From NCBI RefSeq assembly GCF_001730525.1, contig NZ_MDFN01000025.1, positions 1 to 64,000 of the forward strand: a stretch of 64,000 nt of DNA, written 5' to 3'. This document shows, piece by piece, positions 1 through 64,000 of this stretch. The notes below the pieces were generated by a model. That model had not been told where the DNA came from. It ran no database searches and was given only the letters and a program-made list of their open reading frames with translations. Made by a program: the position numbers and the translations under genes. Each line of letters opens with the position of its first letter. Position 1 is the first letter of the stretch. This DNA comes from Arcticibacter eurypsychrophilus. GTDB lineage: Bacteria > Bacteroidota > Bacteroidia > Sphingobacteriales > Sphingobacteriaceae.

Positions 1-846
1 ATCCTGCAATATGGGTTGGTAGGGCGGATACATTAAAGCCTCATTTGGATGATAAATTAACCATTGGTTGTTGTTTCTAAAACTAGCTACATCATCATTA
101 GCGACTTTTAATAACATATCATCAAATGCAGGTGCATTAAAAAAATCATTGAATTCCTCTTGCTGCAACAGTTGATGTAAGTCGTAGGTATGCCTGATTT
201 TTCTCTTTAAATCAGCTATTGGGTTTTCTCCATAAGAGAAACGGACCAGGCTCATAATTTTTTCACAGATAGTTCTTATGGGCTCTAATACCAATAAATT
301 AAAAGATAACATTCCGTTTTCCTCTGCTATGTCCTTTTGACCATTGCCGAGCATCATATTGCCTATGAATGAAATGATACTTTTGGAAGTATAAGGTTCG
401 TGATAGCCCAGCCATGTCGCTTCAATAATAATTACATCTCTAACTTGTCCGTAATTACCCTCAAATTCCTTATTATAAGTATGTGCCGTCTTTCTGTTCA
501 TACCCATTTTCTGCGTTATCCCTGCAATTGGCACTTCTGGCATTATAGTTTCAACAACCCTACTAATAGCTTTTAATTTTGATTTTAGTTTGCCATTTGT
601 ATCCCCTGTTTTACGTAACACCACTAAATCAATATCCTCCGAAAACCTATCAATCATGTTATAGCATTTAGAAAGGGATGTTCCGCCTTTAAATACAGTA
701 TCACTACCAATTTCGTTGTTAAAAATGGCATACAGCGCATACGTTACCCAATAGTCTTTCTCTACATAAATGGACGGGATGTCCATCTGTTGCGCTGTAA
801 ACTGAACCGCTTGCCTAAATAGTGTTTTGTTTTCATGGAGCCTCAT
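1..846 (-). CDS. AbiEii-type nucleotidyltransferase toxin (partial, 3' end outside window)
   Basis: The frame is open from an ATG at 846 to the window edge (282 codons), so the C-terminus is missing. The N-terminal part carries the hallmarks of the AbiEii/AbiGii (DUF1814) toxin family: EKDYWV at residues 29-34, FKGGTSLSK at 52-60 (nucleotide-binding GGTSLS loop) and RFSEDIDLV at 67-75 (metal-binding DxD-like acidic pair). A later HTYDLHQL stretch matches the family's conserved C-terminal helix. Known members are kinase/nucleotidyltransferase-like toxins; some act on tRNA ends. The start codon overlaps the stop of the upstream AbiEi-like gene in an ATGA, indicating translational coupling in a two-gene toxin-antitoxin operon. 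Family assignment is firm; target and antiphage role are inference. Confidence 0.85.
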   Translation of the reverse strand, partial: MRLHENKTLFRQAVQFTAQQMDIPSIYVEKDYWVTYALYAIFNNEIGSDTVFKGGTSLSKCYNMIDRFSEDIDLVVLRKTGDTNGKLKSKLKAISRVVETIMPEVPIAGITQKMGMNRKTAHTYNKEFEGNYGQVRDVIIIEATWLGYHEPYTSKSIISFIGNMMLGNGQKDIAEENGMLSFNLLVLEPIRTICEKIMSLVRFSYGENPIADLKRKIRHTYDLHQLLQQEEFNDFFNAPAFDDMLLKVANDDVASFRNNNQWLIYHPNEALMYPPYQPILQD

Positions 847-1568
847 ACAATATTCCATTTTACGGTGGTAGCTAACACTTTTACCGCACCAATAAATTTA
901 TATTTAGTAATGGGGTTTAATGATTTTAAAATTGGCTCTGTTAAACTGTTTGGTTTAATCTGATCTAATAGCGCACCAACCAATGCTTTGGTAGCAGGGG
1001 GATATTTTAATACCAAACGAACTAACGTAACTTTCTTTTTTTCAGAAAGCCTTTTGATTATTGCCAAAAGTCGTTTGCTAGCAGATTCTATTGTAGCATC
1101 AGGTATTTTTTTAATATATCGAACGGCATCTAATAGTTGAAGCAATGGAATATTCTCTTTCGTAATTGTGTTGTTTTGCTTAATAAAAGCAATCATGTAC
1201 CGTTCCCGTTTAAAGTTGGGTCTAATCTGATTTTTTCCTATTTGAATAGTGTTACTGACCTGAGTAGTTAACCCCAGCTGATTATAAACACTGTAGCCGG
1301 TAAGATAGCCGATAATCTTTCCATCATCTTCTAATAAATCTTTCACAACCTGTGCCTGATTTGGCTGTAAATTACCAAAAGGTGTATTTTCAGGTTTATA
1401 GAATTTCCCCTTAGAAAGTTTAGCAATTTTTCCTGAGGCAGCCATTCGATTAAGCGCTTTTATTATAGCCTCTTTCTTACTGACCTCAGTAGTAAAATCT
1501 ACATAGGTGAATATATATCCTTTAGGAAGCCTATCAATGGTAGATGATATATAATCAGTGATTTTCAT
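843..1568 (-). CDS. AbiEi-like antitoxin/repressor (DUF6088 type)
   Basis: 241 aa protein whose first ~65 residues form a winged-helix-like segment, with FTYVDFTTEVSKKEAIIKAL followed by RMAASGKIAKLSKGKFY. This is typical of the DUF6088/AbiEi group that partners AbiEii toxins. The rest resembles the AbiEi C-terminal antitoxin region, rich in Lys/Leu. It is the first gene of the pair and overlaps the toxin start by 4 nt. AbiEi proteins are known to repress their own promoter by binding inverted repeats; a 28-bp perfect inverted repeat lies just upstream (1583-1642), fitting autoregulation. The start at 1568 is the only ATG that keeps the HTH complete and lies about 14 nt after a good -7 box. 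Role as antitoxin is inferred from pairing and family. Confidence 0.75.
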   Translation of the reverse strand: MKITDYISSTIDRLPKGYIFTYVDFTTEVSKKEAIIKALNRMAASGKIAKLSKGKFYKPENTPFGNLQPNQAQVVKDLLEDDGKIIGYLTGYSVYNQLGLTTQVSNTIQIGKNQIRPNFKRERYMIAFIKQNNTITKENIPLLQLLDAVRYIKKIPDATIESASKRLLAIIKRLSEKKKVTLVRLVLKYPPATKALVGALLDQIKPNSLTEPILKSLNPITKYKFIGAVKVLATTVKWNIV

Positions 1569-1581
1569 ATAAGAGCTTAGA

Positions 1582-1642
1582 CAAATATAAAAGTAAATGT
1601 CCAGTTTTTTTCATAAAAAACTGGACATTTACTTTTATATTT
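1582..1642 (-). promoter_or_regulatory. AbiE promoter with 28-bp perfect inverted repeat
   Basis: Arms 1583-1610 and 1615-1642 are perfect reverse complements separated by TCAT. On the minus strand a TATATTTG (-7 type TAnnTTTG) lies at 1589-1582, so the promoter-proximal arm overlaps the -7 box; no TTG at the ideal -33 spacing was found. The element sits between the end of the ATPase gene (1659) and the AbiEi-like start (1568). It could be the AbiEi operator, a terminator hairpin for the ATPase gene, or both. Confidence 0.65.
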
Positions 1643-1658
1643 AATGAGTTCCTGCCTT

Positions 1659-2849
1659 TTAGTATAAAAATCCAAATAGCCAGATTGGAACTTTGTTTCC
1701 TGCTCCGATTTCAATATCATCAGCTGCAATTAAATAATTATCCAGGTGCTTAACCTGAGATGTATTCATGCCTTTTCCTCCAACCTCGATTGTCAATCCA
1801 CTAATGGCAAAGTCACCTTCCGACGGAGAATTGACCTTTAAACCTGCATTGAGTAATTGGTTTAAAACAAATGTCTCCCTGATATTCCCAATATCAGGTT
1901 TTTCTTTTAGTGCAAAAGCAAGGTTAGTATTTTCCAAAAATATCTTGTCCGGCTTTTGTAAAGTTGAAACCCCTTTCCCTTCCGAACTTAGCGTGTTAAG
2001 CAACCGTGCATCTTGTAATTGGTAGATATATTGATAGACACTGTCACGGCTCAAATCAAGTTTCCTTGCAAGTGCGGCAATATTAGGTTTAAAGGGAACC
2101 GATTCGGCTATTACACCCAATAATTTTTTAACCTTGATTGCCGTCCCTGAATTATATGAAACGATATAAGCCAGGTCGATATCTACAATTGTATTGATCA
2201 CCTGGTTCAATTTCATCAGATAGGTATCTTCCCCTTCTACAATAATTGGCAAATAGCCTACTTCTAAATATTTACGGAATGCAGGTAGTGGATGAAAACC
2301 TTCAGTGATCATCCGGCTTAGGCTCCGGTGGTTATTGTTGATATCCTCAATTTTGAATGCGTTAAAACTTACCCCATGGATAAATGCTAAATATTCCCGA
2401 AAAGAAAGCCCTGCCAGCAAATAGCTCACAACTCTTCTACTTAAGTCAGCCTCACCACGATAAATATCCAATGCTGAAGAAGCTGAAAAAACAACCTGCA
2501 TTTCGGGCAATCCATCATAAATGTTCTTCAACTCAACTGACCAGTTCTCATATTTATGGACTTCATCGATAAATAATATTTTCCCTCCTTGTTTATACCA
2601 ATCATTCGCTGTATCCAGTAATGTATGATTGTAAAACCATGTATGGTCAGCTGTGATATATAATGCTTCTGGAGGCAATCCAAGGTCATACTTTAAATAC
2701 TGCAACATTAGTGTAGTTTTCCCCGCACCTCGTGGGCCTTTAATCCCAATCATTCTTTGTTTCCAGTTAATCTGGTTATGCAAGTATCTTCGGAAATCAT
2801 TCTTTATCGGACGTAAAAGATTTTCCTGAAATTCAAATAAAATTTGCAT
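1659..2849 (-). CDS. AAA+ ATPase with DUF4143-type C-terminus
   Basis: 396 aa. The Walker A is GPRGAGKTT near residues 38-46, the Walker B is KILFIDEVHKY, and SASSALDI looks like the sensor segment. This order matches the AAA_14/DUF4143 (COG1373) ATPases found widely in bacteria and archaea. The C-terminal half has a winged-helix-like stretch (ALARKLDLSRDSVYQYIYQL) and ends in a region with GDFAISGLTIEVGGKG, resembling the nuclease-like fold tail of DUF4143 proteins. The cellular role of this family is not established; it is often seen in accessory regions and is sometimes suspected of toxin-antitoxin or mobile functions. It is monocistronic by layout, with its own promoter and palindromes upstream and the AbiE unit downstream. 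Confidence 0.75.
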   Translation of the reverse strand: MQILFEFQENLLRPIKNDFRRYLHNQINWKQRMIGIKGPRGAGKTTLMLQYLKYDLGLPPEALYITADHTWFYNHTLLDTANDWYKQGGKILFIDEVHKYENWSVELKNIYDGLPEMQVVFSASSALDIYRGEADLSRRVVSYLLAGLSFREYLAFIHGVSFNAFKIEDINNNHRSLSRMITEGFHPLPAFRKYLEVGYLPIIVEGEDTYLMKLNQVINTIVDIDLAYIVSYNSGTAIKVKKLLGVIAESVPFKPNIAALARKLDLSRDSVYQYIYQLQDARLLNTLSSEGKGVSTLQKPDKIFLENTNLAFALKEKPDIGNIRETFVLNQLLNAGLKVNSPSEGDFAISGLTIEVGGKGMNTSQVKHLDNYLIAADDIEIGAGNKVPIWLFGFLY

Positions 2850-2853
2850 ATTT

Positions 2854-2919
2854 ATGTCGATTTAATACGACAAAAATATAACAAATATGTCGATTGTAAT
2901 CGACATATTTGTTATATTT
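2854..2919 (-). promoter_or_regulatory. ATPase promoter with 22-bp perfect inverted repeat and a second GTCG dyad
   Basis: Arms 2874-2895 and 2898-2919 are perfect reverse complements with a 2-nt centre. A minus-strand TATTTTTG (-7 type) at 2878-2871 overlaps the proximal arm. A weaker dyad GTCG-N8-CGAC (about 2855-2870) lies between the box and the ATG at 2849 and repeats the ATGTCGATT core of the big repeat. The distal arm ends directly at the stop codon of the next gene upstream (2920). This suggests tandem operators for a repressor; a terminator role for the upstream gene is also possible. Confidence 0.6.
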
Positions 2920-4479
2920 CTAAAAATCCTGATACTTATTCCTAAACGAAGCCTTCAGCCCAATAGTAAAAAACTTTTCCTTATCACTCTTCAGGTCATT
3001 TACCTCATTACGCAGGCTATAGCCCAGCTCCATGCGCAAGTTATTCTTAGGGTTCAGCAAGTACGATACATTTGTATTAGCATAAAAGAATTTGGTTTTC
3101 AGGCCATGACCAATCTCTACCCCATAATCATCCACACGGGTGGTATAATCGAGGTAAATATTCTTTCCATAATTTAAGCCATCCACATCCAGACCATAGC
3201 GTGCTACATTACCCTGCAGGCGCAGTTCCCAGCGGTTGTAGCGATAGTTAACCAACGCAAGGTATTCCCGGAAGTTCGCACCAAAAGGATGCGCCAGCGG
3301 TTCATTATAATGACCATAGTTTTTAATGCGCTGACTCGCCGAGTAGGTATACGGCCGCACCGCATTATATTCCAAAGTCGCGTTTAAGTTAGGCAGCTGA
3401 AAAACATCAAAAGCACGAAGCCCTAATTGCGCACCATGTTTATTCGCCCAATAGCCGGTACCCGCAAAAACCTCTTTCAGCGTAAACTCATTCAGCACAA
3501 ACTGGCCATAAGCCAGCAATTTTTTATTCAGCTTATAACTCCCGTTCAAACCCAGCACGACTTTATCCGGAGAACCATTATTATATTCCGTTGGACGTAA
3601 AACTAAGACCGGAACCGCATAACTCAAATCCAGCCCCCTTGGCGCCCACATCACATTCTCAAAAACACCCAGACTCAGTCGTTTATTCACATTCCAATCC
3701 AGGTAATGAAAGACTCCATATTTCTTATCATACGGCGTTTCATCATCAAAGCCTATCGCATATAGATCCTCAAACTGCGCCCACATAGCAGTATATTGCA
3801 CCCTGCCCAGCGCACCCGTAACCTTTAAATACGGATAGTTGAACGCATAATCCGAAAGCAGCAAGGAACGATACCCATTTCCGATGAAGTTCTTTCCATA
3901 ACCCACCTGAACGTTCAGGTATTTCGAAGGCGTATACGAAAGCAAGGCCGAAGAATTCGAATAATCAAAACCATCAGCACCATACGTCTTGGCATGTCCC
4001 TGTCCCGGAACCACCTTATTATTACGAATATAATCGTTGTAGTAGGAGGGATATACCCCTTGATTTTCACTTATCGTGCCATTAAAAGAAAACTTATCGC
4101 CTATATGACCATCCACAGCCAGTTCCCTGGTATTATTCCAAATCGTACGGCCATCCTGCTTTCCAACCCATAGATCAGGCAAAAAGTCAAAGTTTACCTC
4201 ATACTCGTCATTTTTAATCTCAACCAGATGCTGCGTAAAGATCTTCCTGAACAGCCAGTTCTTAGATTGCCATTCTTTAACCGGAACGTCATGTTGCAAA
4301 ATAGAATCCCGGATAGCAGACCGTAACATCAGAGGCTGAGCAGCAGTATGAATCGAAAAATCTTCCATCTGATACAAATGTGAATTAGGAAACCTATTCA
4401 ATACCGGAAGCGGGGAAGATTGAGGGAAAGCCTTAAAAGAGAGGCCAACACAGAGGAGTAAAAAAAGTGTATACTTCAT
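2920..4479 (-). CDS. Outer-membrane beta-barrel, Wzi/RemB-like capsule assembly protein
   Basis: About 519 aa from the ATG at 4479; a longer TTG start at 4488 is less likely because the signal peptide begins MKYTLFLLLCVGL. After the cleavable signal (AFPQ) the protein is a run of alternating amphipathic strands (YLNVQVGYGKNF, RYNRWELRLQGNVARYG) and ends in Phe, as outer-membrane barrels do. Length and pattern fit the Bacteroidota capsule assembly Wzi family, which includes gliding-motility protein RemB. Wzi anchors capsule polymer to the outer membrane. It is the last gene of the minus-strand polysaccharide locus, about 100 bp after the CapD-like gene. Function in surface retention of the polymer is inferred. 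Confidence 0.7.
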   Translation of the reverse strand: MKYTLFLLLCVGLSFKAFPQSSPLPVLNRFPNSHLYQMEDFSIHTAAQPLMLRSAIRDSILQHDVPVKEWQSKNWLFRKIFTQHLVEIKNDEYEVNFDFLPDLWVGKQDGRTIWNNTRELAVDGHIGDKFSFNGTISENQGVYPSYYNDYIRNNKVVPGQGHAKTYGADGFDYSNSSALLSYTPSKYLNVQVGYGKNFIGNGYRSLLLSDYAFNYPYLKVTGALGRVQYTAMWAQFEDLYAIGFDDETPYDKKYGVFHYLDWNVNKRLSLGVFENVMWAPRGLDLSYAVPVLVLRPTEYNNGSPDKVVLGLNGSYKLNKKLLAYGQFVLNEFTLKEVFAGTGYWANKHGAQLGLRAFDVFQLPNLNATLEYNAVRPYTYSASQRIKNYGHYNEPLAHPFGANFREYLALVNYRYNRWELRLQGNVARYGLDVDGLNYGKNIYLDYTTRVDDYGVEIGHGLKTKFFYANTNVSYLLNPKNNLRMELGYSLRNEVNDLKSDKEKFFTIGLKASFRNKYQDF

Positions 4480-4586
4480 GAACAACAAATATATCTAGTT
4501 CTTTGAAATTTTCTTCAATATTTCATTCGGATCCATTTGACTGTCAAGGATCTTCTTTATTGGAGCTTCATGCTTTCATAACCAGT

Positions 4587-6518
4587 TTACCGATTACAAT
4601 CCTCCTGTACACGATCTAATTTTTCAAAGACCGAATTCATACTAACGAATTCAGGAACAATTTTCTTCATCTGCAATACGATTTGCGTATTATCATTGAT
4701 AGTCGCCAGTTTGAATAATTCAGCAAGCTGTTCTTTCACTTCGGCAAAGTCATGTTCCCGTACCTTCCCAATCATGATCTTCTCATGATGCGTAGGTAAC
4801 GTGTTTTCCCCATCATTCAACAACTCTTCATACAATTTCTCACCAGGTCTTAAACCGGTAAAAGCAATTTTGATATCAACATCAGGGATCAAGCCGGCCA
4901 GTTGAATCATCTTTCTAGCCATGTCAACAATCTTTACCGATTTACCCATATCGAAGATAAAGATCTCTCCACCATGCCCCATTGATCCAGCCTCTAATAC
5001 CAAACGGCAGGCTTCCGGAATAGTCATAAAATAACGAGTAATATCCGGATGAGTTACCGTAACCGGACCACCCTTTTCAATCTGTTGTTTAAAAAGAGGA
5101 ACCACCGAACCATTTGAACCCAACACATTCCCAAAACGCGTTGTAATAAACTTCGTCACCGGCTTCATGCTCAGCCAATCACTGATGGTCGCATCCAGGT
5201 TACACAATGAATTATTTAAAGACTGCACATAGATCTCTGCAATCCGCTTAGAAGCCCCCATAATATTCGTGGGGTTCACTGCTTTATCCGTGGAGATCAT
5301 CACAAACTTCTCCACCCCATACTTTACTGAAAGATCAGCAATCGTCTTGGTGCCCAATACATTAGTTTTAATCGATTCCGCAGGATTACCCTCCATCATC
5401 GGAACATGTTTGTATGCCGCAGCGTGGTACACATAATGTGGTTTAAATTTATTGAAAAGAAAATCCATTCTCTTTTTATCCCTTACATCCCCTATGAAAG
5501 CAAAAAAGTCACTAGGCTGATGCGTTTCACTTAATTCCATATACAAATGATGCAAGGGTGTTTCCCCCTGATCACAGATAATGATCATACCTGTATTGAA
5601 CTTCATCAATTGTCTGACAATTTCACTGCCTATAGAGCCCGCAGCGCCAGTAATCAAGATTCGTTTACCTTTAAGTTCTTCCTGAATCACTTTATTATCC
5701 ATTGTTATAGAATCCCTGTTGAGCAGCTCTTCAATATTTATATTCTGGATCTGACTAACTTTAGTATCCTTCCTTGTCCAGACATCATGAGCTGGGATAT
5801 TTAACACCTTTACTTTATTCTCCAGGCAAACATTGACAATATGATTCTTACGCTCAAATGGGATAGAATATGAGGCAAAAATAACCTCATCCAATTCATG
5901 TTTAACAATCAGCTCTTCTAGATCTTTAGCATCCAGAATCTTAATCCCATCAATAGATTTACCCACTTTACGATCATCATCATCTACAAAAGCTAAAATC
6001 CGTTTATTAACATACGGATCATGATCAAAAGTTCTTTTAGTAGCCATCCCTGCTTCACCTGCACCGTATACCATAACCCGGATCGTATCCAGCTTCAGAT
6101 TTTTAATGTACATAAAAAAGTATTTCACAATTACCCGATACGTAATTAAGAATACGAAACTAAACAAAGTATAAATGATGATGACAGCAGTACTGATAAA
6201 CGGCACCCCTCCAAAAGAAATAATTAAGGCATGAATGAAAAATAAAGTGAGCGAACTCCCTGTTAACGCACCTAAAATACGAGTAGAATCTTCAGCAGAC
6301 GTGTAGCGTATAATACCGGCATAGATTCCAAATGACAAAAAGACCGCCATATTTACACCCATTGTCAAAACAATAGACTTGTTCAGTGCTAACACATTAA
6401 TAGCCTCTAAATCAAAGTTATGCCTCACCACCTTAGCCATTAACAAAGCAAGAACAGTCAGAAAAATATCAATTATAAAAATCACCCAACGAGGTACAAC
6501 ATCTAATTTAGCAAACAT
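4587..6518 (-). CDS. CapD/WbpM-like membrane nucleotide-sugar 4,6-dehydratase
   Basis: 643 aa with about four N-terminal membrane helices (residues ~10-135), a first Rossmann domain (GAGEAG at 152-157) and a C-terminal short-chain dehydrogenase domain (GAAGSIGSE at 291-299). The catalytic set reads ST at 409-410, M420 and K424, i.e. the SMK variant typical of WbpM/PglF/FlaA1-type UDP-GlcNAc 4,6-dehydratases, where Met replaces Tyr. The likely product is a UDP-4-keto-6-deoxy-HexNAc, feeding the epimerase and the initiating transferase encoded next to it. It is transcribed with the capsule locus. Substrate is inferred from the family; the fold and membrane topology are clear. Confidence 0.9.
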   Translation of the reverse strand: MFAKLDVVPRWVIFIIDIFLTVLALLMAKVVRHNFDLEAINVLALNKSIVLTMGVNMAVFLSFGIYAGIIRYTSAEDSTRILGALTGSSLTLFFIHALIISFGGVPFISTAVIIIYTLFSFVFLITYRVIVKYFFMYIKNLKLDTIRVMVYGAGEAGMATKRTFDHDPYVNKRILAFVDDDDRKVGKSIDGIKILDAKDLEELIVKHELDEVIFASYSIPFERKNHIVNVCLENKVKVLNIPAHDVWTRKDTKVSQIQNINIEELLNRDSITMDNKVIQEELKGKRILITGAAGSIGSEIVRQLMKFNTGMIIICDQGETPLHHLYMELSETHQPSDFFAFIGDVRDKKRMDFLFNKFKPHYVYHAAAYKHVPMMEGNPAESIKTNVLGTKTIADLSVKYGVEKFVMISTDKAVNPTNIMGASKRIAEIYVQSLNNSLCNLDATISDWLSMKPVTKFITTRFGNVLGSNGSVVPLFKQQIEKGGPVTVTHPDITRYFMTIPEACRLVLEAGSMGHGGEIFIFDMGKSVKIVDMARKMIQLAGLIPDVDIKIAFTGLRPGEKLYEELLNDGENTLPTHHEKIMIGKVREHDFAEVKEQLAELFKLATINDNTQIVLQMKKIVPEFVSMNSVFEKLDRVQEDCNR

Positions 6519-6610
6519 GGAAATACGTTTAATATTATAAACAACACACTTCTTAACTTAAAGTTACATTATAAAAGCAGATTTCTCACCTTTCACATTT
6601 TCAATTACAA

Positions 6611-7582
6611 TCAAGCGGTAGTACCAAATAATTTGCTTGAGCCTTCTGTTAAAAGCCTCATTGTCAGAAACAAAAGGGCACTAACTAACAAAAAAAGAAC
6701 AAACGCAATAACTGAATAGGGCATCCAGAAAAGGACAACAACATTAATTATTAACTGGCTTAAAGCGTAAATAGAAGAAACCAACAGATGGGGCATTTTC
6801 TTTTCGTTTGCCAAATACTGATAAAAATGACTTCTATGGGCATCAAAAATATTCTCTTTCCGGATTAATCTGAAACATATTGTAGTCACCGCATCCAGGC
6901 CATACAAAAGAAGCAGTAATAAATAACTAAAATTCTCAGTTTTAATAATTAACAGAAGCAAAAAGAACAAAATAATAAAGGCTATACTAACACTACCCAC
7001 ATCACCAGCAAAACACCTAGCCTTCTTTCTGAAATTGAAAAAATTGAACACAACCACTGAAATAATTGAAGTAATTAAAAAGCTTGGGACGACAAATTCT
7101 ATGATGGAGCTATTGATATACAATAATGAACAAAGCGTTATTAATGTATAAGAGCCCGTAATACCATTAATCCCATCCATAAAGTTAATGGCATTAATAC
7201 TTCCTATAACTAAAATTAATGCAAGAATTATCCAGTAAAAAGAAAGATCAAAAAGGCCTAACTGATGAAACATGAGAGTAACGGCAATCAAATGAAATAC
7301 GATTCGCAACTTATTACTCACAGGCTTAATATCATCTATAAAGCTAATAACCAAAACTGTGGCTAATCCTAAAAGGAAATATTTATATTTAAAACCGAAA
7401 TAAAGAGGATATAAAAGAAGAGCTATTGGAAAAATTATCCCCCCACCTCTCAAAGTCACAGAGGTATGTGAGCTTCTATGATTAGGTTGATCAATAATAT
7501 TAAATTTATTAGCTGCTTCAAAGTATATAAGTTCTAATATAAAAAGTAAAATTGCAATGTATATATATATAATTTCAAGCAT
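6611..7582 (-). CDS. Undecaprenyl-phosphate sugar phosphotransferase (WecA/WbpL-like)
   Basis: 323 aa polytopic membrane protein of the MraY/WecA superfamily. Family motifs are in place: DQPNHRSSHT at 31-40, FIDD at 81-84, NAINFMDGINGI at 130-141, AGDVGS at 192-197 and a late DAHRSHFYQYL. These supply the Mg2+ and undecaprenyl-phosphate site. It should start the repeat unit by transferring an N-acetyl-6-deoxyhexosamine phosphate to the lipid carrier, as WbpL does. It lies 20 bp downstream of the epimerase gene and before the CapD-like gene, the usual trio (4-epimerase, transferase, dehydratase) for FucNAc- or QuiNAc-initiated chains. Exact sugar is inferred. Confidence 0.9.
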   Translation of the reverse strand: MLEIIYIYIAILLFILELIYFEAANKFNIIDQPNHRSSHTSVTLRGGGIIFPIALLLYPLYFGFKYKYFLLGLATVLVISFIDDIKPVSNKLRIVFHLIAVTLMFHQLGLFDLSFYWIILALILVIGSINAINFMDGINGITGSYTLITLCSLLYINSSIIEFVVPSFLITSIISVVVFNFFNFRKKARCFAGDVGSVSIAFIILFFLLLLIIKTENFSYLLLLLLYGLDAVTTICFRLIRKENIFDAHRSHFYQYLANEKKMPHLLVSSIYALSQLIINVVVLFWMPYSVIAFVLFLLVSALLFLTMRLLTEGSSKLFGTTA

Positions 7583-7602
7583 TATATGATAATAATTCTA
7601 TA

Positions 7603-8502
7603 TTAAATCTTAAACCCTTTTAAGACAGCAGTAGGTCTCCAACCCAGGACTTTAAAAGCTTTGGAATCATCAAAAGTTAAATCAGATGTTATCTTTTTTA
7701 ATCTAGGAGAATTCAAAGGTATTCCTTTTCCCATTAAATCTCCAAGTTTAGCAATAACCCTTGCAACCCATAGAGGAATATTATATGGCATAGATCTGCC
7801 TAATTGAAATGCAATTAGGGAAGATAATTCTATAAATGATGGATGCTGGCCATCTGTTAAATTAAAAACTCCACCAATTAAAGCTACTTTAGGGATTATG
7901 AGAGCAATATCTTCAGCTAGCACAATACTCTTTTTTGCTCTTCCTCCATCAATATCTAAATAATAACCATTTTTAATCCCCCTAATCATAGACCCTAGAT
8001 TACCTTTAGGATTTGCACCAGCAATTAAAGGAAGTCGCAATATAGAACAAATAACGTTATTTTTTTTACACCATGATTGTATTAATTCCTCCGCTCGTAT
8101 CTTGCTTTGACCATATGTATCTTTTGCTAATAACTCTCTATCCTCCGGAATTAATGTTCCGCAGTCACAACCATAAACAGCAACAGTACTGATGAAAACA
8201 AAACTTTTTGGCAATCCAGATAATTCTAATCCTTCTAATAAATTTCGAGTACCAGAAACATTAATATTATAGAATTCATCCCTCTCAGCGTTATTTTTTG
8301 GAAACGAATGTGCTTTACCGGCAGCATGAATTACAATATCTACTAATGGCAAAGTAGGAACATTCTTAGACAAGTCACATATGATACATGTATAAACAGT
8401 ATCATAATGATTCCTTACAACTACACTAAAATCATATAAAGACAAAGTTTTTAAAATTATATTTCCTAAAAACCCAGTTGCTCCAGTTAGCAATATTTTC
8501 AT
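7603..8502 (-). CDS. NAD-dependent sugar 4-epimerase/reductase (extended SDR)
   Basis: 299 aa extended SDR: nucleotide-binding GATGFLG at 7-13, FISTVAVYG with S105, and catalytic YGQSK with Y130 and K134. Similar WbpV-like proteins reduce or epimerise the 4-keto-6-deoxy-HexNAc made by a CapD-like dehydratase. The gene ends 20 bp before the initiating phosphotransferase and follows a glycosyltransferase by 9 bp, so it belongs to the same transcript. The C-terminal half is shorter than in GalE, as in the reductase-type members. Whether it is an epimerase or a 4-ketoreductase cannot be told from the sequence alone. Confidence 0.8.
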   Translation of the reverse strand: MKILLTGATGFLGNIILKTLSLYDFSVVVRNHYDTVYTCIICDLSKNVPTLPLVDIVIHAAGKAHSFPKNNAERDEFYNINVSGTRNLLEGLELSGLPKSFVFISTVAVYGCDCGTLIPEDRELLAKDTYGQSKIRAEELIQSWCKKNNVICSILRLPLIAGANPKGNLGSMIRGIKNGYYLDIDGGRAKKSIVLAEDIALIIPKVALIGGVFNLTDGQHPSFIELSSLIAFQLGRSMPYNIPLWVARVIAKLGDLMGKGIPLNSPRLKKITSDLTFDDSKAFKVLGWRPTAVLKGFKI

Positions 8503-8511
8503 TAAAGTATT

Positions 8512-9681
8512 TTAAAACCTGTTCAACGCAATAAGCAAATTCTCTTCGTAACGCTCCCAAGTGTAGTTCTCTTTTATAAACCTACTAGCATTACCACCCA
8601 TCGCCTTATACTTTGATGGATGTTTAAATATATCATTAATTTTTATTGCCATCTCCAAAGGCGTATTTCGTACTATAAAGTCAACATCATTTACAGCACC
8701 TTTGATGGGATCTGCACCATGTGATGTTAAAATATTTATTTTCCCTAATGACATAGTTTCTAATATCTTATTTTGAATACCTCCCCCATTTTGCATTGGT
8801 GCAATAACAGCAAAACATGAATTAAGAATCAAATATGGATCTTCCATAAATCCAGTAACGATAACATTATCCCTATGTTTTAAAATATTTAAGATTTGCT
8901 TAGATGGTTTAGCTCCGATAATATAAAAAATAATATTAGAATCAATATGATTCATGACATAGTGGTCAAACCAAATAACAGCATCTATATTGGGCTGATA
9001 ATGCATTGCTCCAAAAAATGCTATGCTGTGCTTATACTTAGATGATAATTTGTTATAAATAAATAAGCTATCATTAACTCCGTTAGGTAGCCATATAGAT
9101 TTTCCAAAAGCACTTAAATAGTTCGCATCATCATTGTTCACACATAAAGTTAACAGACTCTCTTTAACTACTTTCAACTCATAAATTTTTAAACGCTTCG
9201 CTTCTATCTTATAAATCACCTTATACATTAAAGATTTAGTCGAGTGATATGATTTCACATAGCTTTTGGACAATAAATCTACCATGTCAAAAACTACATT
9301 TTTTTTTCTAAATAGATCTATGTATTCTCCTGATCTTATAAGATTTAAAAATACAATCTCATCAGAATTAGCATTTCTTTTTATATATCTTCTTACAGTA
9401 GGTAATGTAAAGTAAGCTACTTGGAATGGAATTGATGAAAATATAGATATGAAAACTCTCAATAAAGCACTTATTAATTCAATCCTAAAATAAGCATACT
9501 TATAGCTATGATCTTCTAAAAATTTTCTTTCTATCGCATTAGGTACTTCTCTTGAGATTATAATTAAATGTAAATCATAATGCTTAAAAAGTATCTTTAT
9601 CAAATTATATATTTTCAACTTATAGCCATTCACAGGGGGATAAGGAATCCCAGGTATAATTATTAAGCATTTTTTTTTCAT
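8512..9681 (-). CDS. Glycosyltransferase, GT4-like (GT-B fold)
   Basis: About 389 aa from the ATG at 9681 (a TTG at 9687 is the longer alternative). The N-terminal PGIPYPPVNGYKLKIYNLI is the acceptor-side glycine motif of GT-B enzymes. The C-terminal domain has FFGAMHYQPNIDAVIWF and APMQNGGGIQNKILETMSLG, the donor-binding segment seen in exopolysaccharide GT4 enzymes that use GGGIQNK before the final Glu. It is one of three consecutive GT-B genes in the repeat-unit block and should add one sugar of the capsule unit on the cytoplasmic face. Donor and linkage are unknown. The gene is strongly AT-rich, like its neighbours. Confidence 0.85.
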   Translation of the reverse strand: MKKKCLIIIPGIPYPPVNGYKLKIYNLIKILFKHYDLHLIIISREVPNAIERKFLEDHSYKYAYFRIELISALLRVFISIFSSIPFQVAYFTLPTVRRYIKRNANSDEIVFLNLIRSGEYIDLFRKKNVVFDMVDLLSKSYVKSYHSTKSLMYKVIYKIEAKRLKIYELKVVKESLLTLCVNNDDANYLSAFGKSIWLPNGVNDSLFIYNKLSSKYKHSIAFFGAMHYQPNIDAVIWFDHYVMNHIDSNIIFYIIGAKPSKQILNILKHRDNVIVTGFMEDPYLILNSCFAVIAPMQNGGGIQNKILETMSLGKINILTSHGADPIKGAVNDVDFIVRNTPLEMAIKINDIFKHPSKYKAMGGNASRFIKENYTWERYEENLLIALNRF

Positions 9682-9710
9682 ATGCAATCATCTAATAAAC
9701 AGCCGATACA

Positions 9711-10793
9711 CTAACGCATTTGACCTAAAAAGGATTTTACCGTTTCTTCAAATTTATCATAAGAATATTCTTTCAAAATTTCATATCCCATTGAAACCTT
9801 TAAAGAAGTTGCATATCCATCTGATATAACACCATTTATCTTGGAAGCTAAGTCACTCGAATCACTAGGATTAAAATAAGTAGCTGCCTGTTTAGCAATT
9901 TCCGGAAAACAGGAAGTTGAGCTGCAAATTAATGGGCACCCGTACTTCATCGATTCAATTAAAGGAATTCCAAATCCTTCTTCAAATGAAGGTAAAACAA
10001 ACATTTTAGCATTCCTATACAATTCAGCTATTTCATCGTCAGATTGATAATTTAAAAAAACTACTCGATCTTGGATACAAAGCTCAATAGCAGTTTTTTT
10101 AAACATTTTCAATGTTTCAGAGCTCCTGATACCTACTACTTTCAAGAAGAAAGTATTTTTAATATGTTCTGATAATTTAGCAAACGCTTTCAATAATATT
10201 AAAGAATTTTTATATTTTGGTTCTCCTCCAATATGAAAAATATAGTTCTCCTTTTTCTCAAACCTAATATTTTTCTTTATATCATCTGGTGTATATTGAA
10301 TTGTATTCGGAATTACAAATATCTTATTCGGGTCTAAATTGAAAAAGTCCGCAATTTGCCTTTTAGAATATTCAGAAACTGTGATAATATTGGTAAACTT
10401 TGTAATTATCCTAGGTAAAATAAACCTTCTATATAAACTTCCAACCAATTGTTTAAGAGACTTTGAAGAAAACTCCTTCATAAATATTAAATCATGAATA
10501 ATCAGTATATTTTTATCTGACTTCTTTATAAAAAGAGACGCAGTATTATATGGAAATATCATTGTACCTTCATTTTTAATCAAAAAAAGAAATAATGACA
10601 ATTGCTCCCATAAAATATAATTAGAAAACCCAAAGGATAGATATTGACTTAAAATCCTATTCCCAGTTAATAAACCTGTCACATTATAACTCAAGTCTTG
10701 CTTCATCACAGACACAAATTGATTAATGAACTTACCCATTCCCCTAAACCTTTCTACAGCAAAATTGGCATCATAGTATACTTTAGTAATCAT
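9711..10793 (-). CDS. Glycosyltransferase family 4 (GT-B fold)
   Basis: 360 aa. The C-terminal domain contains YIFHIGGEPKYKNSLILLKA and PSFEEGFGIPLIESMKYGCP, where the two Glu residues spaced by seven are the GT4 EX7E motif that binds the nucleotide sugar. The N-terminus carries a glycine-rich ERFRGMGKF acceptor loop, the form common in mannosyl- or rhamnosyl-type GT4 enzymes. It is followed 24 bp later by the GT at 8512-9681 and preceded by another GT4, all co-directional in the capsule operon. Sugar specificity cannot be read from the sequence. Confidence 0.9.
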   Translation of the reverse strand: MITKVYYDANFAVERFRGMGKFINQFVSVMKQDLSYNVTGLLTGNRILSQYLSFGFSNYILWEQLSLFLFLIKNEGTMIFPYNTASLFIKKSDKNILIIHDLIFMKEFSSKSLKQLVGSLYRRFILPRIITKFTNIITVSEYSKRQIADFFNLDPNKIFVIPNTIQYTPDDIKKNIRFEKKENYIFHIGGEPKYKNSLILLKAFAKLSEHIKNTFFLKVVGIRSSETLKMFKKTAIELCIQDRVVFLNYQSDDEIAELYRNAKMFVLPSFEEGFGIPLIESMKYGCPLICSSTSCFPEIAKQAATYFNPSDSSDLASKINGVISDGYATSLKVSMGYEILKEYSYDKFEETVKSFLGQMR

Positions 10794-10829
10794 ATTTATT
10801 TGCTTTGATACTTCACTAATAAAATATAT

Positions 10830-11870
10830 TTAACAATTATTAAATAGAGATAACACATTTTTCATTGTTTGTTCAATAGGAAACTTTTCTACAATCTGTC
10901 TCCTAGCCTCTTTACCCATATCTAATCGTAATTCCTTATTGCATATTAATATTTCTAAGGCACTATATATTTCAGCAATATTTTTTGGAGTGATCAAATA
11001 GCCATGTTTTTCATTGATGACGATTTCTGGTATTCCTCCAACATTAGAACTCACTACCGGTATCCCCAACGCCATTGCCTCACAAATCGATATCCCAAAC
11101 GATTCGTAATAACTTGGCAAAAGGAAGATATCTGTTGTTTGTAAGTATGATTTAACGTCATTGACATGACCATAGATAATAAAATTCTTCAATCCCTTAC
11201 TCTTTATGTAATTAGTAACACTATTCATTTGGCTACCAGTACCAATTATGTTGAATACAAATGAATATTTGGATGATAGCCTTTCAAGAGAGTAAATTGC
11301 ATCCCAAATCCCTTTAGAAACTTCAAGGCGGCCAACAAATGAAATTTCCAGCATTTCATTACGCCTCTTATAATCCTTCTTCATTATTTGGGTATTAATT
11401 CCATTATATATAACCTTAAGCTTTTTCTTAAATCTCAAATGCTCATTAGCAATCGAATTTGATACACATACAATTTTATTGGAATAAATGAAGTTAAAAT
11501 TTATTAATATTTTATATAAGAATGTCTTAAATAGACCATTGACAGATTTCACGCTAGTATGCTTGTATGCAATCTTGTAAACATAAGATTTTAAGAATGC
11601 GGACATATAAATTGCCCTATTACCATTTAATATAACGTAATCGATTTTATTTTTATCAATGAATAGATTAATTTTACTAATAGACTTAAAAAAAACTAAA
11701 GACACGTCTAGTACTTTCTGAGAAGTTTCAAGATTATTATATAATTGCTTATTTGAAACCCAATAATATATATCAATTACGCCCTCTAAACGCGGAAAAA
11801 CCTCAGCAATAAAGACCTCTCCTCCACCAAAAAATAGAGTAGGACTTATAATCAAAACTTTTTTAATCAT
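10830..11870 (-). CDS. Glycosyltransferase family 4 (GT-B fold)
   Basis: 346 aa. It begins with VLIISPTLFFGGGEVFIAEV (acceptor-side glycine loop) and ends with PSYYESFGISICEAMALGIP, the EX7E motif, followed by SSNVGGIPEIV as in many capsule GT4 enzymes. The ATG overlaps the stop codon of the Wzy gene in an ATGA, so the two are translationally coupled. It should extend the repeat unit in the cytoplasm before flipping. Donor and acceptor are unknown. Confidence 0.9.
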   Translation of the reverse strand: MIKKVLIISPTLFFGGGEVFIAEVFPRLEGVIDIYYWVSNKQLYNNLETSQKVLDVSLVFFKSISKINLFIDKNKIDYVILNGNRAIYMSAFLKSYVYKIAYKHTSVKSVNGLFKTFLYKILINFNFIYSNKIVCVSNSIANEHLRFKKKLKVIYNGINTQIMKKDYKRRNEMLEISFVGRLEVSKGIWDAIYSLERLSSKYSFVFNIIGTGSQMNSVTNYIKSKGLKNFIIYGHVNDVKSYLQTTDIFLLPSYYESFGISICEAMALGIPVVSSNVGGIPEIVINEKHGYLITPKNIAEIYSALEILICNKELRLDMGKEARRQIVEKFPIEQTMKNVLSLFNNC

Positions 11871-13138
11871 AGTTTAATATTTTTCTTATTTACAAAGAAA
11901 ATTATACAGAAAAAAGAAATTAATATATATATAGGAAGTCTTACCATCAAGTTGATATCATACGAATACCACCTAACAAAAAATAATAAGCATGCTCCGC
12001 AAAAAAGATTGCTTAAAAAGCTACCTTTTAGTGGTGAATATATATAATTACAAATTAATGCCAAAAATGCCCCTAGTACCAAGGGCCCCAAGTAGCCTAG
12101 TATAACAAAAAAAGCAAAAGGAGCTAAACCACCACCACCTGTTTCCGCTCCATGTAGTGACAAAAAATGGGGAAATTTATAATCGCCTGGAAGAAAAGAT
12201 GGAGGTATAATAGATGTAATTAAAAGGCCTAACAATATTTTGATTCTATCAATAAAGTCTACTGAACCAGTAGAAATGACTCCAGATATTGCATTTCCGA
12301 CGTACAATAATTCAGACTGGTTATTAATTATTATGTTTGATCCCCTAGTATTATTTTGAAAAAGCGAAATGTTATTCTTAAACCTATCTATTATAGTTAG
12401 TATAAATAATCCAAATCCCGATAGCCCGATTATCCACTTCCAATTAAATCGGTTCTCAAAGAAGTAGAAGAAATAGATTAATATTGGGGGAACAATCAAC
12501 ATTCTTGTTCCCCTTGATACTCCATAAAATAGATATAATAAAAAAATCAAATGCAAAAATTTCTCATACCCGATCTTTGGTTTAAAAATAAACATTAAAA
12601 AAAAGAATATATAGAAATACACAGCTATTCCTCCAATGCTATCCAAATTTGACACATATAATTCATACAAATTGCCAGACGAAAAAAGCAAGTTTGTACC
12701 GCGCGTGAATAGATATATAATGACAAAGAGACATACTACAAAGCAGAAGTAATAAGCTTTAATAGAAGAATTAATATCTTTGATTTTTGTAAACAAATTG
12801 ATTTCATTATTAACTCCTCCTCTAAAACACAATATAAACGAAAACAACTGCAATAAATTAATTAATATTCCATTTTCATAATAAAATGGGTCTTGAAACT
12901 GCTCTCTAGGCCCAAACTGCGCACCCTCAAAATAGTAATAATAATATTGTATATTGTAAGTAAATATGAAAATTATTGTTATTAAAGGAAGTTGAAACCT
13001 TCTACATTGCCAAATTGCATAAACATTAGATATAAGTAAAGAAAGCACTAAATATGTAGTAGTACTAAATATAGAATATAATACTATACTTAATGCTATG
13101 TTGACCAGAACAAAAATTTTACTTCCTAAATAAAACAT
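11867..13138 (-). CDS. wzy: Wzy-type polysaccharide repeat-unit polymerase
   Basis: 423 aa, almost wholly hydrophobic with ten or more predicted membrane helices and one long, more polar periplasmic stretch containing PGDYKFPHFLSLHGAETGGG. Low sequence conservation, high Phe/Ile/Tyr content and position inside a Wzx-containing glycan locus are typical of O-antigen/capsule polymerases. It would join lipid-linked repeat units on the periplasmic side. The gene is among the most AT-rich in the window, as is usual for wzy genes moved between strains. The call rests on topology and context rather than motifs; no other polymerase candidate exists in the locus. Confidence 0.8.
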   Translation of the reverse strand: MFYLGSKIFVLVNIALSIVLYSIFSTTTYLVLSLLISNVYAIWQCRRFQLPLITIIFIFTYNIQYYYYYFEGAQFGPREQFQDPFYYENGILINLLQLFSFILCFRGGVNNEINLFTKIKDINSSIKAYYFCFVVCLFVIIYLFTRGTNLLFSSGNLYELYVSNLDSIGGIAVYFYIFFFLMFIFKPKIGYEKFLHLIFLLYLFYGVSRGTRMLIVPPILIYFFYFFENRFNWKWIIGLSGFGLFILTIIDRFKNNISLFQNNTRGSNIIINNQSELLYVGNAISGVISTGSVDFIDRIKILLGLLITSIIPPSFLPGDYKFPHFLSLHGAETGGGGLAPFAFFVILGYLGPLVLGAFLALICNYIYSPLKGSFLSNLFCGACLLFFVRWYSYDINLMVRLPIYILISFFCIIFFVNKKNIKL

Positions 13139-13165
13139 GAAATGATGTTTATAATATTCTAATTT

Positions 13166-14020
13166 TTAATAATGAAATTTAAAAATCAATCTTATAATAG
13201 ATTTCAAATAATCAAAATATAGAATTAACCTATAGTGCTTTAACATTAACATTAAACCCACTTTTTTATTTAATACTGAGTTAATTGCTATTTCATATAA
13301 TACTATGTTGTTATGTGCTTTAGGATAGAAATCACAACCCTTCCACCTATCAACTACGATCTTTTGCGCTTCTATCATTTTATAATAATTTGAAGACATA
13401 TTTGTTGAATGGATTCTGTAGAAAGCTAAATTAATAGGAATAAAATGGAAAGGATATTTATTAGCAATTTTAAGCCACATATCCCAATCTTCAAAGTAAA
13501 GATTTTCATCATACCCTCCCATCTCTATAATAACATGTCTTTTAGCTAATACTGTCAATGCAGGAACAAAGTCATCCAATAACAATTCCCCAAAATTACA
13601 TTCAATTCTTTTTTTAATAGGTATTTCACTTATAATACCGCTCGTATTAAATTTCATTGCCTTGGTAAAAATAAAACCAAGTTCAGGTTGCCTAATAAAT
13701 ACTTCAATCTGTCTGTCAATTTTTTCATTAGCCCAATAATCATCAGAGGCTAAGCAAGCTATGAAATCACCTTTGGCAAGGAGTTTTATCGCTTTATTTA
13801 AGGTTTTGCATAACCCCATATTTGTTTGCCGTTCTAAATGAAAAACATATTTCTTCCTAAGCTGCGTTAAAACTTCAAATGAATTATCAGTAGAGCCATC
13901 ATCGATTACAATTAACTCTATATTTTTATATGTTTGGTTAATAACACTTAAAATGCATGTTTCTACAAATTTTGAATGATTATAACAGGGAACAATTACT
14001 GAGACAAGAGGTACACACAT
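13166..14020 (-). CDS. Glycosyltransferase family 2 (GT-A fold)
   Basis: 284 aa. Classic GT2 start VSVIVPCYNHSKFVETCILS, then IELIVIDDGSTDNS and the metal-binding CLASDDYW. A later GGYDENLYFEDWDMWLKIA supplies the catalytic-base region (ED). The protein ends in a basic, hydrophobic tail that may touch the membrane. It sits 27 bp upstream of wzy in the transcript. It adds one sugar in the repeat unit; the donor is unknown. Confidence 0.9.
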   Translation of the reverse strand: MCVPLVSVIVPCYNHSKFVETCILSVINQTYKNIELIVIDDGSTDNSFEVLTQLRKKYVFHLERQTNMGLCKTLNKAIKLLAKGDFIACLASDDYWANEKIDRQIEVFIRQPELGFIFTKAMKFNTSGIISEIPIKKRIECNFGELLLDDFVPALTVLAKRHVIIEMGGYDENLYFEDWDMWLKIANKYPFHFIPINLAFYRIHSTNMSSNYYKMIEAQKIVVDRWKGCDFYPKAHNNIVLYEIAINSVLNKKVGLMLMLKHYRLILYFDYLKSIIRLIFKFHY

Positions 14021-14053
14021 ATAGAAAACTCTTAAAATATAACTAGTTATAAC

Positions 14054-14956
14054 TTAGTTATGAAAACATCTTCTTTTGAACGAAAGATATATATTTTTCG
14101 CGTAATAGACTAAAATTTTCAAGCGTCCATTATGAGGAATGCTATTACCAGCCAATACAAAATACTTCACTCCCACGTGTATCTTGCTTGTTGGTATTTT
14201 TGATATCGCTTGAAAATCAATATAATTATCGTTAAGATGTAACTCATATAGACTTTTAATATCTGTATTAAAAGAATTGTCAAAGCTATTTTGAAAATCA
14301 TCTTGAACTCTATTAATAGTTAAAACAATGCATTTCCCATTTTTAAAAGAAGCTAAACCTTCCTTTTTAATAAAAAGGTTAGGGTGTTCAGCGACATCAC
14401 TTTCAAGAAAATTAGGGTTTTTAATTCTTTCAGGATTTAATTGGGCCAAGATTTCAATTACATTTATCTTTCTATAAATAGTTGAATCTAATTCCCAAGG
14501 ATAACTCCAATTGATAACATTTGCAGTTTTCCAATTCCATTCTAAGTGATTTTCAAATTTATGTATCTTAGGTAAGACAGGCTTTATGTTTTCACCCAAA
14601 CGTAAACTAAATCCAAAAACATTTGGATTTTTAGATAAAATATTTAATGCAACAGGTATATCGATCCAACCATTAAAGATAACATCATCACATCCAAACA
14701 TAATATAGTTTGTTGATCGATTTATTAAATATGTTAAATCGTTAAAAAAAACATTTTCTTTAACCCAATGAATCTCAGGAAACTCTTCGAGTAGCTTTTG
14801 GTAGCTTATTCTCAAATTATATTTATATAAAACAGAAATTGATGATTGCTCTATCTTAGAAAAATAAATAAGACTTTTAAGATAAGCTTGAAGTTGAAGT
14901 GGCCTATCTTTCGAAAAGACAATAACTGATAAAGTTTCTATTGAATTAATAATCAT
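14054..14956 (-). CDS. Putative glycosyltransferase (GT-A-like), specificity unknown
   Basis: 300 aa. The start ETLSVIVFSKDRPLQLQAYL resembles the N-terminal strand of GT-A enzymes in which KDRP replaces the usual YN. The sequence YIMFGCDDVIFNG gives an acidic pair at the DxD position, and FLESDVAEHPNLFI may carry the catalytic acid. I do not recognise a named family member. Position between a GT2 and a GT-D gene (33 bp and 11 bp spacing) argues for a role in building the same glycan. Confidence in enzyme class is moderate; in the particular reaction, none. Confidence 0.6.
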   Translation of the reverse strand: MIINSIETLSVIVFSKDRPLQLQAYLKSLIYFSKIEQSSISVLYKYNLRISYQKLLEEFPEIHWVKENVFFNDLTYLINRSTNYIMFGCDDVIFNGWIDIPVALNILSKNPNVFGFSLRLGENIKPVLPKIHKFENHLEWNWKTANVINWSYPWELDSTIYRKINVIEILAQLNPERIKNPNFLESDVAEHPNLFIKKEGLASFKNGKCIVLTINRVQDDFQNSFDNSFNTDIKSLYELHLNDNYIDFQAISKIPTSKIHVGVKYFVLAGNSIPHNGRLKILVYYAKNIYLSFKRRCFHN

Positions 14957-14967
14957 GAGGTGTTGTT

Positions 14968-15879
14968 CTAATCAGGTGAGTAAAAGCTACTAATGCTATT
15001 TGAATCTTTTTTAGTGCCTTTCATGAAAAAATCGAAGTCTTTTGCTATATGCCCAAGATCAAGAGCTTGATAGCCCAATTTAGCTAAATCAAAAGATAGA
15101 ATTGTAGCAGTTGGACCTAATATGATTAAAACAAGTCTGTTGAGATCTATATTCTTTGCCTCTGCCAATAACAATTCATAATCATGAAAGGCATTTTTCG
15201 CAGGTGCATATATATATTGTTTAGATTTTGCACAATCAAATATATCATACTTGAGTCTACTTAAAATACCTTTCCCTTGTATAATGGTAATGTCTCTATC
15301 TTTCCAAAGATTTTTAATTTTCTCAAAATAACTAAATAAATTAATTTCTTCAGAATACGTCATATATAATTGGGTACATTCTGTAGAATAATATTGTTTG
15401 TCAAACACAATGTGTTTTTCGTATTCCCCTCTCCTCTTTGAAATTACCCTTCTTACAAAGTCTTTTATTATTGGGTTACAATTATTAACAGTATTCCAGT
15501 AATAAAAAGGTAATCCCACCAATATATTATGGACATTAGATTCTAAAACCTCACTCAATCTTTCCGCTAGTTTGATACTATTTGCCTGAAAAGCAATCGG
15601 CCGGTTATTCAGTAATTCAAATTCTCCATCTCCGAAACGAACAAGAGAGGCTCGATCATTTAAGATTCTATCAATTGTTGTATGAGGAGTCGCAATCTTT
15701 GGCCTTTTAACATGGAGAACATCATCTTCAATTTCATACTTAATGTTATCCATGTAAAGATTCATAGTATCACTTAAAAGAAATTTATCTTTAATGTCAT
15801 ACCGAGCTAAAAACAAAATATTCTTCATGAATATTTTTAAATGAATGAAAGATATTTTGATTATACTTAAAATTTTCAT
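14968..15879 (-). CDS. GT-D type glycosyltransferase (DUF1792-like)
   Basis: 303 aa. The segment LVRFGDGEFELL holds the D-x-E (DGE, residues 84-86) that coordinates metal in the GT-D fold first described in streptococcal adhesin glycosylation (DUF1792, SP_1767 family). Further family features are VGLPFYYWNT, a long basic helix, ITIIQGKGILSRL and VLIILGPTATILSFDLAKLG near the C-terminus. In that family the enzyme adds glucose to a glycan; here it lies in the capsule operon, so its acceptor is probably the lipid-linked repeat unit. The first ~50 residues precede the conserved domain. Family call is good, substrate is inference. Confidence 0.8.
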   Translation of the reverse strand: MKILSIIKISFIHLKIFMKNILFLARYDIKDKFLLSDTMNLYMDNIKYEIEDDVLHVKRPKIATPHTTIDRILNDRASLVRFGDGEFELLNNRPIAFQANSIKLAERLSEVLESNVHNILVGLPFYYWNTVNNCNPIIKDFVRRVISKRRGEYEKHIVFDKQYYSTECTQLYMTYSEEINLFSYFEKIKNLWKDRDITIIQGKGILSRLKYDIFDCAKSKQYIYAPAKNAFHDYELLLAEAKNIDLNRLVLIILGPTATILSFDLAKLGYQALDLGHIAKDFDFFMKGTKKDSNSISSFYSPD

Positions 15880-15974
15880 AAATCTAATATGTTCAAATAG
15901 ATCATCAGATATAATATCAACAGAATGTCTCAGTTCAAATGATGATCATTCATTAAAATCTTTATGCTACAATC

Positions 15975-16583
15975 TTAATTTAATTCAACCCTAATTATGT
16001 CATCCTTTACCTCTATCTTACTCTTTGAGCGCCTAGATAAAATATATTTGAATAATTCCTCTTTCTTTGGATAATCACCTATTCCATTAAAACAACGAGC
16101 ATCGTCTATTAAGATTATATGATTTAAGTTTGAATCTAATATTGTTGTCAATTCTTCATAAACAGGACATTCTTTGTCCCCTTTAGCGGTTACTCCTGCT
16201 GAGTAATGTCCATCTAGCCAAAATATTGATTCTCCCTTTAATTCCAACACAACATCTTTCAGTATTTTTGAACTATCCCCTTGAAGGATTACAACATGGG
16301 AACTATCTTTAAATCTTGCTACTGCCTCTCGCCAAAGGTCTTCCCCTAGTTCAATTGAATATATTTGTTTGAAATTATTTAGCTGCGCATATACCATATC
16401 GCCTAAATAAGTGCCTGTTTCAACTAGGGTGCTATAATTAGACTTATTTTTATACTCTTTAATAGCTAATTGTTTAACTAAATGTTGTTTTTTCCACTCT
16501 CTTATTTCATATTCTTTTTGTACAAATTCCTTAACACTTAATGGTAAAAAATTAACTAGTGGTTTTAATAAGTTTTTAATCAT
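15975..16583 (-). CDS. Class I SAM-methyltransferase-like protein
   Basis: 202 aa. The fold-defining pieces are visible: LVETGTYLGDMVYA (motif I, but ETGTYLG rather than the usual E/DxGxGxG), YSIELGEDLW (acidic residue ending strand 2), VVILQGDSSKIL (motif II) and WLDGHYSAGVT followed by IILIDDARCF. This arrangement occurs in small methyltransferase-like proteins of surface-glycan loci. It may methylate a sugar of the repeat unit. It lies 6 bp downstream of wzx and about 95 bp upstream of the GT-D gene; that gap holds nothing I can identify. Confidence 0.65.
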   Translation of the reverse strand: MIKNLLKPLVNFLPLSVKEFVQKEYEIREWKKQHLVKQLAIKEYKNKSNYSTLVETGTYLGDMVYAQLNNFKQIYSIELGEDLWREAVARFKDSSHVVILQGDSSKILKDVVLELKGESIFWLDGHYSAGVTAKGDKECPVYEELTTILDSNLNHIILIDDARCFNGIGDYPKKEELFKYILSRRSKSKIEVKDDIIRVELN

Positions 16584-16589
16584 TTTAAT

Positions 16590-18077
16590 TTAATATTTAC
16601 TTTTTAGAAATTTTTCTCGAACATATGATTTTAGGCCTATATAACTATCAAGTTTATACCAAGAATAATACACTGAAAAAACTAATATTACTCCTCCTAA
16701 AATATATACAGTTACTTCATCAAACATAAAAGAGACAATAAGGGCACTCATACAAAACGCAATAAGAGTTAAAAATATCTTCACAAATTGAATGTTAAAT
16801 GAAAAAGCATATATTTTATTAAATTTATAAGATAAAAATAATAAATAGATTAATTGAAATAGAGAAAACGCTATAGCCATCCCCATTAGTCCATATGCTA
16901 GATAACCTGCAATATAAAATGCAATTGACAAAACACTATTAAATAGGCTACTGTATAAAAAGTATGCTTTTTTATCACCTTTCGCAAGTGAAATGTAAGA
17001 CAATACAACTATTGGTGCGGTAAATAAAGTGCCTAGTGCCAGCCAGCGTATAAAAAAAGAAATAGCATAAAATTCAGAAGTTAAAAGAATTTTTATTACC
17101 AAAGGGGCAAAAACTATCAAAGATATGAGCATCGGTGCTGCAATAAGTACTGTAATTATACCTTGCTGATTAACCATATCATTAAGCTTTTTGTCATTTG
17201 TGCTTACTGCTGCTAACCGAGGATAATAATCCATAGCCATAGCTGTAAAAACAAGTCCTATACTTTGATTAGTGATTGAAGTTCCAGCCTGATACAGCCC
17301 CACATCTGCTAATCCTCCTTTGCTCCTTATAAAAGTATTAATAACATATATGGCAACAAGTCCTATCAATTGCGCCATTACCATAACTACTCCTAATTTC
17401 GCCATCTCACCTCCTTGGGTTAGTGTATCCTTTCGGCTTACTAAAACCGGAGTGAGTACTATTTTATTTGCAAAAAAAACACTTATTAAAAAGGTAATAA
17501 TTGATCCTATAATGAGAGCTGGAACAATGCCACTGGATCTCAAAAAGTAATATATTGGAATTGTAGTGATAAGTGCTAGCAGCGACCCTATAATTGCAGA
17601 TTTCGCTGTATACTCAATTTTACGTAAGCCTTGTAATAATGCTGTATTCCCATTCGTTAGTATTGTGAAGATCAACATTAATGAAAGTAATACGAAACTT
17701 ACAGTATAACTATTATTCCCAAATGTGAATATGCTTAAATAATGAGAAAAGCTAATAAGTAATATAACGCCGACAAAACAACTAATCCAAAGCCATCTCT
17801 TGAAAACAATTAAAATAAAACTTAACTTTTTAGTATCGCCTGATTCTCTTGCTTTTGAAATATCCCTTACTGCACTAAAATTTAAGCCCATACTCGCAAT
17901 TATAATAACTAATGTAACGGTAGAAACCAACAGTGCAGAAATACCCATACCTACTGGACCCAAAAAAATTGCTACAAATTTTGATCTCACAATACCCGTC
18001 AAAACACTTATGAATTGCACTCCACCAAACAAACTGGTAGCTTTAAAAATCTGACGGTATGATTGTTGTTTGGTCAT
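16590..18077 (-). CDS. wzx: Wzx-type lipid-linked oligosaccharide flippase
   Basis: 495 aa with about fourteen membrane helices and the MATE/MOP superfamily start FKATSLFGGVQFISVLTGIVR, where the polar/basic residues around VRSKFVAIFLGPVGMG are typical of PST-type Wzx proteins. It moves undecaprenyl-linked repeat units across the inner membrane for Wzy. It follows the fdtB-like gene by 34 bp. One of the two essential partners of a Wzy-dependent pathway found here, alongside the polymerase at 11867-13138. Confidence 0.9.
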   Translation of the reverse strand: MTKQQSYRQIFKATSLFGGVQFISVLTGIVRSKFVAIFLGPVGMGISALLVSTVTLVIIIASMGLNFSAVRDISKARESGDTKKLSFILIVFKRWLWISCFVGVILLISFSHYLSIFTFGNNSYTVSFVLLSLMLIFTILTNGNTALLQGLRKIEYTAKSAIIGSLLALITTIPIYYFLRSSGIVPALIIGSIITFLISVFFANKIVLTPVLVSRKDTLTQGGEMAKLGVVMVMAQLIGLVAIYVINTFIRSKGGLADVGLYQAGTSITNQSIGLVFTAMAMDYYPRLAAVSTNDKKLNDMVNQQGIITVLIAAPMLISLIVFAPLVIKILLTSEFYAISFFIRWLALGTLFTAPIVVLSYISLAKGDKKAYFLYSSLFNSVLSIAFYIAGYLAYGLMGMAIAFSLFQLIYLLFLSYKFNKIYAFSFNIQFVKIFLTLIAFCMSALIVSFMFDEVTVYILGGVILVFSVYYSWYKLDSYIGLKSYVREKFLKSKY

Positions 18078-18111
18078 TGTAATATGTCAGCTTAGAATAA
18101 TAATAAGAATA

Positions 18112-19227
18112 CTAAAAACAGTTTAAGACTTTGCAAACTTTTTCAACTTCTTCTAATGTCATTACAGGACTTATTGGTAGACTTAAAACCTCTCTATGAA
18201 TTTGCTCTGTAATCGGAAAAGATAAATTATTCCATTCTTTATATGCCTGTTGCTTATGCGGAGGAATAGGATAATGAATCATAGTTTGAATATTATTATC
18301 ACTAAAAAACTTCTGTAAAGCATCTCTCTTAGGATGTCTTATAATAAATAAATGTCCATTATATGAAGTGTCATTTTTAATCAATAATCCATCTTTATAA
18401 AAAGGTAGTATGACATCTGGATTCTTAATATTTTCACAATACTTTAATGCTATATCTCTTCGATTTTGATTATCCCTATCTAAGTATTGTAATTTCACTT
18501 TTAAAATAGCTGCCTGAATTTCGTCAATTCTTGAATTCAAGCCTTGGTATATATTCTCATACTTAATTTTTGAACCGTAATTAGATATAGCTCTTACAGC
18601 ATCTGCCAAATCTTTGTCGTTAGTAGTTACAGCACCTCCGTCACCTAATGCCCCTATATTTTTCCCAGGATAGAAACTATGACCAGCAGCATCTCCTAAT
18701 GACCCTGTACGTTTTCCCATATAAATACAACCTTGCGACTGAGCATTATCTTCAATTAGTTTCAAATCATAATGGTCAATTAACCTTTTTATTTCAGGGT
18801 GCATTGAGTTATTTCCATAAAGATGAACAATCATAATTCCTTTTGTCCTCTTGGAAATTTTTTCTTCAATCAGAAAAGGGTTGATATTATATGTAAGAAT
18901 ATCAGGTTCGATTAAAATAGGAACCAATCGATTATCAGTAATTGCAAGAATAGTAGCAATATATGTGTTTGCAGGAACGATAATTTCATCCCCTTCTTGC
19001 ATAACTCCTAATTCAATATAGGATCTTAATATTAACCGCAAAGCATCTAAGCCATTGGCAACTCCAATACAGTTATTAGTACCAATATAATTATTATACT
19101 CTTGTTCAAAAGATTTACTTTCCTTACCTAGCAAGTACCAACCAGAATCTAATACTTGTTTAATTGCCAATGACAGCTCTGGTTCGTAACTATCATTAAT
19201 AGCTTTAAGATCAAGAAACTTTAACAT
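18112..19227 (-). CDS. PLP sugar aminotransferase (DegT/DnrJ/EryC1/StrS; FdtB-like)
   Basis: 371 aa. The PLP lysine is K189 in [16 protein letters not shown]; the pyridine-binding aspartate is D160 in [10 protein letters not shown]. The N-terminus DLKAIN and the substrate segment [13 protein letters not shown] are typical of 3-aminotransferases acting on dTDP-3-keto-6-deoxyhexose. The gene overlaps the acetyltransferase gene by 7 nt and two FdtA-type ketoisomerase genes precede it, reconstructing the Fdt route to a 3-acetamido-3,6-dideoxyhexose. RmlA and RmlB, which make the precursor, are not in the window. A second homologue is at 49912-50997. Confidence 0.9.
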
Positions 19228-19826
19228 ATTTCTTCTATTTTACCTTTATTCATCGTATAACTTTTTGCACAACCTTCACAATGGTAATCACTATCAAGCT
19301 TGGTACCACATTTGCAAACATAACCCTTTAATTTTCCCGGATTTCCATACCATAAGGAATAATTAGGAATATCCTTATTAATTAAACTACCAGCACCAAT
19401 CATAGCATATTTACCAATATTTATTCCACCGATAAGTGTTGAATTGGCACCAATACTTGCTCCTGTTTCAATCTTAATTTTCAAAAATTCATTCGGATAT
19501 TGTTTTGAACGAGGTTTAGCATCATTTGTAAATGTAACATTAGGACCAATAAACACATCATCCTCTATGGTTATACCATCCCATATTTGAACTCCTGATT
19601 TAATTGTTACATTGTTTCCTATTAATACATCATTTTCAATAAAACAATTACAATTGACGTTGCAATTCTCACCAATAACAGCATTTTTCAATATAACAGT
19701 AAACTGCCATATAAACGTGTTATTCCCGATGGCTTTTGTCTGCACATCTGACAGATCATGAATGAATACTTTAAATTCAGATAGTCCCAATTGATTTTCG
19801 AATAATTTTGTATTTCCCTTATCCAT
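19221..19826 (-). CDS. Left-handed beta-helix N-acyltransferase (FdtC-like) with Cys-rich tail
   Basis: 201 aa. Hexapeptide repeats run through residues ~25-160 ([40 protein letters not shown] and so on), ending in [20 protein letters not shown], the acetyl-CoA-binding end of the helix. It probably acetylates the 3-amino group made by the neighbouring aminotransferase. The last ~35 residues carry CKCGTKLD and CEGCAKSY, a likely zinc ribbon found in part of this acyltransferase group. It overlaps genes on both sides (8 nt upstream, 7 nt downstream), which means tight translational coupling. Acyl donor is assumed to be acetyl-CoA. Confidence 0.85.
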
Positions 19827-20235
19827 TTATATGTTCTAAATAATCGCTATATTTCCTTATATAATCCGACTCATTGTAAAGATGGGAAGCAAAAACTAAA
19901 CATATAGATCCAGATGAAAAATTAACTTCAGAAGCCCATATTCCCGGAGGAATGTGCAATCCTAAATATGGCCTATTTAACTGCACCATTCTTTTTGTTT
20001 TACCATCATCCATTAAAATTTCAAAACTACCACTAGCAGCAATTAAAAACTGATGACATTCTTTATGCGAATGCGCACCTCGTGATTCTCCACCAGGTAT
20101 GTCATACAAATAAAAGACCCGCTTTATGTCGAAAGGCAATTCGATACTGTTATTAATAGGAGTTAAATTACCAGCTCTATTTTTTATTTTTGGAAGTTCA
20201 AATATTGAACAATCATATGTTGTAGCCTTCTTCAT
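19819..20235 (-). CDS. fdtA: dTDP-4-keto-6-deoxyglucose 3,4-ketoisomerase (FdtA/WxcM-like cupin)
   Basis: 138 aa single cupin domain. The FdtA/QdtA active-site motif is intact: [11 protein letters not shown] at 52-62, with H55 and H57 as the HxH pair; [10 protein letters not shown] precedes it and [12 protein letters not shown] follows it. FdtA moves the keto group from C4 to C3 so that the aminotransferase can act. It overlaps the second FdtA-like gene by 4 nt and the acyltransferase gene by 8 nt. Between the two tandem copies this one is the better candidate for the classical reaction. Confidence 0.9.
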
Positions 20236-20645
20236 GACTTATTAATTTTTGAATTAATAAATTGTTGATAATCCCTTTGATAATCCTCTTCATCAAATAC
20301 TGTTGAAGCAACGATAAAACATAAAGAATTAGTAGAAAAATTTTCCATATAGCGCCATATCCCCTTTGGAACAAATAATGCGTAATAAGATCGATTCAAT
20401 GAGTAAGTTTTCTTGTTATTTCCATCATCCAGTATGACATCAAAACTACCACTCAATGCTATTATAATCTCTTCATTCTTATGATAACTATGCCCTCCCC
20501 TAGCTTCTCCACCTGGAACATCATAGATCCAATAACTTCTTTTTATTTTAAAAGGAATATGTCTCTCTTCCTCCAAAAATGAAAGATTTCCTCGCTCATC
20601 TAAACTTTTTGGTAATTTAATAATTTTAACCAGATCAATTGACAT
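20232..20645 (-). CDS. Second FdtA-like cupin, altered active-site motif
   Basis: 137 aa, clearly paralogous to the downstream gene (shared YDVPGGEARGGH and LFVPKGIWRYMENFS). The motif reads RGGHSYHKNEE at 49-59: the second His is shifted by one residue (H52 and H55, HxxH rather than HxH) and Glu stands where Gln is usual. It may have a changed stereochemical outcome, another substrate, or form a heteromer with its neighbour. It is the first sugar-synthesis gene after the chain-length protein gene (6 bp gap). Confidence 0.8.
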   Translation of the reverse strand: MSIDLVKIIKLPKSLDERGNLSFLEEERHIPFKIKRSYWIYDVPGGEARGGHSYHKNEEIIIALSGSFDVILDDGNNKKTYSLNRSYYALFVPKGIWRYMENFSTNSLCFIVASTVFDEEDYQRDYQQFINSKINKS

Positions 20646-20651
20646 AATAAG

Positions 20652-21743
20652 TTATTTTATCACTTGTGAAATTATTTTTTTAATAATTAAAACTAATGTG
20701 CTCAGGAAAACAAACAGCATAAGTCCCATAATCATCCCTTTAATATTACCGAACTTAATTTTTTCTAGTGGAAAAACAGGTAGGTCTATAACTTGAATTA
20801 AGGGCGTTTCTTTTAGTAAAGCCATTTTTGACATCTCTAAATTTTTTACTAATTCGCTCAATATCTCTTTATTTGTTTCAGCTGAAAATTGCGAGCGCTG
20901 TAAAGGAGCTACACGTTGAACCTGTCGGGTAAGGTTTAAGTTAGGTGTAGCATCTGAAATTGCTGCAGCTGAGTAAATAGCACCATTCATCACCTTAAGA
21001 ACCGAATCAGCTTTATGCTGTAATATTTTAACATTAATAATAGATTTTCTTGTCTTTGTTTGCACATAAAAATCATTCACATTCTTAACTATCTGTTCAT
21101 TAAATGCTTTTGCAAAGAATTCGTCTGTTGCTTTAACTTCCACTTTAATGATACTCAATTTCTTATCTGATTTAGCAACATTTAAATAGTTTAAGTTTAT
21201 ATCTTTTACAATACCACCAAGAATACTATCCTTTAAACGTTTTGATTTTAGAGTGCTAGAGTCTAGAAAACTAAATTGAATATCTTTTAATTCCGATTTT
21301 TCAGCCCAAGCTTTTCTTAACTTATTGAAATCGATATAACGATCAACTAATAATTGTTTCTTTCCATTATAATAAACCTCTGTTAACAAGGTTTTTTCAA
21401 TCATAGTTCTTGATTTGTATAATTCGAAAATATTATCTCCTTGAAAAATACCACCACCTCCACCACCCAAATCTAACCCTGCCATAGAAGCTAATCCACT
21501 TAGAGATCCTAATCCACCAGCTGCTTTATCATCATCTAATACAAAAGTGGTTGTTGCCGTATATATTGATTTTTTAGACCATGCAAAAGTAAATCCTAGA
21601 ATACCACCCAATATACCACACAAAACAATTGTTGACCATTTGGACAGCAGATAATGATACCATTCCTGTAATTTCAAAATAAGATCTTTTAGTGAAATCT
21701 CATCTGAGTTACTTGATATTTTATTTATACTTTTAGAATTCAT
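20652..21743 (-). CDS. Wzz-type chain-length determinant/co-polymerase, no kinase domain
   Basis: About 363 aa from the ATG at 21743 (a TTG at 21752 is the longer option). Two membrane helices flank a periplasmic region: STIVLCGILGGILGFTFAW near residue 40 and MIMGLMLFVFLSTLVLII at the end. The start of the Wzz domain is KSIYTATTTFVLDDD and the PCP-type proline-rich segment before the last helix is VIDLPVFPLEKI. A Gly-rich stretch (GLDLGGGGGG) lies near residue 95. The protein stops 12 residues after the second helix, so it lacks the BY-kinase of Wzc. It sits 22 bp after the exporter gene and should set polymer length. Confidence 0.85.
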   Translation of the reverse strand: MNSKSINKISSNSDEISLKDLILKLQEWYHYLLSKWSTIVLCGILGGILGFTFAWSKKSIYTATTTFVLDDDKAAGGLGSLSGLASMAGLDLGGGGGGIFQGDNIFELYKSRTMIEKTLLTEVYYNGKKQLLVDRYIDFNKLRKAWAEKSELKDIQFSFLDSSTLKSKRLKDSILGGIVKDINLNYLNVAKSDKKLSIIKVEVKATDEFFAKAFNEQIVKNVNDFYVQTKTRKSIINVKILQHKADSVLKVMNGAIYSAAAISDATPNLNLTRQVQRVAPLQRSQFSAETNKEILSELVKNLEMSKMALLKETPLIQVIDLPVFPLEKIKFGNIKGMIMGLMLFVFLSTLVLIIKKIISQVIK

Positions 21744-21774
21744 TTTAATCAATCAAATAAATCAGGCTTCGTTA

Positions 21775-24276
21775 CTATTTATATAAACTTATAATTATCA
21801 ATGCCAAAGAAGTCAAGGCAGTTCCAATACTAATCCATCCCTGAACGCCTACCTTTTCTCTTGGAGCTCGTTTAGGTACAAAGATCTCAGCACCGGGCTT
21901 AACACCAGGATAGAAATTCAAAAATAGCACATGACTTACCGCATCAACAGACCCATTTGCATATTGAATATAAGCACCTCTTTTATTAGCGTTATAAGTA
22001 TATCCACCTGCTCCATTAATATAACCCTTCATACCCTTACCTGGCCGGTATACTACATTTATAGGTCTGAGAACCTCTCCCGTAATCTTTACTGTTTGCA
22101 ATTGTTTAGGCACCCGAATCACATCTCCATCCTCTAACAATAAATCAAATCTAGATAGTGGTCTATCTAGAATTTTCTTCAAATTAATTCCCACTAAATC
22201 ACTTTCTAATAGTTGAATTTCCTGACTAGATGTATCCTTTACCCCTTCTCCTTTTAGCCTGGATAAATTAACCAGTTTCTGTTTATCTTCTTCCTGAGTA
22301 TCAATAGCATTATTACTTCTGCTATCTTTAGCTTCATCTGCCCCTGGCCTTTTCAATGAAGCACCTTCTACAAATGAAAGAGCTGTTAATCCTCCGGCCC
22401 TTTTAATTACATCAGAAATCCGCTCATCTTTATGACTAATCGTATAGATCCCAGGATATAAAACCTCTCCCTCAACCCTAACCTGTTGCTGAATCTGGTA
22501 ACCTTCAGAACTCCGGATCGAAACTACATCAAAGGGTTGTAATATGATTACGGAATCCCGTAATCTTAAATCAACTGGAATATTCACATTAATAATATCT
22601 GCAGTCTTTGCAGACAAAGACATTGCATCACTATTTTTAACCCTTCTTGCAATTTCAATCCGGTTAGGAGTAGCACCCTCTTTAAAACCACCTGCCATTT
22701 GAATTAGGGCCTCAACTGTCATTCCCTCGGCATACTCAAAACTACCAGGTGCTCTAACTTCCCCTTTAATATCAACCTTAAACTCTTCCCTTAAATCAAA
22801 AATGGAGGATATCGTTACCTTATCCTCTCTCCTTAGAACAATATCTTCCTGTGTTCCCTTTAACACTTTATCGACATCAAAAGATAATAGCGCCAGTGAA
22901 TTGTCTGTATTTAACCTGGATATATAACCCCGATTTAAAAAGGCATCCTCTGTCAAACCATCTGCCTTTTCGATCAATTGTTTTAGTGTCAAACCACTTT
23001 CCAGTTCATATTGTCCGGGACGAAATACAGCTCCATCAATTTCTACACGATTGGCAAAACGGTCTAATATCGTTTCTACGATATATTTATCACCATTCTT
23101 TGGTCTATAATTAAGAAAGTCATCTGCATTAACATCTGTAATTTGTCTTTCCTTATTCGTATTCTGCAAAACTTTAATCTTCGCTGAATATGCTTTATTA
23201 GAAAACCCCCCGGCAAATCTAATAACATCATCCAGCGACTCAGTAGGAAGCACCTCATATAAAGCTGGCCGTTTCACTTCACCCGACATTTCCACTCTTG
23301 CCTGGTAAACCGGAATATTGATCACATCCTGATCCTGCAAACGAATGTTTCCGCTTTGCATCCCTTTCAAAAGGAAATTATAAACATCTATAGTGGAAAC
23401 AACCCGGTTATTACGGATCACCTGAATCTTCCTGAATGACCCATTTTCATTAGGTCCGCCTGAAGCATTTAAAGCATTAAATACAGTAGATAACGAAGAA
23501 AGGGTATAAGAACCCGGCTTAACTACTTCCCCTAAAAGCGTAATTTTAATGCTCCTGATATTACCTAAGTTAATGGCAACGTTGGTACGACCACTCCTTA
23601 AACTTGGATAAGTGCTGCCCATCGTAGAGCGAATCTTTGAAGTAGCTTGCTCGATAGAAAGTCCCCCTACTGAAATCAATCCTACATACTGAAGACGAAT
23701 CGTTCCATCAGGACTTACCTGCAATTTATAATTGGCTTCATTATCACCGGTCAGATCAATCAATAGCTGATCGTCAGGTCCTATAATATATCCCTTAGGA
23801 GTAGCCATCCGAAGATTTGGCTCAAACTTAATATCGTTGTTTTTGAATAATTCAGCACCAAAGATCTTAGGGATCAGGTTACCGAAAGCATCCTTTAACT
23901 CAGTTTTATTCTGGTTGGCTAAATTATTTCGATTATTAATAGAGTCTGATTGAACATACGTTCTACCGAATCCCTCATCAGCCTGACTCTGTGAATCAGT
24001 GCCTGTACTAGCAGCAGGACTTGATTTCCGTATTTTTTCAACACGTGTTCTTAACTTGGCAACTTCCTCTGCTTTCATTCCCTGGGCAGTGGCCATTTGC
24101 TCTAATTGAGCATCATTATACCCAACAGACTCGGCTTTTTGGATCAACTGTCGCACTTGTGCATCTGTTAATTCATCGACTTTTACATCTGAATAATTGG
24201 TCTGCGCAAATATATATGGGGAAATTAATATACTACATATAAACAATAATGTAGCGGCTATTTGTCTTAAATTCAT
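21775..24276 (-). CDS. Wza-like outer-membrane polysaccharide exporter with about six SLBB repeats
   Basis: 833 aa. An N-terminal signal (LLFICSILISPYIFAQ) is followed by a helical, Gln/Glu-rich segment with LTDAQVRQLIQKAESVGYND. The polysaccharide export (PES) domain begins at YIIGPDDQLLIDLTG. Then come about six SLBB-type units, each with a G-V-x-x-P turn: LLGEVVKPGSY, MSGEVKRPALY, IDGAVFRPGQY, IKGEVRAPGSF, VEGEVLYPGIY and ITGEVLRPINV. The C-terminus has a hydrophobic helix (ISIGTALTSLALIIISLY). Wza has fewer SLBB repeats; the longer form is the Bacteroidota type. First gene of the capsule transcript. Confidence 0.9.
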   Translation of the reverse strand: MNLRQIAATLLFICSILISPYIFAQTNYSDVKVDELTDAQVRQLIQKAESVGYNDAQLEQMATAQGMKAEEVAKLRTRVEKIRKSSPAASTGTDSQSQADEGFGRTYVQSDSINNRNNLANQNKTELKDAFGNLIPKIFGAELFKNNDIKFEPNLRMATPKGYIIGPDDQLLIDLTGDNEANYKLQVSPDGTIRLQYVGLISVGGLSIEQATSKIRSTMGSTYPSLRSGRTNVAINLGNIRSIKITLLGEVVKPGSYTLSSLSTVFNALNASGGPNENGSFRKIQVIRNNRVVSTIDVYNFLLKGMQSGNIRLQDQDVINIPVYQARVEMSGEVKRPALYEVLPTESLDDVIRFAGGFSNKAYSAKIKVLQNTNKERQITDVNADDFLNYRPKNGDKYIVETILDRFANRVEIDGAVFRPGQYELESGLTLKQLIEKADGLTEDAFLNRGYISRLNTDNSLALLSFDVDKVLKGTQEDIVLRREDKVTISSIFDLREEFKVDIKGEVRAPGSFEYAEGMTVEALIQMAGGFKEGATPNRIEIARRVKNSDAMSLSAKTADIINVNIPVDLRLRDSVIILQPFDVVSIRSSEGYQIQQQVRVEGEVLYPGIYTISHKDERISDVIKRAGGLTALSFVEGASLKRPGADEAKDSRSNNAIDTQEEDKQKLVNLSRLKGEGVKDTSSQEIQLLESDLVGINLKKILDRPLSRFDLLLEDGDVIRVPKQLQTVKITGEVLRPINVVYRPGKGMKGYINGAGGYTYNANKRGAYIQYANGSVDAVSHVLFLNFYPGVKPGAEIFVPKRAPREKVGVQGWISIGTALTSLALIIISLYK

Positions 24277-24310
24277 GAATATGGAGAGGTATTAACTTAA
24301 TTGCAATCAA

Positions 24311-24318
24311 CAAAAGTA
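24311..24318 (-). promoter_or_regulatory. Candidate -7 box for the capsule operon
   Basis: Minus-strand TACTTTTG matches TAnnTTTG and lies 34 nt upstream of the exporter ATG (24276). No TTG at 19-nt spacing was found, so the -33 element is weak or the promoter needs an activator. Because the next upstream gene on this strand is a pseudogene, the whole 22-kb locus probably depends on this region. Confidence 0.4.
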
Positions 24319-24451
24319 CCACAATCTTAACAATATCATATGATCTTTATCATAGAATTGAAATCTTTTCATTCGATTGTTGTTCATTTGTCAAAGGTTA
24401 TACGTGTGTAATTCCAATTACGCTACTTCATAATTGGGAAATATTTTCCCC

Positions 24452-24703
24452 CATCACACATTCACCGAATTTACAATACGAATTGTTTCCAATTCGATAA
24501 GAAATTAATTTCCCTATCAGGGTCCAATGGTCATTAGCTCGCCTGGTCACCCGGAGCTTTTCAGCCATCTCCTGCGAACTCAGCAACTACTCTTGCTCTC
24601 CCTCTCCTATCTGATCCAGCAGCAACTGCCGTACCTCCCACACCAGGTTCATATCTTTTATAAACTTATCGAATTTGATGAGTTTAATTATACGGCCTGA
24701 CAT
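24452..24703 (-). pseudogene. Remnant of a helix-turn-helix (excisionase/HTH_17-like) gene
   Basis: From an ATG at 24703 the minus strand reads MSGRIIKLIKFDKFIKDMNL and onward for 38 codons to a TAG at 24589-24587. The same frame stays open beyond it with SSQEMAEKLRVTRRANDHW and then LIGKLISYRIG. This layout (a short helical lead, then xSxxEMAEKLxVTxR and IxYxIG) matches the HTH_17-type small regulators common in Bacteroidota, with the stop about where such proteins often carry Trp (TGG to TAG is one change). The frame also lacks a normal end. Either it is a pseudogene or a coincidental frame; I favour the first. Confidence 0.4.
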
Positions 24704-24743
24704 TTTTATTGCATACATTGCCTGCTCCTAACCATATTAACCA

Positions 24744-25661
24744 ATGGAACAAAAACTTACTGGCCGCTACATTGATCCACTTACAGACTGGTCTTTTAAG
24801 CATCTTTTTGGCCTTGATCCTCATAAAGACATTCTAATAGAATTCCTAAACGACCTTTTTAAAGGCGAAAAGCATATCACAGATATCGTATACAAATCGA
24901 ATGAGCATGCTGGAGACCGACGTGATCTAAAAAAGTCAATTTTTGATCTTTTGTGTACAGGAGATAAAGGCGAGCATTTCATTGTAGAAATACAGCGTGG
25001 AAAACAAATTTTCTTTCGCGACAGATGTATATTCTATACCTCCCGCCTGATCAATGAGCAATTGTCGGTTGGAAAGGATAGCGAGACTTACGAACTACAG
25101 GAAGTATACCTGATTGCCATATTGGATTTTACCATAGAGCAATCCCCCTCGAAACAATACCTGCACGATATCTGTTTAATAGACAAAGATAAAGGCACAA
25201 TATTTTATAAGAAACTGGGTTATAAGTTTTTGGAATTGCCTAACTTTACTAAAAACGAGAAAGAATTAGAAACAGGCCTTGATCGCTGGTTTTATATGCT
25301 GAAGAACATGAGCAGATTAGACAAATTGCCGCTCTATTTCAAAAAAAGCATATTTGAAAAGATATTCCAGATAGCAGAAATTAGTAATTTAACAAAGGAG
25401 GAGTATATGTCATACAGAACAAGTTTAGAGCAAAAGTGGGATTATGATAACGTGCTTGCTTATGCTGTTCAAGAGGAGGGCAAAAAGAAGTACGGTGAAG
25501 GAGAGAAAAAAGGCGAAATTAAAGGAAAGATTGAAGGGAAAATAGAAGGAGAAAAAGAAAATAAAATAGCAACCGCCCGTAAAATGAAAGCCAAAGGTTA
25601 CTCATTTGCTGACATTGCTGAAATAACAGACCTTTCCATCGAGGAAATTGAAAACTTATAA
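24744..25661 (+). CDS. Rpn-family PD-(D/E)xK nuclease/transposase (TIGR01784-like)
   Basis: 305 aa. The start YIDPLTDWSFKHLFG is the signature opening of the Rpn/PDDEXK_2 family. The nuclease core is visible as IFDLLCTGDKGEHFIVEIQR, with D, E and the Q of ExQ. The C-terminus has a charged repeat (KGEIKGKIEGKIEGEKENK) and a short HTH-like tail, AKGYSFADIAEITDLSIEE. E. coli Rpn proteins promote RecA-independent recombination and some behave as phage-defence or toxin-like nucleases. The gene is alone, with a terminator 5 nt after its stop. It is full length compared with relatives, so probably intact. Confidence 0.85.
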   Translation: MEQKLTGRYIDPLTDWSFKHLFGLDPHKDILIEFLNDLFKGEKHITDIVYKSNEHAGDRRDLKKSIFDLLCTGDKGEHFIVEIQRGKQIFFRDRCIFYTSRLINEQLSVGKDSETYELQEVYLIAILDFTIEQSPSKQYLHDICLIDKDKGTIFYKKLGYKFLELPNFTKNEKELETGLDRWFYMLKNMSRLDKLPLYFKKSIFEKIFQIAEISNLTKEEYMSYRTSLEQKWDYDNVLAYAVQEEGKKKYGEGEKKGEIKGKIEGKIEGEKENKIATARKMKAKGYSFADIAEITDLSIEEIENL

Positions 25662-25665
25662 AGCA

Positions 25666-25702
25666 AATTATCGGCAATAAACTCAATTTATTGCCGATAA
25701 TT
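25666..25702. terminator. Bidirectional terminator hairpin
   Basis: A 16-bp perfect stem (25666-25681 with 25687-25702) and 5-nt loop lie between the convergent Rpn-type gene and the ABC exporter gene. Flanking T-runs are short on both strands. Confidence 0.7.
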
Positions 25703-25721
25703 GATATTTAAACAGATCTCC

Positions 25722-27470
25722 CTACACCATTACCCGCTCACCAATCTGCTGTCTCCACATCGCATAATACAACCCCTTTTCTTCCAAAAGCTCTACATGT
25801 TTACCCGACTCAATGATATGCCCCTTCTCTAAAACAAAAATCTTATCGGCATGCATGATAGTGGAAAGGCGATGTGCAATCAATATGGTTATTCTCTTAT
25901 CCATATTGGATACATCCCGTATGGTCTTGGTGATTTCTTCTTCAGTAATGGAATCCAAAGCTGAGGTCGCCTCATCAAATACCAGGATATCCGGTCTCCG
26001 AAGCAAGGAACGGGCAATAGACAGGCGCTGCTTCTCTCCCCCGGAAACTTTAACACCCCCTTCTCCAATAACCGAATCCAGCCCCTTATCTGCACGAGCG
26101 AGTAAACTCTGACAGGCTGCTTTACGCATCACATCCAGACATTGCTCATCAGTAGCATCCGGTCTTACGAACAACAAATTTTCCCGTATCGTTCCCGAAA
26201 ACAGCTGCGTATCCTGAGTGACAAACCCAATCCGCTCTCTAAGCTGATCCAGGTCTATTTCGGATGTAGGAATATTATTGTACAGGATACTTCCCTCCTT
26301 AGGGGTATAAAGGCCAACCAGAAGCTTCACTAATGTTGTTTTACCTGAGCCTGAAGGCCCTACGAAGGCAATGGTTTGTCCCGTAAGTGATGTAAAACTA
26401 ATATGGTTCAGCGCGTTGGTATTAGCTGTCTGATGTTTGAAGCTTACATTCTTGAAACTCAATTCCCTGATGTGATCCAGCTTAACCGGATTAAGCGGTT
26501 TCTCCTCGATTGGAGAGCTCATGATCGCTTTAAAGTTAGCCAGCGATACTTCCGTTTCCCGATAGGTATTGATGATATTTCCTAGTTCCTGTAGCGGACC
26601 AAATATAAAGAAGGAGTATAGGAACAACGAGAAAAACTCACCAACGGAAATCTGATTATCATAGATCAGGTACATCATCAGAAACAGGATTCCATTTCGC
26701 AACAAATTAACCAGGGTGCCTTGAATAAAACTCAGACTGCGGACGTACTTCACTTTTTTAAGCTCAAGCACCAGAATCCGATCCGTAGTACTATTCAAAC
26801 GCTTTATTTCCTGTGCGGCCAGACCTAAACTTTTAACCAGCTCGATGTTTCTTAAAGATTCCGTAGTTGATCCGGCAAGGGCAGTTGTCTCCGATACAAT
26901 ACTCTTTTGCACGACCTTAATGCGTTTACTCAGAATCGAACTTACTGTACCCAATACAGGGATGACCGCAATATAGAATACCGCAATCAGCCAATGAATA
27001 TTGATCGCATAGAAAAACACGAACGTAATCCCGATGACACTGGTGAAGACAATATTAATGGTGGCAATAATCAGCTTCTCGGTATCTAGTCGTACCTTTT
27101 GAAGGATTCCTAAGGTTTCGCCGCTTCGCTGATCTTCAAACACCTGGTAAGGAAGCTCCAGCGAATGCGCCAATCCATCGGAATAAAGCTTTGCACCCAA
27201 ACGCTGCGTGATGACATTGACATAGTAATCCTGGAAATTCTTCGCAATTCGAGATACCATGGCCACGCCCATTGCAGCTAAAACCAGTAATCCAGCGCCT
27301 TTAAAAAACTCTTGCGTACTGTAATCATTATAATGAGTCACATACTTATCAATGATTTTCCTGAAAATCCAGGGATCAAGAAAAGAAAAGATCTGATTAA
27401 TTGCAGCCAGGAGTAATGCTAATGCAATTAGACTTTTGTATTTCTTTAAATAGTTAATCAGAATCTTCAT
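25722..27470 (-). CDS. ABC exporter half-transporter (TMD-NBD fusion)
   Basis: 582 aa. Six membrane helices in residues ~10-310, then an ATP-binding domain: Walker A GPSGSGKTT (~369), signature VSGGEKQR (~473), Walker B ILVFDEATSALD (~492) and switch His in IAHRLST. It works as a homodimer or with a partner, and resembles MsbA/BmrA-type lipid or multidrug exporters. It is monocistronic by layout: convergent with the Rpn-type gene, and separated from frr by a terminator. A minus-strand TATTTTTG at 27503-27496 could be its -7 box. Cargo is unknown. Confidence 0.88.
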   Translation of the reverse strand: MKILINYLKKYKSLIALALLLAAINQIFSFLDPWIFRKIIDKYVTHYNDYSTQEFFKGAGLLVLAAMGVAMVSRIAKNFQDYYVNVITQRLGAKLYSDGLAHSLELPYQVFEDQRSGETLGILQKVRLDTEKLIIATINIVFTSVIGITFVFFYAINIHWLIAVFYIAVIPVLGTVSSILSKRIKVVQKSIVSETTALAGSTTESLRNIELVKSLGLAAQEIKRLNSTTDRILVLELKKVKYVRSLSFIQGTLVNLLRNGILFLMMYLIYDNQISVGEFFSLFLYSFFIFGPLQELGNIINTYRETEVSLANFKAIMSSPIEEKPLNPVKLDHIRELSFKNVSFKHQTANTNALNHISFTSLTGQTIAFVGPSGSGKTTLVKLLVGLYTPKEGSILYNNIPTSEIDLDQLRERIGFVTQDTQLFSGTIRENLLFVRPDATDEQCLDVMRKAACQSLLARADKGLDSVIGEGGVKVSGGEKQRLSIARSLLRRPDILVFDEATSALDSITEEEITKTIRDVSNMDKRITILIAHRLSTIMHADKIFVLEKGHIIESGKHVELLEEKGLYYAMWRQQIGERVMV

Positions 27471-27506
27471 TAAAAAGGGTTGTTATGTAGCGGTGCAAAA
27501 ATAATA

Positions 27507-27535
27507 AAGGGAACAGTGATCGACACTATTCCCTT
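27507..27535 (-). terminator. Terminator after frr
   Basis: 12-bp stem with one G-T type mismatch (27507-27518 with 27524-27535), 5-nt loop, T-rich on the minus-strand exit side. It closes the pyrH-frr unit. Confidence 0.7.
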
Positions 27536-27566
27536 CTTAACTTTACTTAAATAAGATATAACGTGT

Positions 27567-28130
27567 TTAAACAGTCATAATATCTTTCTCTTTTATCTCT
27601 GCTAAGCGGTCTACTTGTACAATAAAACCATCTGTTATTTTCTGTACATCAATCTCACCGGTCTTGATTTCATCTTCTGAAACACCCTCAGCCTTCAATT
27701 TCTGAATTTTATTATTCACATCCTTACGGATATTACGAATGGCGATCCGTCCACGTTCAGCTTCTTCCTTTACCTTTTTTACCAGGTCACGGCGACGCTC
27801 TTCTGTAAGTGGTGGTACATTCATCCGGATCACCATGCCATCATTCTGTGGATTTAACCCCACATTGGAATCGATTATCGCTTTTTCAATTTTAACCAAC
27901 AAGGGCTTTTCCCATGGTTGGACTACAATGGTACGTGCATCGGGTGTATTAATACTCGATACCTGGCTAATTGGAGTAAGCGTACCGTAATATTCCACCA
28001 TTACCGAATCAAGCATGGAAGGCATTGCCTTACCAGCACGTATTTTTAACATTTCTGAATCAGCATGATCAATGGCCTTTTCCATTGAAGTCTTTGCATC
28101 AGTCAGTTGCTTTTTTATAAGGTCGTTCAT
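27567..28130 (-). CDS. frr: Ribosome recycling factor
   Basis: 187 aa, the standard length. Typical RRF sequences are present: LDSVMVEYYGTLTPISQVSS, ARTIVVQPWEK, MVIRMNVPPLTEERRRDLVK and GRIAIRNIRKD. With EF-G it splits post-termination ribosomes. It lies 32 bp after pyrH on the same strand, the usual bacterial pairing, and is followed by a strong terminator. Confidence 0.98.
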   Translation of the reverse strand: MNDLIKKQLTDAKTSMEKAIDHADSEMLKIRAGKAMPSMLDSVMVEYYGTLTPISQVSSINTPDARTIVVQPWEKPLLVKIEKAIIDSNVGLNPQNDGMVIRMNVPPLTEERRRDLVKKVKEEAERGRIAIRNIRKDVNNKIQKLKAEGVSEDEIKTGEIDVQKITDGFIVQVDRLAEIKEKDIMTV

Positions 28131-28162
28131 AAACCAGAATGATTATGTCTAATATTAATTTT

Positions 28163-28870
28163 TTATCCTCTAACCAATGTACCAATAGCTTCACCCTGCG
28201 AAATACGCATAAAGTTTCCCGGTTTGTTCATATCAAAAACGATAATCGGAAGATCATTTTCCTGACATAGCGTAAATGCCGTTTTATCCATCACGTTCAA
28301 GCCTTTATCATAAACTTCCTTGAATGTAATCTCATCATATTTAATTGCCGCAGGGTCCTTTTCAGGATCTGCTGTATAAATGCCATCCACACGGGTGCCT
28401 TTTAGTACCACATCGGCATTCACCTCTATAGCACGCAACGAGGCACAAGTATCGGTTGTAAAATAAGGATTACCTGTTCCCGCACCAAAGATCACGATCC
28501 GTCTTTTTTCAAGGTGACGTACAGCCCTTCTACGAATAAATGGTTCGCAGATCTGTTCCATCTTAATAGCAGTCATCAGCCTGGTTTTAATGTCCAGTTT
28601 TTCCAGCGCATCCTGTAAAGCCATACTATTAATTACAGTTGCAAGCATTCCCATATAATCTGCTTGAACGCGATCCATTCCTGCTTTTTCTGCACTCAAC
28701 CCACGGAAAATGTTTCCACCGCCAATTACGACAGCTATTTCAATACCAGTATCAAAAACAGCTTTGATGTCTTTTGCATATTGAAGCACCCGATCACTGT
28801 CAATTCCGTACTGTTTATCGCCCATTAAAGACTCACCGCTTAGTTTCAGAAGGATACGCTTATATTTCAT
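28163..28870 (-). CDS. pyrH: Uridylate kinase (UMP kinase)
   Basis: 235 aa amino-acid-kinase fold. [14 protein letters not shown] at the N-terminus binds phosphate; [10 protein letters not shown] and [17 protein letters not shown] are the diagnostic PyrH segments for UMP and ATP binding, and DGIYTADP follows. It makes UDP from UMP, usually as a hexamer. A -7 box (TACCTTTG) 43 nt upstream, just after the tsf terminator, suggests it starts its own pyrH-frr transcript. Confidence 0.98.
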
Positions 28871-28912
28871 TTTTAGAAGATGTTTTTATGATGACAGCCT
28901 GTTGAAGCCGGC

Positions 28913-28920
28913 CAAAGGTA
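28913..28920 (-). promoter_or_regulatory. pyrH promoter -7 box
   Basis: Minus-strand TACCTTTG fits TAnnTTTG. The position where a -33 TTG is expected falls into the tsf terminator stem and does not match. Leader of roughly 35-40 nt before the ATG at 28870. Confidence 0.45.
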
Positions 28921-28941
28921 AGTATTTATGTAGATAATAAA

Positions 28942-28977
28942 AAAGGGGTTCTTTTACTTGCGTAAAAGAACCCCTTT
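28942..28977 (-). terminator. Terminator after tsf
   Basis: Perfect 16-bp stem (28942-28957 with 28962-28977), 4-nt loop, followed on the minus strand by a T-run. It ends the rplM-rpsI-rpsB-tsf transcript. Confidence 0.88.
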
Positions 28978-29005
28978 CAAGGTCAAGATATTTCCTGAAA
29001 ACAGG

Positions 29006-29845
29006 TTATGCTCCTAATTGAACACGTTTGAATGCAGTTACAGTTAATCCTTTTGATACTGAATCTAAGAATTGAGCGATAGTTTTAGAAGAATCCTTTA
29101 CAAACTCCTGGTTTAATAAAGTAGAATCTTTGTAGAACTTATTCAACTTACCCTGAGCTATTTTTTCAATCATTGCTTCTGGTTTTCCTTCCGCACGGAT
29201 CTGATCAACAGCAATTGCCATTTCACGTTCGATGGTATGGGTATCCACATCTCCTTTATCAATAGCAACCGGATTCATTGCAGCGATTTGCATCGATACA
29301 TCTTTTCCTGCAGCTTCGATACCTTCAACATCAGCACTTAAAGCAACTAATACACCTAAACGGTAGTTTCCATGAATATAAGCGATCACTCTTTCACCTG
29401 TTAAGACTTCGAATTTACTTACACCAATCTTTTCACCAATTTTACCGGTTTGATTAATCACCTGATCAGCAATTGAAGTTCCGTTAAGATCCAAAGCAGT
29501 AAGTTCTGCTAAAGAGGAAGGAGTATTTGCAATAGCTAAATCAGCGATACTGTTAGCAAATGCAAGAAAATCAGCATTTTTAGCTACGAAATCTGTTTCG
29601 CAATTTACTTCAACAATAATTCCGTGTTTACCATCGGCAGTTGTTTTAGCAATTACGACACCTTCATTAGATTCACGGTCCTGACGACTTGCAGCAACTT
29701 TAGCCCCTTTTTTACGAAGGTAGTCGATAGCAGCTTCAAAATCACCATTTGATTCTGTTAATGCTTTCTTGCAATCCATCATCCCTGCACCTGTTTGCTG
29801 GCGCAGTTTGTTTACGTCTGAAGCGGATATTTGTACGGTTGACAT
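29006..29845 (-). CDS. tsf: Elongation factor Ts
   Basis: 279 aa. The N-terminal UBA-like module is ISASDVNKLRQQTGAGMMDC followed by KKALTESNGDFEAAIDYLRK, and the core begins with GKHGIIVEVNCETDFVAKN, the segment that contacts EF-Tu. It exchanges GDP for GTP on EF-Tu. It follows rpsB by 106 bp in the conserved rpsB-tsf order. Confidence 0.98.
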   Translation of the reverse strand: MSTVQISASDVNKLRQQTGAGMMDCKKALTESNGDFEAAIDYLRKKGAKVAASRQDRESNEGVVIAKTTADGKHGIIVEVNCETDFVAKNADFLAFANSIADLAIANTPSSLAELTALDLNGTSIADQVINQTGKIGEKIGVSKFEVLTGERVIAYIHGNYRLGVLVALSADVEGIEAAGKDVSMQIAAMNPVAIDKGDVDTHTIEREMAIAVDQIRAEGKPEAMIEKIAQGKLNKFYKDSTLLNQEFVKDSSKTIAQFLDSVSKGLTVTAFKRVQLGA

Positions 29846-29951
29846 TTTTTAAAGTTTAATTTAGAAATAGGTTTTAATTAAAGAAGGCCGGCTTCTTAAC
29901 CGAATTCCGACCTTCAAAATATGTTTTACTCTTCAATTGAAGAGCGAAGAA

Positions 29952-30773
29952 TTACTCTCCTTTAGCAGACGCAGCTTCTCTAACAGCAGCAGCTTCATTG
30001 GCAGCAGCAACTTCAGCAACATGACCGCTATCGATCTTTGCTTTGGCAGCAGCAGCTTCTTTTTCTGCTTCGTCTTCTTTTTCACGCTTACGTTCGTCTA
30101 AACCTTCATGAATAGCCTTGATAATGATATCAGTGATCAAAAGGATAGATTTAGTAGCATCATCATTCGCTGGAATAGCAAAATCGATGTTTGAAGGATC
30201 AGAGTTCGTATCCACCATTGCGAAAGTAGGGATATTTAACTTTAATGCCTCAGTAACAGCAATATGCTCTTTCTTTACGTCGATTAAGAATAATGCTGCA
30301 GGTAAACGGTTCAAATCAGCAATACCTCCAAGAAGTATCTCTAATTTAATACGCTCACGCTGTATCATCAATTTCTCTTTCTTAGACAATACATCATACG
30401 TACCATCTTTAGTCATCTTATCGATGTTAGACATCTTTTTGATAGACTTACGCACGGTAGAGAAGTTTGTTAACATACCACCTAACCAACGTTCGGTAAT
30501 AAAAGGCATATTGACTGATTTTGCTTGTTCAGCAACGATGTCCTTCGCTTGTTTTTTAGTCGCTACAAATAAAACCTTACGGCCTGATTTTACAATCTGT
30601 TTGATTGCTGCTGCAGCTTCTTCAACTTTTATTAAAGTCTTATTTAAATCTATAATGTGGATGCCATTACGCTCCATGAAAATGTACTGAGACATTTTCG
30701 GATCCCATTTACGGGTAAGGTGGCCAAAATGTACACCTGCATCCAGTAAATCCTGATATGTTGTTCTTGCCAT
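29952..30773 (-). CDS. rpsB: 30S ribosomal protein S2
   Basis: 273 aa. Signature regions: LLDAGVHFGHLTRKWDPKM, GIHIIDLNKT, FVATKKQAKDIV, ERWLGGMLTNF and PTFAMVDTNSDPSNIDFAIP. The last ~40 residues are an Ala/Glu/Lys-rich extension (EKEAAAAKAKI and onward) of the kind seen in Bacteroidota S2. It is 18 bp downstream of rpsI and upstream of tsf. Confidence 0.98.
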   Translation of the reverse strand: MARTTYQDLLDAGVHFGHLTRKWDPKMSQYIFMERNGIHIIDLNKTLIKVEEAAAAIKQIVKSGRKVLFVATKKQAKDIVAEQAKSVNMPFITERWLGGMLTNFSTVRKSIKKMSNIDKMTKDGTYDVLSKKEKLMIQRERIKLEILLGGIADLNRLPAALFLIDVKKEHIAVTEALKLNIPTFAMVDTNSDPSNIDFAIPANDDATKSILLITDIIIKAIHEGLDERKREKEDEAEKEAAAAKAKIDSGHVAEVAAANEAAAVREAASAKGE

Positions 30774-30791
30774 TGTGTGATCTCCCTGAAA

Positions 30792-31178
30792 TTAACGTTT
30801 ACTAAATTGGAATTTTTTACGAGCTTTCTTACGTCCTGGTTTTTTACGTTCAACCATTCTGTCATCGCGTGTTACGAGACCTTTTGCTCTTAAACCTGGT
30901 TTAGCTTCCGGATCTAACTCAACAATAGCTTTTGCAATTGCCAAACGAACTGCTTCCGCTTGTCCTTTTACTCCGCCACCAGCAACGTTTACAGTGATAT
31001 CAAATTTTCCGGCATTGCCTGAAACTTCTAATGACTGATTCACAATGTACTGTAACGGTAAGGTTGGGAAGTATTCTTTGTACTCCTTTTTATTAACAAT
31101 GATGTTGCCAGTTCCATCGTTTAAATAAATTCGGGCAACTGCAGTTTTTCTTCTTCCTGAAGTGTTTGTAGTCGACAT
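30792..31178 (-). CDS. rpsI: 30S ribosomal protein S9
   Basis: 128 aa. It starts with TSGRRKTAVARIYLNDGTGN, has VNVAGGGVKGQAEAVRLAIA in the middle and ends in the KKPGRKKARKKFQFSKR tail that reaches the ribosomal P site. It follows rplM by 16 bp, the universal L13-S9 pair. Confidence 0.98.
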   Translation of the reverse strand: MSTTNTSGRRKTAVARIYLNDGTGNIIVNKKEYKEYFPTLPLQYIVNQSLEVSGNAGKFDITVNVAGGGVKGQAEAVRLAIAKAIVELDPEAKPGLRAKGLVTRDDRMVERKKPGRKKARKKFQFSKR

Positions 31179-31194
31179 TTCTTTTCTCCTTTAA

Positions 31195-31638
31195 TTAAAG
31201 TTTGATTTCTTTTGGACTTTGTGCGGCATGAGGATGCTCACCACCTGCATATACATACAGATTTCCGAATAATGCTCGGCCCAAACGATTTTTAGGTAAC
31301 ATACCGCGAACAGCCTTTTCAATAATGCGTTCTGGATGCTTAGCCAATAACTCCTTAGGAGAAATGAAGCGCTGACCACCTGGATATCCGGTGTAACGAA
31401 CATAAGTTTTATCACTTAGTTTGTTTCCGGTCAGTTTTACCTTGTCTGCATTGATAACAATGACGTTATCTCCGCAGTCTACGTTCGGGGTGAAAGTAGG
31501 CTTGTGCTTACCACGGATCATCACTGCGATCTTAGTAGACAAGCGCCCCAAAATCTCGCCTTGTGCGTCAACAACTACCCATTCTTTATTAACGGTTTTT
31601 TTGTTGGCTGAGACAGTTTTGTAACTTAACGTATTCAC
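31195..31638 (-). CDS. rplM: 50S ribosomal protein L13
   Basis: 147 aa. Diagnostic parts: WVVVDAQGEILGRLSTKIA, GKHKPTFTPNVDCGDNVIV, YVRYTGYPGG and AVRGMLPKNRLGR. First gene of the four-gene ribosomal unit. A perfect promoter lies 50-80 nt upstream and its spacer is bracketed by an inverted repeat. L13 is a known autoregulator of its operon in E. coli; whether that holds here is open. Confidence 0.98.
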   Translation of the reverse strand: MNTLSYKTVSANKKTVNKEWVVVDAQGEILGRLSTKIAVMIRGKHKPTFTPNVDCGDNVIVINADKVKLTGNKLSDKTYVRYTGYPGGQRFISPKELLAKHPERIIEKAVRGMLPKNRLGRALFGNLYVYAGGEHPHAAQSPKEIKL

Positions 31639-31656
31639 TTGCTTGATATTAAATTA

Positions 31657-31720
31657 ATTAAACAATTTACTTACCCTTAAAAAGGGTTTGCAAAGATAGA
31701 GTAAATTGTTTAATAACCAA
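31657..31720 (-). promoter_or_regulatory. rplM-rpsI-rpsB-tsf promoter with bracketing inverted repeat
   Basis: Minus strand TTG (31720-31718), exactly 19 nt, then TATCTTTG (31698-31691): a consensus Bacteroidota promoter. A 14-bp perfect inverted repeat (31657-31670 with 31701-31714) puts one arm in the -33/-7 spacer and one in the leader, and a small nested stem (31673-31678 with 31682-31687) lies near the start site. The leader is about 45 nt. Confidence 0.8.
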
Positions 31721-31742
31721 ACAGTTATTCCTTTTATTATCG

Positions 31743-33851
31743 TTATGATATTTTATTGTAGTGAATCCCCGGATTGCTGTCCTGAAAGAATTCTTTCAGG
31801 ATCTTGTTTTGCTCTGCTCCTAATTCAGGGTCCTGATCAAATAGGTCTATTACTTCATTCCGAACCGTTTGAAGCAGCTCCTGATCATGCACCAGATCTG
31901 CCAGCTTTAAGTCCAGAACCCCACTTTGCTGTGTGCCCTCCAGATTACCCGGCCCCCTTAACTTCAGGTCTGTCTCTGAGATTTCAAACCCGTCATTGGT
32001 CCGCACCATCGTATTCAGGCGAATCCGTCCATCCGCACTTAATTTATTGGTACTCATTAAAATACAATAGGATTGCTCGGCACCTCTACCTACCCTGCCC
32101 CTTAACTGATGAAGTTGAGAGAGTCCAAAACGCTCCGCATTTTCAATCACCATAACACTGGCATTGGGAACATTTACACCCACCTCGATCACCGTAGTGG
32201 CTACCATAATTTGCGTTTCTCCCTTTACAAAGCGCTGCATTTCGAATTCCTTATCCGCAGGGTTCAGTTTACCATGCACAATACTAATTTTATAATCGGG
32301 CAGTGGAAACGCTGCAGATATATCTTCTATCCCTGCTTCCAGATAAAGCAGATCTAATTTTTCACTTTCCTTAATTAAAGGATAAACGAGGTACACCTGT
32401 CGCCCCTTGGCTATTTCCTGCCGCATGAAACCCAGCATTCTTAAACGCTGATTTTCGTAAAGGTGGATGGTTTTGATTGGCTTTCTCCCGGCCGGCAGCT
32501 CATCTATGACCGAAATATCGAGATCGCCATATAAGGTCATGGCCAGCGTTCGTGGGATCGGAGTAGCCGTCATCACCAACATGTGTGGAGGTATTTTATT
32601 CTTTCTCCACAACTTGCCTCTTTGTTCCACACCAAACCGGTGCTGCTCATCAATAACTGCCAAGCCCAGGTTATGAAACTGAACAGGATCTTCAATCAGC
32701 GCATGCGTGCCAATTAAAATATGCAGACTTCCATCAAGCAATGCTTCATGTAATTTCCGCCGCTCTTTTTTAGGTGTGGCCCCTGTTAATAAAGCAATGT
32801 TGATGAAATCATCGCCAATCAGGTGCTGAATAGATTTCAAATGCTGGTTAGCCAATATACTCGTGGGAGCCATTATGCAAGCCTGATAGCCATTATCAAC
32901 GGCTAAAAGCATGGTCATGAGTGCCACAACCGTCTTGCCACTCCCCACATCACCTTGCAGTAAGCGGTTCATTTGCACGCCGCGCTGCGTATCCATCCTT
33001 ATTTCCTTGAGCACGCGCTTTTGTGCATTAGTGAGGTCAAAGGGTAACTTAGTAGCATAAAACGCATTGAATTTATCGCCCACTTTTGCAAAAATGGCCC
33101 CTTTAAACTTATCGGTCCTTAGGCGTTTAGTATGCAAGAGCCGTAGCTGGATCAGGAAAAGCTCCTCAAATTTTAATCTTTTAATGGCCTGGTCAAGCGA
33201 CTGCATGGTAGCCGGAAAGTGTATTTCCCTGATTGCCTGAATTTTACCAATCAGCACATGTTTTTGGCGGATATAATCGGGAATCGTTTCGCTGAGTTGA
33301 TTGGATACGGTATCGACCAGAATTTCCTGCAGCTTCTGGATGCCTTTACTATCCAGATGACATTGTTTCAGTTTTTCCGTAGAATTATAAACAGGCTGTA
33401 AGGTGGGGTTACCCGACTTTTTGAGCGCTGGATTATAGACCTCCAGTTCGGGATGCGAAATGGAAATCTTGCCATTAAACTCGTTGGGCTTACCGAAAAC
33501 AATGACCACAAGTCCGGCATGCACGATCCGGTCGATCCAGGAAAGCGACCGGAACCATACTAATTCCATCACTCCGGTTTCATCCTTCAGTTGCACCACC
33601 AATCGCCTGGCTTGCTTCTCTCCAATAATTTCCTTTGCTAGCACGCGACCAATAACCTGAATGGTAGGCAAATCGCCATTGAGCTCCTGAATCTTGTAGA
33701 AACGCGTCCGGTCGATATAACGGAAAGGGTAATAAAGCAAAAGGTCCTGAAAAGTAAAGATGGAAAGCTCCTTTTTAAGCAGATCGGCTTTATGCAGACC
33801 TACGCCTTTTAAGTACTCTATAGGAGTTTGTAAATTTAGTTCGGCCCCCAT
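31743..33851 (-). CDS. recG: ATP-dependent DNA helicase RecG
   Basis: 702 aa. An N-terminal wedge/OB domain (residues ~1-250, with IQVIGRVLAKEI) precedes the two RecA-like motor domains: Walker A LLQGDVGSGKTVVAL near residue 300, DEQHRFGVEQR as the motif II box, and VIEVGVNVPNASVMVI plus QLHQLRGRVGRG as motifs V-VI. The TIPRTLAMTLYGDLDIS stretch is specific to RecG/Mfd. It reverses stalled forks and processes Holliday junctions. It lies between ridA and the L13 unit on the same strand; it has no clear own promoter. Confidence 0.97.
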   Translation of the reverse strand: MGAELNLQTPIEYLKGVGLHKADLLKKELSIFTFQDLLLYYPFRYIDRTRFYKIQELNGDLPTIQVIGRVLAKEIIGEKQARRLVVQLKDETGVMELVWFRSLSWIDRIVHAGLVVIVFGKPNEFNGKISISHPELEVYNPALKKSGNPTLQPVYNSTEKLKQCHLDSKGIQKLQEILVDTVSNQLSETIPDYIRQKHVLIGKIQAIREIHFPATMQSLDQAIKRLKFEELFLIQLRLLHTKRLRTDKFKGAIFAKVGDKFNAFYATKLPFDLTNAQKRVLKEIRMDTQRGVQMNRLLQGDVGSGKTVVALMTMLLAVDNGYQACIMAPTSILANQHLKSIQHLIGDDFINIALLTGATPKKERRKLHEALLDGSLHILIGTHALIEDPVQFHNLGLAVIDEQHRFGVEQRGKLWRKNKIPPHMLVMTATPIPRTLAMTLYGDLDISVIDELPAGRKPIKTIHLYENQRLRMLGFMRQEIAKGRQVYLVYPLIKESEKLDLLYLEAGIEDISAAFPLPDYKISIVHGKLNPADKEFEMQRFVKGETQIMVATTVIEVGVNVPNASVMVIENAERFGLSQLHQLRGRVGRGAEQSYCILMSTNKLSADGRIRLNTMVRTNDGFEISETDLKLRGPGNLEGTQQSGVLDLKLADLVHDQELLQTVRNEVIDLFDQDPELGAEQNKILKEFFQDSNPGIHYNKIS

Positions 33852-33913
33852 ATATTATAAAAGGCGATTAAACGGGTTCAGGTATGGAATGATCTGAATG
33901 ATTATTTAAATGA

Positions 33914-34291
33914 TTATTTAGTGGCTATGACAGAAATTTCAACGCGAACACCTTTTGGCAAACCAGCTACCCCAACTGTTTCACGTGCAGGAAAGTCAGC
34001 TGTGAAATAGGCACCATAAATGGTATTCACAAGGGGGAAGAGACTCATGTCAGTTAAGAAAATAGTCGTCTTCACCACGTCTGCAAAACTATATCCTGCT
34101 TCATCTAGAATTGCAGTTAAATTAGACATTACTTGTTTCGTTTCTTCTTCAACTGAAGAATTAACGAGTTCATTGGTGTTGGGATTAATAGCAATCTGAC
34201 CGGATACATATAAAATACCATTGGCTAAAATAGCCTGGTTGTAAGGACCGATAGGAGCTGGCGCGCGTTCTGTTTTAATAATTTGCTTCAT
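33914..34291 (-). CDS. ridA: RidA family reactive-imine deaminase
   Basis: 125 aa from the ATG at 34291; the upstream TTG at 34309 would overlap the preceding small gene. Family motifs: TERAPAPIGPYNQAI, LYVSGQIAINPNT, VMSNLTAILDEAGYSFADVV, FPARETVGVAGLPKGVRVEI, with the catalytic Arg in PARE. RidA hydrolyses 2-aminoacrylate and similar imines. It is two nt behind a 45-codon membrane-protein gene and about 60 bp before recG. Confidence 0.95.
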   Translation of the reverse strand: MKQIIKTERAPAPIGPYNQAILANGILYVSGQIAINPNTNELVNSSVEEETKQVMSNLTAILDEAGYSFADVVKTTIFLTDMSLFPLVNTIYGAYFTADFPARETVGVAGLPKGVRVEISVIATK

Positions 34292-34293
34292 GA

Positions 34294-34431
34294 TTATAGA
34301 AAATACCAATCAATTATTTTGTAAATGATCCCGAAAAGGAATAGGAGAATAGCTATTGTATTGATGATATGCATCACCTTCAGGTTAATGTTTTGCGGGC
34401 GGTCTGAATCTTTTTTTCTAAAGAAATACAT
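34294..34431 (-). CDS. 45-aa single-helix membrane protein (DUF6728-like)
   Basis: The ATG at 34431 opens a 45-codon frame ending in TAA two nt before the ridA start. The N-terminal part is polar (MYFFRKKDSDRPQNINLK), followed by a single hydrophobic helix (INTIAILLFLFGIIYKIIDW). Small proteins with this FRKKD-x-x-RP-x-N-x-NLK opening and one helix recur in Bacteroidota; I recall them as DUF6728 but cannot check. A TAAATTTG (-7 type) at 34443-34436 would give an almost leaderless message. Function unknown. Confidence 0.6.
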   Translation of the reverse strand: MYFFRKKDSDRPQNINLKVMHIINTIAILLFLFGIIYKIIDWYFL

Positions 34432-34599
34432 AAAACAAATTTACTAAAATTTAATAAAGGTAAATGTTAAAAGCGCATCCGGATACAATTTACGAAATGT
34501 ATGACAAACAACAAAAATAAGATAAATTCAGGTATGAGCTAAGTTCTGGAAGGAAGTTAAAAAGATCATGACTAAAAGGGATTTAATTTTGACCTGAGA

Positions 34600-34667
34600 C
34601 GCAGCTTGCTTGCTTCCCGAGCGGAGAAGGTGCGGACAAGGTGCGTAGGAGGTGCGCAGAAGCTGCG
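34600..34667. repeat. GC-rich 11-bp tandem repeat inside an inverted repeat
   Basis: Four 11-bp units at 34624-34634, 34635-34645, 34646-34656 and 34657-34667 share the ending GGTGCG (last unit GCTGCG). They are bracketed by CGCAGCTT (34600-34607) and AAGCTGCG (34660-34667). The patch stands out against AT-rich surroundings in the 330-nt spacer between the small gene and ompA; the rest of that spacer shows only the ompA terminator. It may be a dispersed repeat family (REP-like). Confidence 0.6.
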
Positions 34668-34701
34668 GGAAAATTAAGTGCAAACTCAGCAGTTTTTACG
34701 C

Positions 34702-34730
34702 AAAAAAAAGGGCCCTTTTGGGGCCCTTTT
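34702..34730 (-). terminator. Terminator of the OmpA gene
   Basis: 10-bp perfect stem (34706-34715 with 34721-34730), 5-nt loop, followed on the minus strand by eight T. It lies 32 nt after the ompA stop. Confidence 0.92.
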
Positions 34731-34761
34731 AGATAATATGCTTATATACTATATTATCAAA

Positions 34762-36045
34762 TTACTTGATCTCAACACGACGGTTTTGCATACGACCTTC
34801 TTCCGTTGTATTAGAAGCGATAGGTTTGCTTTCTCCGAATGCTTCAACAGTTACACGGTTTGCGTCAACTCCAGAATTTACTAAGTAAGTTTTAACTGAG
34901 TTAGCTCTATCTCTAGAAAGGCTCATGTTATACTCTTCAGTTCCTTCAGCAGATGCATGACCTTGTAAGTCTAATACAGTTGTTGAATTAGCTCTTAAGT
35001 CTGAAGAAACCTTGTCCAATGTAGGATAAGAAGAAGTCTTCAATACTGAGCTATCGAATTCGAATTGGATTGTTCCGTATTGACCAGCAGCAGTAGAATC
35101 TGATGCAGGGAATACAATTGGACAACCTGAACCATCAACTACAGTACCTGCAGGAGTTCCTGGGCATTTGTCAAAACGATCAGATACACCATCACCATCA
35201 GCATCAGCAGCAAGTTGATTAACAGTATTCTCTAAAGTGCTTACGCGAGTCTTTAAAGCTTCAACTTCCTGACGTAATGTAGGATCTTTTAATTCATCAT
35301 ACATTAAAGCTACTGGGTTAGACCATTGTAGACTTGGTTTTGATTTGCTACCTAAAGTAAATTCAAGACCGGCATATCCGTAAGACCATTTGTCTTTGTT
35401 GGATGCGCCATTAGCCCAAGTTCTGTCCAGGTTATCAGCATCTAAGAAGTTAGCATCGTAACCTAAGTTGAAAGCTACAACTTCACCTAATCTGAAGTTC
35501 ATACCAACACCAACCGGAATAAATAATTCAGTTCTGTCTCCATTATCATCAGGAGTGTAACCGGTTAAACCAGCACCTGCCTGTATAAAGAAGTCAACAT
35601 TTTTTTGTCTGCTTAAAAAAGAAACAGTTCCAACGTTAACAACTCCCTTTAATGAAACTGCATAGTTGATATCAGTACTGAATTCTTGACGAGTACCAGC
35701 AGCTGTTCCTGATCTTCCATCATTAGCATCAAATTTACCTGATACTTTACCTGCATGTCCGTCTAATTTCAAAGCGAAAGATGGAGCAAGTTGTTTTTTA
35801 ATGAATAGACCGTAACCGAAGTTAGCGTCCCAATCATTGTAATCATTAGTTCCAAAAGGAATAACTGGAGCTAATACGCCACCGTTAATACCGATTGACC
35901 AGGTTCTGTACTGAGACCTTCCGCCAAACACTGTGGCTGAAGATGTTGAAGTTGTTGTGGATGTTGAGTCCTGTGCTGATGCAGCTAGTGCAGCCATCGA
36001 GAACAAAGATCCAGCAACAAGCTTTTTAATTGTAGAATAATTCAT
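34762..36045 (-). CDS. OmpA family outer-membrane protein (beta-barrel, TSP3, peptidoglycan-binding)
   Basis: 427 aa. Signal peptide (LVAGSLFSMAALAASAQ), an eight-strand-type barrel to about residue 240, a short coiled coil (LRQEVEALKTRVSTLENTV), one thrombospondin type 3 Ca2+-binding repeat (ADADGDGVSDRFDKCPGTPA) and a C-terminal OmpA domain with LQGHASAEGTEEYN and MQNRRVEI that holds peptidoglycan. It has a consensus promoter and a strong terminator, as expected of a highly expressed monocistronic gene. It links the outer membrane to the wall. Confidence 0.95.
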   Translation of the reverse strand: MNYSTIKKLVAGSLFSMAALAASAQDSTSTTTSTSSATVFGGRSQYRTWSIGINGGVLAPVIPFGTNDYNDWDANFGYGLFIKKQLAPSFALKLDGHAGKVSGKFDANDGRSGTAAGTRQEFSTDINYAVSLKGVVNVGTVSFLSRQKNVDFFIQAGAGLTGYTPDDNGDRTELFIPVGVGMNFRLGEVVAFNLGYDANFLDADNLDRTWANGASNKDKWSYGYAGLEFTLGSKSKPSLQWSNPVALMYDELKDPTLRQEVEALKTRVSTLENTVNQLAADADGDGVSDRFDKCPGTPAGTVVDGSGCPIVFPASDSTAAGQYGTIQFEFDSSVLKTSSYPTLDKVSSDLRANSTTVLDLQGHASAEGTEEYNMSLSRDRANSVKTYLVNSGVDANRVTVEAFGESKPIASNTTEEGRMQNRRVEIK

Positions 36046-36092
36046 TTTAGTTTGTTTTAAGGTTAAACAAATTTTTAATTGTAATAATATGA

Positions 36093-36122
36093 CAAAAATA
36101 AATATAAGTTTGACACTTGCAA
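36093..36122 (-). promoter_or_regulatory. ompA promoter
   Basis: Minus strand TTG (36122-36120), exactly 19 nt, then TATTTTTG (36100-36093). The start codon is at 36045, giving a leader of about 40 nt. Confidence 0.8.
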
Positions 36123-36548
36123 ATAATCAAACATTATACCAATTTTAAAAATTAAACATCAACTTGAGTAAAAGGTTTTATTAATATTTGAAAAGAACCC
36201 TACTATTTACATCAAAATCGTCAAAATTAATTCATCGAACTCCTAATATGTTTAATAGACCCTTGATAATTAAATAGATACAGAAGCAATAATTTATCTT
36301 TCGTGAAAATTACTATAATTTACTTTGAGACATTTAAAAGGCAATTCATTAATCTTAGCGATTTAATTTAAACTTTGCTTACCAATTCGTTACACATAAT
36401 AGTACGTTAATTTATACAAACTGGATAACGAATTAGTAAAAACACGACTCTTTGCTAACAAAACGGGAATATCGACCTAAAAACTGGTCAAAAGATAAAT
36501 AAGGATTATCATAATCAAGTTTTATACTTTTACATTCTACTATAAAAT
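36123..36548. other. AT-rich divergent spacer with one long inverted repeat
   Basis: This 426-nt stretch separates divergent ompA and the first gene of the second glycan locus. It holds a 14-bp inverted repeat with one mismatch (36379-36392 with 36426-36439) and a weak plus-strand TACTTTTA before 36549. No ORF with coding character, tRNA or terminator was found. Confidence 0.4.
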
Positions 36549-37427
36549 ATGAAAGTAACCGGTTTTAGCTTTATTCGAAATGCAGCTAAAAATGACTATC
36601 CCATTGTTGAGGCCATTAAATCAATTCTCCCTCTTTGTGACGAATTCGTCGTTGCACATGGGAATTCGGAAGACGAAACTTTAAGACTGATCAAAAATAT
36701 TGGCTCAGATAAGATCCGAATCATTCAAACTACGTGGGACGATGATATAAGAGAAGGCGGAAAAGTGTTTGCGGACGAGACCGATAAAGCCTATGAGGCG
36801 ATTTCGGCAGATACAGACTGGGCTTTTTACATTCAGGGAGATGAATGCGTACATGAAAAGTATCATCCTATAATAAGGAGAGAAATGGAGGACAATGTGG
36901 ACCAGGAGGAAGTAGAAGGACTACTTTTCAACTATCTTCATTTTTATGGCTCGTATGACTATATCGCGACGACCAGGCGCTGGTATAGAAAAGAGATCAG
37001 GTTATTAAAATTCAGACCTGGTGTGCGGTCCTACCGCGATGCTCAGGGCTTCAGGAAAAACGGAAAGAAACTTCAGGTAAAGTTAATTGACGCTTACATC
37101 TATCATTATGGATGGGTTAAACCGCCTGCAGGATTGAAACATAAAATGCGAAACTTCAATCAGTATTATCAAACACAAGAATGGGTTGAACAAAATATTC
37201 CTTCGGACTATGTATTTGACTATGGCAATGCGCATATTCTTCAAAAGTTTGAAGGCAGCCATCCCGCGGTTATACAGCCAAGGATTAACGCATCGAACTG
37301 GAAATTTTCATTCGATCCGGTTAAACTTCAAAAAAATACGACTCTCAGGTACAGGATCCTTCACCTGGTGGAACGGTTGACCGGATGGCGGGTTGGAGAA
37401 TATAAAAATTATAAAATAATCAGTTAA
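36549..37427 (+). CDS. Glycosyltransferase family 2-like protein
   Basis: 292 aa. The start FSFIRNAAKNDYPIVEAIKS and the strand CDEFVVAHGNSEDET are those of the GT2 branch with N-x-S-x-D-x-T in place of DDGSTDxS. WAFYIQGDECVHEK gives the acidic motif (GDE). It ends without a membrane anchor. First gene of a plus-strand group that continues with a heptosyltransferase-like gene 51 bp on, which suggests assembly of LPS core or similar oligosaccharide. Confidence 0.8.
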   Translation: MKVTGFSFIRNAAKNDYPIVEAIKSILPLCDEFVVAHGNSEDETLRLIKNIGSDKIRIIQTTWDDDIREGGKVFADETDKAYEAISADTDWAFYIQGDECVHEKYHPIIRREMEDNVDQEEVEGLLFNYLHFYGSYDYIATTRRWYRKEIRLLKFRPGVRSYRDAQGFRKNGKKLQVKLIDAYIYHYGWVKPPAGLKHKMRNFNQYYQTQEWVEQNIPSDYVFDYGNAHILQKFEGSHPAVIQPRINASNWKFSFDPVKLQKNTTLRYRILHLVERLTGWRVGEYKNYKIIS

Positions 37428-37478
37428 GCCATAGATACTTTCCCTGGATAAATATAAACCATATACTTAAAATAATTT

Positions 37479-38459
37479 ATGATACTAAGAGATGTGCACC
37501 ACATTCTTATCAGTAGAGTTGATGCTATCGGCGATGTTATTCTTACGCTACCCATTTGTGGGATAATTAAGGCCTATTATCCTAATTGCAAAATTTCTTT
37601 CTTGGGCCGCTCATACACCAGGGAGGTCGTATTGTTAAGCGAGCATGTAAATGAGTTTATTGATTATGATGAATGGCACTCGATCTCTGATAAGGATGCT
37701 GCAAACTTCCTGAAATTAAAAAAAATCGATACAATTATACATGTATATCCAAAAAGGAGGATTGCTTTTATTGCACTCCTAAGCAGTATAAAACATCGTA
37801 TAGGTACGACAAATAGGATATACCATTGGCTAACCTGCAATCGTCTTGTTCTCCTAAGTAGGAAACGATCAGATCTTCATGAAGCCTTGCTCAATAGTAA
37901 GTTGTTAAAAGGGCTGAATATTCCATTTAAAAAGAACGAGAATTTATCAGATTACTATGGCTTTTCGAATGTTCCCATATTAAATGAGGCGTATGAATCA
38001 TTACTCTCAAAAGACAAATTTAACCTTATCATACATCCTAAATCCAGAGGACATGGCAAAGAATGGAGCCTGGAGAACTATTCCAAGTTAATTCAGCAGA
38101 TTGATAAATCTCGTTTTAAAATTTTTATTAGCGGATCTCTTACTGAAAAAACACTTCTTAAAACCTGGATAGATCAGCATCAGGGAACGGTTACCGACTT
38201 AACCGGATTGTTTAATTTGAATCAATTTATAGCTTTTATATCTCGAAGCAATGGTCTTTTAGCCACCGGGACTGGTCCGCTCCACATTGCCGCAGCATTA
38301 GGCATTCATGCGTTAGGACTTTTTCCCAGCACGAGGCCTATTCATGCCGGACGCTGGGCTCCTAAAGGCAAGAAAGCTGAATATTTGGATTGTATTAATT
38401 CGGATATGGATTCCATTGAAACGACGACTGTGATATCACGTATATATAATTGGGTTTAA
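37479..38459 (+). CDS. Heptosyltransferase-like glycosyltransferase (GT9)
   Basis: 326 aa GT-B enzyme. ILISRVDAIGDVILTLPI is the GT9 opening (R/KxDAIGD), and LLATGTGPLHIAAALGIHALGLF is the donor-site signature shared with WaaC/WaaF. HPKSRGHGKEWS is the basic substrate loop. GT9 enzymes usually add heptose or a related sugar to the LPS inner core, so this gene links the cluster to LPS rather than to capsule. Another GT9 is at 44074-45204. Confidence 0.9.
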   Translation: MILRDVHHILISRVDAIGDVILTLPICGIIKAYYPNCKISFLGRSYTREVVLLSEHVNEFIDYDEWHSISDKDAANFLKLKKIDTIIHVYPKRRIAFIALLSSIKHRIGTTNRIYHWLTCNRLVLLSRKRSDLHEALLNSKLLKGLNIPFKKNENLSDYYGFSNVPILNEAYESLLSKDKFNLIIHPKSRGHGKEWSLENYSKLIQQIDKSRFKIFISGSLTEKTLLKTWIDQHQGTVTDLTGLFNLNQFIAFISRSNGLLATGTGPLHIAAALGIHALGLFPSTRPIHAGRWAPKGKKAEYLDCINSDMDSIETTTVISRIYNWV

Positions 38460-38503
38460 TAATTGTAGCGTTTTTATTATAATTGGCGTATACAAAGTAA
38501 TAT

Positions 38504-38519
38504 TTCAATTACAATTGAA
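38504..38519 (+). promoter_or_regulatory. 16-nt palindrome abutting a start codon
   Basis: TTCAATT (38504-38510) and AATTGAA (38513-38519) form a 7-bp palindrome whose last base is the A of the ATG of the next gene. It could mask the start in mRNA or be chance in AT-rich DNA. Confidence 0.25.
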
Positions 38520-39307
38520 TGCAGGACACTCTGGTATCTTTAATTATATCCACTTATAACTGGCCAAAAGCACTTGAAAAATGCTTGCTAAGTATATTGA
38601 TACAGAAGCAATTACCAAATGAAGTGCTTGTTGCTGACGATGGATCAGGGCAGGAAACAAGGCAATTGATTGAAAGATACAAACTTATTTTTCCTGTTCC
38701 CATAAAACACATCTGGCATGAAGATCAAGGATTCAGAAAAAGTAAAATCATTAATGAAGCAGTGCGGAACAGTTCTTTTGATTATTTAATTCAAATTGAT
38801 GGTGACGTGATTCTTCATCCTTATTTCGTGAAAGATCATATAGCTGTAAGAGAAGAAGGAGTATTTATAAGAGGAACCCGGGCAATGCTTTCCGCACATA
38901 AAACACAAGAGATATTAGAAACAGAAAACATAAAATTGACTATTTTTTCTAAAGGGCTTAAACACCGGATTAATGCATTGTGGATACCTACGCTTAAACA
39001 ACTTGGGATTCGCAAAGAGAACTCTTCAAAAAGTGTCAGAGGTAGCAATTTAGCTTTCTGGAAATCTGATTTTATTTTGATTAACGGATATAACAATGAA
39101 CTGGAGGGTTGGGGACACGAGGATGAAGAACTTGCTGCTCGATTTATAAATAACGATATTATTAAAAAAATAGTAAAGCTGTGTGCTATACAGTACCATT
39201 TACATCACAAGCCATCATCCCGTATAAACGAAAAAGTTCATGCTGAAACTGTTAAAACCACAGTTACAAACCAGATCAGAACTTGCGTTAAAGGATATAA
39301 CAATTGA
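38519..39307 (+). CDS. Glycosyltransferase family 2 (with galactosyltransferase-type C-terminal region), copy 1
   Basis: 262 aa. GT2 start VSLIISTYNWPKALEKCLLS, EVLVADDGSGQET, metal motif IQIDGDVIL and a C-terminal GYNNELEGWGHEDEELAARF, the Glyco_transf_7C signature with catalytic acidic residues. The next gene, 4 nt downstream, is a paralogue. It probably adds a hexose to the growing oligosaccharide. Confidence 0.9.
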   Translation: MQDTLVSLIISTYNWPKALEKCLLSILIQKQLPNEVLVADDGSGQETRQLIERYKLIFPVPIKHIWHEDQGFRKSKIINEAVRNSSFDYLIQIDGDVILHPYFVKDHIAVREEGVFIRGTRAMLSAHKTQEILETENIKLTIFSKGLKHRINALWIPTLKQLGIRKENSSKSVRGSNLAFWKSDFILINGYNNELEGWGHEDEELAARFINNDIIKKIVKLCAIQYHLHHKPSSRINEKVHAETVKTTVTNQIRTCVKGYNN

Positions 39308-39311
39308 TTAT

Positions 39312-40190
39312 ATGACTAATAAAATCAAAACATCACTTATTATTTCAACTTATAATTGGCCGGAAGCACTTAGTTTATGCTTATTAAGTGTAACCAGACA
39401 ATCTTTTATGCCAGATGAGGTTATTATAGCTGACGATGGATCAACTATTGACACGAAGGAACTAATTGACAGACATCGAGAAAAATTTCCTGTTCCACTA
39501 AAACACGTTTGGCAAAAAGACGAAGGTTTCCAATTAGCAAAAATCAGAAACAAGGCAATAGCTATAGCTCAATTTGAATATATTATTCAGATTGATGGAG
39601 ATCTTTCATTACATAAACACTTCATTAAAGATCACATAGAGCTTAGTCAAAAGGGATCATTCATCACAGGTAGTCGGGTGATAATGGATAAATCACTATC
39701 TGAAAACGTATTGAGAAGACAGCGAAATTTGACAAACCTTTTTTTACCAGGAATAAGAAATCATACAAACATGATGAGAATAAAATTCCTGAGGGACTAT
39801 CTTGCTGACCGATACAAACAACATGACAATCTATATCTGAGGGGATGCAACATGGCTTTTTGGAAAAGCGACCTGATTAAAGTGAACGGCTACAATGAAG
39901 ATTTTTGTGGATGGGGTAAGGAAGACAATGAAATTGCTGTGCGCCTGATTAATTCGGGGATAAAAAAACGGGCGATTAAGTTTGGAGGCATTGTTTTCCA
40001 CATGTACCATGGCAATCATTGCTTAGTGCGCAATCATGAAAATGAACACCGGCTGGCACATGCTATCAAGGATAAGATTACGTATTGTAGTCGTGGCATC
40101 AGCCAATATATTCATAAACAGTTGACATTTCCGATTCCTTCGAATACGGCGGAAAGTCTGCCTTCATTAATAAAATACACTACTCAGTAA
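39312..40190 (+). CDS. Glycosyltransferase family 2, paralogous copy 2
   Basis: 292 aa from the ATG at 39312; an upstream start at 39240 would overlap the previous gene by 68 nt and add residues absent in the paralogue. It repeats the layout of the previous gene: TSLIISTYNWPEALSLCLLS, VIIADDGSTIDT, IQIDGDLSL and GYNEDFCGWGKEDNEIAVRL. The 3' end overlaps the convergent gene at 40167 by 24 bp, so the two transcripts face each other. Tandem duplication with divergence suggests two successive similar linkages. Confidence 0.9.
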   Translation: MTNKIKTSLIISTYNWPEALSLCLLSVTRQSFMPDEVIIADDGSTIDTKELIDRHREKFPVPLKHVWQKDEGFQLAKIRNKAIAIAQFEYIIQIDGDLSLHKHFIKDHIELSQKGSFITGSRVIMDKSLSENVLRRQRNLTNLFLPGIRNHTNMMRIKFLRDYLADRYKQHDNLYLRGCNMAFWKSDLIKVNGYNEDFCGWGKEDNEIAVRLINSGIKKRAIKFGGIVFHMYHGNHCLVRNHENEHRLAHAIKDKITYCSRGISQYIHKQLTFPIPSNTAESLPSLIKYTTQ

Positions 40191-41282
40191 AAGTAATCCG
40201 ATTATAAGACTCATTTTAATGATTTTCCATTTATTCAAGCGAAAAGGACTGGGGCAAGGTTTATTGAAGCCGAAGTCTATCCGCCTGAATAGAAACAATA
40301 AACGACCAGTTTTAATCAGCGAATAAAAGAAGCCCAATTCCTGTGTGTTTTTATGTATGGTCATTTGCCAAGCGAGGGGTAAGGAAAATTTCCTAGTGGC
40401 TATAATGGCACGGATCAGGTTAGTCAAATATTCGGCAAGCAAAATGATCACGAGTAATTTCAGGTAAATCGTATAATTGCAGCCCAACAGGAAAGCAATC
40501 CCGCTAAGGAGGAGTAGAATGGAACTACTTTCGCTCGTATTGCTAAAATCTACATAACTATACATTTTGATATGCGGGAACTTCAGTATGATCGCATTTC
40601 CATATCCATAATTGAACATTCTTTTAAGCTGCATTTTACCTGCATTCCACCAGGGGTGTGTTATTTCAGCCTTTGGCAGGCTTAAATAATAGCAGTCATT
40701 TTCTAAACTATTCCGAACCAATAGCTCTACATCTTCAGCACTGGTCCATTCGACACGAAAGCGTCTGCTACTTAACAACTCCCGATTTAGCATGATATTA
40801 GAAGTTGGAGACCAGCGCTGATTTTCTTTAGTTCTACTCAAATAAAAGTGGCCTAGTACTCCGTTTAATAACAGGGCCTTGGTGATGGAATTAATGGGAT
40901 CGGGGAATGCGGTAACACCAGAAAACCCGATACTCGTTCTATTTTTTCGAATCGCATCGGCATATACGAGTAATAAATCTGCTCCAGGAATAATATCATC
41001 ATCAAGAAGCAGGATCCAAGCGCCGTGACCACAATCAATTCCTTTATTACGGGTTTGGGATGGACCGAGATTTAAGGAGTTAATAAGTAAGGTAATCGTT
41101 CCATCGTTAGCTAAACGTTGAATAGAGTTGGGAACAAGCACCTGTGGATGATCGCATACCAGATAATACGTAACCTCAAAATCCATCGGTTTTTTTAAAT
41201 TGAATATCCCCAAAAGGAATTGCTCATCCATTCTAAAAGAAGGAATAACAACATCTATATGATTAAGAGCATCTGCAAGCAT
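40167..41282 (-). CDS. Membrane-anchored glycosyltransferase family 2
   Basis: 371 aa. GT2 core: IDVVIPSFRMDEQFLLGIF, GPSQTRNKGIDCGHGAWILL, acidic DDD at 94-96, and EWTSAEDVELLVR as the catalytic-base region. The C-terminal third has hydrophobic segments (SSSILLLLSGIAFLLGC and YLKLLVIILLAEYL, then a last IIKMSLIIGLLLLSSV), so the enzyme is anchored in the inner membrane. It is the only minus-strand gene between two plus-strand runs and overlaps its convergent neighbour by 24 bp. Confidence 0.85.
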   Translation of the reverse strand: MLADALNHIDVVIPSFRMDEQFLLGIFNLKKPMDFEVTYYLVCDHPQVLVPNSIQRLANDGTITLLINSLNLGPSQTRNKGIDCGHGAWILLLDDDIIPGADLLLVYADAIRKNRTSIGFSGVTAFPDPINSITKALLLNGVLGHFYLSRTKENQRWSPTSNIMLNRELLSSRRFRVEWTSAEDVELLVRNSLENDCYYLSLPKAEITHPWWNAGKMQLKRMFNYGYGNAIILKFPHIKMYSYVDFSNTSESSSILLLLSGIAFLLGCNYTIYLKLLVIILLAEYLTNLIRAIIATRKFSLPLAWQMTIHKNTQELGFFYSLIKTGRLLFLFRRIDFGFNKPCPSPFRLNKWKIIKMSLIIGLLLLSSVFY

Positions 41283-41323
41283 GTATAAAAGGAATCAGAG
41301 GATAAGTATAACACTTTATATGT

Positions 41324-41331
41324 TAAGTTTG
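41324..41331 (+). promoter_or_regulatory. Candidate -7 box upstream of the 41357 glycosyltransferase gene
   Basis: TAAGTTTG matches TAnnTTTG 26 nt before the ATG. No TTG at 19-nt spacing. Confidence 0.35.
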
Positions 41332-41356
41332 CTTTATTTAAGACCATTACGCTCCT

Positions 41357-42124
41357 ATGCAAATATTTAAGACAGGTGGAACACGTGAGGCCCATTATCC
41401 TGCAGATCCTCAGAAGCCATTAATCAGCATTATCATTGTCACACTAAATGCAGAAGCTCAGCTCGAGAACTGTATCAGCTCGATCCTAAACCAGGTCTAT
41501 CAGAATATGGAGATCATCGTATTTGACGGTGGAAGCACAGACTCAACGGGATCTCTACTGGAAAAATACAGCCAAAACATTACTTATTGGCAAACTGAAC
41601 CCGACAATGGTATTTATGATGCCATGAATAAGGCTGTACAAAAGGCTAAAGGGGACTGGCTTTATTTCATAGGTGCTGATGACCAGCTACTTGAAGGATT
41701 TAGTCTGATGATAGGCAAACTAAAGGATAGTCGAACTATTTATTACGGGGACATGAGTTATAATGGAGAGCGGACTGACCGGAAAAAATACACGGCATAC
41801 CGGCTATCAAAGGAAACGATATGTCACCAGGCAATGATTTACCCTGCGCAGGTATTTGAGCAGTATCAGTACGATTTGACCTATCCACTGGCGGCTGACT
41901 GGGCATTGAATCTTAATTTGTGGGCTGACAAGCAATTCCGTTTTCAATTTTACTCCTTAATGATGGCGAATTTTAGTATGACGGGGGCATCATCTATACA
42001 GAAAGATCATCAGTTTTTAATCGATTTGCCCGTTTTGATCAAAGAGAAATTGGGCTGGGCGGTCTATCTGCGCTACCTTTTAAAACAGGCAAAAAAAAGG
42101 TTTAGGCAACCCCTTTTAGCTTGA
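41357..42124 (+). CDS. Glycosyltransferase family 2 (WcaA-like), third member of the 45/48-kb family
   Basis: 255 aa. ISIIIVTLNAEAQLENCISS, IIVFDGGSTDST, WLYFIGADDQLL, and TICHQAMIYPAQVF. The pair GGSTDST plus GADD and the ICHQ/ICHH box are shared with the proteins at 45296 and 47956, so the three are paralogues. These enzymes add one sugar to a lipid-linked oligosaccharide. Followed after 72 bp by the ABC flippase gene. Confidence 0.88.
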   Translation: MQIFKTGGTREAHYPADPQKPLISIIIVTLNAEAQLENCISSILNQVYQNMEIIVFDGGSTDSTGSLLEKYSQNITYWQTEPDNGIYDAMNKAVQKAKGDWLYFIGADDQLLEGFSLMIGKLKDSRTIYYGDMSYNGERTDRKKYTAYRLSKETICHQAMIYPAQVFEQYQYDLTYPLAADWALNLNLWADKQFRFQFYSLMMANFSMTGASSIQKDHQFLIDLPVLIKEKLGWAVYLRYLLKQAKKRFRQPLLA

Positions 42125-42172
42125 TACTTAGTATATCTGATATAAAACAAAGCTCAATCCCGTCCTTTTTAA

Positions 42173-42180
42173 TACTTTTG
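42173..42180 (+). promoter_or_regulatory. Candidate -7 box of the ABC flippase gene
   Basis: TACTTTTG, 16 nt before the ATG at 42197; the leader would be about 10 nt. -33 element not recognisable. Confidence 0.4.
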
Positions 42181-42196
42181 CAGATTGATTTAATAA

Positions 42197-44017
42197 ATGA
42201 AGACATATTTCCGATTATTATCATTTGCAAAACCCATTGAAAAATTTGCAATCCCGTATATTGTAACGACACTGCTAGCTGTAGTATTTAATACATTGAA
42301 TCTTGCGTTGATTGTTCCTGTGCTTACCTTTCTGTTTAATACTACAGGCAATGCAACTGTATACACAAAACCAGAAAGTGCCTGGAATATGATGGCTAAC
42401 TTCAATTACTACTCTCAAGTGATTAATAAAACGTATGGTACTTATGGTGCTTTGCAATTTATATGTGTGGCTATTATCATTTCCGTGCTGCTAAGCAATC
42501 TATTTAAATACATTTCTCAGCGCATCATGGAGAATTTAAGAATCCATACCCTTCTTAATATTCGAAAAACTGTATTTGAGAACGTAATGAATATGCACCT
42601 GGGTTTCTTTAATAACGAACGTAAAGGAGATATCCTATCTAAAATCACAAATGATGTACAAGTAGTACAATTTACGGTGACGGGAACACTACAGGTAATT
42701 TTCCGAGAACCCTTTCAACTTATTGCCTATCTGTTTACGCTTTTTGCTATATCATATAAATTAACTTTTATTTCTATTCTTTTCATTCCTATTTCGGCCA
42801 TATTTATTGCCAGGCTGGTAAAAAGTTTGAAGAATGTGGCATCTAATTCGCAATCCTCATTTGGGGTGATGGTAAGTAACCTGGAAGAGGCACTAACTGG
42901 AGTGAAAATTATTAAAGCCTTTAATGCCGGTGATTTTATTAAACAAAAGTTTAATAATGAAAATGAAAACTTTTCAGAGATGGGAAGACAAATGGCCAAA
43001 AAGCAACAATTAGCCTCTCCTATTTCCGAGTTTCTGGGGGTACTGATGGTGGTATTCATTGTGCTTTATGGTGGTAGCATTGTGCTTGGTGGTGATCCTA
43101 ATTTTACTGCTCCTATGTTTATTGGATATATCGGAATCTTTTCTCAGCTAACCCGTCCGGCTAAAGCTTTATCTGATTCTTTTACAGGAATAAACCTGGG
43201 ATTAGCAGCAGGAGAACGTATCTTAGAGCTGATCGATATGAAGCCGGCGATTCAGGACGCGAAGGGTGCAATTGAAGTAACTGAATTTAATCGCGCCATC
43301 ACTATTAATAATATTAATTTCAGCTATGGCGAAAAAATTATATTAACCAATGTATCGCTTACCATTCCTATTGGGAAAACGATAGCCTTAGTTGGTCCAT
43401 CAGGAGGAGGTAAATCGACGTTAATGGACCTGATTCCCCGATTTATTGAGCCACAAAGTGGAAGCATTTGTTTTGATGATACGGATATTAAAAACATTTC
43501 AATGGATTCCCTGCGTTCGCAAATAGGCTTTGTAAACCAGGAATCGATCCTCTTCAATGATACTATTTTCAATAATATTGCCTTTGGAAAACCTGATTCT
43601 ACTAAAGAAGCAGTAGAAGCTGCTGCCCGCATTGCTAACGCTCATGATTTTATATTAAATACAGATAACGGTTATGAAACCAATATTGGTGACCGTGGAA
43701 TTAAATTATCGGGGGGACAAAAGCAACGAATAAACATTGCCAGGGCTGTTTTGAAGAATCCACCCATTATGTTGTTGGATGAAGCAACCTCTGCATTGGA
43801 TACAGAATCAGAAAAATCGGTACAGGATGCATTAAATAAATTAATGAAAAACCGTACTACTTTGGTCATAGCCCACCGTTTAAGCACTATAAAGGACGCG
43901 GATTTAATTGTTGTACTTGATTCAGGAAAAATAGTTGAAACAGGTACGCACTCGGAATTGATGGTTCATGATGGCGTTTATAGACGGTTGGTGGAAATGC
44001 AGACGTTTAGTGAATAG
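42197..44017 (+). CDS. MsbA-like ABC lipid/oligosaccharide flippase
   Basis: 606 aa: six membrane helices to about residue 330, then a nucleotide-binding domain with Walker A GPSGGGKST (~398), signature LSGGQKQR (~504), Walker B IMLLDEATSALD (~524) and H-loop IAHRLST. Homodimeric half-transporter of the MsbA class. Placement inside a GT9/GT2 cluster suggests it flips lipid A-core or another lipid-linked glycan. It is followed after 56 bp by a GT9 gene. Confidence 0.88.
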   Translation: MKTYFRLLSFAKPIEKFAIPYIVTTLLAVVFNTLNLALIVPVLTFLFNTTGNATVYTKPESAWNMMANFNYYSQVINKTYGTYGALQFICVAIIISVLLSNLFKYISQRIMENLRIHTLLNIRKTVFENVMNMHLGFFNNERKGDILSKITNDVQVVQFTVTGTLQVIFREPFQLIAYLFTLFAISYKLTFISILFIPISAIFIARLVKSLKNVASNSQSSFGVMVSNLEEALTGVKIIKAFNAGDFIKQKFNNENENFSEMGRQMAKKQQLASPISEFLGVLMVVFIVLYGGSIVLGGDPNFTAPMFIGYIGIFSQLTRPAKALSDSFTGINLGLAAGERILELIDMKPAIQDAKGAIEVTEFNRAITINNINFSYGEKIILTNVSLTIPIGKTIALVGPSGGGKSTLMDLIPRFIEPQSGSICFDDTDIKNISMDSLRSQIGFVNQESILFNDTIFNNIAFGKPDSTKEAVEAAARIANAHDFILNTDNGYETNIGDRGIKLSGGQKQRINIARAVLKNPPIMLLDEATSALDTESEKSVQDALNKLMKNRTTLVIAHRLSTIKDADLIVVLDSGKIVETGTHSELMVHDGVYRRLVEMQTFSE

Positions 44018-44073
44018 ATTTACGCATCAAGCTAAAAACATCACGTAACGTTATAAGAGACTACTGGAAGTTT

Positions 44074-45204
44074 ATGCACAATAAAAAAAAATTTAGAAAA
44101 GTCCGCTTTATACTGTTACAAATATCCTGGCTATTCAGTTTTTTGGCAAAGTTCAGGAAATCAGAAAAAAGAATTTTACTTGTTAAAATTGATGCAATAG
44201 GAGATTACATCCTCTTCCGTAATTTTATAGAAGTATTAAAAAATTCAGAAGAGTACAAAGATCACAAAATTGAACTTCTAGGTAATATCGTTTGGAAAGA
44301 CCTGGCGCTCGAATATGACAATGACTTTATATCGGAATTTTATTTTATAAAAGAAGACCCCTTATATGTGCAGCCATCAGAAGTATTAAAACTTGGCTGG
44401 ATGCTTTTCAAAAGGAGATATGAAGTTGTCATACACTCCACATATTCGCGCAGTTTTATGGGCACAGGCCTTGCAGCTCTAGCTGCAGGAAAGGAAAATA
44501 TTGCTTATGACTACGAAAGGGGCCCTGTTTTTGAGTATAAAAGACAAACAGATAAATTTCATACTCGGCTTATCCAACTACCTAAGGAGATTTTTCATGA
44601 ATATGATCGGAACCTATACTTTTTTGAAAAGCTACTGGATCAGCCCAGTTCTCCTATCAACGGATTATCACTTCCTATTTCAAAAACAACAAATAACGCA
44701 ATACTAGTATTTCCAGGCTCAAGCTATTATAAACGCAATTGGGAAAGAGAAAACTTTTTAGAAATCATTAAACGCCTTTTGACTGAAAGCTCTAAAGCTA
44801 TCATCATAGCAGGAGGACCTTCAGAAGTGCCAGTAGCTTCTTATCTCACGGGGCATCTTCCGCCTTCAGAAAGACTTACAGATCTCACAGGAAAAATAAC
44901 TCTTCCTCAACTTGTACAGCTTATTGCTGATTCAGAATTAGTAATTTCGAATGAAACAAGTGCAGCACATATCGCGGCAGCGTGTAAAACTCCCGTAATT
45001 TGCATTCAGGGGGGAGGTCATTTTGAACGTTTCACCCCATATCCGGATACCATGAATTTTAGGCCAATCTGCATTTTTGAAATAATGCCTTGCTATAACT
45101 GCGATTGGAACTGCAAATATCACAATGACTTCAATGAACCTTTCCCATGTATATTAAAAGTAAGCATAGAAAAAGTTTGGTTAGAAATAAGTCGATTAAT
45201 TTGA
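44074..45204 (+). CDS. Heptosyltransferase-like glycosyltransferase (GT9)
   Basis: 376 aa. RILLVKIDAIGDYILFRNF is the GT9 start after a ~35-residue basic/hydrophobic leader (RFILLQISWLFSFLAKF) that may bind the membrane. VFPGSSYYKRNWERENF and LVISNETSAAHIAAACKTP form the donor site. The end is Cys-rich (MPCYNCDWNCKYHNDF, then CILKVS), which occurs in part of this family. It likely adds a heptose-like sugar to LPS core. Confidence 0.85.
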   Translation: MHNKKKFRKVRFILLQISWLFSFLAKFRKSEKRILLVKIDAIGDYILFRNFIEVLKNSEEYKDHKIELLGNIVWKDLALEYDNDFISEFYFIKEDPLYVQPSEVLKLGWMLFKRRYEVVIHSTYSRSFMGTGLAALAAGKENIAYDYERGPVFEYKRQTDKFHTRLIQLPKEIFHEYDRNLYFFEKLLDQPSSPINGLSLPISKTTNNAILVFPGSSYYKRNWERENFLEIIKRLLTESSKAIIIAGGPSEVPVASYLTGHLPPSERLTDLTGKITLPQLVQLIADSELVISNETSAAHIAAACKTPVICIQGGGHFERFTPYPDTMNFRPICIFEIMPCYNCDWNCKYHNDFNEPFPCILKVSIEKVWLEISRLI

Positions 45205-45295
45205 ATTTATATCCAAGTTATATATCCATTGTTACGAAATGAAGCAAAACTAAGTATACTATAAGATACTCAAATATATTATACGCCCAATAAAT

Positions 45296-46033
45296 ATGTC
45301 ATATCCAAAACCACTACGTTATAAAAATCCTACAGTAAGTATAATTACGGTATCATTGAATGCAGCGGATCATATTGAAAGATGTATCAACAGTGTTTTA
45401 TCACAATCATATCCCAACATTGAACATATCATTATTGACGGTGATAGTACAGATGGAACAGTTGACATTTTGATAAAAAATAGCAACAAGATTAGCTTTT
45501 GGAAAAGTGAACCCGACAGTGGTATTTTTAATGCGATGAATAAAGCATTAAGGCATGCAAAGGGTGACTGGATCTACTTTTTAGGAGCAGATGATTTCCT
45601 ATATCCTGGATTTAGTGAAATTGCACGTCATTTAGAGTATGGAAATACTATTTATCATGGTCACTGTCTTTGGGGCAACACCATTCTTGGAGGGAAATTC
45701 ACCTCCTACGACCTTACTATAGAATGTATTTGTCATCACAGTATTTTATATCCGAAACTTGTATTTCAAAAGTATACTTATAATGAGAAGTACACAGTTG
45801 GCGGTGACTATCTCCTTAATATTCAATGTTGGAATAATCAGGAATTTACGAAACAATATGTTCCCCTTCTTATCGCAAATTTCGCACAGGGTGGTTTTTC
45901 AGAACAAGTTACCGATCATGAATTCATAAAAGACTTTAAACAAATTATTAAAAAATATTCCAGCGCCAAAGTATATTTTCGATATCTATATCAAGAATAC
46001 AAAAGCAGGAAAAAAATCAATAAATCCAAATAA
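45296..46033 (+). CDS. Glycosyltransferase family 2, module copy A
   Basis: 245 aa. VSIITVSLNAADHIERCINS, HIIIDGDSTDGT, WIYFLGADDFLY and ECICHHSILYPKLVF. It is paired 17 bp upstream with an HlpA-like gene; the pair recurs at 47956-49623. The GGST box of its relatives reads GDST here. It adds a sugar to the oligosaccharide; specificity unknown. Confidence 0.88.
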   Translation: MSYPKPLRYKNPTVSIITVSLNAADHIERCINSVLSQSYPNIEHIIIDGDSTDGTVDILIKNSNKISFWKSEPDSGIFNAMNKALRHAKGDWIYFLGADDFLYPGFSEIARHLEYGNTIYHGHCLWGNTILGGKFTSYDLTIECICHHSILYPKLVFQKYTYNEKYTVGGDYLLNIQCWNNQEFTKQYVPLLIANFAQGGFSEQVTDHEFIKDFKQIIKKYSSAKVYFRYLYQEYKSRKKINKSK

Positions 46034-46050
46034 TTAAGGTACTATAACCC

Positions 46051-46995
46051 ATGACTCCCTATACGACCACATCTGCCGTACTTTTTATATTATTTAAAAG
46101 GCCGGATACAACTATTCGGGTATTTGAAAAAATAAGAGAAGCTAGGCCATCCAAGCTTTATTTAGCAGCTGATGGTCCCCATGTTGATAACGTCAGTGAA
46201 ATACAACTTTGCAAAGAGACACGCGAAATAATTGGTAAGATTGACTGGCCTTGCCAGATTAAAATATTATTCAGAGAAGAGAATCTAGGTTGTAAATATG
46301 CCGTTTCATCTTCTTTAGACTGGTTTTTTAAAAATGAAGAGGAAGGGATTATTCTTGAGGATGACTGCCTGCCTTCAAATGACTTCTTCCGATTTTGTGA
46401 CCAGCTTTTATTTAAGTATAGAAATGACACTCGGGTACGTATGATTTCAGGAGACAACTTTCAATTTGGAAGAAAATGGGGAAATGCTTCCTATTATTTC
46501 TCAAACAACATCCATGTATGGGGCTGGGCTTCTTGGAGAAGGGCATGGCAAGATTATGACGTAGAACTATGTGGATTTAAGGAGGATGAAATAGAGGAGC
46601 AGTTAGGTAAGATATTTAATGAGCCTTTGCTGATTGAAAGTTGGAAGAATATTTTCGTTTCATTAAAAAGGAAAGAGATCGATACTTGGGATTATCAATT
46701 AGGACTAATCAATTTTTTCAATAATGGATTATGCATTATTCCGAACGTGAACTTAATTTCCAATATTGGTTTTAGATCTGATGCCACACATACCGTATCG
46801 GATAATGATCTAAATGCGAATATTCCTGTAGAGCCATTGGCGGCTGAATTAATTCATCCTGTATATATATTGCCAGAAAAAGGAGCTGATTTATTCACTT
46901 GGTACAGTGATTTCAATATTGAAGAAAGAAAGGCATTGGCTAAAAAAGACAAGAGTCTGAATAAAAGAATCAGGAAATTGTTAAGGCTTAACTAA
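46051..46995 (+). CDS. HlpA-like putative nucleotide-sugar transferase, module copy A
   Basis: 314 aa. SAVLFILFKRPDTTIRVFEK and KLYLAADGPH are GT-A-like strands; GIILEDDCLPSNDFFRFC holds the acidic EDD motif; HVWGWASWRRAW and IDTWDYQLGLINFFNNGL are highly conserved in this group. Databases often label such proteins hemolytic protein HlpA-like or nucleotide-diphospho-sugar transferase; the sequence supports a GT-A enzyme, not a haemolysin. Convergent with the methyltransferase gene 24 bp on. Confidence 0.78.
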   Translation: MTPYTTTSAVLFILFKRPDTTIRVFEKIREARPSKLYLAADGPHVDNVSEIQLCKETREIIGKIDWPCQIKILFREENLGCKYAVSSSLDWFFKNEEEGIILEDDCLPSNDFFRFCDQLLFKYRNDTRVRMISGDNFQFGRKWGNASYYFSNNIHVWGWASWRRAWQDYDVELCGFKEDEIEEQLGKIFNEPLLIESWKNIFVSLKRKEIDTWDYQLGLINFFNNGLCIIPNVNLISNIGFRSDATHTVSDNDLNANIPVEPLAAELIHPVYILPEKGADLFTWYSDFNIEERKALAKKDKSLNKRIRKLLRLN

Positions 46996-47019
46996 CGCTT
47001 ATTTTTTGTTGTTTCTTCG

Positions 47020-47847
47020 TTATTCTTGCTTATTTGCAGACAATAATCCTTTAACATATAACCAATCTTTTTGAAGCAGGGTTTCTAATGGTTTGACTTT
47101 TCTTAGTTCGTATTTTTCCAAAATTCTTCTTATTTTCTTAATATAGTAAGGTTCCTTAGGTTGTTCGAATGGGCTATTTTCAAAAGTTCGCTTCGTAAAT
47201 AAGTGAAGAAAAGTTCCATCTGTATAAAAATTATATCCTAGTTTTTTCGCGATATATTCAAGAGACTTAATATTGTAAAAGGATACATGCTGACCAGTTT
47301 CCGGTGAAAAATACCACCAATCTTCTGGTTTGGAGAAAACCACTTCGGGTTGTAACTCTGTTGAAAACAGAAAACTATCAGAATATTGCATAATCCGCGC
47401 TACTTCTTTTAATGGATCAGCCATATGTTCCAATACTTCAAATGCAGTTACCAGTTCAAATGAATGCGGTAAACCCAATGTACTTAAATCAAAATTTTCG
47501 GCGAAGAGATTTTGACAATAAGGATCGTAATGGTAAAAGTCGTAACCCTTATCTCTCATTATTCTGGTAAATAACCCGTAACCGCCAGCATAATCAAGAA
47601 ATATTTTTGTATTGTCGAAATATTTAGAAAGCAGATAATTAATATTTTTACTGATCTCGAGATTTCGATAAACAAGACCTAAATCTAGTTTTGTTATAGC
47701 TGATGAATAAGCATCATCTAACCAGTAAGGCTCTTCAGTTTGTATAAATCCCGTATCCTGACACTGATAAAAGCTTACATAATATTTATTTAAAATTTTA
47801 GCTTCAAATATTAATTTAGTTTCACCAGATGTTATTTTGCTATTCAT
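47020..47847 (-). CDS. Class I SAM-dependent methyltransferase
   Basis: 275 aa. IFLDYAGGYGLFTRIMRDKG is motif I, FYHYDPYCQN ends strand 2, and LVTAFEVLEHMADPLKEVAR is the Methyltransf_23/UbiG-like post-I region. SFYNIKSLEYIAKKLGYNFY is typical of the C-terminal part. The N-terminal 40 residues contain YYVSFYQCQDTGFIQTEEPY with a single Cys, where related C-methyltransferases have a zinc site. It lies on the opposite strand between the two copies of the GT2-HlpA module and probably methylates a sugar of the product. Confidence 0.85.
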   Translation of the reverse strand: MNSKITSGETKLIFEAKILNKYYVSFYQCQDTGFIQTEEPYWLDDAYSSAITKLDLGLVYRNLEISKNINYLLSKYFDNTKIFLDYAGGYGLFTRIMRDKGYDFYHYDPYCQNLFAENFDLSTLGLPHSFELVTAFEVLEHMADPLKEVARIMQYSDSFLFSTELQPEVVFSKPEDWWYFSPETGQHVSFYNIKSLEYIAKKLGYNFYTDGTFLHLFTKRTFENSPFEQPKEPYYIKKIRRILEKYELRKVKPLETLLQKDWLYVKGLLSANKQE

Positions 47848-47942
47848 TGTATAAATTAGTGCGTAAACATAATATTATTAAATACAATAATAAAAAGTAA
47901 TTAGGACAATTGGAATAAGATTCCACATCGCACATAAATGTT

Positions 47943-47950
47943 TAGTTTTG
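47943..47950 (+). promoter_or_regulatory. Candidate -7 box giving a near-leaderless message
   Basis: TAGTTTTG fits TAnnTTTG and ends 5 nt before the ATG at 47956. If used, the earlier ATG at 47938 would lie outside the transcript, which supports the shorter start of the next gene. Confidence 0.4.
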
Positions 47951-47955
47951 CAGCG

Positions 47956-48684
47956 ATGAAAAGTTCAGAACTCGCATTCAAACAGCTCCCACTCATCAGT
48001 ATTGTTACTGTAACATTTAATGCCTCCAGTCATATTCAAAAATGTATAGATAGCATCCAAACGCAGTCATATCCCAATGTCGAACATATCATCATTGATG
48101 GTGGCAGTACTGATGGAACTACAGCTATTCTTCAACTTAATGACTCGAAAATAACCTACTGGAAGAGCGAACCAGACGCAGGTATTTTCGATGCAATGAA
48201 TAAAGGATTAAAACAGGCAAAAGGCGACTGGATTTACTTTCTTGGTGCGGATGACACGTTATACCCCGCATTTTCTGCTATGGCAGCATTATTAAAAGAC
48301 CGGGACACAATTTACTATGGTCAATGTTCCTGGGGTGATTTGATCCTGGGAGGAGAATTTAGTCCCTACCGCTTAACATTCGACTGTATCTGCCATCATA
48401 GTGTGCTCTATCCTAAACGGGTTTTTGAAAAATATAGATACAGTGAAGAATATCCAACAGGCGGCGATCATCTGCTTAATATTCAATGCTGGAACGACTC
48501 TTCATTTAAAAAAGCATATCATCCTTTAATTATAGCTAATTTTGCACAGGGAGGAGTTTCCCAATCTATTCTCGACCCATTGTTTGATCAGGATTTCCCC
48601 GGAATTGTAATGAAGTACTGCAGCTTGACTGTTTATTTTAAGTATCGGTGGAGACAAATTAAAAACAAAAGAAAATTAGTATAA
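47956..48684 (+). CDS. Glycosyltransferase family 2, module copy B
   Basis: 242 aa from the ATG at 47956; 47938 is possible but overlaps a -7-like box and adds six residues not seen in the paralogue. ISIVTVTFNASSHIQKCIDS, HIIIDGGSTDGT, WIYFLGADDTLYP and DCICHHSVLYPKRVF align without gaps with the protein at 45296-46033. The HlpA-like partner begins 6 bp after its stop. Confidence 0.88.
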   Translation: MKSSELAFKQLPLISIVTVTFNASSHIQKCIDSIQTQSYPNVEHIIIDGGSTDGTTAILQLNDSKITYWKSEPDAGIFDAMNKGLKQAKGDWIYFLGADDTLYPAFSAMAALLKDRDTIYYGQCSWGDLILGGEFSPYRLTFDCICHHSVLYPKRVFEKYRYSEEYPTGGDHLLNIQCWNDSSFKKAYHPLIIANFAQGGVSQSILDPLFDQDFPGIVMKYCSLTVYFKYRWRQIKNKRKLV

Positions 48685-48690
48685 TCCCTT

Positions 48691-49623
48691 ATGCCTGCAT
48701 ATCAAACCACATCTCCCGTTCTCTTTCTTATATTTAATCGTCCGGATACCACTCAGAAGGTCTTCGAACAAATTAGTGAAGCCAAGCCTGCAAAGTTATA
48801 TATTGCAGCTGATGGGCCTCGTCGGGATCGTGAAGGTGAAGATTTGCTGTGTAAAGAAACCAGGGAAATCATTAAAAACATTAACTGGCCTTGCGAGTTA
48901 AAAACATTATTCAGGGATAAGAATCTTGGATGCAAATATGGGGTTTCTACTGCTTTGGACTGGTTTTTCAGTAATGAAAATGAGGGAATCATCCTGGAAG
49001 ACGACTGTTTACCATCAAATGATTTTTTCAGGTTCTGTGATGTTCTGCTTGAAAAGTACAGAGAGGACACCAGGATTAGTTCTATAGCGGGTTGCAATTT
49101 TCATTCGGGTAAAAGATGGGGGGATAAAAGCTATTATTTTTCTAATAACCTGGAGGTTTGGGGTTGGGCAAGCTGGAGGAGGGTGTGGCAACATTATGAT
49201 GCTGAACTTTCGGAATATCAGGCAGAGGATGTATCGGAAGCTTTCAATACCGTCTTTAATGAGCCTATTATTTCAGCAGAATATCTGGAAATATTCAATC
49301 AACTTAAAGCTGGAAAGATTGATACCTGGGACTATCAATTGAAGTTTATAACCTTCTTTAATAATGGGTTAACAATAATTCCGAATGTTAATTTAATAAG
49401 CAATATTGGGTTTAGAGCGGATGCCACACATACTAAAACTGATAATGACCAGTTAGCGGACCTGCCTACAGAGGCCTTAAGTGATCCTCTTTCTCATCCT
49501 TTGTATATCATTCCGAATAAAGAGGCAGACCTGAATATACTGGAGTTTGAATTTCAACTTCGGCAAAAGAAAATTAATAATAATAAATTGAGTCGCAAAT
49601 TTAAAAGATGGCTTAAAGATTGA
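48691..49623 (+). CDS. HlpA-like putative nucleotide-sugar transferase, module copy B
   Basis: 310 aa, a close paralogue of 46051-46995: SPVLFLIFNRPDTTQKVFEQ, KLYIAADGPR, GIILEDDCLPSNDFFRFC, EVWGWASWRRVW and IDTWDYQLKFITFFNNGL. The C-terminal 40 residues diverge most. Together with the GT2 gene before it, it forms the second copy of a two-gene module. Confidence 0.78.
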   Translation: MPAYQTTSPVLFLIFNRPDTTQKVFEQISEAKPAKLYIAADGPRRDREGEDLLCKETREIIKNINWPCELKTLFRDKNLGCKYGVSTALDWFFSNENEGIILEDDCLPSNDFFRFCDVLLEKYREDTRISSIAGCNFHSGKRWGDKSYYFSNNLEVWGWASWRRVWQHYDAELSEYQAEDVSEAFNTVFNEPIISAEYLEIFNQLKAGKIDTWDYQLKFITFFNNGLTIIPNVNLISNIGFRADATHTKTDNDQLADLPTEALSDPLSHPLYIIPNKEADLNILEFEFQLRQKKINNNKLSRKFKRWLKD

Positions 49624-49858
49624 AGGTTTTACCTGGCTATTAAATAAAATCATTTATCTCGGCCAATGGGCTCATGATCGATTTCGATGACCGATTCGCC
49701 TTCTATATTCTTCTTTAGGCTTTTTCCAGAATTTACTTTTTAAGTACTTTATCATTTACTTAAATTGGAGGTTCAATACATGCATTGACCAATCCATTTT
49801 CAGATCTAAATGTCTTGTATTTTGGAATTTAATTTGATGATAATTGCGTTTGTGCTGG

Positions 49859-49894
49859 GTTAAGGGGGTTTTTGGGGTGTTAAGGGAGTTTTTG
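49859..49894. repeat. Short direct repeat, 20-bp period
   Basis: GTTAAGGGGGTTTTTG (49859-49874) recurs with one change at 49879-49894, and a third partial GTGTTAAAA follows at about 49909. The surrounding 288-nt spacer (49624-49911) otherwise shows only a short degraded minus-strand frame near 49660-49760. Confidence 0.5.
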
Positions 49895-49911
49895 TAGCTG
49901 TTTTTGGCGTG

Positions 49912-50997
49912 TTAAAACTTGTTTAATACTTCTATTACCCGGCCTATATCGTGTTCAGTGTGGCAGAATGAAATGGGTAAACTCAGGGTTGTTTGATGTA
50001 TTTCTTCTGATATCGGGTAATGAAATCCTTCAAACTTACCTTCCAGAGCTTTCTGCTGATGCGGTGGAATGGGATAATGAATTTCGGTTTTTATATGATG
50101 CTCCAGCAAGTAGGCCCTTAGCTGATCTCTTTCGGGATGCCTGATCGTATAGATGTGAAATACGTCGAAGTAATCGGCATGTACTATGGGCTTTATGAAA
50201 TCAGCACTCAGCCATTCCTGGTATAAAGAGGCCAGACGACGTTTATGACTGTTGATGTCATTGAGCCGCTTTAACTTTACGGATAGAAAACCTGCCTGAA
50301 TTTCATCGAGCCTAGAATTGGTACCTATGTATTCGTTTACATATTTGACTTTCGAACCGTAATTACGAAGTGCTTTTATCTTCTCATAGTGTTCCTTATT
50401 ATCGGTAGTAATGGCTCCTGCATCTCCCAATGCACCCAGGTTTTTAGTGGGATAAAAGCTAAAAGCACCGAAATCGCCAAAGGTTCCTGTTTTTTTTCCT
50501 TTGTACTCAGCTCCATGTGACTGTGCGCAATCTTCTACCACTTTTAAGTCATACTGACCTGCAAGAGCCATAATAGGATCCATATCACTGGCCTTTCCAT
50601 ACAAATGAACTACGAGAATAGCCTTTGTCTTCGCGGTTATACTTGCTTCAATTTTTGATGGATCAATGTTATAAGTAAGCGGATCGGGCTCTACGAGTAC
50701 TGGTACCAAATTATTGTGATACACGGCAAGAATGGTAGCAATATAGGTGTTTGAGGGAACGATGACTTCGCTACCTGCAGGAAAATCGAAACAGCGCAAA
50801 GCAAGGATAAGTGCATCTAGTCCGGAAGCCAGTCCTGCACAGTAGTTTGACCCATTGTAGATAGCAAATTCTTGTTCAAAGGTCGATACATTGTTTCCCA
50901 GGATAAACCACCCGCTCTCCAATGTATCAGCAAAGCTCTTTTTATAGCTTTCCATAAAGGGGGCATTCAGGAGCTTAAGACTTTCGTATTCAATCAT
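49912..50997 (-). CDS. PLP sugar aminotransferase (DegT/DnrJ/EryC1/StrS), second copy
   Basis: 361 aa from the ATG at 50997; the longer start at 51030 lies inside the upstream gene. PLP lysine K185 in [27 protein letters not shown] around residue 155, [14 protein letters not shown] as substrate loop. It overlaps the fdtA-like gene by 8 nt, so ketoisomerase and aminotransferase are coupled. Product is expected to be a dTDP-3-amino-3,6-dideoxyhexose. No acetyltransferase follows, in contrast with the 18-20 kb set. Confidence 0.9.
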
Positions 50998-51358
50998 GAT
51001 AAGGGTCGTATATATAATCTGCTGCGTCAAAAAACTCTGATGCCAGCACCATTAGGATCGCATCTTCACTGAAACTGTGCATCTGATGCCAGTCTTCCGG
51101 CTGAATTAACAGGCATTTATCTGGTGTATCCAGCAGAAATTCTTCCTTCAACACGTGATTGTTGTTAAAAATTGTACAGCTTCCTTTAATACAGATCGCG
51201 GCCTGAATAGTTTTGTGATGCCTGTGACCGCCTCTTACAGAGTCATCTACACCGTAAATATAAAAAATACGCTTAATAACAAAAGGGATTACCTTTTCTA
51301 TAACAGTCAGGTTTCCTCGTGTATCGGTAAATGTTTTCAGGTTAATTAGTTCGGCCAC
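50990..51358 (-). CDS. fdtA: FdtA/WxcM-like sugar 3,4-ketoisomerase
   Basis: 122 aa cupin, shorter than the two copies near 20 kb. Motif [11 protein letters not shown] at 42-52 with H45 and H47 as the HxH pair (His also stands where Lys is usual). FYIYGVDDS precedes it and [17 protein letters not shown] follows. It supplies the 3-keto substrate for the aminotransferase it overlaps. Confidence 0.88.
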
Positions 51359-51397
51359 TTTAATTTTTTAATGTAATATGAGATGCTGGTTCTTTTT

Positions 51398-52390
51398 TTA
51401 GATCAATCTTCTTTTTTTGTAATAGTTCCTGTAATATCCTTTTAATATAAATGTTACCCTCCTACCTATTACGCGTTTAATCCAATCAAAATTAAGCAAA
51501 GGTTCGTGAAAGGTTATTTCTTTATTTACCGTACGGATTCTATTTTCTGCAGCTACCAATGCCTTGATGTAGGGCTTGTAAATGTCTTTTATAACAGCTT
51601 TTGATAAATAATACTGCTCTGCTGTTAAGCGAAACGATTTCTGAATGCAATACCTGAAATCATGAAAATGGTAAAAAATAAGTTCATCTTCTTTTAGGAA
51701 AGTGGTATCTAGAACTTGTATTTTATTTGCTTTATGGAGAAGATCGTATTGCTGCACGTTCCATGGAGCAACTCCGCCGCCTATATTTGTCAATTCATGC
51801 ACACCGGTAAATCGGGTGGTCCAGTCATCTAAATATTTCTGATCACCAAACTTTCCATCTTCAAATCGTTTATAACACCATTCCAAACAGGCATTGCGCC
51901 ACCAGTTTAATGCGGACAACCCTTCATCTGTGTTTTTAAAGGTGATGTACTGTACACAATAAAAGCCACTCAGTGCGGACTGATCATGCTCCGCAGTATA
52001 GCGGTGCGCCGTTATGAGTACTGACCTTTCGTTCATTTCGTCCATCAATCCCTTTGGATCACTAAAGAAAAGCAGGTCGGCATCAATGTAGGTACAATGG
52101 CCCAGGGCATACGTTTTTAAGCAATACCAGATTGTTGAGGAGGTGCAGGTCCAGCAATATTCACCTGCGGTACGTCCGGGTTTTACAGCTAACAGCTCAT
52201 CGTCCTCAAATTCCTTTAAAGAAATGATAGTGGCATGTTTCAGTTTTAAGCTTAATAAAACAGTCAGACAGTCGTTATCAAAAGCGAAAATATAAAGATG
52301 AAAATCGTTGCAATGGTCTTCAAGTGAATAATACATCGCAAGCCCCCTGGATAGGTAAGCGGAATTAAACAACGTACAGTAGTTTAGCAT
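51398..52390 (-). CDS. Putative glycosyltransferase, GT-A with DxD (GT8-like)
   Basis: 330 aa. LNYCTLFNSAYLSRGLAMYY is the opening of GT8-like enzymes, CTYIDADLLFFSDP holds DAD as the metal DxD motif, and DQKYLDDWTTRF is the later conserved acidic/aromatic helix. HFHDFRYC may bind the donor phosphate. It is in a minus-strand run with another DxD enzyme 34 bp upstream and fdtA 39 bp downstream. Donor unknown; it may use the aminosugar made next door. Confidence 0.75.
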   Translation of the reverse strand: MLNYCTLFNSAYLSRGLAMYYSLEDHCNDFHLYIFAFDNDCLTVLLSLKLKHATIISLKEFEDDELLAVKPGRTAGEYCWTCTSSTIWYCLKTYALGHCTYIDADLLFFSDPKGLMDEMNERSVLITAHRYTAEHDQSALSGFYCVQYITFKNTDEGLSALNWWRNACLEWCYKRFEDGKFGDQKYLDDWTTRFTGVHELTNIGGGVAPWNVQQYDLLHKANKIQVLDTTFLKEDELIFYHFHDFRYCIQKSFRLTAEQYYLSKAVIKDIYKPYIKALVAAENRIRTVNKEITFHEPLLNFDWIKRVIGRRVTFILKGYYRNYYKKRRLI

Positions 52391-52424
52391 GAACTTTATT
52401 AAAAAATAATTAACATATATGGCT

Positions 52425-53279
52425 TCATCTTCCTATGAAGAATTGTTTAATAAAAGAAATAATACAGGGGCGTTTAAATCTCTGATTTAGTGCATATTTG
52501 GTAACCAAGGATTTTGCAGCACCCTGAAAATGGAGCGCATATAATCGCATATAAGACTGTGCACCAATGGTTTTTGCATAAGGCAGAGTATTTTTCCAAT
52601 AAACCTTTTTTAATCCTGCTTTCATCTCGAACCCATCGCTTTCATTGATATTACTATCAAAATAATACGCACCAGAAATTTCCGAGATCTCTTTTACATG
52701 ATCCGAAACATCTTGCTGGTATAAAGAAAAAGCAAACATATCACAAATTCCTCCCAGTCTGTTAGCATCTTTAAATTCCTGATAACTTAATTTGAACCTT
52801 GCTATATACTCAGGTTCGCTATATAATTCGGTTATGTAATTGCAAAACCTATTTAAGGACGAGCTATTGAAGAGCGTAATATGTGGAGAATGTGCCTGAC
52901 TTATTGTAAAATCATATTGCAAAAAATGATTAAATACTTCTTTCACATTACAGAATAGCAACACATCAGAATCTAAATATAAAAAATGTTCTATTCCTTT
53001 CTGCTTAACAAATTCATTGATAATAAACCACCTTTGAAAGCATCCGAGCTCAAAATGATAGGGATTACTGGACATGTGTTCATAAATCTTTGCAAATTTA
53101 TCAGCTGTAGCGGAATACTGCTCCATCATATTATGTTTTACAAAGGGCATTTTGCTGTTTTCTTCATCACCAAGAAGATAGATGTCCGCGTCTTTATTAA
53201 AAGCGTAATTATGTGCTAATACCGGTTTTAAGTACGATGAATTACCCTTATGAACAAAAATTAAAGGAATATCTTTCAT
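52425..53279 (-). CDS. Putative glycosyltransferase, GT-A with DxD
   Basis: 284 aa. IPLIFVHKGNSSYLKPVLAH and ADIYLLGDEEN begin the fold; FELGCFQRWFIINEFV followed by HFLYLDSDVLLFCNV gives DSD as the metal motif. GGICDMFAFSLYQ is the donor-side acidic segment. Related to the previous gene in general plan but not a close paralogue. The C-terminus is basic. Donor unknown. Confidence 0.75.
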   Translation of the reverse strand: MKDIPLIFVHKGNSSYLKPVLAHNYAFNKDADIYLLGDEENSKMPFVKHNMMEQYSATADKFAKIYEHMSSNPYHFELGCFQRWFIINEFVKQKGIEHFLYLDSDVLLFCNVKEVFNHFLQYDFTISQAHSPHITLFNSSSLNRFCNYITELYSEPEYIARFKLSYQEFKDANRLGGICDMFAFSLYQQDVSDHVKEISEISGAYYFDSNINESDGFEMKAGLKKVYWKNTLPYAKTIGAQSYMRLYALHFQGAAKSLVTKYALNQRFKRPCIISFIKQFFIGR

Positions 53280-53424
53280 AAATTAATAAATTCTTTGGTA
53301 ATTTTTTATCGACCTACCATTAGGATTACAAAACAAATGTAAGAAATTAACCATTACTGAGTTCATTAACTGCAAACGTAGAACTGAAGATAAACAGTTC
53401 TAATTTACAGCAGTTTAGCTACCA

Positions 53425-54405
53425 CTAATCTCTCCAAGGCAAAAACTTTTCATTACTTTCCTTTATATAAGGAGTAGTTGAATTCAAAATCCTTCCATTC
53501 AGCACTCTCTCATACAACTCAACATAAGACCTGGTCATGGTAGCTGCTAAGAATTGGTCACACACATACTCATGGCACTTTTTTCTATCAAAATCATTTA
53601 CATCTTTTAAAGCATCCGACAATGTTCCCAACGAATCTGACAATACCCCCATCCCTTGCACAACTATTTCAGGCAAAGACCCATACGGCGTACCGAAAAC
53701 CGGACAACCGAAATAAAGACTTTCGATCAATGCAATTCCAAACGGTTCGTGCCATCTAACCGGAAAAATTAATCCTCTTGAAGCCCTGAGGTAAGCATTT
53801 TTCTCCTCGCCACCAACAATGCCTCTAAACCTAATCCTTGAGCTAAGCGTAAAACGAAAGCCCATAGTAATATTTAACCGGTTACCTCCAAGTACTTCTA
53901 GCCGCTCTTTAGCCTTCAAGGCAACATCAATAGCACCCTGAACATTTTTAATTCGCCATGCCGCCTTCCCTAAAAAATGAAAGTAATCACGCCTTATACG
54001 AAAATCAGGGGCCCCATATTCCTCAATATCGATTCCATTATATATGTATGTTTCAGCATGATGCCGCTTCGCATGATCTTTAGATATGAAAACAGAATTT
54101 CTAGACAATTGTACGCTTGCATCATTATTACCATGTATAGTAACAATAAACGGACGCAAACTAAAGTCAACTATCGGGTACTGGAAGTGCACCACATCTA
54201 TATCAACCGGTACCTGACTCTCCAAAGGAACGGTATAATCTCTGCATATAACTTTTGCAAATGGACATGTAGATCCCTCATTAACCAAATATGTAACCTG
54301 ATGACCCATCTTGGCCAGCTCCTTACCTAACCACCAGGTTATTCTTTCTATACCACCATAAAGAAATGCAGGGATCCTTGATTTACTGACTATAAGAATG
54401 TTCAT
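53425..54405 (-). CDS. Glycosyltransferase family 4 (GT-B fold)
   Basis: 326 aa. It opens with RIPAFLYGGIERITWWLGKE, the acceptor loop GGIER, and continues with YLVNEGST. The donor site is FPVRWHEPFGIALIESLYFG with the EX7E pair, then GSLPEIV. Short for a GT4 because the N-terminal domain is trimmed. It is the first gene of the minus-strand part of the second glycan locus and lies 88 bp from the end of infB, with that gene's terminator between. Confidence 0.88.
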   Translation of the reverse strand: MNILIVSKSRIPAFLYGGIERITWWLGKELAKMGHQVTYLVNEGSTCPFAKVICRDYTVPLESQVPVDIDVVHFQYPIVDFSLRPFIVTIHGNNDASVQLSRNSVFISKDHAKRHHAETYIYNGIDIEEYGAPDFRIRRDYFHFLGKAAWRIKNVQGAIDVALKAKERLEVLGGNRLNITMGFRFTLSSRIRFRGIVGGEEKNAYLRASRGLIFPVRWHEPFGIALIESLYFGCPVFGTPYGSLPEIVVQGMGVLSDSLGTLSDALKDVNDFDRKKCHEYVCDQFLAATMTRSYVELYERVLNGRILNSTTPYIKESNEKFLPWRD

Positions 54406-54436
54406 AAACGCCTATCAGCAAAAAATTAAAAACTAT

Positions 54437-54470
54437 AAAAAAGGCAACCCTTTTTAAGGTTGCCTTTTTT
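54437..54470 (-). terminator. Terminator of the rimP-nusA-infB operon
   Basis: 13-bp perfect stem (54437-54449 with 54458-54470), 8-nt loop. The stem starts with an A-run and ends with a T-run, so it can work on both strands. Confidence 0.9.
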
Positions 54471-54492
54471 ATTTATTGCAGAAGTAAACTTC

Positions 54493-57400
54493 TTACAATT
54501 TTCTCTTTACTTCAACACTTTCGTAGCCTTCAACAATGTCTCCCACCTCAATGTCATTAAAGTTCTGAATATTTAAACCACACTCATAACCCTTAGTAAC
54601 CTCTTTCACATCGTCCTTGAAACGTTTCAATGAAGCCAGCTCGCCTGTGTAAACCACAACACCATCCCGTATAATACGGATCTTACTGTTACGATTCAGC
54701 TTACCGTCAAGTACCATACAACCTGCAATAGTACCAACCTTACTGATCTTGAATGTTTCACGTATTTCTACGTTAGCAATGATTTTCTCTTCGAATTCAG
54801 GAGCAAGCATACCTTCCATGGCGGCCTTCACTTCGTTGATCGCATCGTAGATGATAGAATACAAACGAATGTCGATTGATTCCTGTTCAGCTAATTTACG
54901 CGCACTTGCTGATGGACGTACCTGGAAACCGATAATGATCGCATCTGATGCAGAAGCCAATAATACGTCTGATTCGGAAATCTGACCTACTGACTTGTGT
55001 ATGATGTTCACTTGTATCTGTTCCGTAGACATTTTCAACAATGAATCGGATAATGCCTCAATTGAACCATCAACATCACCCTTAACAATGATGTTAAGTT
55101 CCCTGAAGTTTCCGATAGCCAAACGGCGACCAATTTCATCAAGCGTGATATGTTTCTGAGTACGAAGTCCCTGCTCACGTTGTAACTGCAAACGTTTATT
55201 CGCTATTTCACGAGCTTCAACCTCACTATCCATCGAGTTGAACTTATCACCTGCAGTTGGTGCACCAGACATACCCAACACCTGTACTGGTGTAGATGGC
55301 CCGGCAAACTCAACCTTCTGTCCGCGTTCATTAGTCAATGCCTTCACACGACCACTGTAACTACCAGCAAGAATAGGATCACCTACTCTTAATGTTCCGG
55401 CTAATATTAACACAGTGGTTACAATACCACGGCCTTTATCTAATGCCGCTTCAATAACGGTACCAGTTGCTCTCTTATTTGGATTAGCTTTTAGTTCGAG
55501 TAACTCTGCTTCAAGCAAAACCTTTTCTAAAAGCAAGTCTACGTTCAAACCTGTTTTACCGGATATTTCCTGACTCTGATATTTACCACCCCAGTCTTCA
55601 ACCAGGATATTCATCTGCGAAAGTTGTTCACGTATCCGGTCTGTATTTGCTCCTGGTTTATCTACCTTACTAAAGGCAAATACAATAGGAACATTTGCAG
55701 CCTGAGCGTGATTGATTGCTTCACGTGTCTGAGGCATCACACTATCATCCGCAGCAATTACAATAATGGCGATATCGGTAACCTTTGCACCACGAGCACG
55801 CATCGCCGTAAAGGCTTCGTGACCCGGTGTATCCAGGAATGTAATTTTACGTCCATCTTCCAGTTGCACTGCATATGCTCCAATATGCTGCGTAATTCCC
55901 CCGGCTTCCCCACCTAACACATTCGTTTTACGAACAAAGTCAAGTAATGATGTTTTACCGTGGTCAACGTGACCCATTACAGTTACAATAGGAGCACGTG
56001 GAATCAAAGTATCCGGATCATCTTCAATCTCTAAGCTCGCTTCTTCATCATCCGGTTTAACGAACTCTAAATTATAACCAAACTCATCAGCAACAATACT
56101 TAGCGTTTCGGCATCCAGACGTTGATTGATAGACACGAACATACCTAAACTCATACAAGTAGAGATAATTTGTGTTACCGGAACATCCATCATGCTAGCC
56201 AGTTCATTTGCTGTAACAAATTCTGTAACCTTCAGTACTTTAGACTGAAGTTCTTTTTCCATTGCAGCATCTTCAGCAGATTGCGCAACATCATCACGTT
56301 TCTGACGACGGAATTTAGCACGTTGTGCAAACTTTCCAGATTTACCTGCTCCACTTAAGCGGGCAAGGGTTGCTCTGATCTGATCCTGTATTTCTTTTTC
56401 TGTTGGTTCCTCCTTAGGACCTCCTCCAGTTGAAGCACCACCATGGTTTCTTGTACCTCCTCTAAAATCAGGCCTTGCGCCACCATGATTTAGAGCACCG
56501 CCACGAAAATCGGGTCTTGGACCTGTATGAGGCGCCGGAACCGGTGCAGCTGGACGTGGAGCTCCACCTTGCGTTGCAGGTGTAGTTCCTTGTGCCTGGC
56601 CAGCACTTTGCCCTTGTCCTCCCTGATAACCGGGAGCATCTTTACGTTTACGCTTACGTTTATTGTGATCACTGTTTGCTGCAGATGAAGAAGCTACAGG
56701 CTGATCTTTACGACGCTGTGGCTGCTGTGCAGACAAATCAATTTTACCAATTACGTTTGGCCCGGTCAGACGTTGTGCTCTTGCACGAATAACATCATCT
56801 TCAGGAACTTGTTCTACTTTTACAGGTTGCTCCACGACAGGGGCATCAGGAGTTTCCATAATTTTATTTTCAGGAGCAGCCTGAGGGGCTACTTCTTTCT
56901 TCTCTTCTTTAACAATAGCAACGGGGGCAGATGCAGCAACTTGCACAGGTGCAACAACAGGCTCCGGTTGTTTTTCCACCACTGGCTCTGCTTTTACTTC
57001 TGCTACGGATTGAGTAGGTTTAACTTCTACCGCAACTGGCACATCTGATTTTGGAACTTCAGAAACAGGTACAGGTTTAGGTGTTTCCTTCACTTCAGCC
57101 GGAGGTGATGTTTCCACTTTCGCTTCAACAACAGGTACGGGAGCAACAGGTATTCCTAAAACTGGGGCAGGTTGGGATGCAACAGGTTCTGCTACAACTA
57201 CCTTTTCAGGTTCCTTTTCTTTCACCACTGCTGCTAATGGGGGTTTTACTTCATGCTTGGGTCTGCGGTTAAATGATTCCAGATCAATTTTACCAACAAT
57301 TTTTACGCCTGCAATCTGATTTTCTCCCTTAGCAGGTTCTGCTACAGGTTCTTCTGCAATAACGGGAGCTACCACAGGTACTACTACTTTCGGCTTTTCT

Positions 57401-57735
57401 GCAGATGGACCATGTCCAAATGAACCAGTATTCTTAATCAGAATCTCTTCCTGTTCGAATTCCTTTTCCCTGCGAAGTTCATGTCTTTCCGGAGCCGGAG
57501 TTAATACATCATCACGACGTATTTTTCCTATCACGATTTGTCTGGCTTCTTCACGGACAATTTTATCACCTTGGTACTCCTGCAATAAAGCACCATACAT
57601 TTCTTCTGAAAGCTTTGTATTAGGCTTTGCATCAACTTTAAAACCCTTTTTACTTAAAGATTCCACGGCTGTAGACAACCCAATATTAAGCTCTTTTGCA
57701 GCTTTTAGTAAATTTATACTTTTACCTTCTGACAT
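54493..57735 (-). CDS. infB: Translation initiation factor IF-2
   Basis: 1080 aa. An N-terminal HTH-like segment ([20 protein letters not shown]) is followed by a long Pro/Val/Glu-rich linker (~110-470), the IF2_N module ([20 protein letters not shown]) and the GTPase: G1 GHVDHGKTS near residue 590, G3 DTPGHEAF, G4 SKVDKP and G5 SGKTG. Domains II-IV complete the factor. The G4 box has Ser where most IF2 have Asn. It binds initiator tRNA and joins the subunits. Third gene of the operon, 83 bp after nusA. Confidence 0.98.
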
Positions 57736-57818
57736 TTAAAAAAATTACCTCAAAAATATTTTAACAAAAATAGGACTTTTATCCCATATTTAATAGAAGG
57801 AACCCGAAACAGTATTAC

Positions 57819-59054
57819 TTATTCAAATTCCGCTCTTAATATACTTAACACTTCTTTTACTGTACCATCTTCCAAATCTGTACGCTTAACCAACTCATCA
57901 ATAGTTAGCTCTAACACCGATTTAGCTGTATCCAAACCAACACGTTTGAATTCATCAATAATCCAGCCATCAATTTCATCTGAAAATTCTTCCAGATCAA
58001 CATCCTCATCATCCACTTCAGCCTCACGGTATACATCAATTTCATAACCGGTTAACTTTCCGGCTAATTTAATATTATGTCCACCACGACCAATAGCTAA
58101 AGATACCTGATCAGGCTTCAAATATACTGCAGCACGTTTATCTACATCATCCAGCTTGATTGTTGTAATCTTTGCAGGACTCAAAGCACGTTGTATATAT
58201 AAAGAAGAATTTTGAGTGAAGTTAATCACATCAATATTCTCATTTTTCAATTCTCTAACGATACCATGAATACGGGATCCTTTCATACCTACGCAGGCAC
58301 CTACCGGATCAATACGATCATCGTAAGATTCTACCGCTACCTTAGCGCGCTCTCCTGGTTCACGAACAATCTTTTTGATCACAATCAGACCATCAAAAAT
58401 TTCAGGAACTTCAAGTTCAAATAAACGCTGAAGGAATTCAGGTGCAGTACGGGAAATAATAATCTTTGGATTTGTATTCAACATATCCACTTTCAAGATC
58501 ACCGCTCTAACTGTATCACCTTTTTTATAGTAATCCGCAGGGATTTGTTCCGTTTTAGGAAGAAGCAATTCATTTCCTTCATCATCCAGCACCAAGGTTT
58601 CCTTTTTCCAAACCTGGTAAACTTCACCGGTTACAATCTCGCCTACACGATCCTTGTATTTACGGAAAATCTCATCTTTCTCCAGTTCAAGAACCTTTGA
58701 AACCAATGTCTGTCTGGCTGCCAGGATAGCACGTCGACCAAAAGTCTCTAGCGTTACCTGTTCAATGAAATCATCACCAACTTCCAATTCAGGATCGATC
58801 TTGTGCACTTCTGCCAACTCAATTTCCAAATCATCATCTTCAGAAAAACCGTCTTCCATTACAGTTCGTGTTCTCCAGATCTCCAGGTCACCATTGTCCG
58901 GATTTACAATCACGTCGCAGTTCTCATCTGTTCCGTATTTTTTACGGATCATACTTCTGAACACTTCTTCCAATACACTGATGACGGTAGGACGGTCAAT
59001 GTTCTTAAATTCTTTAAATTCCTGAAAAGAATCAATTAAATTAATATTGCTCAT
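57819..59054 (-). CDS. nusA: Transcription termination/antitermination factor NusA
   Basis: 411 aa: N-terminal RNA polymerase-binding domain, S1 domain (GEIVTGEVYQVWKKETLVLD), KH domains (GACVGMKGSRIHGIVRELKN and VSLAIGRGGHNIKLAGKLTG) and a short acidic C-terminus with an HhH-like end. It lacks the long acidic repeats of the E. coli protein, as expected outside Gammaproteobacteria. It modulates pausing and termination. It follows rimP by 2 nt. Confidence 0.97.
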   Translation of the reverse strand: MSNINLIDSFQEFKEFKNIDRPTVISVLEEVFRSMIRKKYGTDENCDVIVNPDNGDLEIWRTRTVMEDGFSEDDDLEIELAEVHKIDPELEVGDDFIEQVTLETFGRRAILAARQTLVSKVLELEKDEIFRKYKDRVGEIVTGEVYQVWKKETLVLDDEGNELLLPKTEQIPADYYKKGDTVRAVILKVDMLNTNPKIIISRTAPEFLQRLFELEVPEIFDGLIVIKKIVREPGERAKVAVESYDDRIDPVGACVGMKGSRIHGIVRELKNENIDVINFTQNSSLYIQRALSPAKITTIKLDDVDKRAAVYLKPDQVSLAIGRGGHNIKLAGKLTGYEIDVYREAEVDDEDVDLEEFSDEIDGWIIDEFKRVGLDTAKSVLELTIDELVKRTDLEDGTVKEVLSILRAEFE

Positions 59055-59056
59055 TT

Positions 59057-59527
59057 CTACTTAAATGAAATTAAAACCTTTGTTTCTGTAATGTGGTCGA
59101 AGGCAATAAAGCTCTCCTGAGCGATTGCTTTTTTACCCTTTTCCTTTATATTTTCTTCCACTAAAATACCTTCTTCCTGTACGTCAAGAAGTTTTCCTTC
59201 TCTCTTTTTATTCACATCATCAACCATCTGAACCGAAATAGTACGTCCTATATTCTTTTCATACTGTCTTTTCATCCCTAGCGGATAATCGATACCCGGT
59301 GATGATACTTCAAGATGATACGCCTGCTCAATTACATTCTCCTCTTCCAAAAAGAAGCCAACTGTACGGCTTACCATGGCACAATCCTCAATTGCAATGC
59401 CATTATCACCGTCTATCAGAATGATCAGCGTTCCATTTGAATGCATCTTTATGTCAACGATAAAGAGGTCTTCGCGGTCGGCTATTTTTTCTTCAACAAG
59501 TTGTCTTACCCTTTGCTCTACATTCAT
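59057..59527 (-). CDS. rimP: Ribosome maturation factor RimP
   Basis: 156 aa from the ATG at 59527; a GTG at 59536 is the longer reading. Conserved parts: EDLFIVDIKMHSNGTLIILI, GIAIEDCAMVSRTVGFFLEE, and YHLEVSSPGIDYPL, the RimP signature. It assists 30S assembly. First gene of the operon with nusA and infB. A consensus promoter and a terminator-like hairpin lie in front of it. Confidence 0.95.
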   Translation of the reverse strand: MNVEQRVRQLVEEKIADREDLFIVDIKMHSNGTLIILIDGDNGIAIEDCAMVSRTVGFFLEEENVIEQAYHLEVSSPGIDYPLGMKRQYEKNIGRTISVQMVDDVNKKREGKLLDVQEEGILVEENIKEKGKKAIAQESFIAFDHITETKVLISFK

Positions 59528-59543
59528 AATTAGCACTAAAAGA

Positions 59544-59570
59544 AAAGAGGGGACATTCTGCCCCCTCTTT
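59544..59570 (-). terminator. Leader hairpin with T-rich exit upstream of rimP
   Basis: 9-bp perfect stem (59544-59552 with 59562-59570), 9-nt loop, followed on the minus strand by TTTCTTTTA. It lies after the promoter and before the rimP start, so it is in the operon's own leader and would work as an attenuator. Confidence 0.75.
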
Positions 59571-59579
59571 CGATTTATG

Positions 59580-59609
59580 CAAAGATAGATAAAATAATGA
59601 TTTTTCCAA
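59580..59609 (-). promoter_or_regulatory. rimP-nusA-infB promoter
   Basis: Minus strand TTG (59609-59607), exactly 19 nt, then TATCTTTG (59587-59580). The expected start site is about 59574, giving a leader of about 47 nt that is filled by the hairpin. Confidence 0.82.
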
Positions 59610-59701
59610 ACAAGAATCTCGCAATTGTTTAATTAGTAATGAGTTTGAAAAACGAAAAAACCTTTTATCTCCCCAAATAAATAAAAGGTATCGTTCTATT
59701 C

Positions 59702-59723
59702 AAAAAAAGTCTAAATAAAGACT
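59702..59723 (-). terminator. Candidate terminator of the PQQ dehydrogenase gene
   Basis: Short 5-bp stem (59708-59712 with 59719-59723) followed on the minus strand by seven T. A second dyad, ACCTTTTAT/ATAAAAGGT (59660-59668 with 59681-59689), lies beyond. Weak but correctly placed for the gene ending at 59755. Confidence 0.5.
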
Positions 59724-59754
59724 AACCTCAACTTTACAAATCAACAAAAACCAT

Positions 59755-61941
59755 TTATAAACTAAATGCAATATAGTTCTTCCCTGGTTTGCCACCTCTT
59801 CCACCACCCGCAGCAATAACGACATACTGCTTTCCTTTTACCATATAGGTGATGGGTGTTGCGTATCCGCCTGCCGGAAGTTGAAACTCCCATAGCACCT
59901 TTCCCGTCTTACTGTCAAAAGCACGAATTTTCTCATCCCTGGTAGCAGCAATGAAAACGAGCCCGCCGGCCGTTACTACAGGTCCCCCATAATTTTCCGT
60001 ACCTGTAACAGGAATCCCCTTTTTCTTTAGTTCAGGATATTCACCCAAAGGAACGCGCCATAAATACACACCCGTATTCATATCAATCGCATTCAGCGTT
60101 CCCCACGGAGGCTTAATTCCTGGATAACCTTCCTGATCCGTCAACTTTTTCCAAACCTTCATCTGGTAGGCTGGTTTAAACCCAAATACTTTTTTAGTAA
60201 CACCCTTTTTCCCTGAACCCGAAGAAGCTTTCTCATGCTCAGACGGAGCCGCTGCCCACGAACTCCTGGTATCTAATAAAAAATCAACAATCTCCTTTCT
60301 GTCCTTTTCTAACACATGTTGAAAAGATGGCATTCTCCCCTGTCCCGTTTTCAGTATAGACTCAATTTCCTTCACAGAGCGCCTTTCACCAATACGCCTG
60401 AGATTAGGAAACTGAGTTCCATTACCGCGCCTGTCCTCTCCATGACACCCCGCACAGTTAATTAAATAAAGTGCATTTCCATGAGACAAAGCGGCCACTT
60501 CTTTATTCTGAGAAACCGTATCAACCATTTGAAGCAACCAGGGATCATTATTAGCGTTCAAATACAAAATTCCATTAGGATCTGTTGCGTTCCCTCCCCA
60601 TTCCGCACCTCCACTATAGCCAAACAATATCGTCCCCTTTGTATTAGGTGGCGTAAATTTATTGGCGGATACACTCTTATCAAATTGCTCCTTTACAAAA
60701 GCATGTGCTGCAGGAGAAAGATCAGTTAGGTCTGCCGAAGTAAGAGCCTGACTGGAAAAAGGAAGAGGTTTTAACGGAAACTTCTGCGTTGGCCATGGAT
60801 GCTCACCCGGCAATCCATGCGCAGGAACAGCACGCTCTTCTACCGGAAAAATGGACGTTCCTTTATCCCGGTCCAGCACATAAACCAATCCGTCTTTTGT
60901 AGCCTGAACCACAACATCCCTCGTTTTGCCATTTTGTTTTATAGTCGTCAGGTTAGGGGGACAGGGTAAATCCCTGTCCCACAGGTCATGATGAATCGTT
61001 TGGTAGTACCATTTCAATTTACCGGTTTCAGCTTGAAGTGCCACAATACAGTTAGCAAATAAGTTGGTACCCTTACGATCCCCACCATAAAAATCAGAAG
61101 CAGGAGAGCCTGTACCAAAATAAACCAACCCTCGTTTTTCATCCAGCACTAATCCACTCCAGTTATTTGCTCCCCCAACTCTTTTATAAGCATCTTTCGG
61201 CCAGGTTTCGTACCCAAATTCGCCAGGCTGTGGAATCGTATGAAACACCCAGCTTAACTTCCCTGAAATAATATCAAATGCTCTTAAATATCCAGGGGCT
61301 GCATCGCCTGACTCCGAAACCCGGGAACCAATAATTAACGTATTTTTAAAAACAGTCCCAGGCGAAGTAGCAACCACAGTCAATGAATTCACATCCTGCC
61401 CGTTATGTACCGAAAGCCCTTCATGCAAATCCACCATACCCTTTTTACCGAAACTTAAAACAGGTTTTCCGCTCAGCGCCTCAATAGCATAAAGGGTAGA
61501 CCCAACTGTATATAAGATCCGTTTATCCGACTTATCTTCCCAGTACGCCACCCCTCTGTTTGAAAAAAGCATCTGCTCTTTCTGTGTAGGTTCAAATTTC
61601 CATAATTGCTCCCCTGACTCTGCCTTAACTGCAAATAATTCAAGTTTAGCAGTGGTTCCATACAACACACCATGCACCATTATAGGCTGACATTGAATGG
61701 ATGAGTAACCGCGCCCAAATTCAGCTGAATCTGCATCATCTACCGTGTTGTACTGCCATGCTACATGCAAAAGTTTAACATTTTGCTGGTTAATTTGAGT
61801 CAAAGGGGAATATCGGTTACCTGCTTTATTCCCCCCATAATAAGGCCAGTCCCCATAATCATAACCCTCCTTTTTTTGATTGGAATTCATGCAACTCCCC
61901 AGTAAGAAAAACACAGTTATACAACACAAGTAATATTTCAT
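59755..61941 (-). CDS. PQQ-dependent dehydrogenase with inserted cytochrome c motif (lipoprotein)
   Basis: 728 aa. The start MKYYLCCITVFFLLGSCMNS is a lipoprotein signal with lipobox LGSC. An eight-bladed PQQ propeller follows (YGGNKAGNRYSPLTQIN, GLVYFGTGSPASDFYGGDRK, and WRVPLGEYPELKKKG late), interrupted near residues 490-570 by a haem-c insertion with CAGCH. The end GGPVVTAGGLVFIAATRDEK closes the propeller. It would oxidise a sugar or alcohol in the periplasm and pass electrons to the haem. It heads downstream of a SnoaL-like gene, a BASS transporter and an enolase-type enzyme. PQQ synthesis genes are not in the window. Confidence 0.9.
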   Translation of the reverse strand: MKYYLCCITVFFLLGSCMNSNQKKEGYDYGDWPYYGGNKAGNRYSPLTQINQQNVKLLHVAWQYNTVDDADSAEFGRGYSSIQCQPIMVHGVLYGTTAKLELFAVKAESGEQLWKFEPTQKEQMLFSNRGVAYWEDKSDKRILYTVGSTLYAIEALSGKPVLSFGKKGMVDLHEGLSVHNGQDVNSLTVVATSPGTVFKNTLIIGSRVSESGDAAPGYLRAFDIISGKLSWVFHTIPQPGEFGYETWPKDAYKRVGGANNWSGLVLDEKRGLVYFGTGSPASDFYGGDRKGTNLFANCIVALQAETGKLKWYYQTIHHDLWDRDLPCPPNLTTIKQNGKTRDVVVQATKDGLVYVLDRDKGTSIFPVEERAVPAHGLPGEHPWPTQKFPLKPLPFSSQALTSADLTDLSPAAHAFVKEQFDKSVSANKFTPPNTKGTILFGYSGGAEWGGNATDPNGILYLNANNDPWLLQMVDTVSQNKEVAALSHGNALYLINCAGCHGEDRRGNGTQFPNLRRIGERRSVKEIESILKTGQGRMPSFQHVLEKDRKEIVDFLLDTRSSWAAAPSEHEKASSGSGKKGVTKKVFGFKPAYQMKVWKKLTDQEGYPGIKPPWGTLNAIDMNTGVYLWRVPLGEYPELKKKGIPVTGTENYGGPVVTAGGLVFIAATRDEKIRAFDSKTGKVLWEFQLPAGGYATPITYMVKGKQYVVIAAGGGRGGKPGKNYIAFSL

Positions 61942-61962
61942 ATTCTTTCAAAAGACATGATG

Positions 61963-62397
61963 TTAGATTATTTTATAGGCCTGCCTTGCCAGTAATTTCC
62001 ATTTGCCAAGTTTCTCTTTCCAGATAAGCATATTTCCAATCTTCAGATTACCGGCAACGCCATTGTTAATTATCTGAGCAGAAAAAATATGCCTGACCAC
62101 TGCTATATGATCGGAAATCTTTATCGTTTGATCGGAAAGTTCAACAGTAGCATAGTCCAGTGGTTTACCACTCATAATCTCATCAATAAACTCGGCTTTG
62201 TTCTGAACCTTACCACTGGAATGACCATAAACCAGGTCAGTATCTGTTATTGATTCCAACAAATCCTGATCAGCATTTACAACTCCAGTTCTGAAAATTT
62301 CAATTGCAGCAACTAAACTTGCTTCCTCTTTAGATTGCCCATGAACAACTAAGGATCCGCTAAAAACAAGTATAAATAGGTAGATACACTTTTTCAT
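61963..62397 (-). CDS. Secreted SnoaL/NTF2-like protein (DUF4440 type)
   Basis: 144 aa from the ATG at 62397 (GTG at 62400 also in frame). Signal peptide KKCIYLFILVFSGSLVVHGQ, then an NTF2-like cone fold: AAIEIFRTGVVNADQDLLES, DLVYGHSSGKVQNKAEFIDE and KIGNMLIWKEKLGKWKLLAR. Such proteins have many roles; here it sits 10 bp after the transporter gene and 21 bp before the PQQ dehydrogenase gene, so it belongs to the catabolic group. Function unknown. Confidence 0.8.
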   Translation of the reverse strand: MKKCIYLFILVFSGSLVVHGQSKEEASLVAAIEIFRTGVVNADQDLLESITDTDLVYGHSSGKVQNKAEFIDEIMSGKPLDYATVELSDQTIKISDHIAVVRHIFSAQIINNGVAGNLKIGNMLIWKEKLGKWKLLARQAYKII

Positions 62398-62407
62398 CAC
62401 GATATAA

Positions 62408-63526
62408 TTAAGAATTGGAAACCCCAGTGTTTAAAGGCACGTGAACGGAACTTATATTCCGGTCTACAGGAGGCTTCCGATGCCACCAGGACGCCAGTAT
62501 AGAACCTGTAACATTCATTAAAGGGCCGAAAATGGCGGGTGCTAATCCTACTGTTGCAATCTTTCCCATTTCTTTTGCCAGTCCGGAGGCTAACCCACCG
62601 TTTTGCATGCCCACTTCTATCGCAATCGTACGACAATCACGTTCCGACATCTTAAATAAGCGGCCAGACCAGTAACCCAGAAAGTATCCGCATAAATTGT
62701 GAGCCAATACCAGTAAAATCAAGGTAGGACCAATGGTCAACAGACTATCCCTGCCGGCAGCAGTTATAATGACAATGATAAAGGCAATACCACACATGGA
62801 AACTAAAGGCATCACCTCATGCAGCCATTTACCCTTTCCGCTTAGTAATTTATTAAAAAGCAGTCCCGCAGCTATAGGAATAATTACCATCTTAATGATA
62901 TCCCACATCATGTCCAGCACATTGATTTCAATAAACGCACCTGCCAATAGCTTCATCAGCAAGGGCGTCATCAATGGAGCAAGCAAAGTAGAAACAGCCG
63001 TTATGGTAATTGAAAGAGCAAGATTTGCCTTTGCCAGGTACGAAATCACATTAGATGCCATCCCATTCGGGGAACATCCTATTAAAATAATACCTGCAGC
63101 AATTTCAGGAGGCAAACCACTAATCCCGGCCAGTGTATACCCGATAAGAGGCATGATTAGGAAATGACTAAACACCCCAATAAACACCCCCTTAGGCATT
63201 TTAATAACCCCTACGAAATCATGAAAACTCATAGAAGTGCCCATTCCAAACATAATCAGCTGGATCAGCGGAGTAATCAGCATGACAAATTTAAACCCCT
63301 CTACCTCTGCGAAGTAGTGGGGATAATACAAGGCTGTGGTAACCGCTGCGAAAATGATAACCGTAAAGGAAAACCCTTTCAGATGCGCATAACCGCGAAA
63401 CCCGATCGCCAGCGCTATAAAAAAGCCAATAAATAAAGGACCTGCTTCCTCAATATGCCCAGACAGGGTCATAATAAGTGCAACGATCAGGCAGACGGCA
63501 GAACCCCCCAATGCCATCAGGTACAT
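62408..63526 (-). CDS. Bile acid:Na+ symporter family (BASS) transporter
   Basis: About 372 aa from the ATG at 63526; a TTG at 63541 gives five more residues. Nine to ten membrane helices, with the family motifs GCSPNGMASNVISYLAKAN (crossover helix) and RTIAIEVGMQNGGLASGLA. BASS members move organic anions with sodium; in Bacteroidota several adjoin sugar-acid pathways. With a PQQ dehydrogenase and an enolase-superfamily gene around it, an aldonate or related organic acid is a fair guess for the cargo. A start-to-stop gap of 10 bp separates it from the SnoaL-like gene. Confidence 0.85.
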   Translation of the reverse strand: MYLMALGGSAVCLIVALIMTLSGHIEEAGPLFIGFFIALAIGFRGYAHLKGFSFTVIIFAAVTTALYYPHYFAEVEGFKFVMLITPLIQLIMFGMGTSMSFHDFVGVIKMPKGVFIGVFSHFLIMPLIGYTLAGISGLPPEIAAGIILIGCSPNGMASNVISYLAKANLALSITITAVSTLLAPLMTPLLMKLLAGAFIEINVLDMMWDIIKMVIIPIAAGLLFNKLLSGKGKWLHEVMPLVSMCGIAFIIVIITAAGRDSLLTIGPTLILLVLAHNLCGYFLGYWSGRLFKMSERDCRTIAIEVGMQNGGLASGLAKEMGKIATVGLAPAIFGPLMNVTGSILASWWHRKPPVDRNISSVHVPLNTGVSNS

Positions 63527-63573
63527 GTTTCTCTGTTTCAAAACGTTAAAGTTTACAAGTAAAAAACAAAAAC

Positions 63574-64000
63574 TTAGCTAAAAACACGGTCATGCGAACG
63601 AATGTCATTCCATTCTGTAGTTGGAGCGAAATAGCTTTTATCCTTCGGACTTAAATGTCTTTTCACTTCATCCTCGTTTAACTCAATTCCTAATCCCGGT
63701 GCAGAAAGAGGCACATTAGCAAACCCTTTGGTAATCAGCTGCCTTCCATCTGTCGTTTTAACCAAATTCTCCCACCAGGTCAGATCTACAGAGTGATGCT
63801 CCAATGCCAGAAAGTTTTGCGTAGCTGCTGCACAATGTACACTAGCCATAAACGAAACCGGTGTCCCCGCCTGATGCATCGCCATAGCCACACCATGCTC
63901 TTCTGCATAATCTCCAATTCGCTTTGTTTCTAAAAGGCCACCAGAGGAAGATAGATCCGGATGTATAATATCAACGGCATGAATGTCGATTAAAGGTTTA
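63574..64000 (-). CDS. Enolase-superfamily sugar-acid dehydratase-like enzyme (partial, 5' end outside window)
   Basis: The frame is open to the window edge; only the last ~141 codons are present. IHAVDIIHPDLSSSGGLLE is the last metal-binding/beta-strand region of mandelate racemase-type enzymes, YAEEHGVAMAMHQAGTPVSF contains the catalytic His and the loop that follows it, and PLSAPGLGIELNEDEVKRHL is the typical end (GLGIELNED). This fits the mandelate racemase/muconate lactonising group, in particular the aldonate dehydratase-like branch. First gene of the group in transcription order within view. Confidence 0.85.
   Translation of the reverse strand, partial: KPLIDIHAVDIIHPDLSSSGGLLETKRIGDYAEEHGVAMAMHQAGTPVSFMASVHCAAATQNFLALEHHSVDLTWWENLVKTTDGRQLITKGFANVPLSAPGLGIELNEDEVKRHLSPKDKSYFAPTTEWNDIRSHDRVFS

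Follow-up and report, generated by a model that had tools for sequence, protein, structure and literature searches.

Predicted self-addressed operators within two perfect promoter palindromes of Arcticibacter eurypsychrophilus

Introduction

Why should two unrelated accessory units of Arcticibacter eurypsychrophilus each carry a long and perfect inverted repeat at the promoter, and which protein might read it? The repeats lie near the start of the window, by which we mean the whole stretch of 64,000 nucleotides analysed here, one before an AbiE toxin-antitoxin pair and the other before an ATPase gene. A sequence-only reading had proposed a single promoter design shared by both units, with the repeats as operators for related repressors, as terminator or insulator hairpins, or as the ends of a mobile cassette. 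The conservation, geometry and covariation of the repeats, together with the direction in which their arms resemble those of relatives, point to another answer, namely that each repeat is a predicted operator read by the product of its own gene, and that the arms became long by copying into the distal arm. We put the probability of this reading at roughly 0.78.

Two perfect inverted repeats at two promoters

The genes concerned (the 522-codon reading frame, the ATPase gene, abiEi and abiEii) are all encoded on the minus strand, and the first features are as follows.

1..858, minus strand: abiEii, nucleotidyltransferase toxin gene, cut by the contig start (open reading frame, Pfam)
843..1568, minus strand: abiEi, DUF6088/AbiEi antitoxin gene, its product the proposed IR1 repressor (open reading frame, PADLOC and Pfam)
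1582-1589, minus strand: abiE -7 box TATATTTG, a TAnnTTTG match 13 nt before the abiEi ATG
1583..1642, minus strand: IR1, 28-bp perfect arms 1583-1610/1615-1642 with a 4-nt loop (repeat search, 100%)
1659..2849, minus strand: AAA_14/DUF4143 ATPase gene, 396 aa, PADLOC PDC-S01, its product a proposed autorepressor
2871-2878, minus strand: ATPase -7 box TATTTTTG, a TAnnTTTG match
2874..2919, minus strand: IR2, 22-bp perfect arms 2874-2895/2898-2919 with a 2-nt loop (repeat search, 100%)
2920-4488, minus strand: open reading frame of 522 codons, upstream of the ATPase gene

IR1 occupies the space between the ATPase stop and the abiEi start, and IR2 that between the stop of the 522-codon frame and the ATPase start. 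They are the two longest perfect inverted repeats in the window (loops up to 10). Among 60 simulated 64-kb windows (first-order Markov), the longest perfect arm was 14, and 52 windows had no arm of at least 12. TAnnTTTG is the consensus of the Bacteroidota -7 box, and each of the two boxes overlaps the promoter-proximal arm of its repeat; at its outer end, the distal IR1 arm consists of the mirror image of the abiE box. The arms of both repeats start with AAATATAA and include ATGTC. The sequence-only reading was thus accurate in its description: the repeat search confirmed its coordinates and perfect arms to the base, both boxes and the common arm start are real, and arms of this length are indeed rare by chance. 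Two shorter perfect repeats with 16-bp arms occur farther along the window, one at 25666-25702 (loop 5) between the convergent frames 24744-25661 (+) and 25722-27470 (-), which is perhaps a bidirectional terminator, and one at 28942-28977 (loop 4) between two minus-strand frames.

The antitoxin was identified by PADLOC as AbiEi (3.2e-57) and by Pfam as DUF6088 above cut-off. The toxin frame follows directly with a 16-nt overlap and matches the Pfam AbiEii nucleotidyltransferase family (2.2e-26); window position 1 is the contig start, and the 3' end of abiEii lies beyond it. An AbiEi gene, an overlapping AbiEii gene and inverted repeats in the promoter (IR1) are together the features of an AbiE type IV toxin-antitoxin system, for which negative autoregulation of the operon by AbiEi, toxicity and neutralisation would be predicted by analogy. 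The ATPase has an AAA_14 domain above cut-off (1.4e-25) and matches the PADLOC profile of PDC-S01, a candidate defence family (4.5e-24). Its DUF4143 match reaches 21.1 bits against a Pfam gathering score of 28.1, and all 49 of the aligned members match DUF4143 with E no higher than 0.1, the best at 2.5e-10. The source genome has one match each to the AbiEi and ATPase proteins.

A conserved 28-bp core within IR1

1599..1626, minus strand: AbiEi operator core GTCCAGT-N14-ACTGGAC, inside IR1 (conserved before AbiEi homologues)

AbiEi homologues were drawn from samples of 301 family genomes and 395 phylum genomes, and 44 upstream regions were kept after dropping duplicates (L001, L056, L130), partial loci (L038, L055) and matches with E above 1e-12. 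The core GTC[CA]AGT-N14-ACT[GT]GAC, exactly 28 bp in length, precedes 40 of these 44 homologues, whose proteins are 100 to 35% identical and one of which is the relic of a sister species. L040 and L048 have the core with one mismatch. It is absent upstream of L042 and L176 among the 44, even though the AbiEi of L042 is 42-44% identical. The core occurs in two classes. A TAnnTTT(G) box follows the GTCCAGT form after 6-8 nt in 15 of 22 cases (9 nt in the window) and the GTCAAGT form after 15-19 nt in 14 of 18, the box scan having seen none or mistaken one for the remaining cores. Both operator arms have changed together in the GTCAAGT class, and its AbiEi proteins carry a different N-terminal helix (..AAKAIERL.. 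versus ..IKALNRM..). A scan of the 301 family genomes for GTCCAGT-N14-ACTGGAC found 13 places, of which 10 precede AbiEi (one relic) and 3 do not; the reversed control pattern matched in 6 genomes.

Characterised AbiEi proteins are autorepressors acting through inverted repeats at their own operon (PMC7319586). Because the core precedes AbiEi homologues and AbiEi autorepression through inverted repeats is known, the IR1 core is most simply taken as a predicted AbiEi operator: AbiEi would bind the 28-bp core just upstream of the -7 box and repress abiE, like its characterised counterparts. One of the closest known systems is the AbiE promoter of Streptococcus agalactiae, where the AbiEi binding sites are two 23-bp inverted repeats separated by 3 bp (PMC7319586). 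The two share an AbiEi-family protein, inverted repeats over its own promoter and a bicistronic abiEi-abiEii arrangement. The window differs in having the GTC[CA]AGT-N14-ACT[GT]GAC core upstream of a Bacteroidota -7 box, a DUF6088-type AbiEi, and arms extended to 28 bp, apparently by arm copying. The Mycobacterium tuberculosis Rv2827c-Rv2826c promoter, with its two pairs of 23-bp repeats (PMC7319586), is likewise autoregulated by an AbiEi-family antitoxin through several repeats, whereas AbiE in the window has one pair.

A pair of palindromes before the ATPase gene

2855..2872, minus strand: O1, downstream ATPase operator TGTCGT-N6-TCGACA, an imperfect palindrome 33 bp from O2
2888..2905, minus strand: O2, upstream ATPase operator core TGTCGA-N6-TCGACA, inside IR2

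O1, which was absent from the sequence-only reading and is new in this analysis, repeats the IR2 core 33 bp nearer to the ATPase ATG and starts on the TG of the -7 box. All 12 closest ATPase relatives (80-97% identity), from diverse Bacteroidota, have a recognisable IR2 core with a second copy 33 bp downstream, O2 being degenerate in L137. More distant lineages have other half-sites (TGCAGT, TGACTT, TGGTTT, TGTTTA, TGCACT, CGGTCT and others) in an unchanged layout.

For a wider comparison, 29 loci from titled records together with genome samples yielded 177 proteins, after exclusion of L096 (short ORF), 11 duplicate proteins, partial matches and loci without a usable start; one gene counted twice (L083/L126) leaves 176 distinct upstream regions. 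The operator-pair score averaged 30.3 in the 177 regions, against 24.9 in 885 shuffles and 25.2 in 95 control genes chosen by ORF length only. Scores above the shuffle 99th percentile were reached by 81 of 177 ATPase upstreams and 6 of 95 control genes. With the duplicate removed, 80 of 176 exceeded the threshold, and their spacing was 33 bp in 51, 32 bp in 28 and 30 bp in 1, where 26-42 was allowed. Every one of the 24 regions from genus g80 is among the 96 of 177 at or below the threshold. A spacing of 32 or 33 is still present in 71 of these 96, and it occurred in 86 of 885 shuffled sequences. When one protein was taken per 70%-identity cluster, 33 of 69 lay above the threshold, 32 of them at 32/33. 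The operators preselected for 32/33-bp spacing, which were also used in the covariation and arm-symmetry tests below, include 85 that are even-centred and have a -7 box, and 64 of these have a palindrome beginning precisely at the TG of that box.

A later set took in 12 of the 26 plasmid records and all 4 viral loci, and the best spacing, taken at no score threshold, was 32/33 in 11 of these 16. L286 and L287 (Campylobacterota) have a spacing of 34, L289-L291 of 41, 39 and 28, and the best palindrome pair of L275 lies far from the -7 box. The plasmid homologues L280-L285 come from Runella, Emticicia, Persicobacter, Parabacteroides and Segatella. Within g80, L197, L201-L203, L205 and L206 have one palindrome, resembling TTTGTAAAA..TTTTACAAA, across the -7 box, without a clear upstream copy. 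In L079, L087, L106, L219, L225 and L246 the operator is odd-centred (TGCACT-N5-AGTGCA or a near variant) and the protein has the helix SRNNIADY or a relative of it, so the operator centre shifts between ATPase lineages.

From these data, IR2 looks like the upstream member of a predicted family-wide, self-addressed operator pair. A common repressor for IR1 and IR2 was rejected on the cores themselves, GTCCAGT-N14-ACTGGAC and TGTCG-N8-CGACA. Across unrelated contexts each core accompanies one of the two genes, and either gene codes for a likely DNA-binding protein of its own. The proposal of one shared design thus holds as far as both promoters have the look of operators, whereas the common design and the related repressors give way to two unrelated, private circuits with different cores and different likely readers.

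Origin of the long arms

The palindrome cores are conserved upstream of homologues, whereas the long outer arms, whose conservation the sequence-only reading had made its touchstone, are not. Of the 40 AbiE cores, just two have long outward symmetry, those of the window (16 bp) and L039 (14 bp); it amounts to 6 bp in the sister species and 5 or less in the remaining cores. L039 (Arcticibacter G041) has its AbiEi operator with long perfect arms before the match at 1501-2220; the outer sequence is different, and the outer arm again mirrors its own -7 box. At the preselected ATPase loci, outward symmetry of at least 8 bp occurs beside the upstream palindrome in 10 of 101 (null 0.25%) and beside none of the 101 downstream palindromes, and the extended arm sequences differ case by case, except in the near-identical L148/L149.

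The distal IR2 flank of the window is complementary to the promoter-side flank of its five closest relatives at 12 of 14 positions and identical to their distal flanks at 8-9 of 14, with L137 left out and three of the five having identical flanks. For IR1 against the sister, the corresponding values are 13/16 for the promoter-side complement and 8/16 for the distal flank. Since the distal flanks resemble promoter-side complements more than distal flanks, copying probably proceeded from the promoter side outwards, and each distal arm probably duplicates the promoter-side arm of its repeat. The sister's distal O2 flank (L130:2420-2480) fits the promoter-side flanks of other relatives at 11 of 14 positions and its own at 9 of 14, so that the copying may predate both Arcticibacter species and have decayed in the sister.

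Hairpin template switching at a pre-existing operator palindrome is the most likely event by which the distal arm would have been rewritten, the extra length and perfection then forming no part of the binding site. Copying would have mirrored the -7 region in both repeats, hence the AAATATAA common to both distal arms. O1, whose flanks are the -7 box and the start codon, may have been spared for that reason. In quasi-palindrome template switching (PMC8794818, PMC8604942, PMC7202029), one arm of an imperfect repeat is likewise rewritten to match the other; the window differs in that we infer the event, that it lies at operators, and that it carried the -7 box to a mirror position.

One observation sits less easily with template switching: most long arms have a co-directional gene upstream of them, a bias not readily expected from mutation alone. 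It would suit repeats that are, or are also, terminators or insulators against read-through from the upstream gene, with selection for the hairpin having made the arms long and perfect. A co-directional upstream ORF was found at 6 of 6 ATPase loci with at least 10 bp of outer symmetry and at both long-arm AbiE loci. By the same crude ORF calling, in which the co-directional ORF of L039 ends 358 nt away, the other 113 usable ATPase loci comprise 52 co-directional, 46 divergent, 14 without an ORF and 1 not readable, and the other AbiEi loci, a set with duplicates, 26 co-directional, 11 divergent and 16 without an ORF. When symmetry of at least 8 bp is considered, the share is 8 of 10, L148 and L149 having no nearby co-directional gene. 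Both RNA hairpins are strong (IR1 -37.4 and IR2 -31.3 kcal/mol; z -8.9 and -10.0), and the sister's IR1 folds well despite its relic abiEi (-36.7, z -6.5), whereas its IR2 is a poor hairpin (-14.7 kcal/mol, z -1.5) with the same upstream gene ending there. Terminator-like consensus sites number 9 between 1400 and 3200 against 1.2 expected, 7 of them being nested versions of IR1 and IR2. The T-run counted by the scan lies inside the stem, and conservation of the cores extends to loci with short arms and a divergent upstream ORF. The hairpins possibly have an added terminator or insulator role; as an account of the repeats, we consider this reading unlikely in comparison with operators lengthened by arm copying.

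The reader of the ATPase operator

1989..2081, minus strand: winged-helix segment of the ATPase, residues 257-287 (covariation, Pfam, structure model)
2010-2048, minus strand: recognition helix of the ATPase, residues 268-280

Self-recognition by the ATPase would predict that half-sites vary along with its DNA-binding helix. We compared 70 proteins under 85% identity, with half-site similarity corrected for overall identity. The covariation peaked at residues 259-281, which hold the six best of 193 windows across the whole protein; the top partial r was 0.351 and that of the best non-overlapping window 0.205, from pairs that are not independent. Column 269 ranked first, and columns 200, 67, 33 and 84 outside the helix were also high. 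A nearest-neighbour test on pairs under 50% identity gave 0.478 at residues 255-274, the best block beyond 250-290 reaching 0.425. Distant clades with TIK/TLK helices (L019, L252) have the half-site TGGTTT in common, and L074, L120, L212 and L233 with an HR helix have TGCA in common, L027 being an exception with an HR helix but TGCTAT.

The same segment is a predicted winged helix. Pfam HTH_11 matched 25 of 49 members at E up to 0.1, and residues 257-281 of the window ATPase below the Pfam cut-off. The structure model (mean pLDDT 78.5) has helices at 257-264 and 268-280 followed by wing strands; it was the second one, built on an alignment including four viral-contig homologues, and the first (pLDDT 53) was set aside. 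Its ATPase module followed by a winged helix corresponds to the STAND/archaeal ATPase fold, and we take the protein to be STAND-like. Model residues 11-316 resemble SSO1545 (2fna; Z 15.3, rmsd 4.0, 263 aligned), and PABY2304 (2qen) has the same archaeal ATPase and winged-helix fold (Z 14.5, rmsd 4.6, 266 aligned); we know of no operator for either. CED-4 (2a5y) is similar over residues 2-361 (Z 14.0). The top Foldseek match was the Cdc6/Orc1 initiator on origin DNA (2qby), an AAA+ ATPase with a DNA-binding winged helix, but the TM-score is low (0.31) and 2qby is a replication initiator and not an autorepressor. A PDB sequence search with the ATPase gave P-loop proteins and weak matches, with no clear relative and neither 2fna nor 2qen among the best 60 of 84; the search with AbiEi gave four weak matches and no clear relative, and an NCBIfam search gave no match.

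The operator thus overlaps the promoter of the gene whose DNA-binding helix it tracks. Self-recognition by the ATPase is well supported by this covariation, and because the half-site covaries best with its own recognition helix, the ATPase is most likely the repressor of its own gene. Its internal winged helix would bind a pair of palindromes separated by three helical turns, with O1 on the -7 box and start region and O2 (IR2) just upstream, each lineage using its own half-site. Binding, repression, dimer stoichiometry and the release signal of the proposed circuits are what we infer from these patterns.

The palindromes alone do not name their reader, and a regulator encoded elsewhere in the host might use them instead of the gene's own product. 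We consider this improbable, since half-site changes track the recognition helix of the ATPase itself and the operator pairs stay with the ATPase gene in distant genera and on plasmids. Nor is a regulon evident, since the source genome has 2 further TGTCG-N8-CGACA matches against 3 for a control pattern. Selection for orthogonal operators within a genome was also considered and rejected: all 23 within-genome ATPase pairs (13 genomes) differ in consensus half-site, and the similarity between paralogue operators was not significantly below that of matched pairs, 487 of 5000 draws being just as low.

Mobile-element and chance explanations

The AbiE and ATPase units are both accessory and adjoin each other, and two plasmid ATPase homologues adjoin an integrase or recombinase gene, as might be expected if the repeats were the ends or recombination sites of a mobile cassette carrying both units. 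This proposal of the sequence-only reading is very improbable, since the arms of IR1 do not match those of IR2, each core keeps to its own gene elsewhere, and close ATPase-AbiE adjacency occurs only in the window and its sister among the matches listed. Of the 28 loci L130-L157, read with flanks of at most 2.5 kb and in some cases less, that of the sister, Arcticibacter svalbardensis, was the only one to contain AbiEi sequence, in the form of a relic. This relic (L130:3690-4010) retains its beginning, up to about residue 47, and its end (216-241), with stops; its abiEii is broken off soon after the start, its operator core is intact and its -7 box region has decayed. Chance palindromes, which are commoner in AT-rich DNA, or REP-like repeats can be dismissed almost entirely on arms of 28 and 22 against the simulated maximum and on the conservation of both cores across homologues.

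Implications

In the AbiE part, Bacteroidota members with a defined 28-bp operator would join a known type of circuit. The ATPase operator pair appears from the sequence comparisons to be an undescribed, family-wide self-control switch; we found no report of autoregulation of this ATPase in the open-access literature, and the pair offers a first entry point for tests of a family that this literature barely covers (DUF4143, PDC-S01). It also predicts that a STAND-like switch would be coupled to the transcription of its own gene. Tentatively, in the widespread STAND-like PDC-S01 ATPases the winged helix of the switch region might be a sequence-specific autorepressor on two operators three helical turns apart, with lineage-private half-sites. 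ATP-driven activation or assembly would then remove the ATPase from its promoter and free it, so that sensing and self-induction would be one event. If this is true, paralogue ATPases in one cell would not cross-talk. The pairs of recognition helix and half-site form a natural series from which a recognition code of winged helices might be readable. More generally, the two repeats suggest that unusually perfect promoter palindromes can be mutational footprints on ordinary operators and not signals themselves.
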